From: a virus | Length of the DNA stretch: 41,418 bases | Reading direction: 5' to 3' (one strand) | IMG/VR virus record: IMGVR_UViG_3300027840_000003 | Location: 1 to 41,418 of that record | In this document: positions 1-41,418 of the stretch, piece by piece | Numbering within the stretch: position 1 is the first letter of the stretch | Layout: every line of letters begins with the position of its first letter | Notes under the pieces: generated by a model | Database searches by the model: none | What the model was told of the DNA's origin: nothing | What the model saw: the letters and a program-made list of their open reading frames with translations, nothing else | Translations under genes and position numbers: made by a program

Positions 1-492
1 TGTAGCGTCAAAAGCAGTAACTAGGGCAATCATGTCAGCATCATCGACAGCAGCACCACCAGCGACTGTTGAACCTACTGAGGCATAAAGTCCCATTAAG
101 TCAGCATCGATTTGGCGAGCTAGGCTTTCAGTCATTCTTTCGAAGAAAGCAGCCTTTAAGTCGTAGTTAGATTGAACTTTAGCAATGTCTTCAATAAGAA
201 CACCTACATAGTAGTGCTTGTCAATGTTGAATGAGATTGCAGTTCCATCTGGAGAGTCGAACGTAAGTTGCGTTGAAGCAGCTTTTGCACGAGCATCTAC
301 AGCAGCGACGAAAGGTACACGTAGTATATCTCCGCCACCAGCAACTAGACCTGAGCGGTCTTGTACTAATTTAGCGATTTGTAATTTTTTATCAAATGGT
401 TGTGCGATTTCTCGTGTCCAGACTTCCTGTATATATTGGGCGGTCTGAGCAATGGATTTCGTAACATTCGAAGCGGTTGTTGGAGCAGCCAT
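1..492 (-). CDS. Major capsid protein, N-terminal part (runs off left edge)
   Basis: The first 164 codons of a phage capsid protein, starting at ATG 492 after an AAAAAGGAAAA Shine-Dalgarno; the frame is open to base 1. The N-terminus (NVTKSIAQTAQYIQEVWTRE), followed by a GGGDILRVPF stretch and FNIDKHYYVGVLIEDIAKVQ, is the N-arm and E-loop region of HK97-fold coat proteins of the P22/podovirus 'capsid protein' type. RQIDADLMGLYASVG matches the spine-helix pattern of this family. It follows the scaffold gene, as usual in head modules. The missing C-terminus is probably the 70-residue segment at 41418-41206. Joined directly the two pieces give only 234 residues, short for this family (usually above 300), so some coding sequence is probably absent between the window ends. 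Confidence 0.85.
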   Translation of the reverse strand, partial: MAAPTTASNVTKSIAQTAQYIQEVWTREIAQPFDKKLQIAKLVQDRSGLVAGGGDILRVPFVAAVDARAKAASTQLTFDSPDGTAISFNIDKHYYVGVLIEDIAKVQSNYDLKAAFFERMTESLARQIDADLMGLYASVGSTVAGGAAVDDADMIALVTAFDAT

Positions 493-535
493 AATTGTTA
501 GTTTTCCTTTTTTATTTAATTGTTCTAGCTACACA

Positions 536-1300
536 TTATCGTCTGTTAGTAGCTAAACCAAGTTTCTTACCGTAAGCCTCTAGTTCTTCGTCACTCATAG
601 TCGAGACATCTTGGTCTAGATTTAATCGTTTAGATGAACTTCCGTCTGGTCGTAATCCTGTTGCAGCGGCTTGTTTGGCAACATTCTTCACAGACTTTTC
701 AATCTTTTGTCCAGCTATCTCGTTACCGAGTTCCCAAACGCTGTCTATAAACTCGTTGTATCTAATATTGTTATTGACTACTCTACCTGTTTCGGCATCG
801 TATCCTGACATATTTAGGTACCAACTGTTAAGTGCGTTTGATAGGGCTGGATTAAACTTCTCTTTGTTCTCTGGGTTAAGCTCTGGGTGTTTATCCATCA
901 CTTTAGGGGCATCTATTTCTAATCGGGTAGTAAATTGCAAAGACTTGGCTTCCTCTAGACCTCGTTGGTATCCTTGGTTGCCGTAATTTCGCCTGTCCTC
1001 GTCTAGTTTAGCTATAACGTCTGGGTCGGCATCTAATGTCTTACTATAGTCAAGTCCTTCTAAATCAAGTGGCTTGCTATCTGGTTTAGATTCACGCATC
1101 TTCTCTATCAGCTTCTGAATCCTTAGATTCTCTCGTCTGGAAGGTGGTCGTTCTTCAGCAGGTTCTTCCTCTTCAGGTACTTCAGGTGTCTCTGGTTCAG
1201 CTACCTCTTCAGGTGCTTCCTCTACTGGTTCCTGAACTTCCTCTACAGGTTGTTCTACCTCGTTATTAAGTTGCTCTTCTGGGATGACTTCTTCGTCCAT
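536..1300 (-). CDS. Probable capsid scaffolding protein
   Basis: 254 residues from ATG 1300; a GTG lies one codon earlier, and both follow AAAGGAG. The N-terminal 55 residues are almost entirely Glu/Pro/Val (acidic, disordered). The rest is charged and helical with few aromatics and ends in a basic tail (KLGLATNRR). Position (portal, small proteins, this, capsid), length, acidic N-terminus and basic C-terminus are those of podovirus scaffolding proteins, which nucleate the procapsid through a basic C-terminal capsid-binding segment. No catalytic motif is visible. Function is inferred from composition and synteny, not from a specific sequence signature. Confidence 0.7.
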   Translation of the reverse strand: MDEEVIPEEQLNNEVEQPVEEVQEPVEEAPEEVAEPETPEVPEEEEPAEERPPSRRENLRIQKLIEKMRESKPDSKPLDLEGLDYSKTLDADPDVIAKLDEDRRNYGNQGYQRGLEEAKSLQFTTRLEIDAPKVMDKHPELNPENKEKFNPALSNALNSWYLNMSGYDAETGRVVNNNIRYNEFIDSVWELGNEIAGQKIEKSVKNVAKQAAATGLRPDGSSSKRLNLDQDVSTMSDEELEAYGKKLGLATNRR

Positions 1301-1407
1301 CACTTCTCCTTTACAGCCCTCGTTCGCTTTCGCAGGTTCTTGGCGACACCTATATTTTTATTTATTGCAGCCCCCGTTTAACCACATCGGTAAAGGTCGG
1401 GCGACCC

Positions 1408-2001
1408 TCACGAAATGTCAGTACCTACCAACATTTCTCTGAGGATAACTATATCCAGTTTCATGTCTTTTTGCAAGCGGCTGTGTTTAGTGCGATTACA
1501 TATAGGATGAGTCAACTGTAGATTATCTAGACTATGTGTACCGTTTCTTGATAGAGGTATTATATGGTCTACTTCGAACTTAAACTCTATTGGTAATCCA
1601 CATATACCACATATACGACTATAATAATTATCTATCGCTCGTATATCAATGATGCTAAAATCTCTATTGTCATTTATTACGCTCTTACGCCTAAGTTGAC
1701 TTAACATTCTCTGATTCTCGTTATACACACGTTCGTGAGAAGAACGATATTTGATACCATAGGACCTGCACTTATCTGGATTATTTAATTTCCATATCCT
1801 ATTATTATTACGTTTACGTTCAGGGTTATTTTCTGACCACCTTTTATCTATTAAAGCCTTCTTAGACCTTTCGATTGGGTCATTACGCCTACGTTCATTA
1901 CGCCTATCTTCGTATAGTTTAACTTTTTCAGCATTCTTAATACGGTATTCTCTAGACCGTATCGCATTTTTAGATTTTGTGTTATTGTTATCTTGCGACA
2001 T
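1408..2001 (-). CDS. HNH endonuclease, free-standing homing type
   Basis: 197 residues. The N-terminal half is a very basic Arg/Lys/Asn-rich helical region (DNA-binding arm). The C-terminal third holds a classic HNH site: zinc-ligand pair CGICG, then FKFEVDHIIPLSRNGTHSLD (His-Ile-Ile core), and LQLTHPICNRTKHS with the last His/Asn. It sits alone between a small head gene and the scaffold gene, with about 100-bp flanks on the scaffold side, which looks like a mobile insertion in the head operon. Start ATG 2001 is preceded by GAAAGGTAAG. No intron boundaries are recognisable, so a free-standing homing endonuclease is the simplest reading. Confidence 0.85.
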   Translation of the reverse strand: MSQDNNNTKSKNAIRSREYRIKNAEKVKLYEDRRNERRRNDPIERSKKALIDKRWSENNPERKRNNNRIWKLNNPDKCRSYGIKYRSSHERVYNENQRMLSQLRRKSVINDNRDFSIIDIRAIDNYYSRICGICGLPIEFKFEVDHIIPLSRNGTHSLDNLQLTHPICNRTKHSRLQKDMKLDIVILREMLVGTDIS

Positions 2002-2055
2002 GGAAACTTACCTTTCTGTGTCGTTTTAAGTTGTTAGTCCTATAATAGCATAAAA

Positions 2056-2322
2056 CTAATTTTTGTATATATTCTTGAGGATTGGTAGACCTTTATCATC
2101 TGTTCCTACCATAATAGTATCAGTAGGAAGTAGTTGAACTAGTGGTCCATACTCTGTATCACAAATTAACTTGTTGCCGTCTTGGTGCCAATTACTAGGA
2201 TTGACAGGTTTTAAGTTCTCACTAACAGGGTGTTCCCAACTATCTTCTCCATGGGCATCAGAACTAGGAACTGGAATACCTACTCTATCGTAGAACTTCT
2301 GGTCTTTCTCACTTATTGGCAT
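2056..2322 (-). CDS. Small head-module protein, unknown function
   Basis: 88 residues from the ATG at 2322 (MPISEKDQKF), preceded by AGAGG; an upstream in-frame ATG at 2349 would overlap the previous gene by 41 bp and has no good ribosome site. The C-terminal half reads like a small beta domain (NKLICDTEYGPLVQLLPTDT, then GLPILKNI). It lies between the portal-associated 104-residue protein and the HNH insertion, so it is part of the head operon. I do not recognise the family; a role in capsid assembly is only suggested by place. Confidence 0.6.
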   Translation of the reverse strand: MPISEKDQKFYDRVGIPVPSSDAHGEDSWEHPVSENLKPVNPSNWHQDGNKLICDTEYGPLVQLLPTDTIMVGTDDKGLPILKNIYKN

Positions 2323-2623
2323 TTTCAACAGCCTCTCGTGCCTCTTCATAAGACATCAGGATAGCCTTAAACTCACCTATAATAGAGTTAGCAACTCTCC
2401 AGTCCTCAGCAGTAGGCTTACTCTGTGCCACCATCTCTCCGTTAGGAAGACAGGTCTGGTAAAAAGCAATCCTTGACTCTATGTGTTCTTTTAGTTTCTT
2501 AAACTCATTACTCTTTGAAAACTTAGCCATACTCTTTTCGGCTACTAAATCGTTCTCTTGAACTTGTGTCTGTGGTATATCAATACCGAAACTGTCACCA
2601 ATTACTGCGTTTTGCGGACCCAT
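2309..2623 (-). CDS. Portal-adjacent helical protein, unknown function
   Basis: 104 residues, start ATG 2623 after TAAGGAGAC, 10 bp downstream of the portal stop. The segment EFKKLKEHIESRIAFYQTCL followed by a conserved-looking Trp region (EDWRVANSIIGEFKAI) is the pattern of small helical proteins encoded right after the portal in many podoviruses. No enzymatic motif. It probably belongs to the capsid assembly set, but the exact role is unknown. Confidence 0.65.
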   Translation of the reverse strand: MGPQNAVIGDSFGIDIPQTQVQENDLVAEKSMAKFSKSNEFKKLKEHIESRIAFYQTCLPNGEMVAQSKPTAEDWRVANSIIGEFKAILMSYEEAREAVENANK

Positions 2624-2633
2624 ATTTGTCTCC

Positions 2634-4529
2634 TTATAGTTTATCTATTTCACTCGCAGCAGCACTAGCTAGGGGGTCTTTGAACATCTGACCGCCTACA
2701 AACTGTGGTTGTGGTGGTTGCTGTTGCATCATAGCCTGTTGCATCTGTGCCTCTTGCTGCGACTCTTGCATTTCCATATCAGCTTCTTGTTGTTGTTGTG
2801 CCTGTTGGGCTTGGAACTCTTGTGGGCTAGGTGCACCTTCGTTAACTCTGACGAACTTAGCAGCCCCAGGTATATCTGTTAAGGCACCGAACGATTTAGC
2901 AATCTCTTGAGGTTGGATGTCGTAGCGTTGGTCGTCTTTAAACATATTTTGGAACTTACCTAGGTTATTAATGTATCGTTCTAATTCGGCTAGTTGAGCA
3001 TCTTTATTAGTCTTAGTGGTTGAACCTGGTTTAATGTTAAATCGGTATTCAACACCCTTTAGGACTTCTGGTTTAATCGTTAATTTACCACCAGTTTCTG
3101 TCTGGTTCATCTCAAAGTTGCTGAATAGGTCAACAATATCAATCAATCCAGCGTCTTTAATAGCCTCAATATCCTTACTAAATAGAGCAACTGGAATATC
3201 CTCTGTGCCTACGTTTACCATCAAAGAATTAAATCCGTCTGTCAAATCTTCAATCGCACTTTCTAGGTATTGTCGCTCTTGTCCGTCTCGTGTAGCCTCT
3301 TTATTGTTATATAGGTCAATCGCAGCAGGAGTTTTACCCTGAGATGGGTTCAAAGTCTCTGCACCTGGCATAGATGCGTTCTGAGTGCCGAATAACGACA
3401 GTAATGAGCCAGTTAAGTTAGATTGAACTGCTTGGAAAGTTGACAAACCAGCGTTAGATGTTTCCATACGCCTAATTGAGCCTGGAATTGTCTCTAACAT
3501 CACCGCACCTTCTCTGTAATCTAGTGTATGTTTGACAACACCATTGGCATTGGCGATAATTGGTGGAATAAGGTTCATCTTAATACCCTTAAAGTAGAAG
3601 TTTATCAAGCCATCACGAGCAAACTGTAGTGGTTTAGCCCTTTGGAAGTCTCCAAGACCGTAGAATGAGTCAAATAGAGGCTGTGAATACTTAACAACGA
3701 ACGGAATACGTCCATTTTTGTGTGGATTCTTCAATTTTCGTATCTGGACACAGCTATGGTCAGGGGCAAATGAAATCCATTCACCATCTGGACCACTCTC
3801 GTAGCGAGTAGCAATACAAATACCCTTTTTCTTACCACTTAATGAGCGATTGCGGTCAACTAAAGTGTCTCGGTCATTGTCATTATCTGTAACTGTGTTC
3901 TCGGCAAGGTCAAGTAACTCTTTAATAGCTGGTCTATCCCAACCATCACCCTCAGTTTCGTTATCTATGATGTTTTCAAGGGCTTTTCGGTTTAACCAAG
4001 TAAGAGCAGTGACGTAGTCCATGTCTGAAATAGAGACTTTACCCTGTTGAGGGATAAGATTACGAGGATTCCATAACCAACAGTCAGGTCCAATATAACC
4101 AGTAGGAGAGATGTTCCAATCGTAGAACATAGGCATATAACCGTAGACACTTGAATATAACTGCCATAGGCGTAATTTAGTATCTAGTTTGTGTTGAGAG
4201 TTAGCATTTGGATAAATCCACTTCTGACGTAGAATGTCCATGAAAGCAGCTTTACCTTGGTCGGCTTTAGCAACTGATTCAGTCATACCTTCTGGTAGTT
4301 TACCTACAACTCGTGCAGCTCTCTCTATTGCTAGGGTAGCTGTATAAGAGTCAGTAATCTTACTACCACTAACAGAGTTAGAAACTGAGTCGTAAACCTG
4401 TCCAATAAGCATAGCCTCATATTCGTCAAAACTAGCGATGTAGTTATCATGAATATCTTTATCACTTAGGTAGTCTCTTTTGTATTCGTATTCGTAAGAC
4501 GATTTTTGCTTTTTTTGTTTATTTGGCAT
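2634..4529 (-). CDS. Portal protein (head-tail connector)
   Basis: 631 residues, start ATG 4529 after AAGGAAAC. Position immediately after the large terminase, size, and layout fit podovirus portal proteins, which form the dodecameric DNA gate at one capsid vertex. Visible traits are an aromatic-rich wing region (LWQLYSSVYGYMPMFYDWN), the NPHKNGRIPFVVKYSQPLFDSFYGLG motif region, a long helical stem region, and a very Gln/Met-rich tail (about residues 575-610, QQQQEADMEMQESQQEAQMQ) typical of the flexible portal C-terminus. The assignment rests on synteny and composition; no single diagnostic motif exists. Confidence 0.85.
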   Translation of the reverse strand: MPNKQKKQKSSYEYEYKRDYLSDKDIHDNYIASFDEYEAMLIGQVYDSVSNSVSGSKITDSYTATLAIERAARVVGKLPEGMTESVAKADQGKAAFMDILRQKWIYPNANSQHKLDTKLRLWQLYSSVYGYMPMFYDWNISPTGYIGPDCWLWNPRNLIPQQGKVSISDMDYVTALTWLNRKALENIIDNETEGDGWDRPAIKELLDLAENTVTDNDNDRDTLVDRNRSLSGKKKGICIATRYESGPDGEWISFAPDHSCVQIRKLKNPHKNGRIPFVVKYSQPLFDSFYGLGDFQRAKPLQFARDGLINFYFKGIKMNLIPPIIANANGVVKHTLDYREGAVMLETIPGSIRRMETSNAGLSTFQAVQSNLTGSLLSLFGTQNASMPGAETLNPSQGKTPAAIDLYNNKEATRDGQERQYLESAIEDLTDGFNSLMVNVGTEDIPVALFSKDIEAIKDAGLIDIVDLFSNFEMNQTETGGKLTIKPEVLKGVEYRFNIKPGSTTKTNKDAQLAELERYINNLGKFQNMFKDDQRYDIQPQEIAKSFGALTDIPGAAKFVRVNEGAPSPQEFQAQQAQQQQEADMEMQESQQEAQMQQAMMQQQPPQPQFVGGQMFKDPLASAAASEIDKL

Positions 4530-4567
4530 ATTTGTTTCCTTGTATTATGGTTTGATTATACAACATT

Positions 4568-5911
4568 TTATAGCCCATAACTATTAAGTTCCTTCAGCAT
4601 AGATGATGCAGGTAGTTTATCACCCTTTTCTAGACCATATTTGAGATGAAGAACTAGGTAACGAAGTGCGTCTGGTCCGTGGTCATCCTCTTTCATAGGA
4701 AGTTCACTAGGGTTCCTGTCAGCTTTTTCTTCTGGATACTTATAAGCTTCTATCTCTTTTATGAGATTTTTACAAACTGAACTAAAGAATATGGTTGGTT
4801 TAGGATTACCTACTAATTGAATACGAGGCTTTAACTTGCCCCTGATTAAATCTATACCGTGGATAATCGAATCACCTCGCTTAATAACTGGGGTAATAGG
4901 GAAGTCTCTAGCCATAGTCTCAATAGCGTCTTTAGCCTGAGAGTCACCTACCATTAAGACAAGTCGGTTCTCACCAATAGAGTTCTTGAAGCGTGGAATC
5001 AAGTCTTTTAATATCTCTTCTTTTCCGTAAACCTCATCTACTACATACCAGTTCTGGTCTTTATCAATACCTACTAATATAAAAGCTGTGGTGTGGTAGC
5101 CAAAGTCTATACCTGCGTAATAGGTAAGGTCCATCGGAATCTCACTAGGTTTAATAACATGAATATCTCGGTGGAACTGAGGATAGACTGCTCCTTGAAC
5201 TGACCTAAACTCTAACTCGTATTCCTGCATAAAAGTAGAGAGAGTGCCTTTTCTCTCTGAGTCTTTCTTAGCCCTGTCAATGTGCTCCTTAGAAACGTAG
5301 GGTGAGTCTCTCCAAGTAGCCTGTTGATAGAACCAATCTGGTTCTGCCTGTGCATCCATGTTTAAGTCATAGAAGTGGTTATAGCCCCTAGGCGTACCCA
5401 TGAATATAGCCCAACCATTAGTGGTGGTGAAGGTAGGTTCATAAACTGATGTCCAGTTATCGGGGGACTGGTCGGCATATTCGTCAAAAATCAAGCCTTG
5501 AAACTTCATACCACGATGACTATCGGCTTGGTCGGAACCCAGTAGTTTAATGCGACTTCTAGGTAAGGACTCATCATGATTAACGGTGACTTCTTTACCA
5601 CTAGGCAGTTTAATCTTAGTATCTTTAATATACTTCAACTCAATCTCTAGGTCTTGCTCGTTAGTCTTGTGGATTAACTCTTTAGGGATTAGGGGTATGT
5701 ATTGTTTCCAAACAACATCCTTAGCCTGTTTATAGGTCTTAAATGAGATACCGTACAGCCCCTGTTGTAGTAGAGCACTTATCCAAGTGTGATTAACCGA
5801 GAAGAAAGTCTTACCCGACTGACGCCCCCAAAACAGGACACCACGCTTAAAGCCGTCTTCCATGAAAGCAGCGTGGGCGAGTGCCTGTTTACGGTTCGCT
5901 ATGTATCCCAT
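4568..5911 (-). CDS. terL: Terminase large subunit (packaging ATPase-nuclease)
   Basis: 447 residues. The ATPase domain shows an atypical Walker A, GRQSGKT (about residues 29-35), and Walker B LIFDEYA (about 140-146), followed by the coupling motif region FMGTPRG. The C-terminal RNase H-like nuclease has GIDFGYH (first acidic residue), a middle Asp in VGDSQAKD, and the terminal EDDHGPDALRY Asp pair. The protein drives DNA into the prohead through the portal and cuts concatemers. It starts at ATG 5911, 2 bp after the stop of the upstream 253-residue gene, and is followed by the portal. All catalytic residues appear intact. Confidence 0.97.
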   Translation of the reverse strand: MGYIANRKQALAHAAFMEDGFKRGVLFWGRQSGKTFFSVNHTWISALLQQGLYGISFKTYKQAKDVVWKQYIPLIPKELIHKTNEQDLEIELKYIKDTKIKLPSGKEVTVNHDESLPRSRIKLLGSDQADSHRGMKFQGLIFDEYADQSPDNWTSVYEPTFTTTNGWAIFMGTPRGYNHFYDLNMDAQAEPDWFYQQATWRDSPYVSKEHIDRAKKDSERKGTLSTFMQEYELEFRSVQGAVYPQFHRDIHVIKPSEIPMDLTYYAGIDFGYHTTAFILVGIDKDQNWYVVDEVYGKEEILKDLIPRFKNSIGENRLVLMVGDSQAKDAIETMARDFPITPVIKRGDSIIHGIDLIRGKLKPRIQLVGNPKPTIFFSSVCKNLIKEIEAYKYPEEKADRNPSELPMKEDDHGPDALRYLVLHLKYGLEKGDKLPASSMLKELNSYGL

Positions 5912-5913
5912 TG

Positions 5914-6675
5914 TTACAACTTATTGTTTAGTTCTTCAAATGGTATTCTTGAGGCGTTCTCTGAACTTACTTCAAAGAAATCGACTAATCTATTACCGAT
6001 GGCTACTTGTTTACGAGCCTTATTATCTTGTGGTCGTGGAGGATAAAATCCACCCATTAACCAATCACGCATACGAATATATCGCATCTCGTTTAGGAAG
6101 TCTCGTTCATTAGCCTCATCTACTTCTATACCGTTGTCCCTAGCAACTACAAGAGCAGCTTCTGGGTCTTCGTGTAGGATTAGTTTAGACACAATATAAC
6201 GAGTGTTATTCTTGCTTCCGTCTTCATCTTCACCTATTAAATGAAGTGATAGAGTGAACTTAGGTTCACGCATATTCAATCCATCTAAAGTAGTATAAGT
6301 CGTTGAGCCAATCTCAAAGGCTAGTTCGTAGTTCTCTTTAAAGGCAAACTTCCTCAGCTTAGGTTCATCAGCCAATCTAGCACATGGGTCATCGTAGTTC
6401 TTGGGGTCAATGATATATCTATCTGTGCGACCAACTAACCGATTACCAGATACCTGTGTCTGTTGCTGAGGTTGGATAGCCTGTTTAATAAAGGCATCCT
6501 TAAGTTCCTCAATTTGTTTTTTGAGTACAGCTATGTCATCCATAGTTGATACTGTTTCTTTTGGTAGTTCAGGAACTGCGAGTTCTTCCTTAACTTCCTT
6601 CGCTGCTTTTTTTGCTGCGTGCATAGCCTTCATACGAGCTGATGCCGCATCTTTCTTAGCCTGTGTCATGACCAT
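5914..6675 (-). CDS. Conserved phage protein of unknown function
   Basis: 253 residues from ATG 6675, which has an excellent TTGGAGGGACCC ribosome site; a longer GTG-started version would run into the small gene upstream. Residues 1-35 are Lys/Ala/Met-rich and helical, followed by a short coiled-coil segment (DIAVLKKQIEELKDAFIK) and a Gln-rich linker. A mixed domain with YIIDPKNYDDPCARLADEP and RDWLMGGFYPPRPQ then follows. It lies directly before terL in the packaging operon. I do not recognise it; the coiled coil suggests oligomerisation. Confidence 0.6.
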   Translation of the reverse strand: MVMTQAKKDAASARMKAMHAAKKAAKEVKEELAVPELPKETVSTMDDIAVLKKQIEELKDAFIKQAIQPQQQTQVSGNRLVGRTDRYIIDPKNYDDPCARLADEPKLRKFAFKENYELAFEIGSTTYTTLDGLNMREPKFTLSLHLIGEDEDGSKNNTRYIVSKLILHEDPEAALVVARDNGIEVDEANERDFLNEMRYIRMRDWLMGGFYPPRPQDNKARKQVAIGNRLVDFFEVSSENASRIPFEELNNKL

Positions 6676-6737
6676 AAGGGTCCCTCCAATAAGTTTATAG
6701 TTTTTATTTGAGGTTTTTGTTTGAGTGGATAATACCA

Positions 6738-6872
6738 CTAAGCGGTTTCGCTGTCAAACCATCGTTGTCGTTGGACTAAACCTTTACCTGAGTGTTCAAA
6801 CCAAGTCTCACAATACATCTGGGCTTTTTCAACCCATTTAATCCTATGCTCACCTTCTAACCACTTACTCAT
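6738..6872 (-). CDS. 44-residue protein, unknown function
   Basis: ATG 6872 overlaps the TGA of the upstream Phd-like gene (ATGA), and GGAGAGGTGC precedes it, so it is very likely translated by coupling. The peptide is rich in Trp and charge (MSKWLEGEHRIKWVEKAQ at the start, four Trp in 44 residues) with no membrane segment. It ends before the 253-residue gene. Nothing in it identifies a function; its place between an antitoxin-like gene and packaging genes is the only clue. Confidence 0.6.
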   Translation of the reverse strand: MSKWLEGEHRIKWVEKAQMYCETWFEHSGKGLVQRQRWFDSETA

Positions 6873-7162
6873 GCACCTCTCCTTAACATACCTGAGTTCA
6901 TTAAATCCTCTAAGGATTGTTTACCTGTAGTAACGGGGGGCACATACCTACTAGGCTCAACCCATTCCTGGTCGTCTTCTATAATAGTAGTTTCCGCTTG
7001 CGGAACGAAGTTATTTTTTTGAACGGGGGTATCCTCAAAACTAGCCTTCACTTTGTAAATCTCGAAGAACTCGCTGCCTCTACGAATCCTAACTGGAGCA
7101 GACGTAGCTTTATCTAATATCTCTTTGGTTTTATGCTGTAAATCTCTTGTAATATATTCCAT
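6869..7162 (-). CDS. Phd/YefM-like small DNA-binding protein (antitoxin-like)
   Basis: 97 residues. The N-terminal 40 residues (SDLS-like ITRDLQHKTKEILDKATSAP, then VRIRRGSEFFEIYKV) follow the Phd/YefM antitoxin fold pattern: beta strand, helix, then two strands with an Arg-rich turn. The C-terminal half is acidic and probably disordered, as in antitoxins that wrap a toxin. Three 11-bp-spaced ACTACAA repeats abut the start codon, a good arrangement for autoregulation. No neighbour is a clear toxin; the coupled 44-residue gene is the only candidate partner. The protein could simply be a phage transcription regulator borrowed from this fold. Confidence 0.5.
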   Translation of the reverse strand: MEYITRDLQHKTKEILDKATSAPVRIRRGSEFFEIYKVKASFEDTPVQKNNFVPQAETTIIEDDQEWVEPSRYVPPVTTGKQSLEDLMNSGMLRRGA

Positions 7163-7191
7163 ACTACAATTGTACTACAAACGTACTACAA
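7163..7191. repeat. Three tandem 11-bp-spaced ACTACAA repeats (putative operator)
   Basis: On the plus strand ACTACAA occurs at 7163-7169, 7174-7180 and 7185-7191, exactly 11 bp apart (one helical turn), the last two inside a longer GTACTACAA unit. They touch the start codon (7160-7162) of the Phd-like gene. Helically phased direct repeats at a gene start are typical operators for a small DNA-binding protein, probably the one encoded next to them. Confidence 0.6.
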
Positions 7192-7447
7192 ATGCAATAT
7201 AGGGGCATGTTATTTGGTAAAATATGGACATCAGAAGATACTTCCACTTCGTTATATATATACTATAGACAGGGAGTAGCTACCAAGCCCAGAGTCGACG
7301 GGGGGTAGGTGTTCTTATCTTTTAAATGAGATACTTATCTTTTTGAGCCCTCCTCTTGTGACGCACAACATAGCTTGTAAGACATTAAGATAATAGCGTT
7401 GACATGGGTTGTAACTCATCTTTTGCTCTTGCGCCCCACACAGAGCC
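7192..7447. other. Intergenic region between terS and the Phd-like gene
   Basis: About 256 bp without a convincing gene. It is AT-rich around 7250-7270 (alternating TA run). A 34-codon minus-strand ORF (7419-7315) has no ribosome-binding site. It presumably holds the promoter of the Phd-like/terL transcription unit, but no hexamer pair is convincing apart from a weak TTGGTA-N18-TATATA on the minus strand near 7255-7285. Confidence 0.4.
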
Positions 7448-7861
7448 TTAGGACGCGTCTAACAGTGGTGAATCTGCTCCGCTTAAATCGATGTTTAAGG
7501 TGATAGCCTCACTCCTAACCTCTACTTGTTGGGTAGCCTTGCCGTGTACATGGTCAATTACGTTCCAGATGTTAGTGGTGGCTATCTTCTCGTTATCACT
7601 CTCTATTAAGGTCTCTACTCTCTGGACTGCTCGATTGGCTATAGTGGCTAGTTTACTCTTCTGGTTAGTGATTGCGTTGCTTATTTCATCATTTCTCATC
7701 AGTCTATTACCTTTAATATGTAAATAATGGTCTCTCTCTCCTCCGCCCTCAATAAGTTCAGGATAGGCTCGTCTCACCGCTTCTGTAGCGTTATCTGTCT
7801 TTATGTATTCATTTACAAACTTTTGTTTTGCTGGTGTTAGTTTAGATTTAGAGTATTTCAT
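7448..7861 (-). CDS. terS: Terminase small subunit
   Basis: 137 residues. KLTPAKQKFVNEYIKTDN followed by ATEAVRRAYPEL is the N-terminal helix-turn-helix signature of the Terminase_2 family. HIKGNRLMRNDEISNAITNQ and a helical oligomerisation segment follow; the tail is short. TerS binds the packaging site and loads TerL. It is the first gene of the leftward arm. The ATG at 7861 has no Shine-Dalgarno in the usual window, and a promoter-like TTGATA-N17-TACATT sits so close that the message could be leaderless. It is separated from terL by about 1.5 kb, which is unusual. Confidence 0.85.
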   Translation of the reverse strand: MKYSKSKLTPAKQKFVNEYIKTDNATEAVRRAYPELIEGGGERDHYLHIKGNRLMRNDEISNAITNQKSKLATIANRAVQRVETLIESDNEKIATTNIWNVIDHVHGKATQQVEVRSEAITLNIDLSGADSPLLDAS

Positions 7862-7869
7862 ATAGTAAT

Positions 7870-7898
7870 AATGTATAACAATTAGTATAAAATATCAA
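7870..7898 (-). promoter_or_regulatory. Candidate promoter for terS (leftward)
   Basis: Minus strand TTGATA (7898-7893), 17-bp spacer, TACATT (7875-7870). Five and four matches to the sigma70 hexamers. The predicted start falls within a few bases of the terS ATG, which would explain the missing ribosome site. Confidence 0.35.
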
Positions 7899-7958
7899 TC
7901 TTCACCTCCGCCCCACCGCCTTTATTGTTCTATATTTGTTCTAATCTGTATCTTAAAC

Positions 7959-7967
7959 TGTGGATAA
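7959..7967 (-). other. Perfect DnaA box in the divergent control region
   Basis: TGTGGATAA on the plus strand is the exact complement of the DnaA consensus TTATCCACA. It lies in the only divergent intergenic gap of the genome. With no phage polymerase gene seen, host DnaA/host replisome initiation here is plausible. One box alone is weak proof of an origin. Confidence 0.45.
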
Positions 7968-7992
7968 CTCTGAAAAATCTATGCTCATGTTA

Positions 7993-8021
7993 TTGACAAT
8001 ACTTATACGCTCATGTATTAT
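7993..8021 (+). promoter_or_regulatory. Early rightward promoter, sigma70 type
   Basis: TTGACA (7993-7998), 17-bp spacer, TATTAT (8016-8021). This is a near-perfect housekeeping promoter at the head of the rightward arm; transcription should begin near 8028 and produce a 170-nt leader before the first gene. Confidence 0.8.
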
Positions 8022-8056
8022 AAGAGTATCACAAGAGCAACAGCTCAAGTGGGCAA

Positions 8057-8147
8057 CAGATTAACAACTAAGCAGGACAGCACAGATGATACGTCTTATC
8101 ATCATTAAATAACTAAGACTAGCTACACCCTGCTTAGCTACAATCTG
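8057..8147 (+). ncRNA. Long structured hairpin in the early 5' leader
   Basis: Nested perfect stems: CAGATT 8057-8062 with AATCTG 8142-8147; CTAAGCAGG 8068-8076 with CCTGCTTAG 8129-8137; and an inner hairpin GATGATA 8085-8091 / TATCATC 8097-8103 with a 5-nt loop. Together they form a roughly 90-nt imperfect stem just downstream of the early promoter. TAGCTACA is repeated at 8120-8127 and 8135-8142, so an alternative pairing is possible. It could be a leader regulator, an RNA stabiliser or a replication RNA; no known riboswitch is recognised. Confidence 0.6.
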
Positions 8148-8199
8148 ATTTACAATTAGGATAGACTACAGGCGGTGATTAGCGAGAAATGAGTATATT

Positions 8200-8406
8200 A
8201 TGCTTAAATATGACAATAACACCAGTAGACAATTAACAGATTTATTAAATTTAGAAAAAAGACAATACGTCACAATCAAGCTAACACAAGACCAAGTATA
8301 TGTTATAAGAGATTTAATCTATGCACATACACTTGAAATACCAAACGACACGCCAGCACTTGCATTTTATAAAAGACTTATACAAAAGTTAAATGCAAAG
8401 CGTTAA
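8200..8406 (+). CDS. Early protein, 68 residues, unknown function
   Basis: First gene of the rightward arm. It is rich in charged and polar residues (DNNTSRQLTDLLNLEKRQYV) and has a helical second half ending KRLIQKLNAKR. There is no strong Shine-Dalgarno at ATG 8200; GCGAG lies 14 bp upstream. No membrane segment or zinc ligands. Small basic/acidic first early genes often act on the host, but nothing here shows that. Confidence 0.6.
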   Translation: MLKYDNNTSRQLTDLLNLEKRQYVTIKLTQDQVYVIRDLIYAHTLEIPNDTPALAFYKRLIQKLNAKR

Positions 8407-8498
8407 TTAAACTATAGATAATTAAATAATAACCGCTACACCGCTTGTAACCTATCCTAATTGAATAATAACTTATAACTGTAAAGGAGTTATAGACA

Positions 8499-8573
8499 AT
8501 GACAAAACTAATTATTAAAGACTACACAATAAATAAAAGCGGTAAACCATTTACCTATGAGGTTGAATTATGA
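8499..8573 (+). CDS. 24-residue early peptide
   Basis: ATG 8499 follows AAAGGAG at ideal distance, and the stop TGA overlaps the next gene's ATG (ATGA at 8570). The peptide (MTKLIIKDYTINKSGKPFTY and four more residues) is unlike anything known to me. The ribosome site and coupling make translation likely; it may serve mainly to couple the acidic protein that follows. Confidence 0.55.
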   Translation: MTKLIIKDYTINKSGKPFTYEVEL

Positions 8574-8788
8574 AAAAAATAGAGACAATCACCCTCAGCA
8601 CTCACAAAGTCGCTGATATATATGAACGCAATGGCGGTGGATATGCTGTGTTTATAGTTCAAAGTTATAACGACAATGATGACCACAGCGACGAGGCGAG
8701 AGAAAATGACGAAACAGACAGACAAATGATTGAGGACGATTATATAAGCGAACAATTAGACGATGAGGAGGACAAATGTTATGAATAA
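8570..8788 (+). CDS. Acidic early protein, 72 residues
   Basis: The first half is an ordinary mixed sequence ending GGGYAVFIVQSYND. The second half is extremely acidic (DNDDHSDEARENDETDRQ, then EDDY and QLDDEEDK). Strong net negative charge in a small early phage protein recalls DNA-mimic proteins such as Ocr, but no homology to them is visible, so this is only a suggestion. Translation is coupled to the upstream 24-residue gene. Confidence 0.6.
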   Translation: MKKIETITLSTHKVADIYERNGGGYAVFIVQSYNDNDDHSDEARENDETDRQMIEDDYISEQLDDEEDKCYE

Positions 8789-8915
8789 TATTACTGAAAA
8801 ACTAGACTACGCACTATCACTATTGATAGGCACTGAAAACGTAGACGGAATATACAACTGTAAAACAGCTGATGAGATAGACGAATATATATTAAACTTA
8901 AAGACTAAGGAGTAG
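8781..8915 (+). CDS. 44-residue early protein
   Basis: ATG 8781 lies inside the end of the preceding gene and follows GAGGAGGAC, a strong ribosome site 10 bp upstream. The protein is acidic and helical (NNITEKLDYALSLLIGTENV, then TADEIDEYI). Stop TAG lies 2 bp before the next ATG. No recognisable family. Confidence 0.6.
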   Translation: MNNITEKLDYALSLLIGTENVDGIYNCKTADEIDEYILNLKTKE

Positions 8916-8917
8916 TT

Positions 8918-9142
8918 ATGAATGACGAACAACGAGCTAACTTTAATCGAGGCGCTATGTTAGATAATCAAGCACAAGACGAGTACGAGCTAACACAGTT
9001 TATCAATTCATTAGAGGCAAGGCTTGCAGGATTTACTTCACAAGAGTTAATAGACGAGTATTACAGGCGGTTATTCTATCCGTATAATACAGCATTACAA
9101 CAAATGAAAGACAAGCTGGATAAACATATAACACCATTTTAA
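8918..9142 (+). CDS. Early protein, paralogue of the gene at 10149
   Basis: 74 residues, ATG 8918 after AAGGAGTAGTT. The central block LTQFINSLEARLAGFTSQEL is almost identical to LDQFINSLEGRLAGFTTQEL in the protein at 10149-10388, so the two are paralogues. Both continue into a helical region ending near a DKLDKHI / ERLARHL segment. The block looks like two amphipathic helices. Function unknown; duplication within one early operon suggests related regulatory or host-directed roles. Confidence 0.65.
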   Translation: MNDEQRANFNRGAMLDNQAQDEYELTQFINSLEARLAGFTSQELIDEYYRRLFYPYNTALQQMKDKLDKHITPF

Positions 9143-9190
9143 TAAAGTAAACTATAAGGCTAGTTTATACCTAGCCTGTGGGTCATAACC

Positions 9191-9221
9191 TTTACGATAT
9201 GGCTCACAGAGTGGGTATAAT
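9191..9221 (+). promoter_or_regulatory. Possible promoter with perfect -10 element
   Basis: TATAAT at 9216-9221 in the 100-bp gap before the membrane-anchor gene; the -35 is poor (TTTACG at 9191 with a 19-bp spacer, or TTACGA with 18). Confidence 0.3.
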
Positions 9222-9242
9222 CACCACTAGAAAGGATAAAAA

Positions 9243-9449
9243 ATGAAAAAGTCAATCATAGAACAAGTGAAAGCAGAGACAAAGAAACAACCACGAACTA
9301 TTAAAGTAAAAACTGTCGTTATCTCTGTATTTGTTGTGCTTGCGATTGTAGCTGCGTTTGTTGGTGGTGTATTTTACGCCAAAGCCGACAGCTCACGAGT
9401 TACAAGCGAAGCAAAAGTATTAGTTCAGACGTTAAAATCACAGAAATAG
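9243..9449 (+). CDS. Single-pass membrane protein (possible anchor of the next ORF)
   Basis: 68 residues, start ATG 9243 after AAAGGATAAA. It has a basic N-terminus (about 24 residues, many Lys/Arg), one strong transmembrane helix (about residues 26-45, VVISVFVVLAIVAAFVGGVF), and a short polar outside part. The positive-inside rule places the N-terminus in the cytoplasm. The following transglycosylase ORF is open in the -1 frame through the end of this gene and has no well-placed start. The two may form one protein through frameshifting, or a sequencing indel may have split a membrane-anchored cell-wall enzyme. Confidence 0.7.
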   Translation: MKKSIIEQVKAETKKQPRTIKVKTVVISVFVVLAIVAAFVGGVFYAKADSSRVTSEAKVLVQTLKSQK

Positions 9450-9502
9450 CGAAGTCAACCGACGCTATTGAGAAGCCACAGGTTGAGAGACTTATCGAGG
9501 AG

Positions 9503-9802
9503 GTGGAGCAATCCACGATTCAAGCTACAACGCCACCAGCGAGCTCCTACGAGCTCACAGAGCAACAAGCGAAAGAGTTTGTTTATATGAAAGAGTCAAG
9601 TAATAGACTAGACGCAGTAAATATAAGCAGTGGTGCTTGCGGACTTGGGCAAAGTTTACCATGTAGCAAGCTGGAAAGTGTTTGTAACGATTGGCGAACT
9701 AATTACGAGTGTCAAGACAATTTCTTTACTGATTATATGTTAAGACGATACGGAAGCTGGTCAAACGCTGTCGTATTTTGGCAATCGAATCGCTGGTGGT
9801 AA
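9503..9802 (+). CDS. Small lytic transglycosylase-like domain protein
   Basis: 99 residues from GTG 9503. FVYMKESSNRLDAVN carries the Glu of the lysozyme/SLT fold; SSGACGLGQSLPCSKL is the typical GACGLGQ substrate-cleft loop with its Cys pair; RRYGSWSNAVVFWQSNRWW is the C-terminal aromatic signature. This set matches small actinobacterial and Saccharibacteria-type peptidoglycan transglycosylases. Being in the early arm and away from the endolysin, it may act in entry or wall remodelling rather than lysis. The GTG abuts its GAGGAG, poor spacing, and the frame is open upstream into the membrane gene (see finding); a 186-residue fused product is possible. Confidence 0.7.
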   Translation: MEQSTIQATTPPASSYELTEQQAKEFVYMKESSNRLDAVNISSGACGLGQSLPCSKLESVCNDWRTNYECQDNFFTDYMLRRYGSWSNAVVFWQSNRWW

Positions 9803-9836
9803 ATATTAAAGACTAGGAAATAAAAGAAAGGGCGAG

Positions 9837-9998
9837 ATGAACTACGAGAAATTATTTAAGGAATTACAACCGCATCTTATCTTTATAGGTGGGCTGTTAA
9901 TCGGTGGGCTATTGTTCACTATCCTAACTTGGAATATAAGAAGTGCGAACATTGATAATTGGGAAAACGTAAGGTGCGAGATACAGGAGAAAAGATGA
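9837..9998 (+). CDS. 53-residue membrane protein
   Basis: ATG 9837 after GAAAGGGCGAG. One hydrophobic segment (about residues 13-31, HLIFIGGLLIGGLLFTILTW) lies between a charged N-terminus and a polar tail with one Cys. Its TGA overlaps the next ATG (ATGA). It lies just after the transglycosylase ORF and could assist it or act alone at the membrane, for example in superinfection exclusion; neither is shown. Confidence 0.6.
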   Translation: MNYEKLFKELQPHLIFIGGLLIGGLLFTILTWNIRSANIDNWENVRCEIQEKR

Positions 9999-10096
9999 AG
10001 ACTAATGTAATTCAAGTTGGAATATGGGCGATTTTCGCTTTAAGTATGCTATGCCTAAACCTAATTACTATATGGTTAATAAGTTTAATAAAATAG
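9995..10096 (+). CDS. 33-residue hydrophobic peptide
   Basis: Start ATG 9995 overlaps the previous stop (ATGA) and follows ACAGGAGAAA. Nearly the whole peptide is a transmembrane helix (VGIWAIFALSMLCLNLITIW). Tiny coupled membrane peptides are common in phage early operons. Function unknown. Confidence 0.55.
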   Translation: MKTNVIQVGIWAIFALSMLCLNLITIWLISLIK

Positions 10097-10098
10097 GC

Positions 10099-10127
10099 TT
10101 GACTAAAAAGAAGCACGAGCGTATAAT
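10099..10127 (+). promoter_or_regulatory. Strong sigma70-type promoter
   Basis: TTGACT (10099-10104), 17-bp spacer, perfect TATAAT (10122-10127), start predicted near 10134. It drives the second cluster of early genes beginning at 10149, starting right after the TAG of the hydrophobic peptide. Confidence 0.8.
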
Positions 10128-10148
10128 AGATATGAAAGGAAAGAAATT

Positions 10149-10388
10149 ATGAAAAATATAGTGGATGAATATCACGCACAAGATACAGATGAGAACGGCA
10201 ACTATCCAGGACAAGCTGAGGCAGAACTTGACCAATTTATAAACTCATTAGAGGGTAGATTAGCAGGTTTTACAACTCAGGAACTCGTTTTAGAAGTAAA
10301 CGACAGAACATTAAGAGCATTAAAAGAACTTACTGAAGCAAATGAAAGACTAGCTAGACACTTAGGTTTAGATAAGGCAGTATTTTAA
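10149..10388 (+). CDS. Early protein, paralogue of the gene at 8918
   Basis: 79 residues, ATG 10149 after AAAGGAAAG, first gene behind the strong promoter at 10099. It shares the FINSLE-RLAGFT-QEL block with the 8918 gene, preceded by an acidic Gln/Glu stretch and followed by a helical segment (TLRALKELTEANERLARHLG) likely to be coiled coil. Stop TAA overlaps the next ATG (TAATG). Confidence 0.65.
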   Translation: MKNIVDEYHAQDTDENGNYPGQAEAELDQFINSLEGRLAGFTTQELVLEVNDRTLRALKELTEANERLARHLGLDKAVF

Positions 10389-10711
10389 TGAAAGTCGGAG
10401 TTCAAATAATCAAAGAAAACTGGATGGAGTCAATGGTGAGGCGAGCCGAGGAGAGTTTAACCACTCTTACTATTCGTAAACCAGTAGTAAAGCATATACC
10501 AATACAATGCTGGAGTGAGATAAACAAGCGTGATGCTATACAAGACGTAATAGCACACGATAAGACACCTTGCTCACGTATTTATAGCAAATTACCAGAT
10601 TGGGTGTATCAAACACGTGCAGGTGAGATACGCAACTCAGGTGGTAAAACATACATAGTAACACAAACGAACTATACGGAAAAACAGGATAGTTCAAAAG
10701 GAGGTTTGTAA
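10388..10711 (+). CDS. Early protein, 107 residues, unknown function
   Basis: Start ATG 10388 is coupled to the preceding stop by TAATG. The protein is mixed alpha/beta and basic, with two separated Cys (PIQCWSEINKRDA and KTPCSRIYSKLPDWV). No catalytic pattern is recognised. It ends in TAATG with the next gene, so the early genes here are one tightly coupled operon. Confidence 0.6.
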   Translation: MKVGVQIIKENWMESMVRRAEESLTTLTIRKPVVKHIPIQCWSEINKRDAIQDVIAHDKTPCSRIYSKLPDWVYQTRAGEIRNSGGKTYIVTQTNYTEKQDSSKGGL

Positions 10712-10968
10712 TGGTAAAAGATAAAACACCCTTAGTTAATACAGACGATATAGATAAACAGTTAGATGACGCTATTTTGCACAGCAGAGGTGGCGATGTA
10801 GTCGCTAATATCAACGAAGATTTACTCAAGCAATCACTTCACCAACTAATACAGGAACGAGAGAAGAAAGCACTACTAAAAGGTGCAGAGTATGGCATAG
10901 ACGCAGTTCAATCTGGTTTAGACAAACTAGTAGTGATGTTTAACTTAGCTAAGGAGTTATCTAAATGA
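10711..10968 (+). CDS. Early protein, 85 residues, unknown function
   Basis: ATG 10711 after AAAGGAGGTTTGTA, the strongest ribosome site of this cluster, overlapping the previous stop. It is helical and charged, with LLKQSLHQLIQEREKKALLK in the middle; no motif identified. The last 4 bases overlap the next start (ATGA). Confidence 0.6.
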   Translation: MVKDKTPLVNTDDIDKQLDDAILHSRGGDVVANINEDLLKQSLHQLIQEREKKALLKGAEYGIDAVQSGLDKLVVMFNLAKELSK

Positions 10969-11267
10969 GTGATATAGAAGATAAACAGTTACGCATATCT
11001 ATCGCTGATGTCTTAATGAAACCCAATCAAGCGTGGCGTGGTATGAAAAAAATACCTATTGAACTGATATGGGGATTTGAGGATTTGATTGAGAGTGAGG
11101 TTAAAAAGGCGAGGATAAACGAACTTAAACAACTAGAACCACCAGAACAATACAAAGAATACGCAATAATTATGGGTAGCGAAAGTTGTCAGATATGTGG
11201 GTTTAACTCAGAAGTATTTAGAAAGCACATTTTAGACCGTATTAACAGTTTAGAGGAGAATAAGTAA
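10965..11267 (+). CDS. Early protein with CxxC pair, 100 residues
   Basis: Starts by ATGA overlap with the previous gene. The N-terminal half contains QAWRGMKKIPIELIWGFEDL; the C-terminal half has SESCQICGFNSEVFRKHILD, one CxxC and a His that could bind zinc only together with another chain. No known family. TAATG couples it to the following gene. Confidence 0.6.
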   Translation: MSDIEDKQLRISIADVLMKPNQAWRGMKKIPIELIWGFEDLIESEVKKARINELKQLEPPEQYKEYAIIMGSESCQICGFNSEVFRKHILDRINSLEENK

Positions 11268-11545
11268 TGAAACTTAAACGTCTAACACCTACTCAGAAGA
11301 TAGAGATTTGGCAACCTAGATACCACGACAAGATGCTTCTTATAGCCAAGTGGAAAGTAGGTCTTCATAATCTAATAGTATTTACGAAAGACGAACGATT
11401 AAAAGGAGAGTTTTACCTCTCGGCTACCACTATAAATAAGTATCCAATAGAGAAGATAAGAGACAAGACAGGCACAGAACGAGAGTTCTACGCAGTTCCA
11501 CAAGATGAACTAGAAAGGTTTGAGGGCAGATATGAACAAGACTAA
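11267..11545 (+). CDS. Conserved-looking phage protein, 92 residues
   Basis: KIEIWQPRYHDKMLLIAKWK followed by GLHNLIVFTKDERLKGEFYL is a pattern I recall from small proteins of many phages: strands with W-PRY-D and FYLS motifs. No function is established. Start ATG is coupled by TAATG; ATG 11532 of the next gene lies inside its end. Confidence 0.6.
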   Translation: MKLKRLTPTQKIEIWQPRYHDKMLLIAKWKVGLHNLIVFTKDERLKGEFYLSATTINKYPIEKIRDKTGTEREFYAVPQDELERFEGRYEQD

Positions 11546-11726
11546 AGAAACAATGATAAAGAAGTTCGGCAGCGAAAAAGCCTATAAAGAATATATGAGA
11601 ACAATCGCTAGTAAGGCAGGAAAATCCACCTCTGGCTATCCATTCGCTCACGGAAAAGTCAATCCTAGCGTAGCTGGTAGATTTGGTGGTAAAATGAAGA
11701 AGTTAAATAAGGAGAAAGTGTATTAA
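11532..11726 (+). CDS. KGG-type small basic phage protein
   Basis: 64 residues from ATG 11532 (ribosome site GAGGG 6 bp upstream; an in-frame TTG 12 bp earlier is less likely). YMRTIASKAGKSTSGYPFAH followed by GRFGGKMKK is a short Gly/Lys-rich family common in Gram-positive phages, related in style to the protein at 14327. Function unknown; basic charge suggests nucleic-acid contact. Confidence 0.6.
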   Translation: MNKTKETMIKKFGSEKAYKEYMRTIASKAGKSTSGYPFAHGKVNPSVAGRFGGKMKKLNKEKVY

Positions 11727-11814
11727 TACGTTAGAATCTCATAAGATTTATTACGAATACGATATTAACTTAAGTCAAGTAAGAAAACGAATCAAGAAGC
11801 GAACCATTAAATAA
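11722..11814 (+). CDS. Possible 30-residue ORF with ATT start
   Basis: A coding-like basic peptide (NTLESHKIYYEYDINLSQVR) follows AAGGAGAAAGTGT at ideal distance, but the codon at that distance is ATT, and no ATG, GTG or TTG opens this frame. Either a rare ATT start is used or the ORF is a remnant. Low certainty. Confidence 0.25.
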   Translation: MNTLESHKIYYEYDINLSQVRKRIKKRTIK

Positions 11815-11816
11815 AG

Positions 11817-11860
11817 AATATCCCCTAGTTACGAAAGGATGTAACATCATAGGGGATATT
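11817..11860 (+). terminator. Strong hairpin ending the early gene cluster
   Basis: Perfect 11-bp stem AATATCCCCTA (11817-11827) / TAGGGGATATT (11850-11860), with an inner GTTAC/GTAAC stem in the loop. It is followed by TGATTTCTG, only a weak T-run, so termination would rely mainly on the stem. Confidence 0.55.
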
Positions 11861-11861
11861 T

Positions 11862-12197
11862 GATTTCTGTGGCGAAGGGTGGGCGTCCAACCACAGTTAA
11901 CGCATTATAACATTTTTACCCAATGCAAACAACCCTAGATTTTTGATTGTAAGGGCTACAGGCAATTATCAGAGGGTCTTTAACTAAGTAAGTATATGAG
12001 TTCCACAATTACTTAGGTATAGATTCATTGAGAGTTGCCTATCTATTAAACAGTGATAAAACAACCCCGATTGTTAAAGTGCCATTACTTAGTGTAAAGG
12101 CGGTCATTCCTACCCCAGACCGCAGGGGACTGTTTTGCTTAGTTACTATCTATTTTATAGTCCGATAGTGGGTAGCAAAAAACTCTTGCCTAGACTA
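11862..12197 (+). ncRNA. Non-coding, heavily structured stretch (candidate structured RNA)
   Basis: No ORF with a ribosome site. Many local inverted repeats: GCATT 11902-11906 / AATGC 11922-11926; AGGCAA 11960-11965 / TTGCCT 12035-12040 enclosing CTAAGTAA 11984-11991 / TTACTTAG 12009-12016; GCGGTC 12100-12105 / GACCGC 12118-12123 with CCCC in its loop and GGGG just after. TTTTGCT 12133-12139 / AGCAAAA 12174-12180 encloses ACTATC 12145-12150 / GATAGT 12164-12169. The density of stems suggests a folded RNA or a protein-binding control region. No known RNA family is recognised. Confidence 0.4.
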
Positions 12198-12226
12198 TTG
12201 ACATAAGTTCAGTCGTCGAGTATACT
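12198..12226 (+). promoter_or_regulatory. Strong sigma70-type promoter
   Basis: TTGACA (12198-12203), 17-bp spacer, TATACT (12221-12226). Start expected near 12233, only about 20 nt before a terminator hairpin. Confidence 0.8.
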
Positions 12227-12251
12227 ATAAGCAATTCGAGAAAACTGAAGG

Positions 12252-12277
12252 ACTGCCCCGTAAGGGGTAGTTTTCTT
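12252..12277 (+). terminator. Intrinsic terminator with GTAA tetraloop
   Basis: Stem ACTGCCCC (12252-12259) / GGGGTAGT (12264-12271) with loop GTAA, followed by TTTCTT. AGAAAACT at 12239-12246 can pair with AGTTTTCT 12269-12276, an A-tract/U-tract arrangement seen in bidirectional terminators. With the promoter 25 bp upstream it would make an RNA of about 45 nt, or act as an attenuator. Confidence 0.65.
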
Positions 12278-12285
12278 ATCATTCC

Positions 12286-12315
12286 CTATTCTGTTTGTTC
12301 AAGAAAACTGAATAG
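12286..12315. repeat. Second hairpin and direct repeat after the terminator
   Basis: CTATTCTGTT (12286-12295) pairs with AACTGAATAG (12306-12315) with one T-T mismatch. The loop side contains AGAAAACTGAA (12303-12312 region), a direct repeat of 12239-12249. Confidence 0.4.
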
Positions 12316-12362
12316 TTAAGTCAAGATTATCACTAACTATATGTAAATGTCAAGTAAATGAT

Positions 12363-12857
12363 TTATAAAAAGTTATACACCCCAAATTTACCGTATTTTT
12401 TAAATGCTAATTCATCCCATTTCTTAGCGGCTGTGATTTCATCATTAAATGAACCATGATATTTTTTATCAAATACAACAGACCATGTTTTTTTTGATAC
12501 TGCATGAACTCCGATATATTGGTTACTACTATTCTCTCTCTTGTTTCTATTCCAAGCACTTTGCTGTTTAGTGATATATCGTAAATTTATACTTCTATTA
12601 TCAAGTTTATCTCTATTAATATGGTCAATGAACATACCTTCTACTGGATGTAATACTTCATGGTGTAGATATATATATGCTCTTTCGCCTTTTTTCTTTC
12701 CTCTGTTTTCGTGCCTATTAGTGCTTCTGAAAACGTATCCTAAACTATTAACGTGCCATCTATATTGACTAAAATATTCACCATCATAATCACCATCAAC
12801 AAGTGTATATTTACCTTTACCATGTTTTCCAACTAACTTAATTATTTTATATTCCAT
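12363..12857 (-). CDS. HNH homing endonuclease with AP2-like C-terminus
   Basis: 164 residues, antisense to the surrounding early genes. YIYLHHEVLHPVEGMFIDHI and NRDKLDNRSINLRYITKQQS form the HNH site of the intron/phage homing family (HH, DH, N). The C-terminal QYIGVHAVSKKTWSVVFDKK, GSFNDEITAAKKWDELAFKK is the AP2-like DNA-binding domain usually fused to it. Opposite orientation and location in a gap between a promoter/terminator leader and the helicase operon point to a free-standing mobile insertion. ATG 12857 has only a weak ribosome site (AGTGAAAT). Confidence 0.9.
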   Translation of the reverse strand: MEYKIIKLVGKHGKGKYTLVDGDYDGEYFSQYRWHVNSLGYVFRSTNRHENRGKKKGERAYIYLHHEVLHPVEGMFIDHINRDKLDNRSINLRYITKQQSAWNRNKRENSSNQYIGVHAVSKKTWSVVFDKKYHGSFNDEITAAKKWDELAFKKYGKFGVYNFL

Positions 12858-12896
12858 TATTTCACTTTACTATAAACATATAATATTTGTCAACTA

Positions 12897-12925
12897 TTGA
12901 CTTATGATGGTTATGTTGCTATAGT
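12897..12925 (+). promoter_or_regulatory. Promoter of the helicase operon
   Basis: TTGACT (12897-12902), 17-bp spacer, TATAGT (12920-12925) preceded by TGC, an extended -10. It starts transcription near 12932, about 20 nt before the first gene of the replication cluster. Confidence 0.7.
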
Positions 12926-12950
12926 TATTAGTAACTAAAGAAAGGGTATT

Positions 12951-13178
12951 ATGTCTATCGGGGAGATATTTTCTGAACGGAAAGAGGATATAATGAACGA
13001 CATTAAAAATAGTCGTCAGAACCTTATTGTCTATCAGAAGTGCGTATCAACCTTTGGAAAAGAGTGGTTAGAGACAGTTGAATTAGAGAAGGACTATTTT
13101 AACTCTTTAATGGAACGACTAATCAATCTAAAAAAGTGGGGTAATAAACGTGGACTATCTGTTAAAAAGAGTAACTGA
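12951..13178 (+). CDS. 75-residue helical protein before the helicase
   Basis: Start ATG 12951 after AAAGAAAGGGT. Mostly amphipathic helices with charged residues (ERKEDIMNDIKNSRQNLIVY, LINLKKWGNK). It overlaps the helicase start by 29 bp. Position suggests a replication accessory such as a helicase loader, but no AAA+ motif exists, so the role is unknown. Confidence 0.6.
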   Translation: MSIGEIFSERKEDIMNDIKNSRQNLIVYQKCVSTFGKEWLETVELEKDYFNSLMERLINLKKWGNKRGLSVKKSN

Positions 13179-14100
13179 TTTAACGTCGCAGTTAGATGAT
13201 GACCAAGCACTTGAGGCATTAGATGTTGTATCAGATAGAGTTGCTAAGGTAGATAAAGCACCCAAAGACGGCATTATACACATCTCAGAGGCTCTCAGTG
13301 AACTGGAAGTAGCCGAGACAGAAAAAGGTAAGTTTCTAGGACTAAGCACAGGCTATACCTCGCTAGACGCTAAAATGGGTGGATTAGAAGCTGGCTCAGT
13401 TGTTTTGATAGGTGGTGAGACCTCTAATGGTAAGAGTATGTTGGCACTCAATATAGCCCTCAACGTGGCTAAGGATATGACTAACGTGCTTTATATCTCA
13501 CTTGAGATGACTCGTAAGCAGGTTTGGAAGAGAGTTATGGCGATTACTAACTTACCTGCCGATAGACTATCTAACGAGTTGGATTTCTCAGTTCAAGAGA
13601 GTTTCAACCTAGAGTATAACGACATAGAACCTCTAGTAAAGAAGTCCGTAGAGGACAATGGTTGTGAGGTTATTTTTATTGATTACTTACAATACTTAGG
13701 TAGAGGAATGACCGAGAAAGAAGTCGCTAAGATGTCTCAGGTAGTTAAGCGAGTGGCTCTTAAATATAACGTCTGTATAGTGGTAATTGTTTCGCTTAGG
13801 AAGTCAGGCACAACAGATAAAAGAAAGTGGTTTGATACTGAAGTAGAAGAGTTAATGGGAACAGCCGCTCTCGGATATGATGCTGATGTTGTTATTATTA
13901 CAAGTAGGAAGAACCTAGAGAATGTCTTTGACCATGAGAAGTTCTTTGTAAAAGTCCTGAAGACTAGGAACACAAGACTTGATTTCCACGATAGGATAAT
14001 AGAGTTCTTATGGGATAATATGAAGATTTCAGAAGAGTATCAGGTGGTGACTGGACATAAGTTATCTACAGAGCAGGGTTGGCAAGACATCTACGCTTGA
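13150..14100 (+). CDS. Replicative DnaB-family helicase
   Basis: 316 residues, GTG start. It keeps the RecA-like C-terminal domain of DnaB: STGYTSLDAKMGGLEAGSVV, Walker A GGETSNGKS (88-96), LYISLEM, Walker B VIFIDYLQYL (174-183), VSLRKS in place of the usual SQLNR, and a C-terminal VLKTRNTR arginine-finger region. The usual DnaB N-terminal collar is reduced to about 65 residues, so it is a truncated phage form. It unwinds DNA at the fork; no phage primase or polymerase accompanies it, so it probably recruits the host replisome. The next promoter overlaps its stop codon. Confidence 0.9.
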   Translation: MDYLLKRVTDLTSQLDDDQALEALDVVSDRVAKVDKAPKDGIIHISEALSELEVAETEKGKFLGLSTGYTSLDAKMGGLEAGSVVLIGGETSNGKSMLALNIALNVAKDMTNVLYISLEMTRKQVWKRVMAITNLPADRLSNELDFSVQESFNLEYNDIEPLVKKSVEDNGCEVIFIDYLQYLGRGMTEKEVAKMSQVVKRVALKYNVCIVVIVSLRKSGTTDKRKWFDTEVEELMGTAALGYDADVVIITSRKNLENVFDHEKFFVKVLKTRNTRLDFHDRIIEFLWDNMKISEEYQVVTGHKLSTEQGWQDIYA

Positions 14101-14126
14101 CACTAACCATTATGGCATGTTATAAT
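14097..14126 (+). promoter_or_regulatory. Strong promoter overlapping the helicase stop codon
   Basis: TTGACA (14097-14102), 18-bp spacer, perfect TATAAT (14121-14126) preceded by TGT (extended -10). It drives the nuclease/OB-fold/GroEL cluster. Confidence 0.8.
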
Positions 14127-14159
14127 GGCTCATAGAGACATTAATTCGGAAGGAATAAG

Positions 14160-14330
14160 ATGGGCACAACTTACAATAAAGAGCAGAAGGCTATCCTTTA
14201 CAAGGTGATTAAACCTTTATTAGAGGAATACAATAAGAACATCGCCAAGCTGATGGCTTTTCAGTATGGCTTAGATGAAGAAGATGTATTAAAAGTAATA
14301 AGTATGAAAATTAGAAAGGAAAAGAAATGA
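14160..14330 (+). CDS. 56-residue helical protein
   Basis: ATG 14160 after GGAAGGAATAAG, directly behind the promoter. It is basic and helical (TTYNKEQKAILYKVIKPLLE) with an acidic patch FQYGLDEEDVL; no motif. Its TGA overlaps the next ATG (ATGA). Confidence 0.6.
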   Translation: MGTTYNKEQKAILYKVIKPLLEEYNKNIAKLMAFQYGLDEEDVLKVISMKIRKEKK

Positions 14331-14557
14331 GTGGAACTAGGGCAGGTGGACTAAAAGTGAGGGCTATTAACTTAGCTAAGGACCCAGACTTCTATAAGAA
14401 GATTGGTTCTATTGGCGGAAAAAAGGGAACAACAGGTGGATTTTATGCTAACCGAGAACTAGCTAGAACTGCTGGTGCTAAAGGTGGTTCAGTGAGTAAA
14501 CGTAAAAAAGTAGTTAAGAAAACTAGAACTTGGAATCCTTTGACATGGATGAACTAG
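14327..14557 (+). CDS. GG-motif small basic phage protein
   Basis: 76 residues. DPDFYKKIGSIGGKKGTTGG followed by FYANRELARTAGAKGG is a well-spread family in Gram-positive and actinobacterial phages (Gly-Gly repeats around Arg/Lys). Function is unestablished; the basic tail SKRKKVVKKTR suggests DNA or RNA contact. It resembles the protein at 11532 in style. Coupled to the previous gene; the nuclease ATG lies inside its end. Confidence 0.65.
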   Translation: MSGTRAGGLKVRAINLAKDPDFYKKIGSIGGKKGTTGGFYANRELARTAGAKGGSVSKRKKVVKKTRTWNPLTWMN

Positions 14558-15267
14558 CATCAGGACTTTATAACGAGATTAGAAAGGCTAACGAAGACCG
14601 AATATTCGAGTGTTGGCACGCTTCTAGTATCGCAGATTGCCCAAAAGCACATTATATGAAGCGTCTAGGTATTAAACCTACTGACGTTGCTGGGGCTGGT
14701 AAGATGCTACGCTGGAAAGCTGGACACCTTATGGAAGAGGCTATCCGACCTTTTATTGAAGCCCTTTATCCAGACGTTAAAAGTAATATCCGTTTATACA
14801 GCGAGGAAATGGATATGACAGGTGAGTATGACAACTACTCGGAAAAAGAAAAGACTATCTTTGAGATTAAGAGTGTCCATGACTTTGCCTTTGCCTATAA
14901 GAAAAAAGGTGATAGTCGCTTTCATATAAAGGACTCTAAGCCTTACTTGAACCACGAACTTCAAAATCACTGCTATGTCAAACTACTTAGAGAGATAGGT
15001 AAACCAGTAGATTTCATTACCTACGTTTACATTACATTGGATGGGCGAATTGCTACTTATAAGACCGAAGTGAACGAGAGTCTTCTGCGTGAGGTGGATG
15101 ACAGATTGAATATATTGAATACTGCATGGGAAGCAAAGACTCCTCCTCAGTGTATATGCCATGAAGGACATCCTCTCTGGAAGTCCACCATGCAGTATTG
15201 TTCTTTTAAAGAGGGAGATAAATGTTGTGAAATAAAGGAGGTACAAGATGTTCAGACGAAAGAGTGA
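14545..15267 (+). CDS. Cas4/RecB-like PD-(D/E)XK nuclease with Fe-S cysteines
   Basis: 240 residues from ATG 14545 (an in-frame TTG is 15 bp earlier). Motifs from the ATG: Cys32 in SSIADCPKAHYMKRLG, GH 60-61 and Glu65, GEYD with Asp96, EIK with Glu107-Lys109 (the catalytic set), a Gln-rich helix NHELQNHCYV, and a C-terminal Cys group (203, 205, 219, 227, 228). This is the layout of Cas4-type nucleases, where an N-terminal Cys and three C-terminal Cys hold an Fe-S cluster. In phages such enzymes process DNA ends for recombination and replication. The neighbouring helicase and OB-fold gene fit this. No cas1/cas2 is present, so it is not a CRISPR gene. Confidence 0.85.
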   Translation: MDELASGLYNEIRKANEDRIFECWHASSIADCPKAHYMKRLGIKPTDVAGAGKMLRWKAGHLMEEAIRPFIEALYPDVKSNIRLYSEEMDMTGEYDNYSEKEKTIFEIKSVHDFAFAYKKKGDSRFHIKDSKPYLNHELQNHCYVKLLREIGKPVDFITYVYITLDGRIATYKTEVNESLLREVDDRLNILNTAWEAKTPPQCICHEGHPLWKSTMQYCSFKEGDKCCEIKEVQDVQTKE

Positions 15268-15421
15268 ATTAGAAGAACGAGTAGACGAGCTGGAATGGCA
15301 AGTCAGTGTCCACATGGACCAGATAGCTAATCTACAGGACGCAGTAGTCGCATTAACTGAAATAGAATTAGACCGTATATGTAAAATTAAGCCTAAAAAG
15401 GCAAAGAAAGGGACAAAATAA
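15248..15421 (+). CDS. 57-residue coiled-coil protein
   Basis: ATG 15248 after AAAGGAGGTACAAG, an ideal ribosome site, overlapping the end of the nuclease gene. The heptad-like run KSELEERVDELEWQVSVHMD followed by IANLQDAVVAL predicts a coiled coil; the tail is Lys-rich. The stop is TAATG-coupled to the OB-fold gene. Possibly an adaptor of the recombination set; unproven. Confidence 0.6.
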   Translation: MFRRKSELEERVDELEWQVSVHMDQIANLQDAVVALTEIELDRICKIKPKKAKKGTK

Positions 15422-15783
15422 TGGCAGACGAATGGAAAGATGCAACAGAAATCAACGCTGGAACTAACAGCGAAACTTGGGACAAGACAACTGGACCACT
15501 TATCGGTTCATACTTGGGTGCTAAACACGATATTGGTGATAATCACTCAAGTATCTACAATGTTAAAACTGACGACGGCACAGTATTTGGTGCTTGGGGT
15601 TCAGCCGTTCTAGATAATAAGATGAGTGAAGTAGAAGTCGGTAGCCGAGTCAAGATTGCTTTTCTTGGTAAGGTAGAAAATCCAAAGACTAAACGAACCT
15701 ATAATGATTACTCAGTAATGGTAAAAGCACCTGAAGTATCTGATGGTGGAATTGACTTAGCTAGTATACCCTTCGGAGAGTAG
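15421..15783 (+). CDS. OB-fold-like, probable ssDNA-binding protein
   Basis: 120 residues. TGPLIGSYLGAKHDIGDNHS, SIYNVKTDDGTVFGAWGSAV, then EVEVGSRVKIAFLGKVENPK, TKRTYNDYSVMV has the strand spacing of small phage ssDNA-binding/OB-fold proteins that sit next to a PD-(D/E)XK nuclease. There is no acidic Phe-tailed C-terminus like bacterial SSB, but the end is acidic (ASIPFGE). It likely protects single strands during replication or recombination. The family is judged by pattern, not by a definite signature. Confidence 0.6.
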   Translation: MADEWKDATEINAGTNSETWDKTTGPLIGSYLGAKHDIGDNHSSIYNVKTDDGTVFGAWGSAVLDNKMSEVEVGSRVKIAFLGKVENPKTKRTYNDYSVMVKAPEVSDGGIDLASIPFGE

Positions 15784-15785
15784 TC

Positions 15786-16277
15786 ATGGATGACGGATTT
15801 GTAGAAGTCCTACCAGGTCATAAACCAGAGAAGACATTTGCTGGTCGTATTAACCCATTAGAAGACCAAACCTACGTTAAATTACTAGAGAGATTACAGA
15901 AGTCTCACGTTGAGCTGATGAAGTTAGACAGGACTGACCCTAATCCAGTAGTAATGGAACGCCTGATGGGTGATATTCGTATTCACTGTAACCGCCTTTT
16001 CATCTACATGAACGACTACATCGACCTACAGATTAAACTATCTGAAGAGTATGCTAACGCCCGTGAGAAACTCTACATTGAACAGTTGGCTCTAGGTAAA
16101 TCACCTAGTGCTGCCGAGAAGGCTGCTGTAGAAATGACACGAGTTCAAGCCAATGCCGTAGCTATCTCTAAACTACGCCTTGACCAGATAAAGAACGAGT
16201 ATAACAGATATGATGGACTGGCTATTTACTTGGCGAGTTGTCTGAAATCGGCTAATACGGAGAGGATGATGCGGTGA
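15786..16277 (+). CDS. All-helical protein in the replication cluster
   Basis: 163 residues, ATG 15786 after GGAGAGTAGTC. After a short N-terminal stretch (EVLPGHKPEKTFAGRINPLE) it is entirely helical with long charged helices (LERLQKSHVELMKLDR, EEYANAREKLYIEQLALG). No catalytic motif. It is likely part of the recombination/replication set because it shares the transcript with the nuclease and OB-fold gene. Confidence 0.55.
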   Translation: MDDGFVEVLPGHKPEKTFAGRINPLEDQTYVKLLERLQKSHVELMKLDRTDPNPVVMERLMGDIRIHCNRLFIYMNDYIDLQIKLSEEYANAREKLYIEQLALGKSPSAAEKAAVEMTRVQANAVAISKLRLDQIKNEYNRYDGLAIYLASCLKSANTERMMR

Positions 16278-16295
16278 TAGTAGTATAATGGTGTT

Positions 16296-16481
16296 ATGAA
16301 ACACATAATATGGCTACTAAAACGGCTAATAGAAAAACAACATCAACGAATACTAAAAGCACTTGAAAGACAACGAGAACAAGAGAAATACTTATCTCGT
16401 GTTATAAGGGAACTAAATCGTGATAAAGCTGGAAATAAAAAAGTTAGACAAACTGTGGAGCCAGAAGATAAGAGAACGTGA
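16296..16481 (+). CDS. 61-residue basic helical protein
   Basis: ATG 16296, no strong ribosome site. Very rich in Arg/Lys/Gln/Glu (KQHQRILKALERQREQEKYL), one long helix. Its last 62 bp overlap the HNH gene in another frame, so one of the two starts may be wrong. Real but unproven. Confidence 0.45.
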   Translation: MKHIIWLLKRLIEKQHQRILKALERQREQEKYLSRVIRELNRDKAGNKKVRQTVEPEDKRT

Positions 16482-16752
16482 TGAGGTATGTCAGGTATGT
16501 GGCAATAGTCAATACTTGAATGCCCACCACGTAATAGGTAGACGCAACCGCAACATCAGATGGGACCTAGATAACGGTATAACCCTATGTTCAGGCTGTC
16601 ATACCTTTAAGACAGAAAGTGCACATCAGGACCCAGCTTGGTTCATGGAGTGGTTCATTAAGAAATATCCAGAACGCTACAACAACATTATGATTAAACG
16701 CATTATAACTAATAAACAACTATACACAGATGTAATCGGGGGACTAGAATGA
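16420..16752 (+). CDS. HNH nuclease with zinc ribbon
   Basis: 110 residues, GTG start. CQVCGNSQYLNAHHVIGRRN, then DNGITLCSGCHTFKTESAHQ, gives two CxxC zinc pairs around an AHH catalytic motif. This resembles compact phage HNH enzymes that sit in replication or recombination operons rather than the homing type (no extra DNA-binding domain). It could trim recombination intermediates. Its TGA overlaps the GroEL ATG (ATGA), so the two are translated together. An alternative is a start further in, since the N-terminal 15 residues overlap the previous gene. Confidence 0.8.
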   Translation: MIKLEIKKLDKLWSQKIRERDEVCQVCGNSQYLNAHHVIGRRNRNIRWDLDNGITLCSGCHTFKTESAHQDPAWFMEWFIKKYPERYNNIMIKRIITNKQLYTDVIGGLE

Positions 16753-18284
16753 TACAAAAAAACCAAGAGACTAGAGCCAACTTACTAAAAGGTATTGAAA
16801 TACTTTATGATGCCGTCAGTACTACTATGGGACCAAAGGGTAGGAATATCCTTATTAAAGATAAACTTGGTCGTTTCTCGGTCACCCACGATGGTGTTAC
16901 TGTCGCTAAAGCAATCAAAGATGATAACCCTGCTATTCAACTAGGCATTGATTTAATTAAAGAGGCTTCTAAAGAGATGGATAAGGTTGGTGACGGAACT
17001 ACTACTGTTACGGTCTTGACTTTTCACCTTATTAAAGGTCTTTATAAACTTATCGACAGGGGTATGAACCCTATGATGATTAAAAGAGAACTAGACTCTC
17101 TAGTAGATGGATTGGTTGAGTTCGTTGAACAGGGTAGCACAAAGATTAATCGCACTTTTGATGATGTCTTTGATGTCGCTAACATCTCTGTAGCTGACCC
17201 AGAACTAGCTAAGATTGTGACTGAACTCGTAGTTGGAACTGGGTATGAAGGTGCTATTAACGTAGAGACCCAAGCAATCAATGAGACTACTGCTGAACTC
17301 GTGGAGGGATATTTACTTCCTAACGGGTATGCTTCTGAGCATTTCATCACTAATCCGACCAGCCGAGAGTGTGTGATTGACAATCCTACAATAATAATAG
17401 TGAACGGTAAGATGGACTCTATGCAGACTTATGACGAGTTATTGGGTAATCTAGTCCAATCTAATAAAAGAGACTTAGTATTTATCACTGAGTCTATCGA
17501 TAATGACCTACTAGCATCACTTATCTATAATAAGATTAAGAACCAGATTCGAGCAGTAGTTATTAAGAATACCTTTGGAATTGAATACGCAGCTGACATG
17601 GCTTCAGTTACTGGAGCAACAGTCTACGAGAAGTTCACTGAGTTTCCAACCGTCGAGATAGTTGGTTCTGCTAAGAAAGTTGTCGTTACCGAAACCGAGA
17701 CTATCATATTTGGTGGGGCTGGCGATAGTTCTAAACGATTAAAAGACTTGACTGCTCAAAATAAAAAGAAACCGTCAGACGTTCTACAGAAACGAATGTC
17801 GGCACTTTCTGGTAAAGTTGGTTCAATCAAAGTTGGTGGAATTACTGAAACTGAAGCTGAAGAAAAGAAATACCGTATAGATGATGCTGTAGCTGCCACA
17901 CGAGCGGCTCTAAAAGGTGGAATCGTCTGTGGGGCTGGTATGACGCTCTACAACGCATCTAGGTCTCAAATGAGTACAAACACTACTAAAGTTGTAAAAG
18001 CCGTTAGAGAGGCTCTACGCAAGCCGAGTGAGACTTTATTGAATAATTCAGGCTATAATCCACGAATATTGAAGAAATTACAAATAGATGAAGGAATAGA
18101 CGTTACGACTGGCGAAACTGTCCAATTACTAGCTAGTGGAATAGTTGACCCTACTATAGTAACTGTAGAAGTTATTAGAAATGCTTTCTCAGTAGCGAGT
18201 CTAGCTATTACAGTCGGTGGTTCAATCATTGATAAGCCTATGACTCAAGAGGAAATCAAGACTATGCTAGAGACACGGCTATGA
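16749..18284 (+). CDS. groEL: GroEL-type group I chaperonin
   Basis: 511 residues, ATG 16749 after GGGGGA. It aligns end to end with bacterial GroEL by eye. Equatorial motifs: MGPKGRN (27-33), HDGV with Asp48, GDGTTT with Asp82 (ATP binding), RIDDAVAATRAA with Asp379 (hydrolysis, E. coli Asp398), and IVDPT near the end. The position of E. coli Asp495 appears to be Ala462. The apical domain EGYLLPNGYASEHFITNP keeps hydrophobic substrate/GroES-binding residues but differs from cellular forms. The C-terminal GGM tail is absent. A functional folding ring is likely; clients are probably phage proteins. A GroES-type partner is encoded at 39811-40074. Confidence 0.97.
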   Translation: MIQKNQETRANLLKGIEILYDAVSTTMGPKGRNILIKDKLGRFSVTHDGVTVAKAIKDDNPAIQLGIDLIKEASKEMDKVGDGTTTVTVLTFHLIKGLYKLIDRGMNPMMIKRELDSLVDGLVEFVEQGSTKINRTFDDVFDVANISVADPELAKIVTELVVGTGYEGAINVETQAINETTAELVEGYLLPNGYASEHFITNPTSRECVIDNPTIIIVNGKMDSMQTYDELLGNLVQSNKRDLVFITESIDNDLLASLIYNKIKNQIRAVVIKNTFGIEYAADMASVTGATVYEKFTEFPTVEIVGSAKKVVVTETETIIFGGAGDSSKRLKDLTAQNKKKPSDVLQKRMSALSGKVGSIKVGGITETEAEEKKYRIDDAVAATRAALKGGIVCGAGMTLYNASRSQMSTNTTKVVKAVREALRKPSETLLNNSGYNPRILKKLQIDEGIDVTTGETVQLLASGIVDPTIVTVEVIRNAFSVASLAITVGGSIIDKPMTQEEIKTMLETRL

Positions 18285-18469
18285 GCGAAGCCGATAAAGC
18301 CAAGATTCGTAAATGGCGGAAGATGATAGAAAAAGAGTTTGAGTCTCCTTATGAGAAGAAGTTTCAAGAAATCCGAAAGAATAAAAAGAAATCAAAATAT
18401 AAAGACCCTAATTTCTGGAACGAAGAGAGTAGAAAATCTCTTTCCAAAATCTTAGAGTCTCATAAATAG
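18281..18469 (+). CDS. 62-residue basic protein after GroEL
   Basis: ATGA overlap with the GroEL stop gives translational coupling. Highly charged and Lys-rich (KIRKWRKMIEKEFESPYEKK, then RKNKKKSKYKDPNFW), likely disordered or helical. It is the last gene of the rightward arm. It could be a chaperonin-associated factor or simply a small nucleic-acid-binding protein; no evidence decides. Confidence 0.6.
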   Translation: MSEADKAKIRKWRKMIEKEFESPYEKKFQEIRKNKKKSKYKDPNFWNEESRKSLSKILESHK

Positions 18470-18508
18470 CACGCCCTCACTGCGTACGACCACGAGGAAC
18501 GTGCCTAT
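18466..18508. terminator. Hairpin between the converging arms
   Basis: ATAGCACG (18466-18473) pairs with CGTGCCTAT (18500-18508) with a one-base bulge. It lies in the 43-bp gap between the two converging transcription units and could terminate both. No clear T-run, so certainty is low. Confidence 0.35.
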
Positions 18509-18512
18509 CAGA

Positions 18513-19565
18513 TTATACACCATTTTGTAGAGCATCAGTAACATCTTGCCTAGCCATATAAACCCTATCATTATATGATGCCTCAAATCCGTCTTGTTGC
18601 TCTACAGGTATAGGTATGACTCTAAATGGTTTATCGCCTGCGTTATATTCAACTAAGCCTAGCCCGTTATCCCACGCTTCATATCTCTTAACTGTGTTGC
18701 CTCTGTCATCTACTTTATTATGATAACTTGGAACTGAACCTGTTACATCAGCTTGACAACCAAATGAGAACGCTTCAATCGCTTTACCGTCTGGGAATAC
18801 TCTCCTGCCATAACCTCTACGGTGGTCGTGGTGGAACATAACTGAACAAGCATATCTACCTAGATACTTAGCCACAGCACCACCTGCGAACTCTCCGTGC
18901 ATCGTAATAAGTCTGTCGTTTATCTTTACTGGTCCAGCTTCTTGCTCAATCTCTAGGTCGTCAAACCTTAGTAGGAAAGGTAGTGAGTTAGTCGCCCAAC
19001 TTGACGGCATATTAGCAGGCTTGATACCGAATAGGGACTTGGCGTTGCGGATAACATACTTCTCAAACCTTTCATCGTGATTTCCCTTTGTATCGATTAT
19101 GCGAGCATTGGGGTTGTCTGCACGAAGTCTAGCTAGATACTTGTGTAGCCCATCTATTGAGAGTTGTAGGGTATCTACGAAATGATTAGAGTCCATCTCA
19201 TACTTACCGATATTAGGGGCGTCGAGTATATCGCCACCTAAGATGATGAGTCCTGGCTGTTGGTCTTTGATTATCTGTAGAGAGACATCCATTACTTCTG
19301 GTTGATGCGTGGGTTGTAGAGTGCCGTCTGGTAGTCTCCTGAAGCCGTAGTGTATGTCAGGTATATCAGCTAACAATAAAGACTCACCTTTATATGGGCG
19401 AGTCCTAGTTGATGTTATTTTAGTTGGTGCAGCTTGAGAGAGAAATCTCTTTTCGTCTACTTCTTCATCATATTCGTATTTGTGTAAGGTGGTAACGTGT
19501 CCTTCACCTTCATTGTCCTTGTGGAGCATCTCCCATGAACTTACTAATTTGCCTTCATGTTCCAT
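18513..19565 (-). CDS. Calcineurin-like metallophosphoesterase 1
   Basis: 350 residues, ATG 19565 after AGGAGAACCCC. Two-metal site motifs in order: PDIHYG (Asp70, His72), GGDILD (Asp112), TKGNHDERF (Asn162-His163), TMHGEF (His223), and MFHHDHRRGYGRR (His246/His248). All are intact, so it should hydrolyse a phosphoester, either a nucleotide or a DNA end. The N-terminal 60 residues are an extra polar segment. Phages often encode such enzymes near nucleotide-metabolism genes, as here. It is the last gene of the leftward arm. It is a distant paralogue of the protein at 20643. Confidence 0.9.
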   Translation of the reverse strand: MEHEGKLVSSWEMLHKDNEGEGHVTTLHKYEYDEEVDEKRFLSQAAPTKITSTRTRPYKGESLLLADIPDIHYGFRRLPDGTLQPTHQPEVMDVSLQIIKDQQPGLIILGGDILDAPNIGKYEMDSNHFVDTLQLSIDGLHKYLARLRADNPNARIIDTKGNHDERFEKYVIRNAKSLFGIKPANMPSSWATNSLPFLLRFDDLEIEQEAGPVKINDRLITMHGEFAGGAVAKYLGRYACSVMFHHDHRRGYGRRVFPDGKAIEAFSFGCQADVTGSVPSYHNKVDDRGNTVKRYEAWDNGLGLVEYNAGDKPFRVIPIPVEQQDGFEASYNDRVYMARQDVTDALQNGV

Positions 19566-19601
19566 GGGGTTCTCCTGTTTAAGTTATCTCTATTATAACG
19601 G

Positions 19602-19895
19602 CTACAGGTCTTCTAGTCTATTGACTGCGTCGAGGTCTAAGATTATATCTGATGGCATCTTCTCCATACAGATAGCGTGATACCTTACATTATGGGTTTT
19701 GAGCCATAAAATAGTGTTGTGATATAGTTCGTGTCTGCGAGCGGTGTGGATGATTATGAAGTTCTTACCATATAACTCATTGACTCTCGCTATTACATCG
19801 GGTCGTGGTTCTACCGTTAGACACTCTTCTTCTGTCCAAGCAGAAGTCTTTGTCAACGTGCCGTCAATATCCACCGAGTATACCTTAGGTTTCAT
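19602..19895 (-). CDS. HAD-superfamily phosphatase (small)
   Basis: 97 residues. VYSVDIDGTLT is the nucleophile motif (Asp9, Asp11), FIIIHTARRHELYH has the motif II Thr and a basic cluster, EKMPSDIILDLDAVN has the Lys and Asp of motifs III/IV, although the usual DD pair reads DLD. It is a minimal HAD without cap, like phage and capsule-locus phosphatases that remove 3' or sugar phosphates. It lies in the nucleotide-metabolism cluster; a polynucleotide or nucleotide substrate is a guess. Confidence 0.8.
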   Translation of the reverse strand: MKPKVYSVDIDGTLTKTSAWTEEECLTVEPRPDVIARVNELYGKNFIIIHTARRHELYHNTILWLKTHNVRYHAICMEKMPSDIILDLDAVNRLEDL

Positions 19896-20083
19896 TCTAA
19901 TACCTCCAATTCTAATTCACCGTCTTCTACTCTGCGATATATTTCAAACGCAACATGAGATAGTTCTCGTTTAATATCGTTCATTCTTGATTCGCCGTGA
20001 GGTAGTTCTAAACTATCCTGTAAGACGTTGTAACGCTCTACAAGGCGCTCTGATGGCTCAAAGACTAGGTTATCCCTTTCCAT
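19892..20083 (-). CDS. 63-residue acidic helical protein
   Basis: Overlaps the previous gene by 14 bp and the HAD gene by 4. Charged helices (EPSERLVERYNVLQDSLELP, MNDIKRELSHVAFEIYRRVE). No motif. Part of the tightly overlapping metabolism operon. Function unknown. Confidence 0.6.
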   Translation of the reverse strand: MERDNLVFEPSERLVERYNVLQDSLELPHGESRMNDIKRELSHVAFEIYRRVEDGELELEVLE

Positions 20084-20372
20084 CTTGGTCTTCTATATCT
20101 AGCTGTAATTGTGCAAGTATCCGCCATGCCGCCTTAGCCAAGTGGTAGCCACCATCTTCATCTAATATATCACCTTTGGCATAATTAGTTAGGTGTCGGG
20201 CAGCAGCATCTAATTGGTCTGATGATTTCTCTCTAGCCCAGTGTAGAGGTTCGCCCTTATTGTGTTGTTCGTTGCCTATCCAAGACACGTTAGCAACAGC
20301 TAAGATAGCATCTGGGAAGTATTTTATTACACCTGAAAAGACTGGTCGTTCCTTACGTTGCTGTGCGTTCAT
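20070..20372 (-). CDS. MazZ/DUF5664-like protein (dATP/dGTP diphosphohydrolase N-terminal family)
   Basis: 100 residues. GVIKYFPDAILAVANVSWIG, NEQHNKGEPLHWAREKSSDQ, LDAAARHLTNYAKGDILDED and GGYHLAKAAWRILAQLQLDI follow the family pattern (YFPDA, GN-QHN, W-REKS-D, RHL, D-DG-HL-KAAWR). Some family members degrade dATP/dGTP in phages with altered DNA; most are uncharacterised. Acidic and His residues could bind metal. No PurZ or DatZ is present, so a base-modified genome is not supported. The start overlaps the 37-residue membrane peptide's stop (ATGA). Confidence 0.65.
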   Translation of the reverse strand: MNAQQRKERPVFSGVIKYFPDAILAVANVSWIGNEQHNKGEPLHWAREKSSDQLDAAARHLTNYAKGDILDEDGGYHLAKAAWRILAQLQLDIEDQDGKG

Positions 20373-20482
20373 GGTCTACCTCCTGTAAAGAACTGATACA
20401 ATAATAGTCCATAGGCTGATACGACTAGTATAACCACTAACAACCCAAACGCCACTACACACTTCCACTCCCAGTTTTTCAC
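20369..20482 (-). CDS. 37-residue membrane peptide
   Basis: GTG 20482 overlaps the stop of the upstream gene (GTGA), after AGGAGAATAAGGA. One transmembrane helix covers about residues 8-29 (VVAFGLLVVILVVSAYGLLL). Its TGA overlaps the MazZ-like ATG, so it is embedded in the operon. Function unknown. Confidence 0.55.
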   Translation of the reverse strand: MKNWEWKCVVAFGLLVVILVVSAYGLLLYQFFTGGRP

Positions 20483-20646
20483 TTCCTTATTCTCCTTACT
20501 GTTGCTTTAAGTTCACTACCAAAATATATTACATCACCTGCTTTGAAACCTTTATGCCGACAATAGACTATCATCGGTGCTCTCGTAAATAGAACCCTAA
20601 ACACGAACTCTAGTTTATATGTAAAGTTTAATATCCAGTCGTTCAT
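20479..20646 (-). CDS. 55-residue basic protein
   Basis: ATG 20646 overlaps the TGA of metallophosphoesterase 2 (ATGA). It is hydrophobic/aromatic in the middle and very basic at the end (KATVRRIRK); HKGFKAGDVIYFGSELKATV looks like a small SH3-like beta fold. It could bind nucleic acid or membrane; unproven. Confidence 0.55.
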   Translation of the reverse strand: MNDWILNFTYKLEFVFRVLFTRAPMIVYCRHKGFKAGDVIYFGSELKATVRRIRK

Positions 20647-21407
20647 ACTGAGTAAATCTTTCCGTTAAATAGTGTCTCGTGCTTGACAATAGGCACTGAT
20701 TGAATATGGTATCGGTTCTTACCTTTAATCTTAGTGACTACTACGAAGCCCGCCTGCCAGTTGGGGTCGCAAACGTATTCTGGACTAAGGTCGCACAAAC
20801 AGCCACTTCCTACGCCTACGATAGTGTCATCACCTAATGTCTTAAAATGCTCTCCTAGACGGTGTGTATGCCCTTGTATGACAGAACACGAGTATTTATC
20901 TACTAATGACTTCTCGGTGTATCCTGAGTGCTGTGAAGCCTTATTAAAGTGTCCTACCTTTATCTTGCCTAGTTGATAATAAGCGTCTCTACCTTTAGGT
21001 TGGATATACTTAATCTTGCGTTCGTCTAAGCAGAGTTTACCCTCTATCGTTAGTTCTGGCATTGAAGCGAAGTCTTGATACTCACCCCATAGTTTCTTCT
21101 TCAAGCGGTTCTCGTGGTTACCAGCTACATAGATAGTCTCGCCCTTAAAGATATGTTGTAGTTCATCTAATAGCATATTGGCTTGGTTGAACTCTTCTTG
21201 GATGTCAAACCCTCGGTTCGGGTCTTTTATGAATGAACTGATTGAATAGCAGTCCATAAAGTCACCGTTAATAATTACCCTATTAGGTTTGATGTCATCT
21301 ATTATCTGTAAGAGTATCTGCCAACTCTTCTTATCATAGTAAACACCGTGAACGTCTCCGAACACGACAGTAGTCTCTAATTGTTCTTTTGGTATTGTAA
21401 TTCCCAC
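20643..21407 (-). CDS. Calcineurin-like metallophosphoesterase 2
   Basis: 254 residues. VVFGDVHGVY (Asp18, His20), INGDFMD (Asp49), YVAGNHENR (Asn97-His98), VGHFNKAS and QGHTHRLG complete the two-metal site; all residues present. It resembles prophage and phage phosphoesterases near DNA metabolism genes. Together with the paralogue at 18513 it gives the phage two such enzymes, perhaps for different substrates (DNA ends, nucleotides or cyclic dinucleotides). Confidence 0.9.
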   Translation of the reverse strand: MGITIPKEQLETTVVFGDVHGVYYDKKSWQILLQIIDDIKPNRVIINGDFMDCYSISSFIKDPNRGFDIQEEFNQANMLLDELQHIFKGETIYVAGNHENRLKKKLWGEYQDFASMPELTIEGKLCLDERKIKYIQPKGRDAYYQLGKIKVGHFNKASQHSGYTEKSLVDKYSCSVIQGHTHRLGEHFKTLGDDTIVGVGSGCLCDLSPEYVCDPNWQAGFVVVTKIKGKNRYHIQSVPIVKHETLFNGKIYSV

Positions 21408-21416
21408 TTTGTCCCC

Positions 21417-21830
21417 CTATTTTTTTAATTGGTCGTAATTAGCTATACATTGTCTCAAAACGTCGTCCCCGATTGCTCTACAAACGTATATCCCCCCTCT
21501 ATATTCTGTTAATACCTCTCCTGCATCTTTTGCCCTTTCAATCTCAGTGATTGCCTGTAATGGTGTAGGCATCTTTGGTGGGTCGTATTCATGATGTAGT
21601 TGTTCGTGCATGTCTAAGAGCATGTGTGGAACGTGGGTCTCTATATTCCTAAGTGTCTGCATAATAACAAAAGAGCCCACTTGCTTGTAGGCTCTGCGAG
21701 TCCAAAACTCATGGTGTCTATTGAAATTGCGTGGTTGTGCGGTGTTCAACCTTGAGTCTAAGTTGAGGTCTCTAAAGTCTACGGGCATGCCTGTCTTGCG
21801 GTCAGTGGGGTATTCCAACCCCGTAATCAT
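21417..21830 (-). CDS. Conserved-looking phage protein with HH motif
   Basis: 137 residues. NFNRHHEFWTRRAYKQVGSF and HVPHMLLDMHEQLHHEYDPP recall a family of uncharacterised actinophage and Gram-positive phage proteins (NxHHxxW, then MHxxLH, PPxxP). Histidines might bind metal, but no known enzyme pattern is complete. ATG 21830 is coupled to the upstream stop (TAATG). Confidence 0.55.
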   Translation of the reverse strand: MITGLEYPTDRKTGMPVDFRDLNLDSRLNTAQPRNFNRHHEFWTRRAYKQVGSFVIMQTLRNIETHVPHMLLDMHEQLHHEYDPPKMPTPLQAITEIERAKDAGEVLTEYRGGIYVCRAIGDDVLRQCIANYDQLKK

Positions 21831-22138
21831 TATTCACCTGCCTCTATTCGTCGGCTTAGTTCTCTACCGATACGTCGGACTTCTTCCCAGCGAGAGTTAG
21901 TCTTTGCGACCTTAGCTAGTTTCTCTAATTGTTCCACAGTGAACTCAGCTAGTTCGTTCTGTTGTTTGAGTCCTTTAATAGACTCGTGTATGGCTCTTGC
22001 TGCGATTTCCTGCGATATAATCGAGCAGATACCTGTATAGTTTGCTTTGTCCCTGTACTCAGGATATTCAGTTTCTAGGCGAGATAGTTCGTCCATTAAT
22101 AGTGAACCTGGATACTGTTCTGGGTTGTGTATGTCCAT
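21830..22138 (-). CDS. 102-residue helical protein, first gene behind promoter
   Basis: ATG 22138 after AAAAAAGGAATACTT. Acidic and helical throughout (PGSLLMDELSRLETEYPEYR, LKQQNELAEFTVEQLEKLAK). Directly behind the TTGACA-N17-TATATT promoter, so first gene of the metabolism operon. No family recognised. Confidence 0.6.
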   Translation of the reverse strand: MDIHNPEQYPGSLLMDELSRLETEYPEYRDKANYTGICSIISQEIAARAIHESIKGLKQQNELAEFTVEQLEKLAKVAKTNSRWEEVRRIGRELSRRIEAGE

Positions 22139-22162
22139 AAGTATTCCTTTTTTATAAAGTCA

Positions 22163-22191
22163 AATATACCACAACCGATATGGGTTGTCAA
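22163..22191 (-). promoter_or_regulatory. Promoter of the leftward metabolism operon
   Basis: Minus strand TTGACA (22191-22186), 17-bp spacer, TATATT (22168-22163). Predicted start is near 22156, 18 nt before the first gene. It lies right after the holin stop, separating the late and metabolic transcripts. Confidence 0.75.
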
Positions 22192-22193
22192 TA

Positions 22194-22382
22194 CTAAAAT
22201 TTGTTAGCACTGGTAGGGTCGTTTAAAACGCCTACTGCTACTAGCAACTGCAACGCTACGGCTACAACACCATTAACTTGTGCACCTAGACCTGTGTCGA
22301 TAAAACCTAGAGTTAATAATAGTGTTACTATCTGAGCGACTATAGAAGCCCACAATACTTTTGATTTAAATCTGTTTTGCAT
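22194..22382 (-). CDS. Probable holin
   Basis: 62 residues. Two hydrophobic segments (about 10-29, VLWASIVAQIVTLLLTLGFI, and 38-53) with a short turn, then a NDPTSANKF ending typical of Gram-positive phage holins of the phi LC3/Phage_holin type (..NPT...NF). It makes membrane holes at the end of infection so that the endolysin can reach peptidoglycan. It sits just downstream of the endolysin gene with AAAGG before ATG. Confidence 0.75.
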   Translation of the reverse strand: MQNRFKSKVLWASIVAQIVTLLLTLGFIDTGLGAQVNGVVAVALQLLVAVGVLNDPTSANKF

Positions 22383-22383
22383 A

Positions 22384-23130
22384 TTATACCTTTCGCCAGC
22401 TTGAGAGCCAGTCCTTTAGTTTAATGAACAGTTTGACTATAAAGTCCCATAATGTTTCTTTGGGCGGTTCTACGGGCTTAGGTGGCTCTACAGGAGGTTC
22501 TGGTGGTAATTTACTGCCCTCATTGATAATCGTTGATACGGGTGGTTTAGTAACGTCAGATGCGACTACTCGTTTGACTTCTACTCCGTCGTGTTTGGTA
22601 ACTGTGTAAACTATTTTGCGTTCACCGTCTTTACCCTCTACGACGTTAGTCTTGCCGACTTCTAGTGTAGGGTCTGCCTGTTTAATCGTGTCTCTTAGAA
22701 TAGGTGTAACCTTCGTCTCTGAGACAACATCTTCCCATATAAGAGTCTTAACAGTTCCACAGTATTCACTCCAACCTAAGTATTTACAGCCACCGTTATA
22801 CTTACCATATACAGCGACAATATCATTTAGATTAGGATGAATGTATCCTTGTGGGTGAACACCGCCCTGTGTAGAAGATGCTACCATTCCGTCATCTAAT
22901 GAAATAGCAACGTGTCCCATAGGTTCATTGCCTAGTGAGAAGTAAACAGCAACAGTCTTTCCTTTAGGTGGTGCTTCTGCGTGGTTCTTACCACCGTAGT
23001 TTGCTTGCCATGCCGCAGTTGCGTGTGGATAAGGGTGGTCTGTTCCAAAGGCGTCTTGAACGTATTTTAAGCACCAACCACCTGTGTATGGTACTCGCCA
23101 ATTTGCGTCTCTATTTTGTATCCATCCCAT
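22384..23130 (-). CDS. Endolysin: CHAP amidase/peptidase with G5 domain
   Basis: 248 residues. N-terminal CHAP domain: Cys20 in TGGWCLKYVQDAFG, His73 in GHVAISLDDG, and a final Cys-rich end (GGCKYLGWSEYCG). Residues about 138-206 form a G5 domain (TLEVGKTNVVEGKDGERKIV, then YTVTKHDGVEV). A proline-rich linker then leads to an amphipathic C-terminus (LWDFIVKLFIKLKDWLSSW). CHAP enzymes cut peptidoglycan peptides; G5 is thought to bind wall sugars. No signal peptide, so holin-dependent. Start ATG 23130 overlaps the stop of a 9-codon minigene. Confidence 0.9.
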   Translation of the reverse strand: MGWIQNRDANWRVPYTGGWCLKYVQDAFGTDHPYPHATAAWQANYGGKNHAEAPPKGKTVAVYFSLGNEPMGHVAISLDDGMVASSTQGGVHPQGYIHPNLNDIVAVYGKYNGGCKYLGWSEYCGTVKTLIWEDVVSETKVTPILRDTIKQADPTLEVGKTNVVEGKDGERKIVYTVTKHDGVEVKRVVASDVTKPPVSTIINEGSKLPPEPPVEPPKPVEPPKETLWDFIVKLFIKLKDWLSSWRKV

Positions 23131-23159
23131 TACTTACATCCTTTACGTGGTTTACTCAT
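23130..23159 (-). CDS. Possible 9-residue minigene coupling lysis genes
   Basis: MSKPRKGCK: ATG overlaps the TGA of the upstream gene (ATGA), TAA overlaps the endolysin ATG (TAATG), and a perfect AAAGGAGGTTGT ribosome site precedes it. It may serve to couple translation or as a timing device rather than as a peptide. Confidence 0.35.
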   Translation of the reverse strand: MSKPRKGCK

Positions 23160-23542
23160 ACAACCTCCTTTATATGTTGTTTATCTACTTCTTGCATCTT
23201 AACGTGTTGTCCGTTCATCTCTTTATAGGCTTTATAATTTCTATCTGCAACACTAACTGCCGTATTCTGTGCTTGTATCATCAGTTCAGCTAGGTGTCCG
23301 TTGCGTTCTTTTGCTTCTTTTGCTATTCTACGGTTAGATTCAGTATTATCTTTTAGGTTATCTGATAACATCTTCAGGGCTTCTGCGTTTAATTTAGACG
23401 TACATATACGTTCTTCTCGGTCTGCCTTAGTAATAGTATTCAGCCATTTCATAAATATACCAGCTACAGCACCTACTAGGGCAGCAACAGAACCGATTAT
23501 TATTGCTACTTCCTGTGCTTGCATTCCTGAAGTCTCCATCAT
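23156..23542 (-). CDS. Membrane-anchored coiled-coil protein of the lysis module
   Basis: 128 residues. One transmembrane helix (about 12-33, VAIIIGSVAALVGAVAGIFM) followed by a long charged helical part (NLKDNTESNRRIAKEAKERN...). It could be a second holin/antiholin or a spanin-like factor of the lysis cassette (immediately upstream of endolysin). Start ATG 23542 or the Met one codon later, after ATAAGGAACT. Confidence 0.65.
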   Translation of the reverse strand: MMETSGMQAQEVAIIIGSVAALVGAVAGIFMKWLNTITKADREERICTSKLNAEALKMLSDNLKDNTESNRRIAKEAKERNGHLAELMIQAQNTAVSVADRNYKAYKEMNGQHVKMQEVDKQHIKEVV

Positions 23543-23548
23543 AGTTCC

Positions 23549-25420
23549 TTATAGGAGAGCGTTCTTAATAGCTATAATAGTCGGTACTAGGTCTCCAGAA
23601 ATCGTGATTGATGCCGATGATGCTACTCCAGTTTTTACATTAAAGTAATATGATGCTTGAGCAGCGTAATTCACTGTCTTAGATTTATACAATGTAATAG
23701 CCATAGAACCAGCGCTTGTACCCTGTGCTTTGTAGTATGTTGTTAATTCTGTATCTGATTCAGTGTTATTGGCGGTACTAATTGTAGCGTATATTTCTGG
23801 GTAGTTTGTATTGTTAATACATTTTATAGCAGAACTATATTCTGTCTTCCAGTTACCAATCGGAACTGTTATAACCATTCCACCATACGTTCCCGATGTA
23901 GGTGTAAGGTTATACCAAGTGGTGGCAGTAGGTGTAGAGACTGTACCTGATACCCTAGATATAGATTCTACAGTCCATCTATTCTCTTGTAGTGGGAATC
24001 CATAAGGTGCTTTCAACCCTGAATAACTTACAGCACTAACTCCTCCACTTGTAGGGATAGTACAACCCTCTGGGACTTGAACTACGACTGTGGTGTTGAC
24101 TGAAAAGGCAGCACTTTGAACGATACCGTAATCTAATGTAGAACTGATTAAACCACTGGCTTGTGTGCCGAATGGTGAGTCTGCGTTTGTAGCTACGGCA
24201 CTTCCAACAGCCGTAAGGTCGTTAGGTGTGGTTGTATTAAGGTCTGTTATTGCATTGTTAAACGAGTAAGCCGAGAGTAAATTAGTTTCTGTACCCGCAA
24301 GTCCTTGCGACATTTGTGAACGTATTGTTGCCTCGCTTAGTGCTGCATCAAATACAGCCGCTTGAGCAATTTTACCAGGGAATGGATTTGAATAGTCATG
24401 TAATAGACAGCCAATCGTTAGGTCAGTAGTACCCTGTACTAATGTTGTTGCTGTACCTGTTAGAACATATGCCCTCGGTACTTCTATGCCATCAATCCAA
24501 ATCTTTTGAGCAGCTGTATCGGCTGCCGACATATCTAGAGTTGCAGCAATGTGTACCCATTTATTAAGTGGCAAGGATTGGTAGGATGTTATAACCTTAT
24601 TATTACCAGCAGTTTTTAGACCCCGTAGGGCTACTGTTCCATTGGCATCTACCAGTAACGACCAGCCTTCTGTCGTGGCATTTCTGCGGGCTATAACTCC
24701 ACCAGCCGCATAAGAAGATAGTTTAACCCAAGCCGATACCGTGAACACGGTAGTAAAAGTTAATTTATTAGGTGTTGCTTTTTTATAATACTGTGTTGTA
24801 CCGTTTAGTGAAGTACATTGGGTTGGGGCTGCGACTGTGCGAGTAGTTTTAAGTCTTTGTCCTGGGGAGAGGATGTTGGTGTAATCTACGTCATCAAAAA
24901 CAAGCGAGTAAGACCTTTGACCATTGTAAGTAACGTGGTTAGGAGCAGTAGCTATGGTTGTCCAGTCAGGAGATGGGGTTTGTCCACCTACTGTTAGGTT
25001 AGTTACTATAGCGTTAGTAATGGTGGCGGTGGTTGCTTCGATAGAGTCAGCGTGTATATCTGAGTGAGCACCTGTATCTTTGTGTTCTACTTTAAGTCCC
25101 TTTGTAATCATATTGTTATGAGTAGCAGTCGTGTAATCAACTACTGTAGCACCACCAGTATGTGTCTGGTCTGTACCTGAAGTCCATTTAACACCTGTTA
25201 CTTGAACACCAGCGGTATCAATAATGCCTGTAAATACTTGCTTCTTAACTGCGTCAGTTGGGTCAACAATAAATACTGCTGCTCTACCATTGGTATAGCC
25301 TGCTACTGAGTTCAAAGGTACTGTTGTTGCACTAGCTGAAATCGTAGAAGCCAAAGTGGTGGTAAAGCCATTCTGTGCTTCTGGGAAGTGTGATACTACT
25401 GTTGAGACGTTTGTTGCCAT
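23549..25420 (-). CDS. Tail fibre/adhesin with LamG (concanavalin-like) domain
   Basis: 623 residues, start ATG 25420 after AAGGAAAATAAAC. The N-terminal 140 residues are a Thr/Ala/Val-rich beta stretch (FTTTLASTISASATTVPLNS). Residues about 200-370 form a LamG-like jelly roll: SLNGTTQYYKKATPNKLTFT, VSAWVKLSSYAAGGVIARRN, WVHIAATLDM, KIWIDGIEVPR, PGKIAQAAVFDAALSEATIR. The C-terminal 200 residues are another beta-rich region. This is a typical receptor-binding virion protein that recognises host surface sugars; it lies between the nozzle and the lysis genes. The exact receptor is unknown. Confidence 0.8.
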   Translation of the reverse strand: MATNVSTVVSHFPEAQNGFTTTLASTISASATTVPLNSVAGYTNGRAAVFIVDPTDAVKKQVFTGIIDTAGVQVTGVKWTSGTDQTHTGGATVVDYTTATHNNMITKGLKVEHKDTGAHSDIHADSIEATTATITNAIVTNLTVGGQTPSPDWTTIATAPNHVTYNGQRSYSLVFDDVDYTNILSPGQRLKTTRTVAAPTQCTSLNGTTQYYKKATPNKLTFTTVFTVSAWVKLSSYAAGGVIARRNATTEGWSLLVDANGTVALRGLKTAGNNKVITSYQSLPLNKWVHIAATLDMSAADTAAQKIWIDGIEVPRAYVLTGTATTLVQGTTDLTIGCLLHDYSNPFPGKIAQAAVFDAALSEATIRSQMSQGLAGTETNLLSAYSFNNAITDLNTTTPNDLTAVGSAVATNADSPFGTQASGLISSTLDYGIVQSAAFSVNTTVVVQVPEGCTIPTSGGVSAVSYSGLKAPYGFPLQENRWTVESISRVSGTVSTPTATTWYNLTPTSGTYGGMVITVPIGNWKTEYSSAIKCINNTNYPEIYATISTANNTESDTELTTYYKAQGTSAGSMAITLYKSKTVNYAAQASYYFNVKTGVASSASITISGDLVPTIIAIKNALL

Positions 25421-25464
25421 TGTTTATTTTCCTTGTCTTTGTTTATAGTTTAACATATATTCGC

Positions 25465-27471
25465 CTAATTTAATCTTTCCTGTCGTGGGAATCCGCTCTG
25501 AGTGTCAGTTCCCCAAGTTTGAAGTGTTCTTAGGATATAGTAAGCATCTAATGAAGTAGTCGTAATTCGCCATTGGACATTCCTTAGTTCTTTTTGGACT
25601 GTGAAGTATCTCCAAGTAGAAGACTCTGAGAAAGTATCGCCAACATTAGTCGTATCATCCCACATAGTCGTATCCCACATTAGTGAGTCCCAACCGTAAG
25701 GTGTAGTCTTTGGTGCGATAGTAGCAGACTTATTGGACTTAAATCCTTTTGAGCGTTCCGTACCTAGAAGTTCTACGTTTATACTTCCTTGAGGTTGTGA
25801 GAGTTCTATCTCTGCTTGTTCTGTGAATTGGAACTCTGCCCTATTCTTAGTGGTTGGATAAAGCCCAGTAGTGACTGAAGTAGTAAATGGAACACCGTAG
25901 TCTCCCTGAATACCAGAACTAATCTCACTTAATTGAACATCTCCTGGTCGGATAGCTAGTAGTTTCTGGACTTTATTTGTAGTCGTGTAGCGTAGGAACT
26001 TCTTAAATCCAATCGTAAAGGCGGAAGGTAGCCAAGCCTTTCTTTCAGTATCAAACACCATAGTATAGTTATTAGTTGTAGAGCCTCTAGGAACTGAGAA
26101 CAATACCTTAGCATCGAAGTAGACTGAGGCAATACCAGTTTCAGCACTAGCAGTTATCTGTTTTACGTTAGGTCGTATATTAGCACTTGCCTCGTCAGTT
26201 GAAAGCAAGTTTAGGAACTGTGCTCTTGTACCTAGATTATAAATAGCCTGAGAGTTATAGAAGAAGTAATCATTTAAGACGTTTACGACTGAACCACTAG
26301 AAGGAGTACCTCTAGAACCTGGAAGTTTATAAGCTGAAGGTATAGTCGTAGTAAATCCACTTATCTCAATATCGGATAGAGTCATTTGAATGATAGAACC
26401 TTGTCCATCAGCACTATCCATCCATACAGTAGATACTGGGGTTCCTTTACCATCTCGGTAGTCTTCAACGTGTATAGGTCGGTATTTACCACCTGGTTGC
26501 CACTCTAGATAGCCACCACCAGCACCTGGAGCAAAGGCACCATAAGGAGCCGAGCCTGATGTAAACCATATCCTGTAGGGGTTTGCAGTGTCTCCTACGC
26601 CATACATACGAGAACCTACGTTAACAAGTTCTTTTACAAGTGGACCTTCAGCAGTTGAGTCTGTAGGGGCTACAGTAGATGGAACTACACTAGCTGTTCC
26701 AAAATCAGAATAGACTACAGTAGTGCCTACAGTTCCTGAAGCCACAGAGTCCAAGTAGTAGAAGTTTATATTGTCTTCACTCATATAGATATCCCACCTA
26801 GTTTGAGTCGCTACTGATACAGGTGTTGTTACTGAGGCATAATTAGTTGTAGTCCAGTCTGACCTAGCTAGATTAGTTTGAACTGATACAGCACCAACTT
26901 CTGACGCAACTGAGTATCCTATGTCATTTACTCTAGCAATCTTATAGTAGTAGATGTATCCACTTCCACCTAGAGTTCCAACTTCGGCAACTGTAGGAGC
27001 ATCTGGTTTAGTTAAAGGTCCGTATTGATTTAGAACTGTAGTTCCGTCATAAAGGATAATATTATCAACTCCATTAGTAATGTAAAGGTTAGAGTTGTAT
27101 TGATTCATATTTACTTTATTACCAGCTGTATAAGTAGCACCAGTACAAGCAGTCCAACTCTGTCCATCATCTAATGAACGGTAGATAGTTCCACCAGCCG
27201 CTACTACTAAGTGAATAGCACCTGCTAGGTCAAAGTAATCAAATCCATCTATCTCACTAGCACTAGGAGCAGTTCCAATATAATTAACACCCCATCTAGG
27301 AGCTGGTTGTCCATCTTCTACTAATAAGACGTTCTCTGCTTCGTCTAGAGCGTCTTTAGGGAGCCTCGACTTATCAATAAGAGAAATAACCCCTCTTTTC
27401 CAGTTAGTCAATGTAAGATAACTTGGTGTTGGGAAGTTCTGTGGTAGTGGGCTTTTACCTGGTGCTGGCAT
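25465..27471 (-). CDS. Probable tail nozzle protein (T7 gp12/P22 gp10-like)
   Basis: 668 residues, mostly beta. The N-terminus NWKRGVISLIDKSRLPKDAL, DEAENVLLVEDGQPAPRWGV is the conserved start of phage nozzle/tubular-B type propeller proteins; repeating strands (LYITNGVDNIILYDG, IYRSLDDGQSWTAC, QWRITTTSLDAYYIL) support a beta-propeller. It lies 6 bp after the adaptor gene, the order seen in podoviruses. It would form the short tail tip through which DNA leaves. Confidence 0.75.
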   Translation of the reverse strand: MPAPGKSPLPQNFPTPSYLTLTNWKRGVISLIDKSRLPKDALDEAENVLLVEDGQPAPRWGVNYIGTAPSASEIDGFDYFDLAGAIHLVVAAGGTIYRSLDDGQSWTACTGATYTAGNKVNMNQYNSNLYITNGVDNIILYDGTTVLNQYGPLTKPDAPTVAEVGTLGGSGYIYYYKIARVNDIGYSVASEVGAVSVQTNLARSDWTTTNYASVTTPVSVATQTRWDIYMSEDNINFYYLDSVASGTVGTTVVYSDFGTASVVPSTVAPTDSTAEGPLVKELVNVGSRMYGVGDTANPYRIWFTSGSAPYGAFAPGAGGGYLEWQPGGKYRPIHVEDYRDGKGTPVSTVWMDSADGQGSIIQMTLSDIEISGFTTTIPSAYKLPGSRGTPSSGSVVNVLNDYFFYNSQAIYNLGTRAQFLNLLSTDEASANIRPNVKQITASAETGIASVYFDAKVLFSVPRGSTTNNYTMVFDTERKAWLPSAFTIGFKKFLRYTTTNKVQKLLAIRPGDVQLSEISSGIQGDYGVPFTTSVTTGLYPTTKNRAEFQFTEQAEIELSQPQGSINVELLGTERSKGFKSNKSATIAPKTTPYGWDSLMWDTTMWDDTTNVGDTFSESSTWRYFTVQKELRNVQWRITTTSLDAYYILRTLQTWGTDTQSGFPRQERLN

Positions 27472-27476
27472 GGGGA

Positions 27477-28358
27477 TTACCTACCCCACTCGCTTCCAGA
27501 GTTGTCAACTACCTGCCATGGATTAGCCCATGAACCTGAGTTATTCTCTAGTTGCATAATCTTTAGTGCCTCTTCAGCATCATCAATAGCAGACTTATAG
27601 TAAGGGTTGCGAGAAGCCCTAAACCTGTTACCGAGCATTCTGTGGACTATAAAGTAAGGGTTAGGTATCTCAGAGATTGTGTCTCCAGCAGTATATTCTG
27701 TAGGTTTCTTGTAGTAGTCGTAATCAATACTCATACCGTTAATTGAACTGTCAGGAGCTGGGTTTAAGTGAAGTAGATACCCATTAGATAGTATCCTATA
27801 AGTAGTAGAAGCAACTGTCTGTGATACACTAGCTGTCAATTCAGTAGGACTAACAAAGGCAGTAATAGTAGCCGACTCACCAGTATGGAAGACAATTTGT
27901 TTTCCTACCATAGCTGATGTGAATGTCGTAGCAACACCTGTAATAGTTGTATCAGACTGTGAAACAGTCCCTGCACTATAAAAGGTTGGGTTCCTAGTAA
28001 AGTAGGCTATCGTGCTATCATCACCGTTAAACTGAACGTCTTGTGGTTCTACTATAGGGTAGTGTCGGACTGTGTTATTATTACTATCTTTTATCCTTAC
28101 TGAGCCACCAGCTAGTTTGAAGTTTACTGGGGCATCATAATCTGTGACACCAGTAATAACCAGGTGGTCTCCAGTGCCATCACTTAGGCAGGTATCGAAT
28201 AGTTCTTTCCAAAAAGTTCCGTCATAACTAGCCCAACGAGATAGAGCCTCGTTAGCAAACCTCATTCCAATAGTAAACTCGTCATCTGTTGATAGTGGGG
28301 TATCCTTTTCAGCCCTGTAGAGGGTGTAGAATGCCGAGAAAATTGAGTCAAAATCCAT
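27477..28358 (-). CDS. Probable head-tail adaptor (T7 gp11-like)
   Basis: 293 residues. The N-terminal helices DSIFSAFYTLYRAEKDTPLS, FTIGMRFANEALSRWASYDG and WKELFDTC resemble the tail tubular A/adaptor family, followed by beta regions and a C-terminal helix (AIDDAEEALKIMQLENNSGS). It binds the portal and nozzle in podoviruses. Start ATG 28358 after AAGGAAAAACAAAC. The order internal virion protein, adaptor, nozzle matches a short-tailed phage. Confidence 0.75.
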   Translation of the reverse strand: MDFDSIFSAFYTLYRAEKDTPLSTDDEFTIGMRFANEALSRWASYDGTFWKELFDTCLSDGTGDHLVITGVTDYDAPVNFKLAGGSVRIKDSNNNTVRHYPIVEPQDVQFNGDDSTIAYFTRNPTFYSAGTVSQSDTTITGVATTFTSAMVGKQIVFHTGESATITAFVSPTELTASVSQTVASTTYRILSNGYLLHLNPAPDSSINGMSIDYDYYKKPTEYTAGDTISEIPNPYFIVHRMLGNRFRASRNPYYKSAIDDAEEALKIMQLENNSGSWANPWQVVDNSGSEWGR

Positions 28359-28382
28359 GTTTGTTTTTCCTTGTTTTCTTTA

Positions 28383-31300
28383 TTATACTTTACTCTTTGT
28401 CATTTTAACAGTAGGTTTACTTACTTTCGCATAACTTATCTTAAATGGAGTAGTTTTCTTGCTAGATACCTTTGCTTTAGATATAGTTCCACCAGCCGAT
28501 AATGGGACCTTAAACGAAGTTTTCTTACTACCTCCACCGCCATAGCCACCAAATCCCTTACCATACTTTAGTTCTTTATAGACCTTTTCTTCGTCTGACG
28601 TATAGCCGAAAGTGACATTATCCCACATCTCTTTAGAAATAGGTGGTAGCCCTCTAGCCTTACGTTCAGTGTTAGTCCATATTCTCTTATCTTCGCTATA
28701 CTTCTCTTTGTCGGTATTAACAGCATCGTTATAAACAGGTTTAGGACCCTTACCCTCAACAAAGGCAGTATAGGCATCATCATAGGCTTGTTTAGCAGGA
28801 CCTTTAGTAGGGAACTCAGCGGTTTTATGTTTAACCATTTCATCTACGAACTCACCGTCTTTAGCAGGGTAATACTTTTTAGCAGCTGTATCATATTCTT
28901 TCTTTAATTTCTGGTAGGTGTCCCACTCGGAAGAAGTGTACATTCTCTCATCAGCCTCTACGTCATCACCAGGAGCCATAGACTTATTAGCCACTATCTG
29001 GTTCCTAAACTCTTGACTTAATCTATTATCAAACTCTGGTTGGATTGGACTACCTTGACGTTCATTATCTAGTCTTTTCTTCTCGGCAACTAGATTGTAG
29101 AGGTCTGGGTTGTTGGTGTATTCTTTCCATTTATCTTCTGGGAAGTTATAGATAGGTGCTTTCTTGTAGCGTTCAGAGTCCTTATCGAATTCATTAGGCA
29201 CTTTCTCACGCAGTTTATAATAACCAGTTAATCGCTTGTAGGCTTCAGCTTCTTTAGCTGGTAGTGTAGCGGCTACGGAGTCTAGGTATTTCTTTTCCTC
29301 AAAAAAGGCGTTAGTATCTCTAGCATCTTGGGCTTCTTTCTTACCGAACTGTTCGACTTTAATACCAGCTATACGAGCAGCTGCTTGTCCAGGATTTAGT
29401 TTCTTTCCATAGTAGGTTTCATTACCAGTGGCACCAGCTTGGGCTATATCTATCTCATTAGATAGTGGAAGATATGACATTCTAAGGTAGTTCAATCTAT
29501 TTCTAGTCTTTTCAGCTTCAGATAGTGGTTCAGTGAATTGTCCTTTGTTCTCTGGGTCGGCAATACTCTTACCTCTAAAGTCTTGGTCTGTTCCTAACGA
29601 TAGCAGTGGACCTATCATTGGGTCTGACGCAAAGCCTTTGCTATTAAAAGTAGGTTTACCTGTTTCTTGGTCATTTACTATCGGCATCTCAAAAGGAGTT
29701 AATCTATCCATCTCATCACTTCCGCCAGTAAGATTATTGTAAGTAGATACACCCATTAAACGAGAACCGTTGATAGCACCCCAAGGCGTTTGCATCTCTA
29801 AACTAATATCCGTAAATGGTAGTCTAGGAGCCCCGACACGACCCTCACGAGTCTTTCGGTCCTCTTCGTCTTCACCTGATAGTTTACTCATAGCAGCAGT
29901 TAATACTACCCAAGCACCTATCATACCTGCAGCTCTTGCTGGGTTGTCTATGGCTGTGTTCATACCAGTCCTGATAAGTTCTGAGCTGAACCTACCGAAT
30001 GGTTTACCAAAGACAGGAACTTTAGCACCTATATCAAATGATTTACCAACCATATCATAGTTCTGAAGCATACGAGCAGTCCTATAAGAAGACTCTTGTG
30101 GACTTAATCCTCTTTCTCTTAATGTAAGATAAGCTGCCATTTTAGCCTCATCATCTACTGCCTGGTAAGATTCGGTTAATACCTTCTTACCCTTCTGGAA
30201 CCAGTTTCCACCAGCATCATCTATACCTTTAGTGCGGTAGAGTTCTTTCTCGACGAAGTTAGAACCGAATATACCCTGTTCAACAGCTTCACGATATTCA
30301 GGCGAAGTAGATTTAATCATCTTACGACCCCTTACATAGTTCTTTGTAAAGGTAATTGGGTTAATTCCATTTAATGAAGTGACTAAGTAGTTAAAAGTTC
30401 TGTTTCCTAGACGAACACCTGGGTTCATGACAGTAAGCATCATCTTGCGACCTCTACGGAGTGGTAGTCTGTCATACATATTAAGTAGAGCCATTGAGTG
30501 TTGTGCAACTGTTGTCTCGTAGATAAATCCTTGTAAGTTCTCTAATTGCTCTTTAACGACATACTTACCAGCGATACCAGCGTAGGCTTTACTCTCTGGA
30601 ACCTTTACATATCCTGAGCGTGGTTCATCTATAGCGTCTTTAGCTAGGAAATCTGTGTATTGTTTAACAGCTTTATTTCTCTCATATTGTTGAACTCTTA
30701 GAGCAACTAAGAAGTCGGGGTCAGTAGTGGCTTTAGCGACTAATTCATCTTTGAACTTCGATAGGTCTTTCTTCCTCTTGAAGATGTTAAGTTCTAATCC
30801 AGAGTCTTTACCTATCTGTTTAACCATATCGTCATCAAAGAAGTCATCAAAACTTCTAGGCATATAAGTGCCTTTATTCTCTTCGTAGGCGACATCATCT
30901 AGAAAACCTAAGTTATGTTGACCTTCGTGGGTTAGGTCTAGTATCTTCCTTAGTTTAGTAGCGTGGTCTATCTCGGCTTGAGTATAGTCTTTTACTTCAA
31001 CGCCCATCTTCTTGTAGAGTTCTGGGTCTAATAAACTATGAACAGCGTCTTGTCTAGAACCATCAGTATAGAACTTCTTACCTTCTTGGGCGATTGTACG
31101 AGCCATAATATCACCCATCTTCTGAGTTCCGTGATAAGCAGCAGCGTTCCTTAACTCTGCGTCTGTCTGTCCTAGTTGACGTGTAATCGAGTTAAGAGCA
31201 ACACCTGGGGCTCTGAGTAATCTATTACCAGATTTTAGAGATGATTCGATAAGAAAGTTTATACCTCTTTCAATCGGTTTAGTTAGTTTCCTAGTAAGAT

Positions 31301-33164
31301 TACCAACTGAGTATCTTTCAACTGCTTGACCTGCTTTGCTGACATCATAATCTACCTTAGCATCACCATAGATTAGATTATTAAGTTCGCTGTCGACATC
31401 AACTTCTGGAGATAGAACTGGTTGTTTTATATCTACTTTAGGTTTAGTTTCTGGTTTCAAAGAGACTTCTGGTTTTGTCTTACTTACTTGTGGGGCGAGA
31501 GCGTGTGCAGTATTCCATTCTTCTACTAATTGTTGTTTCGTTTTCAGCAATTCTGGGAATGTTAGAGTAGTTGATTTGCCATTATTATCAACTAACCGTA
31601 TAGCATCAAATGGTTCATTTTCCACAATGTCTGCGAGTTTACCGTAGTTATATTCGTCATCAAAATAACGACTTGGTGCTTTATCGCCAGTTTTTATAGT
31701 CTTTACTCTAGGTTTGTCTTTGAAGTAAGTCTCAAGCATATTCTGTCCATACGCCTTGCCCTCATTTATATCGTTAGTAAGAAATACTCTACCATAAGGT
31801 GTTTCATAATCTCTTACTTGACCAACCGCATCGTTAGTATTATGTAGTTCGTAATCATAGTTAGGGTCAAACTTGGTCATCTTGGTGTCCCTAGTCCCGT
31901 GATAAAGAGGTTTACCCTGTGCCTTAACATACTCGTCTGCACTCTTATAACTCAAAGGATTAGTCTTATCTACTGTCTTACTTACTTGTGGGGTAGGGGT
32001 ATTAGTTTGTGGGGTAGTATCAACTTGAGTAGTATCCTGAGTATTAACCGAACCATAGGCTCCAGCAGCAGGTCCACCAGTAAGAAAACCCATTAATCCA
32101 GCCTTACCAACATTCTCGTCAATCCACTTCTGGTCCTTATCGTAAATACTAGCCATCATATTATCAGCAGTTTGTTGGACAGCCTCTTGAGTTCCTTCAG
32201 TTGCACCACCACTAATAATCTTGCTGATTAGGTTTCTTCCGAATGGTGTCTTTAATTTATCAAACCCTACTTTTTCTAAGGCAGCTTGTATAGCGGCACT
32301 AGCAGTCGCATTATTATAGGCATCTCGGAATGGCACATCTTTACTAAGTGCTCTATCTAGGTTCTGACTCTGAAACTCTGAAAAATGTAAAGCAGCTGGT
32401 AGAAGTCCACCAGTTCCAACTGTTAAAGCCATATCAGCAGCTAAACGAGTTCCACTCGCACCTAAGTCATATCCTAAATCAGAATCTTTCTTAGTCTTAC
32501 CAGTAAAACCTTCAACAGCTTTAGAGACCTGATTCTTATTCTTAACATCAGTAGATGCGAATATACGTTGGGCTAGCTCGTCGTCTGGATTTACATATAA
32601 TGCCGTGGCTGCTGCACTTCTAGTCAAGTTCCTAGATAGTTCAGGAACCATATTAACTACAGTATTAGTTGCACCTTTACCAAAACTTCTAACATCATTA
32701 ACTAACCTATCGGCATCTCTATTTACATTAGTTGCCTGTTGATTAATTGGTCTAAGTTTACTATTAACGTCTTTAGATATTTTAGATACTTGGTCCCAAG
32801 TTATCTCACCAGATTCAGCCTTTTTAATAGCTACTTTCATTAGATTCTGAGCACTTTTATTAGAGGCTTCCTGCATTCTATTCATAGCATCACGATTCTG
32901 TATAGCAGCAATACTATTAACAGTGTTGCCTATATTCTTACCAGTATCGATAGTAAAATCACCAATATTCTTGAGTGGAGTCCATTCATCTTTAACCCAA
33001 CCAGAATCATTAACCATTAATTTAGGTTTAGTAGTCGGTGTCAGTTGTCTTACACTAGCACCTACTTGAGGAACTACCCTATTAGTAGGCTGAGGTTCCC
33101 ATTTTGGTTTTTTGTTCCAACCGAATATATCACCGATTGTTCTACCGATGTTATTCAAGTCCAT
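28383..33164 (-). CDS. Giant internal virion (ejection) protein with ART-like domain
   Basis: 1593 residues, ATG 33164 near the end of the preceding gene. Regions: helical N-terminal 400 (including SGGATEGTQEAVQQTADNMM); residues about 418-535 with GKPLYHGTRDTKMTKFD, GRVFLTNDINEGKAYGQ, PFDAIRLVDNNGKSTTL, the pattern of ADP-ribosyltransferase-like domains in phage polyvalent proteins. A helical region (GTYMPRSFDDFF) follows, then a hydrophobic segment at about 1076-1094 (AGMIGAWVVLTAAM), and a charged tail with a Gly/Ser/Lys-rich end. Such proteins travel in the capsid, enter the host with the DNA, form the ejection channel and may modify host proteins. The transferase call is by pattern; the catalytic Glu is not certain. 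Confidence 0.75.
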   Translation of the reverse strand: MDLNNIGRTIGDIFGWNKKPKWEPQPTNRVVPQVGASVRQLTPTTKPKLMVNDSGWVKDEWTPLKNIGDFTIDTGKNIGNTVNSIAAIQNRDAMNRMQEASNKSAQNLMKVAIKKAESGEITWDQVSKISKDVNSKLRPINQQATNVNRDADRLVNDVRSFGKGATNTVVNMVPELSRNLTRSAAATALYVNPDDELAQRIFASTDVKNKNQVSKAVEGFTGKTKKDSDLGYDLGASGTRLAADMALTVGTGGLLPAALHFSEFQSQNLDRALSKDVPFRDAYNNATASAAIQAALEKVGFDKLKTPFGRNLISKIISGGATEGTQEAVQQTADNMMASIYDKDQKWIDENVGKAGLMGFLTGGPAAGAYGSVNTQDTTQVDTTPQTNTPTPQVSKTVDKTNPLSYKSADEYVKAQGKPLYHGTRDTKMTKFDPNYDYELHNTNDAVGQVRDYETPYGRVFLTNDINEGKAYGQNMLETYFKDKPRVKTIKTGDKAPSRYFDDEYNYGKLADIVENEPFDAIRLVDNNGKSTTLTFPELLKTKQQLVEEWNTAHALAPQVSKTKPEVSLKPETKPKVDIKQPVLSPEVDVDSELNNLIYGDAKVDYDVSKAGQAVERYSVGNLTRKLTKPIERGINFLIESSLKSGNRLLRAPGVALNSITRQLGQTDAELRNAAAYHGTQKMGDIMARTIAQEGKKFYTDGSRQDAVHSLLDPELYKKMGVEVKDYTQAEIDHATKLRKILDLTHEGQHNLGFLDDVAYEENKGTYMPRSFDDFFDDDMVKQIGKDSGLELNIFKRKKDLSKFKDELVAKATTDPDFLVALRVQQYERNKAVKQYTDFLAKDAIDEPRSGYVKVPESKAYAGIAGKYVVKEQLENLQGFIYETTVAQHSMALLNMYDRLPLRRGRKMMLTVMNPGVRLGNRTFNYLVTSLNGINPITFTKNYVRGRKMIKSTSPEYREAVEQGIFGSNFVEKELYRTKGIDDAGGNWFQKGKKVLTESYQAVDDEAKMAAYLTLRERGLSPQESSYRTARMLQNYDMVGKSFDIGAKVPVFGKPFGRFSSELIRTGMNTAIDNPARAAGMIGAWVVLTAAMSKLSGEDEEDRKTREGRVGAPRLPFTDISLEMQTPWGAINGSRLMGVSTYNNLTGGSDEMDRLTPFEMPIVNDQETGKPTFNSKGFASDPMIGPLLSLGTDQDFRGKSIADPENKGQFTEPLSEAEKTRNRLNYLRMSYLPLSNEIDIAQAGATGNETYYGKKLNPGQAAARIAGIKVEQFGKKEAQDARDTNAFFEEKKYLDSVAATLPAKEAEAYKRLTGYYKLREKVPNEFDKDSERYKKAPIYNFPEDKWKEYTNNPDLYNLVAEKKRLDNERQGSPIQPEFDNRLSQEFRNQIVANKSMAPGDDVEADERMYTSSEWDTYQKLKKEYDTAAKKYYPAKDGEFVDEMVKHKTAEFPTKGPAKQAYDDAYTAFVEGKGPKPVYNDAVNTDKEKYSEDKRIWTNTERKARGLPPISKEMWDNVTFGYTSDEEKVYKELKYGKGFGGYGGGGSKKTSFKVPLSAGGTISKAKVSSKKTTPFKISYAKVSKPTVKMTKSKV

Positions 33165-33167
33165 GGC

Positions 33168-34172
33168 TTACGCTACCTGTCTTTTATTCCTTGGGAACGT
33201 AAATATAGGTAAATTACCACCTGCTGGTCCTTGGTTTCCTTGCCAGTTAACAGGAGCAGTTGTAGTGTAGTCAAATTGTGAGGCAGGGGCTTGTCCCATT
33301 TGCATCATCTCAATAGCCTTTGCTCGGTTAGCATCAGCACTCGTCATAGCACCTCTAGCAGTATCTCTACCAGCTACAAGCATTTGGTCAACCTTAGCTA
33401 ATTCACCTTGAGCAGCACCTTTAATCTTGGCGATTTCACTCTCGATAGCAATTCTATCAGGTAGTGAAGCACCAACAAGTGATTCGTTAAGAGCAGTTAA
33501 GGCAGTTCTAGCAGAGTCAACTATACCAGCGATAATATCTTCTTTTTGGTTAGCAAAGTCCACGTTCATATAATCGTCTTGTTGTTTATTTAATGTTGCT
33601 TGGTCTTCACCTATAGCCATATCAGCTAGTCCGTATTGATTACCAATTTTAGACATTTCACCCTGACCAATCTTTGAGTAAATCTTAGCTAATTCACCTG
33701 CAGCACTTGAAGAGCCAGCATTTCCACTAGCAAGCATTCTTCCACCTGATTGAAGTCCTTTACTAATCATAGATAGAATATCTTGACCACCCACCTTACG
33801 ATTTAGTTCGTTCTGTTGTGCTCTTTTATTAAGTGCTTTTTGAGCCTCTAACCAACTGTTACCTGTATTAAAGGCGTTAGTCTGGTTGCCTTTTTTACCA
33901 GCGGCAGAAGTAGCAGAAGATAGTAAATCAGAAAGTGATGTATTAACTGAGTCTCTCACACCTAGTTGTGCAGCAGAGTATTGGGGAGTTATAGTAGTAG
34001 GATTGTATGTTTCCGATTCTGTCTGAAAAGGTGCTCCAGTATTGTTGATACCAGCATAGGCAGCCTTTTCGGCTGTCATCGGTGCAATACCAGTATTAGC
34101 TTGATATGTATATAACAAATTGGCTTGTTCTGGTGTTAGACCACCTCCACTGAATACGCTTGCTTCTGCCAT
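33168..34172 (-). CDS. Virion-associated helical protein (possible internal core protein)
   Basis: 334 residues from ATG 34172 (AGGAG 8 bp upstream). The frame stays open 35 codons further to ATG 34277, adding a signal-peptide-like hydrophobic N-terminus (KKYVGILVVLLLSLFMVLST). A promoter lies just before that ATG, so two forms may be made. The body is Ala/Ser/Gln/Gly-rich and helical (SSATSAAGKKGNQTNAFN, ARTALTALNESLVGASLPDR). Its position upstream of the giant ejection protein fits an internal core/ejection component such as T7 gp14. Sequence evidence is compositional. Confidence 0.6.
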   Translation of the reverse strand: MAEASVFSGGGLTPEQANLLYTYQANTGIAPMTAEKAAYAGINNTGAPFQTESETYNPTTITPQYSAAQLGVRDSVNTSLSDLLSSATSAAGKKGNQTNAFNTGNSWLEAQKALNKRAQQNELNRKVGGQDILSMISKGLQSGGRMLASGNAGSSSAAGELAKIYSKIGQGEMSKIGNQYGLADMAIGEDQATLNKQQDDYMNVDFANQKEDIIAGIVDSARTALTALNESLVGASLPDRIAIESEIAKIKGAAQGELAKVDQMLVAGRDTARGAMTSADANRAKAIEMMQMGQAPASQFDYTTTAPVNWQGNQGPAGGNLPIFTFPRNKRQVA

Positions 34173-34284
34173 TTTTATTTCTCCTATGTTTCTTTTTGGT
34201 ATGTACTGTTTATAAGTAGATAATACCATAAACAACGATAATAATAAAACTACAAGTATTCCCACATATTTTTTCATACTTCTA

Positions 34285-34313
34285 CTTATAGCATAGTATA
34301 AAGTCTATGTCAA
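34285..34313 (-). promoter_or_regulatory. Late promoter before the ejection protein genes
   Basis: Minus strand TTGACA (34313-34308), 17-bp spacer, TATAAG (34290-34285). Predicted start is at or next to ATG 34277, so a leaderless message is possible, or a 105-nt leader for ATG 34172. The -35 partly overlaps the end of the previous gene. Confidence 0.75.
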
Positions 34314-34315
34314 GT

Positions 34316-34963
34316 CTAACCACAGAATGAAACAGTCAAATCAAAAGCTGGACCTTCTGTACCTGAAGTCAAGAATCCGCCAGCACCGTCCCAATCTAGG
34401 TGGTCTGAAGATTCTGCTTTAGCGATAGCGTTGCCAGCTGTACCAGCTACTTTAGCAGTAATAGTTAAAGCATTGACAGATACAGTACTTGATGTAACGT
34501 CTGGATGTGCTGGAGTTCCTGCGAAGTGGTCTGTTCCTGCTGCTCCAGTACCATTAATAGTCTTAGCCAAACTTGTAAGGGTGGCGTCTGTGTTAGCACC
34601 AATCTTAATATCGTTAATAGCAAGTAGGGTACTCTTAAAACGATAAACAGTTGTACCGATAGTAACAGTATCATCTACATGGGGATTAGTCGTGTCTGAA
34701 GTTAATATACCAGAAGCGTGTACGGCATCATCACTACAGATGTAGATACCATTCTGTGTTCGTCCACCATACATTAAATATGTACCTGCTGGGCTATTGT
34801 CTGCTATTGTACCAATCTTTGTACCAGAGTTGCTGGTGCTATCATAGATAGTTATTGGTGATGTAATTGCACTATTTAGACAGATTGAGTTTAATCTGCC
34901 CCTATGGCTACTGACAAGTGTTTCACCAGTAGTTACAATGTTTAGTAATGTCTCGTCGTTCAT
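34316..34963 (-). CDS. Virion protein with domain shared with the gene at 40137
   Basis: 215 residues, ATG 34963 after AAAGGAAACAAAC. Residues about 85-205 hold a beta module (DTVTIGTTVYRFKS, LTSLAKTINGTGAAGTDHFA, GTPAHPDVTSSTVSVNALTI, VAGTAGNAIAKAESS) also present in the 40137 protein. The N-terminus (RLNSICLNSAITSPITIYDS) matches small phage structural proteins. Likely a tail or decoration protein. Confidence 0.65.
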   Translation of the reverse strand: MNDETLLNIVTTGETLVSSHRGRLNSICLNSAITSPITIYDSTSNSGTKIGTIADNSPAGTYLMYGGRTQNGIYICSDDAVHASGILTSDTTNPHVDDTVTIGTTVYRFKSTLLAINDIKIGANTDATLTSLAKTINGTGAAGTDHFAGTPAHPDVTSSTVSVNALTITAKVAGTAGNAIAKAESSDHLDWDGAGGFLTSGTEGPAFDLTVSFCG

Positions 34964-34997
34964 GTTTGTTTCCTTTATTTATGATTTTATTATAACA

Positions 34998-35525
34998 CTA
35001 TTTATTTGTATGTTCATACCATAGCATCTCTACTTTAGTTTTACAGTTATCTGCATCTGGTGTGAACTTCAAGAAGTAATCTTCGTTCTGTTTTAGGATT
35101 AACTCTACTGCTGACCTAGATTCGCTACCTGCTCTTGATGGTAAAGTTGTTCCACTACCAGTTCTCCAGACTTTAATCTGAGTTCCATCGGCAGTTGAGG
35201 TTGCGTCGTAGGCAATTACTAGGGTTGCAGTATTTAGAGAGTTTCTATCGTTATTAAAGGTAACAGCAGTCGTTCCAGCAGCATTGACTGTAGGGTTTTC
35301 AAATAACTGCCAAGTTCCAGCACCCTCTGATTGCAGACTAAAATATATGTGAGCCCATTTAGTCGTATTTGGTGTTGTTATCCTGTAATACTTTGGTCCA
35401 GTAGTATCTACGTCAGCGTCGTAATCAAAGTAAACAAAGTGGTCTCCCTCATGGATTTCGTGATGCTCGTAATCAATCATTACTAATGCTTTTGTTGCTT
35501 CGTCTTCGTTTGGTAAGTATGCCAT
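34998..35525 (-). CDS. Small virion structural protein (EHHEIH family)
   Basis: 175 residues. ALVMIDYEHHEIHEGDHFVY is a motif shared by many phage proteins near the tail and decoration genes; the rest is a beta sandwich-like sequence (STADGTQIKVWRTGSGTTLP, ELILKQNEDYFLKFTPDADN). Probably a decoration or tail accessory protein. It starts 2 bp from the preceding gene, with GGTATAAC before the ATG. Confidence 0.6.
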   Translation of the reverse strand: MAYLPNEDEATKALVMIDYEHHEIHEGDHFVYFDYDADVDTTGPKYYRITTPNTTKWAHIYFSLQSEGAGTWQLFENPTVNAAGTTAVTFNNDRNSLNTATLVIAYDATSTADGTQIKVWRTGSGTTLPSRAGSESRSAVELILKQNEDYFLKFTPDADNCKTKVEMLWYEHTNK

Positions 35526-35526
35526 G

Positions 35527-37152
35527 TTATACCTGCACTACAATCTCTTGTCCAAATGTTGACAAGTGGTTTAATAAATATACTAGGGTGTATCTATCAT
35601 CTCCATCTATTACGCAAATAGTAGATACCCTATCACCTACTGCCGCTGTTCCTGCCTGAACAGAATCGGTTGGAGTAAATGGTGTCAGCACTCCATTCTT
35701 TACATCAAACCTATAAATCTGATTGAGTGCCGAGGCAACGTAGATATTCATATATCCGAACTTACCTTCGTTATCAAATGGGGCATAATTCCCACCTGTT
35801 CCTGTAGTTATTGAACCCATACCAGCACCATCGTAAACAACAGCGTTTGACCATGCACCAGCAGTTCCACCTGCTATATCGAGTTTATCTAATGTAGTTG
35901 TAGCACCGCCTCTAAACGACCAAACAAATGAGTGTCTAGCATTTTTATCAACATCAGGTTCAATACCATGTGAAGTAAATGATGTGCAACCAACACCCAT
36001 GTTTCCACCTCGGTTTCCAAAGTAAGTAACGTGCCAAGCATTAGTTAGGATTGAGTTTGTTCCGTTATTTATCGTGTATGGCGTGTAGTTATAAGTGTAA
36101 GTAACTGCTGTTCCACTTGACCACAAAAGAATTAAGTTAGGATATTCAATCACATATTTCGCATTAGTTGATGGTTGAACTGTCCATGCTGTGCCTAGTG
36201 TATAGACAGGACTTGCCCCTGCGGTATGAGAAGCAATTATTCTACGTTGATTGACGGCAGTTGGTTTAGCAGTATCTTCTACAATTCTAATTTGGAAGTT
36301 TCTATATTCATTTTGTAAGACTGCGACATCACCACCAGTTGCTTGTCCAGTTATTGTTGAAGCGGCAGTTGCAGTTGATAATAGACAACTCTTAGTAGTC
36401 CCTGATGTGTCGTAGGTAGTTGTTCCAACGATAAATCCCTCACCTGGTAGTCGGTCATAAGGAACGTACTGTTCATCTAAGGCAACTGATGAATGGTCGG
36501 TTGCAATAGTAGTTGCTAGGTTTGTGCTAGATAGTGAAGCCAGTGTGTTAGTTGCAACTTCAAATGAACGCCAAGTCGTTGAACTTGCTGTGCCTGCACT
36601 CATCATATAGAGTTTGCCACCAAGTATCTCATAGCTATCACCTGACGCTGGAGTAAATGATAAAGCAGTATCAAGTGATAAAGTAGGTGTTGTTCCTGCT
36701 GTATTACCTGTAATCCATCTTTCCTCAATCTTACCAGCACCACCAGCAGAGTTGCCGATAATCCTAATCATGAATCCGAAATCACCACCACCACCTCTGT
36801 TTGCGAGCATATTAGCACCAACAGCAGTTATAGTCGTTGAAGTTGTTACTTTAAGAGTTGTTGAACCAGCGGCAATCGCACCAACTAATGACATAGATGG
36901 GGCAAATATACAACCAGCACCAGCACCGAATGTTCCACCAAGGGCAGGACTTACTATAAAACTATGTGCTTTTGTAACAGCATTATACCTGTTGAGGACA
37001 GTAGCAGACACTAACTGATAGATAAAAGGGTTTCTTGATATACTATTTCGTAAATCTGTCGCAAGTGAACCACCAGCGGCATGTGCATTATTTGCAAGTG
37101 CTGTCTCTACCCAATATGGTCTGTCTATCACTCTCTTAAAATTATTTGCCAT
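35527..37152 (-). CDS. Large beta-rich virion structural protein
   Basis: 541 residues from ATG 37152 (AGGAG upstream; a GTG one codon earlier). Thr/Ala/Gly-rich strands with repeated hairpins such as TTLKVTTSTTITAVGANMLA and SYEILGGKLYMMSAGTASST suggest a propeller or fibre fold. No catalytic pattern. Located in the late operon among tail genes. It could be a tail sheath-like shell, fibre or decoration protein; unknown family. Confidence 0.6.
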   Translation of the reverse strand: MANNFKRVIDRPYWVETALANNAHAAGGSLATDLRNSISRNPFIYQLVSATVLNRYNAVTKAHSFIVSPALGGTFGAGAGCIFAPSMSLVGAIAAGSTTLKVTTSTTITAVGANMLANRGGGGDFGFMIRIIGNSAGGAGKIEERWITGNTAGTTPTLSLDTALSFTPASGDSYEILGGKLYMMSAGTASSTTWRSFEVATNTLASLSSTNLATTIATDHSSVALDEQYVPYDRLPGEGFIVGTTTYDTSGTTKSCLLSTATAASTITGQATGGDVAVLQNEYRNFQIRIVEDTAKPTAVNQRRIIASHTAGASPVYTLGTAWTVQPSTNAKYVIEYPNLILLWSSGTAVTYTYNYTPYTINNGTNSILTNAWHVTYFGNRGGNMGVGCTSFTSHGIEPDVDKNARHSFVWSFRGGATTTLDKLDIAGGTAGAWSNAVVYDGAGMGSITTGTGGNYAPFDNEGKFGYMNIYVASALNQIYRFDVKNGVLTPFTPTDSVQAGTAAVGDRVSTICVIDGDDRYTLVYLLNHLSTFGQEIVVQV

Positions 37153-37161
37153 CACATACTC

Positions 37162-39546
37162 CTACGTTATTGTTGACCTGACGAGATTCGCCCAAGTGTT
37201 CTTTGATATATTTCTTGCCATCATATCGGCAGGGTTTGTTCCAATGTTAGTTAAGTTTGTAACTGTCGTAACTGTAGTAACAGCTGGTAGAGTAGCACTA
37301 CCTGTAATTGATACAGGAACTGAGTTGTTTATATCTGAAGTGTTACCTCTACCACCGACAATTTCTGTAACTAAGCGTGTATAGTCCATTAACCGAGTGA
37401 AGTGAACCCTAACATCTGTTCGTCTGAAACAAGCACCACCTGTTGCGATTGAACCAAAGTCAGCACCGACAGATTCTAATTCAAGTGTAGAGGTAGAAAC
37501 CCTTAACACTTTATACGCACCATCATATTGTGCGGCAGCACCAGTCATACCCCACAACTGCATATATTCACCTGGTAGTGGAGTCGCCCAAGTCGCACTT
37601 CCTATTACTGTTAGGATATTATTTGACCTTGAGATGCTTTGAATAGCTACTGTAGTTAAAGCACCTGGGGCAGTTGCACTTCCATTTACTAGGTAAACAA
37701 CTCCGCCATTAGAAGTTGTCGTGCTTGATGTTCCTATAACACAAGTAAACGTAGTTGGAGTTGGAGTGCTACCTACTACTACTGCTGTTGTTAAGTTAGG
37801 AAAGGCAGTTGCCGCTTGGTTTAATACTCCGTAAATCTGCACAAAATCACCAACAGTTAGTCCATGATTGACATCTGTCGTAACTGTCGCTGTGGTTGAA
37901 CCAGTCTTAGCAATAGTCGTAATTCTTCCGACTGGAACAGTTAAGTTCTTGAGGTTCTTTGCCCTTATGCGTATCTTATAACTTACTTCTTCATCAGGTA
38001 TTCCCTGTGTCCACTTTTGAATACCAGACATTGTAGCAAGTCCATCAGCACCGAATGACCTCATACCTATTTCTTCAAGTGAACCATATAATTCTTGGTT
38101 TGCGGCACTTATAAAAGCATCTGAATAAGGTGAAGTAGCAGCCTGCGTAGCTGTAGTTGTAGCGATAGTTGAGTTTAGTAACCTAAATGAACCACCATTT
38201 CGTCTTGTAACGAATGAGCCGTTAGTTACTGTAGCATTTTCAAGTAGTAGAGATGTTCCGTTCTCTGCGTAGTCAAGTGGGTCAGCCCATCTTATTTTTC
38301 CACCAGTTGTATTATACGACGCTACTGCAAGAGTAATAGGAACTGAAATAGTCGTGGCGTTTACGACTGTAACAATAACAGGTCCAGCATTTACCCTTGA
38401 GTCATAACACCCATAAAGAACTACCCTATCACCACCATGAAATGAATGTGGGGTAGCAAAGACAATCGGACAAGTGTTAGCTGTGGCAACAGTAACAGAT
38501 GCTGGCATATCAACATCAGCAATAGGAGTGATAGTCTTGACTGCGTTATTAGCATCAACCCCGACAAGTTCTAATCCGACTTCTTGACCAAGAATCCTCT
38601 GTGAAGTTGTTATTCCGAATCCTGCCCTGAATGGCATACTGAATGTATCTTTAGTCGTTATAGATACACTTGAGTCTTGTAGAAAAGGCGAGAGAGAAAT
38701 CCTTAAGTATCCTGATGAGAACGTGTTACCACCTTGAGTAACGATATGTCCTGTAGCAGTCGTATTGTCGTTGACGTAATCCCAAACGGTTGAGTCTGGT
38801 TGAGTAATGTCCATACGAGAGAATCCATCACGAAACTTCTTCTTGGCGTTTCCGACGATTACTTTTCCGTAGGCTGATAGACTTGTATTGGTTGAATCTA
38901 CTAATTGAGTTTTCTGTGTTCCATTAGTTTGATTGGCGGAAGTAGACACACCAGCAACACTTACGTTAGTTGGACCTTGTGGCTTCATTCTAGTAGCTGT
39001 ATCGATAGAATCTAACTTACCAGAAACTTCAGTCAATACATCTAATAATGGAGAAAGGTCATTTTCAGGAATTTCCATAGTAGGCATTGATTTGATGGCT
39101 TTGTCAAAAGCGGCTGGAATATCTTTTTTAAGGACCTTTTCAATCCCCCGTAGGTCAATGTCGGGGACGGAAACATCAACCTTTGGGGAATCAACTCGAA
39201 TATTGGGTTTGAACTCAGGTTTCATGTCTATTTTATCTATAGATTTAGCGAATTCGCTTTGAAGGGCATTCAGAGCCTCTACAACAGGTTTTGCGTAATC
39301 AGGGATAGTTATATCATCTTTTGCGTTAAAAGCCTCTAGAGAGCCTCTCATGTCCAATAAAATCGCACCTAAGTCTTTTGAAAATGCTTTTCCGTCTTTA
39401 GACTGCTCTGCGAGCGTATTTGACATGTCTTCAACAATAAGACCAATATCTTCGAGCATTTTAGCAGAACGGAACTCAGGTTTGTTCTGTTCCCATTTAA
39501 TAAGTTTGTCCTGTAGGTCTTTTGGAAGTTTGTTTGTGTTTGGCAT
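37162..39546 (-). CDS. Large virion protein with three tandem beta repeats
   Basis: 794 residues, ATG 39546 after AAGGAAAAAACAAA. The N-terminal 190 residues are helical and charged (a stalk). The rest is beta-rich, with three related units at about 365-415, 530-615 and 620-680, each with the pattern of a strand, an H(S/G)-GD-V-YG turn and a GG end: HSFHGGDRVVLYGCYDSR, HGLTVGDFVQIYGVLNQ, GEYMQLWGMTGAAAQ. Such repeats are typical of phage tail spikes/fibres. It probably forms an external tail appendage. Confidence 0.65.
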   Translation of the reverse strand: MPNTNKLPKDLQDKLIKWEQNKPEFRSAKMLEDIGLIVEDMSNTLAEQSKDGKAFSKDLGAILLDMRGSLEAFNAKDDITIPDYAKPVVEALNALQSEFAKSIDKIDMKPEFKPNIRVDSPKVDVSVPDIDLRGIEKVLKKDIPAAFDKAIKSMPTMEIPENDLSPLLDVLTEVSGKLDSIDTATRMKPQGPTNVSVAGVSTSANQTNGTQKTQLVDSTNTSLSAYGKVIVGNAKKKFRDGFSRMDITQPDSTVWDYVNDNTTATGHIVTQGGNTFSSGYLRISLSPFLQDSSVSITTKDTFSMPFRAGFGITTSQRILGQEVGLELVGVDANNAVKTITPIADVDMPASVTVATANTCPIVFATPHSFHGGDRVVLYGCYDSRVNAGPVIVTVVNATTISVPITLAVASYNTTGGKIRWADPLDYAENGTSLLLENATVTNGSFVTRRNGGSFRLLNSTIATTTATQAATSPYSDAFISAANQELYGSLEEIGMRSFGADGLATMSGIQKWTQGIPDEEVSYKIRIRAKNLKNLTVPVGRITTIAKTGSTTATVTTDVNHGLTVGDFVQIYGVLNQAATAFPNLTTAVVVGSTPTPTTFTCVIGTSSTTTSNGGVVYLVNGSATAPGALTTVAIQSISRSNNILTVIGSATWATPLPGEYMQLWGMTGAAAQYDGAYKVLRVSTSTLELESVGADFGSIATGGACFRRTDVRVHFTRLMDYTRLVTEIVGGRGNTSDINNSVPVSITGSATLPAVTTVTTVTNLTNIGTNPADMMARNISKNTWANLVRSTIT

Positions 39547-39569
39547 TTTGTTTTTTCCTTATTATTATT

Positions 39570-39824
39570 CTAAACCCAACGGACTGCTCTTGCAACTTGT
39601 TCAGCGTCTAGTAAGACTTCGTAGTCATCAACTATTAACTTAAATATCAAGTCCTTATCGGCATCGTCATTTAGACTGCGTTCCATAACTACATGATGTT
39701 TAAGTGAATAATCTCTTAGTTGGTATCTAGTGTTCTCGTGCTGTTGTTTAGTAGGGTCGTTCTCATTAAGGACAGTCATATCCTTTAATGTTAAATCACC
39801 TCGGTCTAACTTAGATTTTCTCAT
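39570..39824 (-). CDS. 84-residue protein after GroES
   Basis: Overlaps the GroES stop by 14 bp. The N-terminus is polar (KSKLDRGDLTLKDMTVLNEN), and the C-terminal FKLIVDDYEVLLDAEQVARA looks beta/helix. It could be linked to the chaperonin or to virion assembly through shared translation; no family recognised. Confidence 0.55.
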   Translation of the reverse strand: MRKSKLDRGDLTLKDMTVLNENDPTKQQHENTRYQLRDYSLKHHVVMERSLNDDADKDLIFKLIVDDYEVLLDAEQVARAVRWV

Positions 39825-40074
39825 TTAAGATACCAAATATGTTAGTTTCTCTACATAGTCGTTCATCATCTTCTAATATAATAGAAGCATATCTCTCAAA
39901 TTGGATTCTATCACCTACGGCTACACTCTTAACTTCTGGACCAACAGCAATAACTGTTCCAGTAGGTGGAAGCGACTTCCAAGCCTCAACTATAAACAGA
40001 CCTGAAGATGTTTTCTCTTTAACTGGGTCCACTTTAACAAGAACTAAATCTCGAAGGGGTTGAATTGTATTCAT
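39811..40074 (-). CDS. groES: GroES-type co-chaperonin (Cpn10)
   Basis: 87 residues. MNTIQPLRDLVLVKVDPVKE, KTSSGLFIVEAWKSLPPTGT and VIAVGPEVKSVAVGDRIQFE give the Cpn10 barrel start, the mobile loop with its hydrophobic LFI tripeptide, and the VGPG-like and GDR-F signatures. The C-terminus is short and normal. The mobile loop contacts the apical domain of GroEL. The phage GroEL at 16749 is its expected partner, though host GroEL could also be used. It lies in the late arm behind a terminator hairpin, and the ATG has no good ribosome site, so its expression may be limited by read-through. Confidence 0.93.
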   Translation of the reverse strand: MNTIQPLRDLVLVKVDPVKEKTSSGLFIVEAWKSLPPTGTVIAVGPEVKSVAVGDRIQFERYASIILEDDERLCRETNIFGILNEKI

Positions 40075-40088
40075 GTATTCAGAGTACC

Positions 40089-40115
40089 AAAAAAGCCTCC
40101 TGAAATCAAGAGGCT
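40089..40115 (-). terminator. Intrinsic terminator after the virion gene at 40137
   Basis: Read on the minus strand: AGCCTC, 10-nt loop, GAGGCT, then TTTTT (plus-strand AAAAAA at 40089-40094). A compact stem and T-run between the end of the 40137 gene and the GroES start. It should cut much of the capsid transcript before GroES. Confidence 0.8.
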
Positions 40116-40136
40116 CAATTGTACACTTAGCTCAAA

Positions 40137-41081
40137 CTAAATGTGATTTTTGTCACCACTAATACCAGCAGAACCACCATAAGTAGTTGTTGCAGGAGTG
40201 ATAACTTTGCTTACACCGTTTACCATAATTGTGCTTGTCCATGAAAGGGTAGCAGCAGATACAGTTGTTGGGATGTCAGCATTAAGGATAGAGAAGTCAC
40301 GACTGTTAACAACCTGTTGTGTAGCAGAGTTTGTCGTAGCAGTAACTTTCTCGTGAGGACCTGTATTACTTGAGTAAACAGTTCCAGCACCAGCACCGTT
40401 GTCTATAGCGACTTTGAAGTTATCCAAGAAAGCAGCACCGTTAGCTGTTGAGCCGATTAAGACTTCATCAGCAACTGGGTCTACACCACCTTCTAGGTGG
40501 ACTTCACCCCAAGAACCAGCAGCAACTTCACTTGTAAGAGCAGCATTACCAATGACACCAACTTTATCGTAAGTTACGACACAAGTTGTAGCGTCAGAAG
40601 ATACTGAACTTACTCGTGGGTGAGCGACAGTTCCTAGACCATAGTTAGTACCAGCAGTAGCACCAGCATCGATGGCAAGAGCCAAGTTAGCTAGAGATTC
40701 AGTAGCACTTGCACCGACTAATACAGCGTATGGTTGTTCTAATGTAGCTGAGATAGCATCAAAATAGGTATATGTAATACCATCAATTGTGATAGTCTCG
40801 CCAGCAACAGCAGTTGAAGCATTGGTATAAGTACCAGTTGCTTTAGTTTCTGTTAGAGCAGTTTTAGCTGTATATGTGCGACCACCAACAGTGACTGTAT
40901 CACCATCAGTAGCAGCAGTAGCGTTGCTTGTTAATGTACTTGTTGCAATGACACCTGTTTGAGCAGTTGCATTCTTCTCCATGAAGAGAATCTTTTGTTC
41001 TAATTTTGAGTCATTTGGGTAAGATGCGACAGCTATGCCGACAGCATTTGCCCGTGTGACTAATTCATTCCTTGAAGGCAT
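40137..41081 (-). CDS. Virion protein with repeated beta modules, next to the capsid gene
   Basis: 314 residues, ATG 41081 after AAAGGAAAATAT. A short helical N-terminus (SYPNDSKLEQKILFMEKNA) is followed by beta modules. Module 1, GETITIDGITYTYFD to the HPRVSSVSS region, matches the 34316 protein (LANLALAIDAGATAGTNYGL, KVGVIGNAALTSEVAAGSWG). A shortened copy, FLDNFKVAIDNGAGAGTVYS with GPHEKVTATT, follows. Directly after the capsid gene, so probably a capsid decoration or tail protein; exact role unknown. Confidence 0.65.
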   Translation of the reverse strand: MPSRNELVTRANAVGIAVASYPNDSKLEQKILFMEKNATAQTGVIATSTLTSNATAATDGDTVTVGGRTYTAKTALTETKATGTYTNASTAVAGETITIDGITYTYFDAISATLEQPYAVLVGASATESLANLALAIDAGATAGTNYGLGTVAHPRVSSVSSDATTCVVTYDKVGVIGNAALTSEVAAGSWGEVHLEGGVDPVADEVLIGSTANGAAFLDNFKVAIDNGAGAGTVYSSNTGPHEKVTATTNSATQQVVNSRDFSILNADIPTTVSAATLSWTSTIMVNGVSKVITPATTTYGGSAGISGDKNHI

Positions 41082-41104
41082 GATATTTTCCTTTGTTTTA
41101 TTCC

Positions 41105-41194
41105 CTGATTGGGCGATACTCGGACAGGCAAGCCAGCTTTTCTCTCAAGGTATTTTAATGTAACGGGGAACTTTTAGACTGGTTCCCCAATCAG
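41105..41194. other. Structured gap between capsid gene and next gene
   Basis: CTGATTGGG (41105-41113) is an exact inverted match of CCCAATCAG (41186-41194). GGGGAAC (41165-41171) pairs with GTTCCCC (41182-41188). The two stems share bases 41186-41188, so they are mutually exclusive. Possible RNA switch, processing site or weak terminator; no T-run. Confidence 0.45.
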
Positions 41195-41205
41195 TGGTCT
41201 ACTCA

Positions 41206-41418
41206 TTAAGGAGCAGTAGTTCGTGTTAGAGCAATGAAGCTACCAGCACGTTCAACACCAGTTCCGTAGATAGTGTGAAGAGCAGTCAACCAACCTAGGT
41301 CTCGGACTGAGTATTCTGTTTCCATCTTTGGAGCCTGTTGTACAGCTTTAGAAAGAGCAAGTTTGTGGAAGAATAGGTTACGACCCGTAGTGTCGGTTAC
41401 GACAGTGTTAGAGTGGTA
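41206..41418 (-). CDS. Major capsid protein, C-terminal part (runs off right edge)
   Basis: 70 codons plus TAA. FFHKLALSKAVQQAPKMETE and RDLGWLTALHTIYGTGVERA, ending GSFIALTRTTAP, form the C-terminal P-domain/axial part of P22-like and related podovirus coat proteins (the 'alsfhk-A-----p---' pattern). It is the continuation of the gene at 1-492 across the window ends; 213 nt ends in frame with the other piece. A middle segment of perhaps 100 residues seems absent. Confidence 0.85.
   Translation of the reverse strand, partial: YHSNTVVTDTTGRNLFFHKLALSKAVQQAPKMETEYSVRDLGWLTALHTIYGTGVERAGSFIALTRTTAP

Follow-up and report, generated by a model that had tools for sequence, protein, structure and literature searches.

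The window, by which we mean the whole stretch of viral DNA that was analysed (41,418 nucleotides, IMG/VR record IMGVR_UViG_3300027840_000003), encodes both halves of a group I chaperonin. As the first-pass annotation had stated, GroEL and GroES lie in opposite arms, and profile, PHROG and structure-model matches bear out both assignments (Table 1). The GroES reading frame, whose limits it had given exactly, matches Pfam Cpn10 (E=3.8e-12; 46.5 bits against a cut-off of 21.1) and phrog_3188, "co-chaperonin GroES" (E=6.9e-14). It has the GroES beta-barrel fold in addition to the Cpn10 profile; the top PDB match of its AlphaFold2 model (pLDDT 88.6) is the GroES of a GroEL-GroES complex (E 4e-7). 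GroEL matches Pfam Cpn60 (E=1.3e-50), phrog_5725 (E=1.8e-104) and PDB entries, and combines the Cpn60 profile with the three-domain fold of group I chaperonins, to which all top PDB matches of its model (pLDDT 86.0) belong. It is ~31% identical to E. coli GroEL, as compared with 22% reported for the chaperonin of phage EL. A related contig, L002, carries at the same location a GroES that is 94% identical to that of the window. The two genes differ by 18.0 synonymous and 7.0 non-synonymous changes (dS 0.37, dN 0.036, dN/dS ~0.10), indicating that the window GroES is a selected gene under purifying selection. GroES and GroEL are thus both genuine genes and, judging from their sequences, both halves are probably functional.

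Table 1. Features of the chaperonin loci and their surroundings in the window.
Feature	Position	Strand	Basis
GroES/Cpn10 co-chaperonin, 87 aa, mobile loop around KTSSGLFIVEAW, without roof hairpin	39811..40074	-	Pfam, PHROG, AlphaFold2, L002 homologue
GroEL/Cpn60, 511 aa, without GGM tail	16749..18284	+	Pfam, PHROG, PDB, AlphaFold2
HNH endonuclease gene, 4-nt overlap with GroEL start	16420..16752	+	Pfam HNH E=7e-8, phrog_5034
Putative promoter: extended -10-like TGGTACTCTG, 15 nt before GroES ATG	40080..40089	-
Intrinsic terminator-like hairpin and T run between decoration-like gene and GroES; loop holds possible -35 (TTGATT)	40089..40116	-
314-aa decoration-like virion gene, upstream border of chaperonin slot	40137..41081	-	sequence and synteny; function inferred from position
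84-aa conserved gene (w39570), overlaps GroES end, downstream border of slot	39570..39824	-	conserved beside GroES in relatives
Virion-arm gene (w37162) downstream of slot; N-terminal ~200 aa conserved in relatives	37162..39546	-	synteny
Major capsid gene, 3' part	41206..41418	-	L002 intact homologue is major head protein, phrog_267 E=1.8e-29
Major capsid gene, 5' part	1..492	-	window-end reading, L002 comparison

The record is classed as linear and both of its ends fall inside the major capsid gene. The reading frame across the ends is open and ~55 codons shorter than the intact capsid gene of L002. With both ends in one gene and only ~55 codons missing, the genome is near complete at ~41.6 kb, and GroES is placed two genes downstream of the capsid gene. 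Plus-arm genes include an HNH gene, a DnaB-like helicase and a nuclease-like gene with a weak match; TerL, the portal, the major capsid protein and further virion proteins are encoded in the minus arm. From this gene content, the plus arm would be early and the minus arm late. Contig G049, essentially identical to the window across its 16 kb, confirms the two divergent arms; it ends before GroEL, and the GroEL position is therefore known from one assembly. Three HNH endonuclease genes are present in the window (1408-2001 and 12363-12857 on the minus strand, and the one that overlaps the GroEL start). A lysin-like protein with a G5 domain (22384-23130, minus strand) perhaps hints at the host cell wall type. 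Neither tRNAs nor Rfam matches were found in the window.

The mobile loop of the window GroES, SSGLFIVE, lines up with AGGIVLTG in the E. coli protein and has the hydrophobic tripeptide LFI in place of IVL. The roof hairpin, which comprises residues 44-58 of E. coli GroES, occurs in bacterial GroES and is not needed for membership of the Cpn10 family. It is absent from the window GroES, which is ~9 residues shorter than E. coli GroES there, and about nine residues are missing at this position from all GroES proteins of the phage family. T4 gp31 is without roof loops, and the capsid protein gp23 depends on it to fold on host GroEL (PMC6318259). The window GroES resembles gp31 as a roofless, phage-encoded lid of the Cpn10 fold; the two share a Pfam family, and the fold match between them is weak (rank 34, E 0.012). 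On the other hand, the window GroES has 87 residues versus 111 in gp31, it shows no lengthening of the mobile loop compared with E. coli GroES, it adjoins the capsid genes, and its genome also encodes GroEL. By analogy with gp31, capsid folding is the most likely role of the window GroES, and its gene does lie close to the capsid gene.

Mapping of the window GroEL to E. coli GroEL shows that the ATPase residues D52, D87 and D398 are conserved and that the helix H/I groove is mostly hydrophobic (L237, L259, V263I, V264Y, N265), with L234D as the exception. At the inter-ring positions R452, E461, S463 and V464, the window protein has E, N, R and I, and other GroELs of the family likewise diverge there. 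These are the positions altered in the single-ring mutant SR1 (R452E, E461A, S463A, V464A) (PMC5653362), and it is possible that the window GroEL forms a single ring. Phages EL, OBP and AR9 also encode GroEL homologues, which are single-ring or ring-separating chaperonins, and those of EL and OBP are reported to be independent of a co-chaperonin (PMC7185714, PMC5934643, PMC9598537); in the comparison with these chaperonins, it is the inter-ring residues of the window GroEL that are altered. The GroELs of the window and of contigs G048 and G065 end in a common MTQ-containing segment rather than a GGM tail, and this segment is a helix in the window model.

About 30 related viral contigs were gathered through searches with TerL, capsid and GroES; a search of viral contigs with the window GroEL protein as the lone query gave no matches. 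The gene order TerL-portal-scaffold-capsid-decoration-slot-w39570-w37162 is mostly kept among these relatives. In G052, TerL and its neighbour w5914 (28526-30639) are inverted relative to the portal and capsid genes, unlike in other relatives. Counting the window, 21 distinct contigs cover the slot, which is bounded by the capsid/decoration genes on one side and w39570/w37162 on the other; 18 of these contigs carry GroES, which is always in the slot. It stands alone in ten (window, L002, G047, G048, G052, G053, G059, G064, G068, L160), follows GroEL in seven (G045, G056, L165, L168, L169, L172, G074) and precedes GroEL in one (G070), while the slot of the remaining three (G051, G062, L107) is without either chaperonin gene. 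In bacterial genomes, the TerL query, used as a host search, found no matches and the GroES query found four loci. Two of these are ordinary bacterial GroES genes adjoining GroEL (Bdellovibrionales and Syntrophaceae MAGs) and the other two are short matches in Rhodopirellula.

The position of GroEL varies in the family, while the slot is conserved. Besides the slot cassettes, GroEL is found in G048 and G065 between a TerS-like gene and w5914/TerL (41-42% identical to the window GroEL), and in MW202497, a more distant relative (TerL 36%), between TerL and portal. A plus-arm GroEL is seen only in the window among the relatives compared, and the equivalent plus-arm stretch of G054, from HNH to phosphoesterase, is without GroEL. 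A conserved form of the timing that the first-pass annotation had proposed, ring early and lid late, is therefore not supported by the relatives: their GroEL lies beside GroES, elsewhere in the late arm, or was not found. Co-occurrence of the pair in related contigs is seen in some of them, namely the slot cassettes and G048, and the same split was not seen in relatives. Contigs with one gene only, which together with a loop fitting only the host GroEL were to refute the split system, do occur: profile searches and tblastn detected no GroEL on G047 (33.8 kb), G052 (40.8 kb), G059 and G068 (29.4 kb each), all of which have GroES, and no Cpn10 match was found in MW202497. The contigs on which GroEL was not found are classed as linear and a missing piece could hold it; G052, however, comes close to the window genome in length.

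Phylogenetic analysis points to repeated movement of these modules. In the TerL+portal+MCP tree (31 rows), the window is nearest to L002 and G044 and then to G052, the backbone neighbour in which GroES is present and GroEL was not detected. The GroELs of the family fall on one side of a starred branch, separated from 89 other viral and bacterial GroELs, a placement to be read with caution given the long branches, and those nearest to the window GroEL are the GroELs of G048 and G065. Given the long branches in the family GroEL group, the window GroEL may have come by relocation or by separate acquisition. A starred group of seven GroES proteins, type B, corresponds exactly to the contigs with an adjoining GroEL-B. 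The TerL+portal+MCP backbone rejects these seven phages as a clade (p-AU 1e-5), indicating that the GroEL-GroES cassette moves between backbones. The three states of the slot (GroEL-GroES, GroES only, neither) require at least eight changes on the backbone tree. The varying positions of GroEL among the relatives likewise imply that lid and barrel separate repeatedly.

The region upstream of GroES contains a putative control element (Table 1). It is compact, the T run of the terminator-like hairpin leading into the extended -10 and the hairpin loop carrying the possible -35; the putative -10 is so near the start codon that a transcript from it would be practically leaderless. A strong hairpin with T run precedes GroES in all eleven contigs in which GroES is first in the slot and in none of the seven in which GroEL precedes it. 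Eight of the eleven, and again none of the seven, have an extended -10-like TGnTAnnnT 14-45 nt upstream of the ATG; since both patterns were picked after the GroES regions had been viewed, these counts are descriptive and do not constitute a pre-planned test. As a control, thirteen other gene families of the late arm were examined in the same contigs, giving 185 upstream regions. The hairpin was scored in two of them, both before the decoration-like gene, and the -10-like pattern in twelve (e.g., portal 3/16, w27477 3/6), which makes the latter weaker evidence than the hairpin. In the type B cassettes the hairpin stands before GroEL: it was scored in the four that were scored (G056, L165, L168, L169) and is apparent by eye in the other three. 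A hairpin and T sequence can also be made out by eye in the three contigs that lack GroES, between w39570 and the genes on the capsid side. The idea that the terminator-promoter element is a chaperonin-specific mark was dropped in view of this similar boundary, which more likely marks the border of a transcription unit. From its sequence and distribution, the boundary is probably where a second late transcription unit begins, headed by GroES or by the GroEL-GroES cassette. With an apparent terminator-promoter boundary of its own, the place of GroES between virion genes is no proof that it is co-expressed with them.

It is known that some phages have both GroEL and GroES genes (PMC7185714). Bacteroides phage SJC03, Flavobacterium phage immuto and Cellulophaga phage phi40:1 resemble the window in this respect, but their genes lie side by side, or nearly so, on one strand, whereas those of the window are split. 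GroEL and Cpn10 are ~7-136 kb apart in the Vibrio phages Va1, SD25, D506, 2.275.O and GR28A, and those of SD25 and D506 are on opposite strands, as in the window. These genomes differ from that of the window in their large size (145-349 kb) and unrelated placement of the genes, and their Cpn10 was called by Pfam profile only. The GroEL of Va1 (L192, 1974-3554) lies between the genes for tail sheath gp18 and tail tube gp19. In a non-random sample of 50 records drawn by GroEL similarity, GroEL is present in 46 and Cpn10 accompanies it in 32 of these; the pair lies within ~1.2 kb on one strand in 30 of the 32 and is split in two, G011 (L036), where the genes are on opposite strands 36 kb apart, and G018 (L049). 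The placement in the window is one of several within its phage family, and split pairs are already known elsewhere. The suggestion of a new kind of split chaperonin system is not supported, given the five Vibrio phages and the two surveyed viral records.

We consider it reasonably probable that GroES is a roofless co-chaperonin of the T4 gp31 type at a fixed slot and that GroEL is an optional, separable partner. The slot lies at the junction of the capsid and later virion genes, where GroES is probably transcribed from its own promoter behind the terminator. The protein most likely caps a GroEL ring, either the phage's own or the host's, and capping would let virion proteins, the capsid protein foremost, fold. 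Within the family, GroEL either forms a cassette with GroES in the slot, stands apart at another site or is undetectable, and that of the window would have reached the replication arm, behind the HNH gene, by insertion or relocation. The split would then not be an evolved timer but the outcome of reshuffling between two modules that can be separated. These ~41 kb phages form a natural experiment, in which the roofless lid keeps its slot and the barrel is exchanged, relocated or absent; the family allows one to ask what is gained from a phage GroEL over that of the host, and whether the two halves evolve together.

Other explanations were weighed against this one. Opposite placement as an artefact of a chimeric assembly is very improbable: a single assembly of a record classed as linear covers GroEL and the identical G049 stops short of it, but GroEL overlaps the reading frames on both sides by 4 nt, its base composition is similar (40% G+C), and its nearest relatives belong to the same phage family. 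In another scenario, GroES serves host GroEL alone, as gp31 does, and the phage GroEL acts without a lid on other substrates, perhaps as a single ring. The retention of GroES in relatives without detectable GroEL, the residues at the four SR1-mutated positions (PMC5653362) and the lack of interaction of the phage EL chaperonin with E. coli GroES (PMC7185714) are in keeping with it. However, the largely hydrophobic helix H/I groove of the window GroEL and the family GroES encoded directly with a same-family GroEL in G045, G056 and others make it unlikely.

The proposal of the first-pass annotation, a dedicated and self-sufficient phage chaperonin that times capsid folding through an early ring and a late lid, draws on two intact genes in divergent arms of replication and virion content, on the kept ATPase residues of GroEL and on LFI in the GroES mobile loop. 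Against it, an early-arm GroEL occurs in one genome only, relatives having a late-arm, adjoining or undetected GroEL, and GroES apparently has a promoter-like element of its own. We regard this proposal as improbable, and as a hypothesis it concerns one family member only. No finding favours a dedicated timed system over a lid that is separable and caps whatever ring is available. A staged, dedicated pair in this phage alone is possible, the window GroEL being intact. A further thought, and a long shot, is a self-contained chamber for capsid folding in which the roofless lid joins a naturally single-ring GroEL, as the SR1-like inter-ring residues would suggest; separate promoters would set the ratio or timing of the two halves independently.

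Two kinds of interrupted gene were observed among the relatives. The GroEL reading frame of G045 (L144; 1431-3959, minus strand) has 842 codons, and its phosphate loop GDG/TTT is interrupted by ~320 residues that contain a LAGLIDADG_3 domain and show similarity to terminase/helicase families. From its sequence, the insert in this phage GroEL resembles an intein; a search of the literature turned up no paper on inteins in GroEL. The TerL matches in G064, G074/G075 and L116 are interrupted near the N-terminal region, with gaps of several hundred bases, and the pattern suggests inteins or inserts in these genes too.
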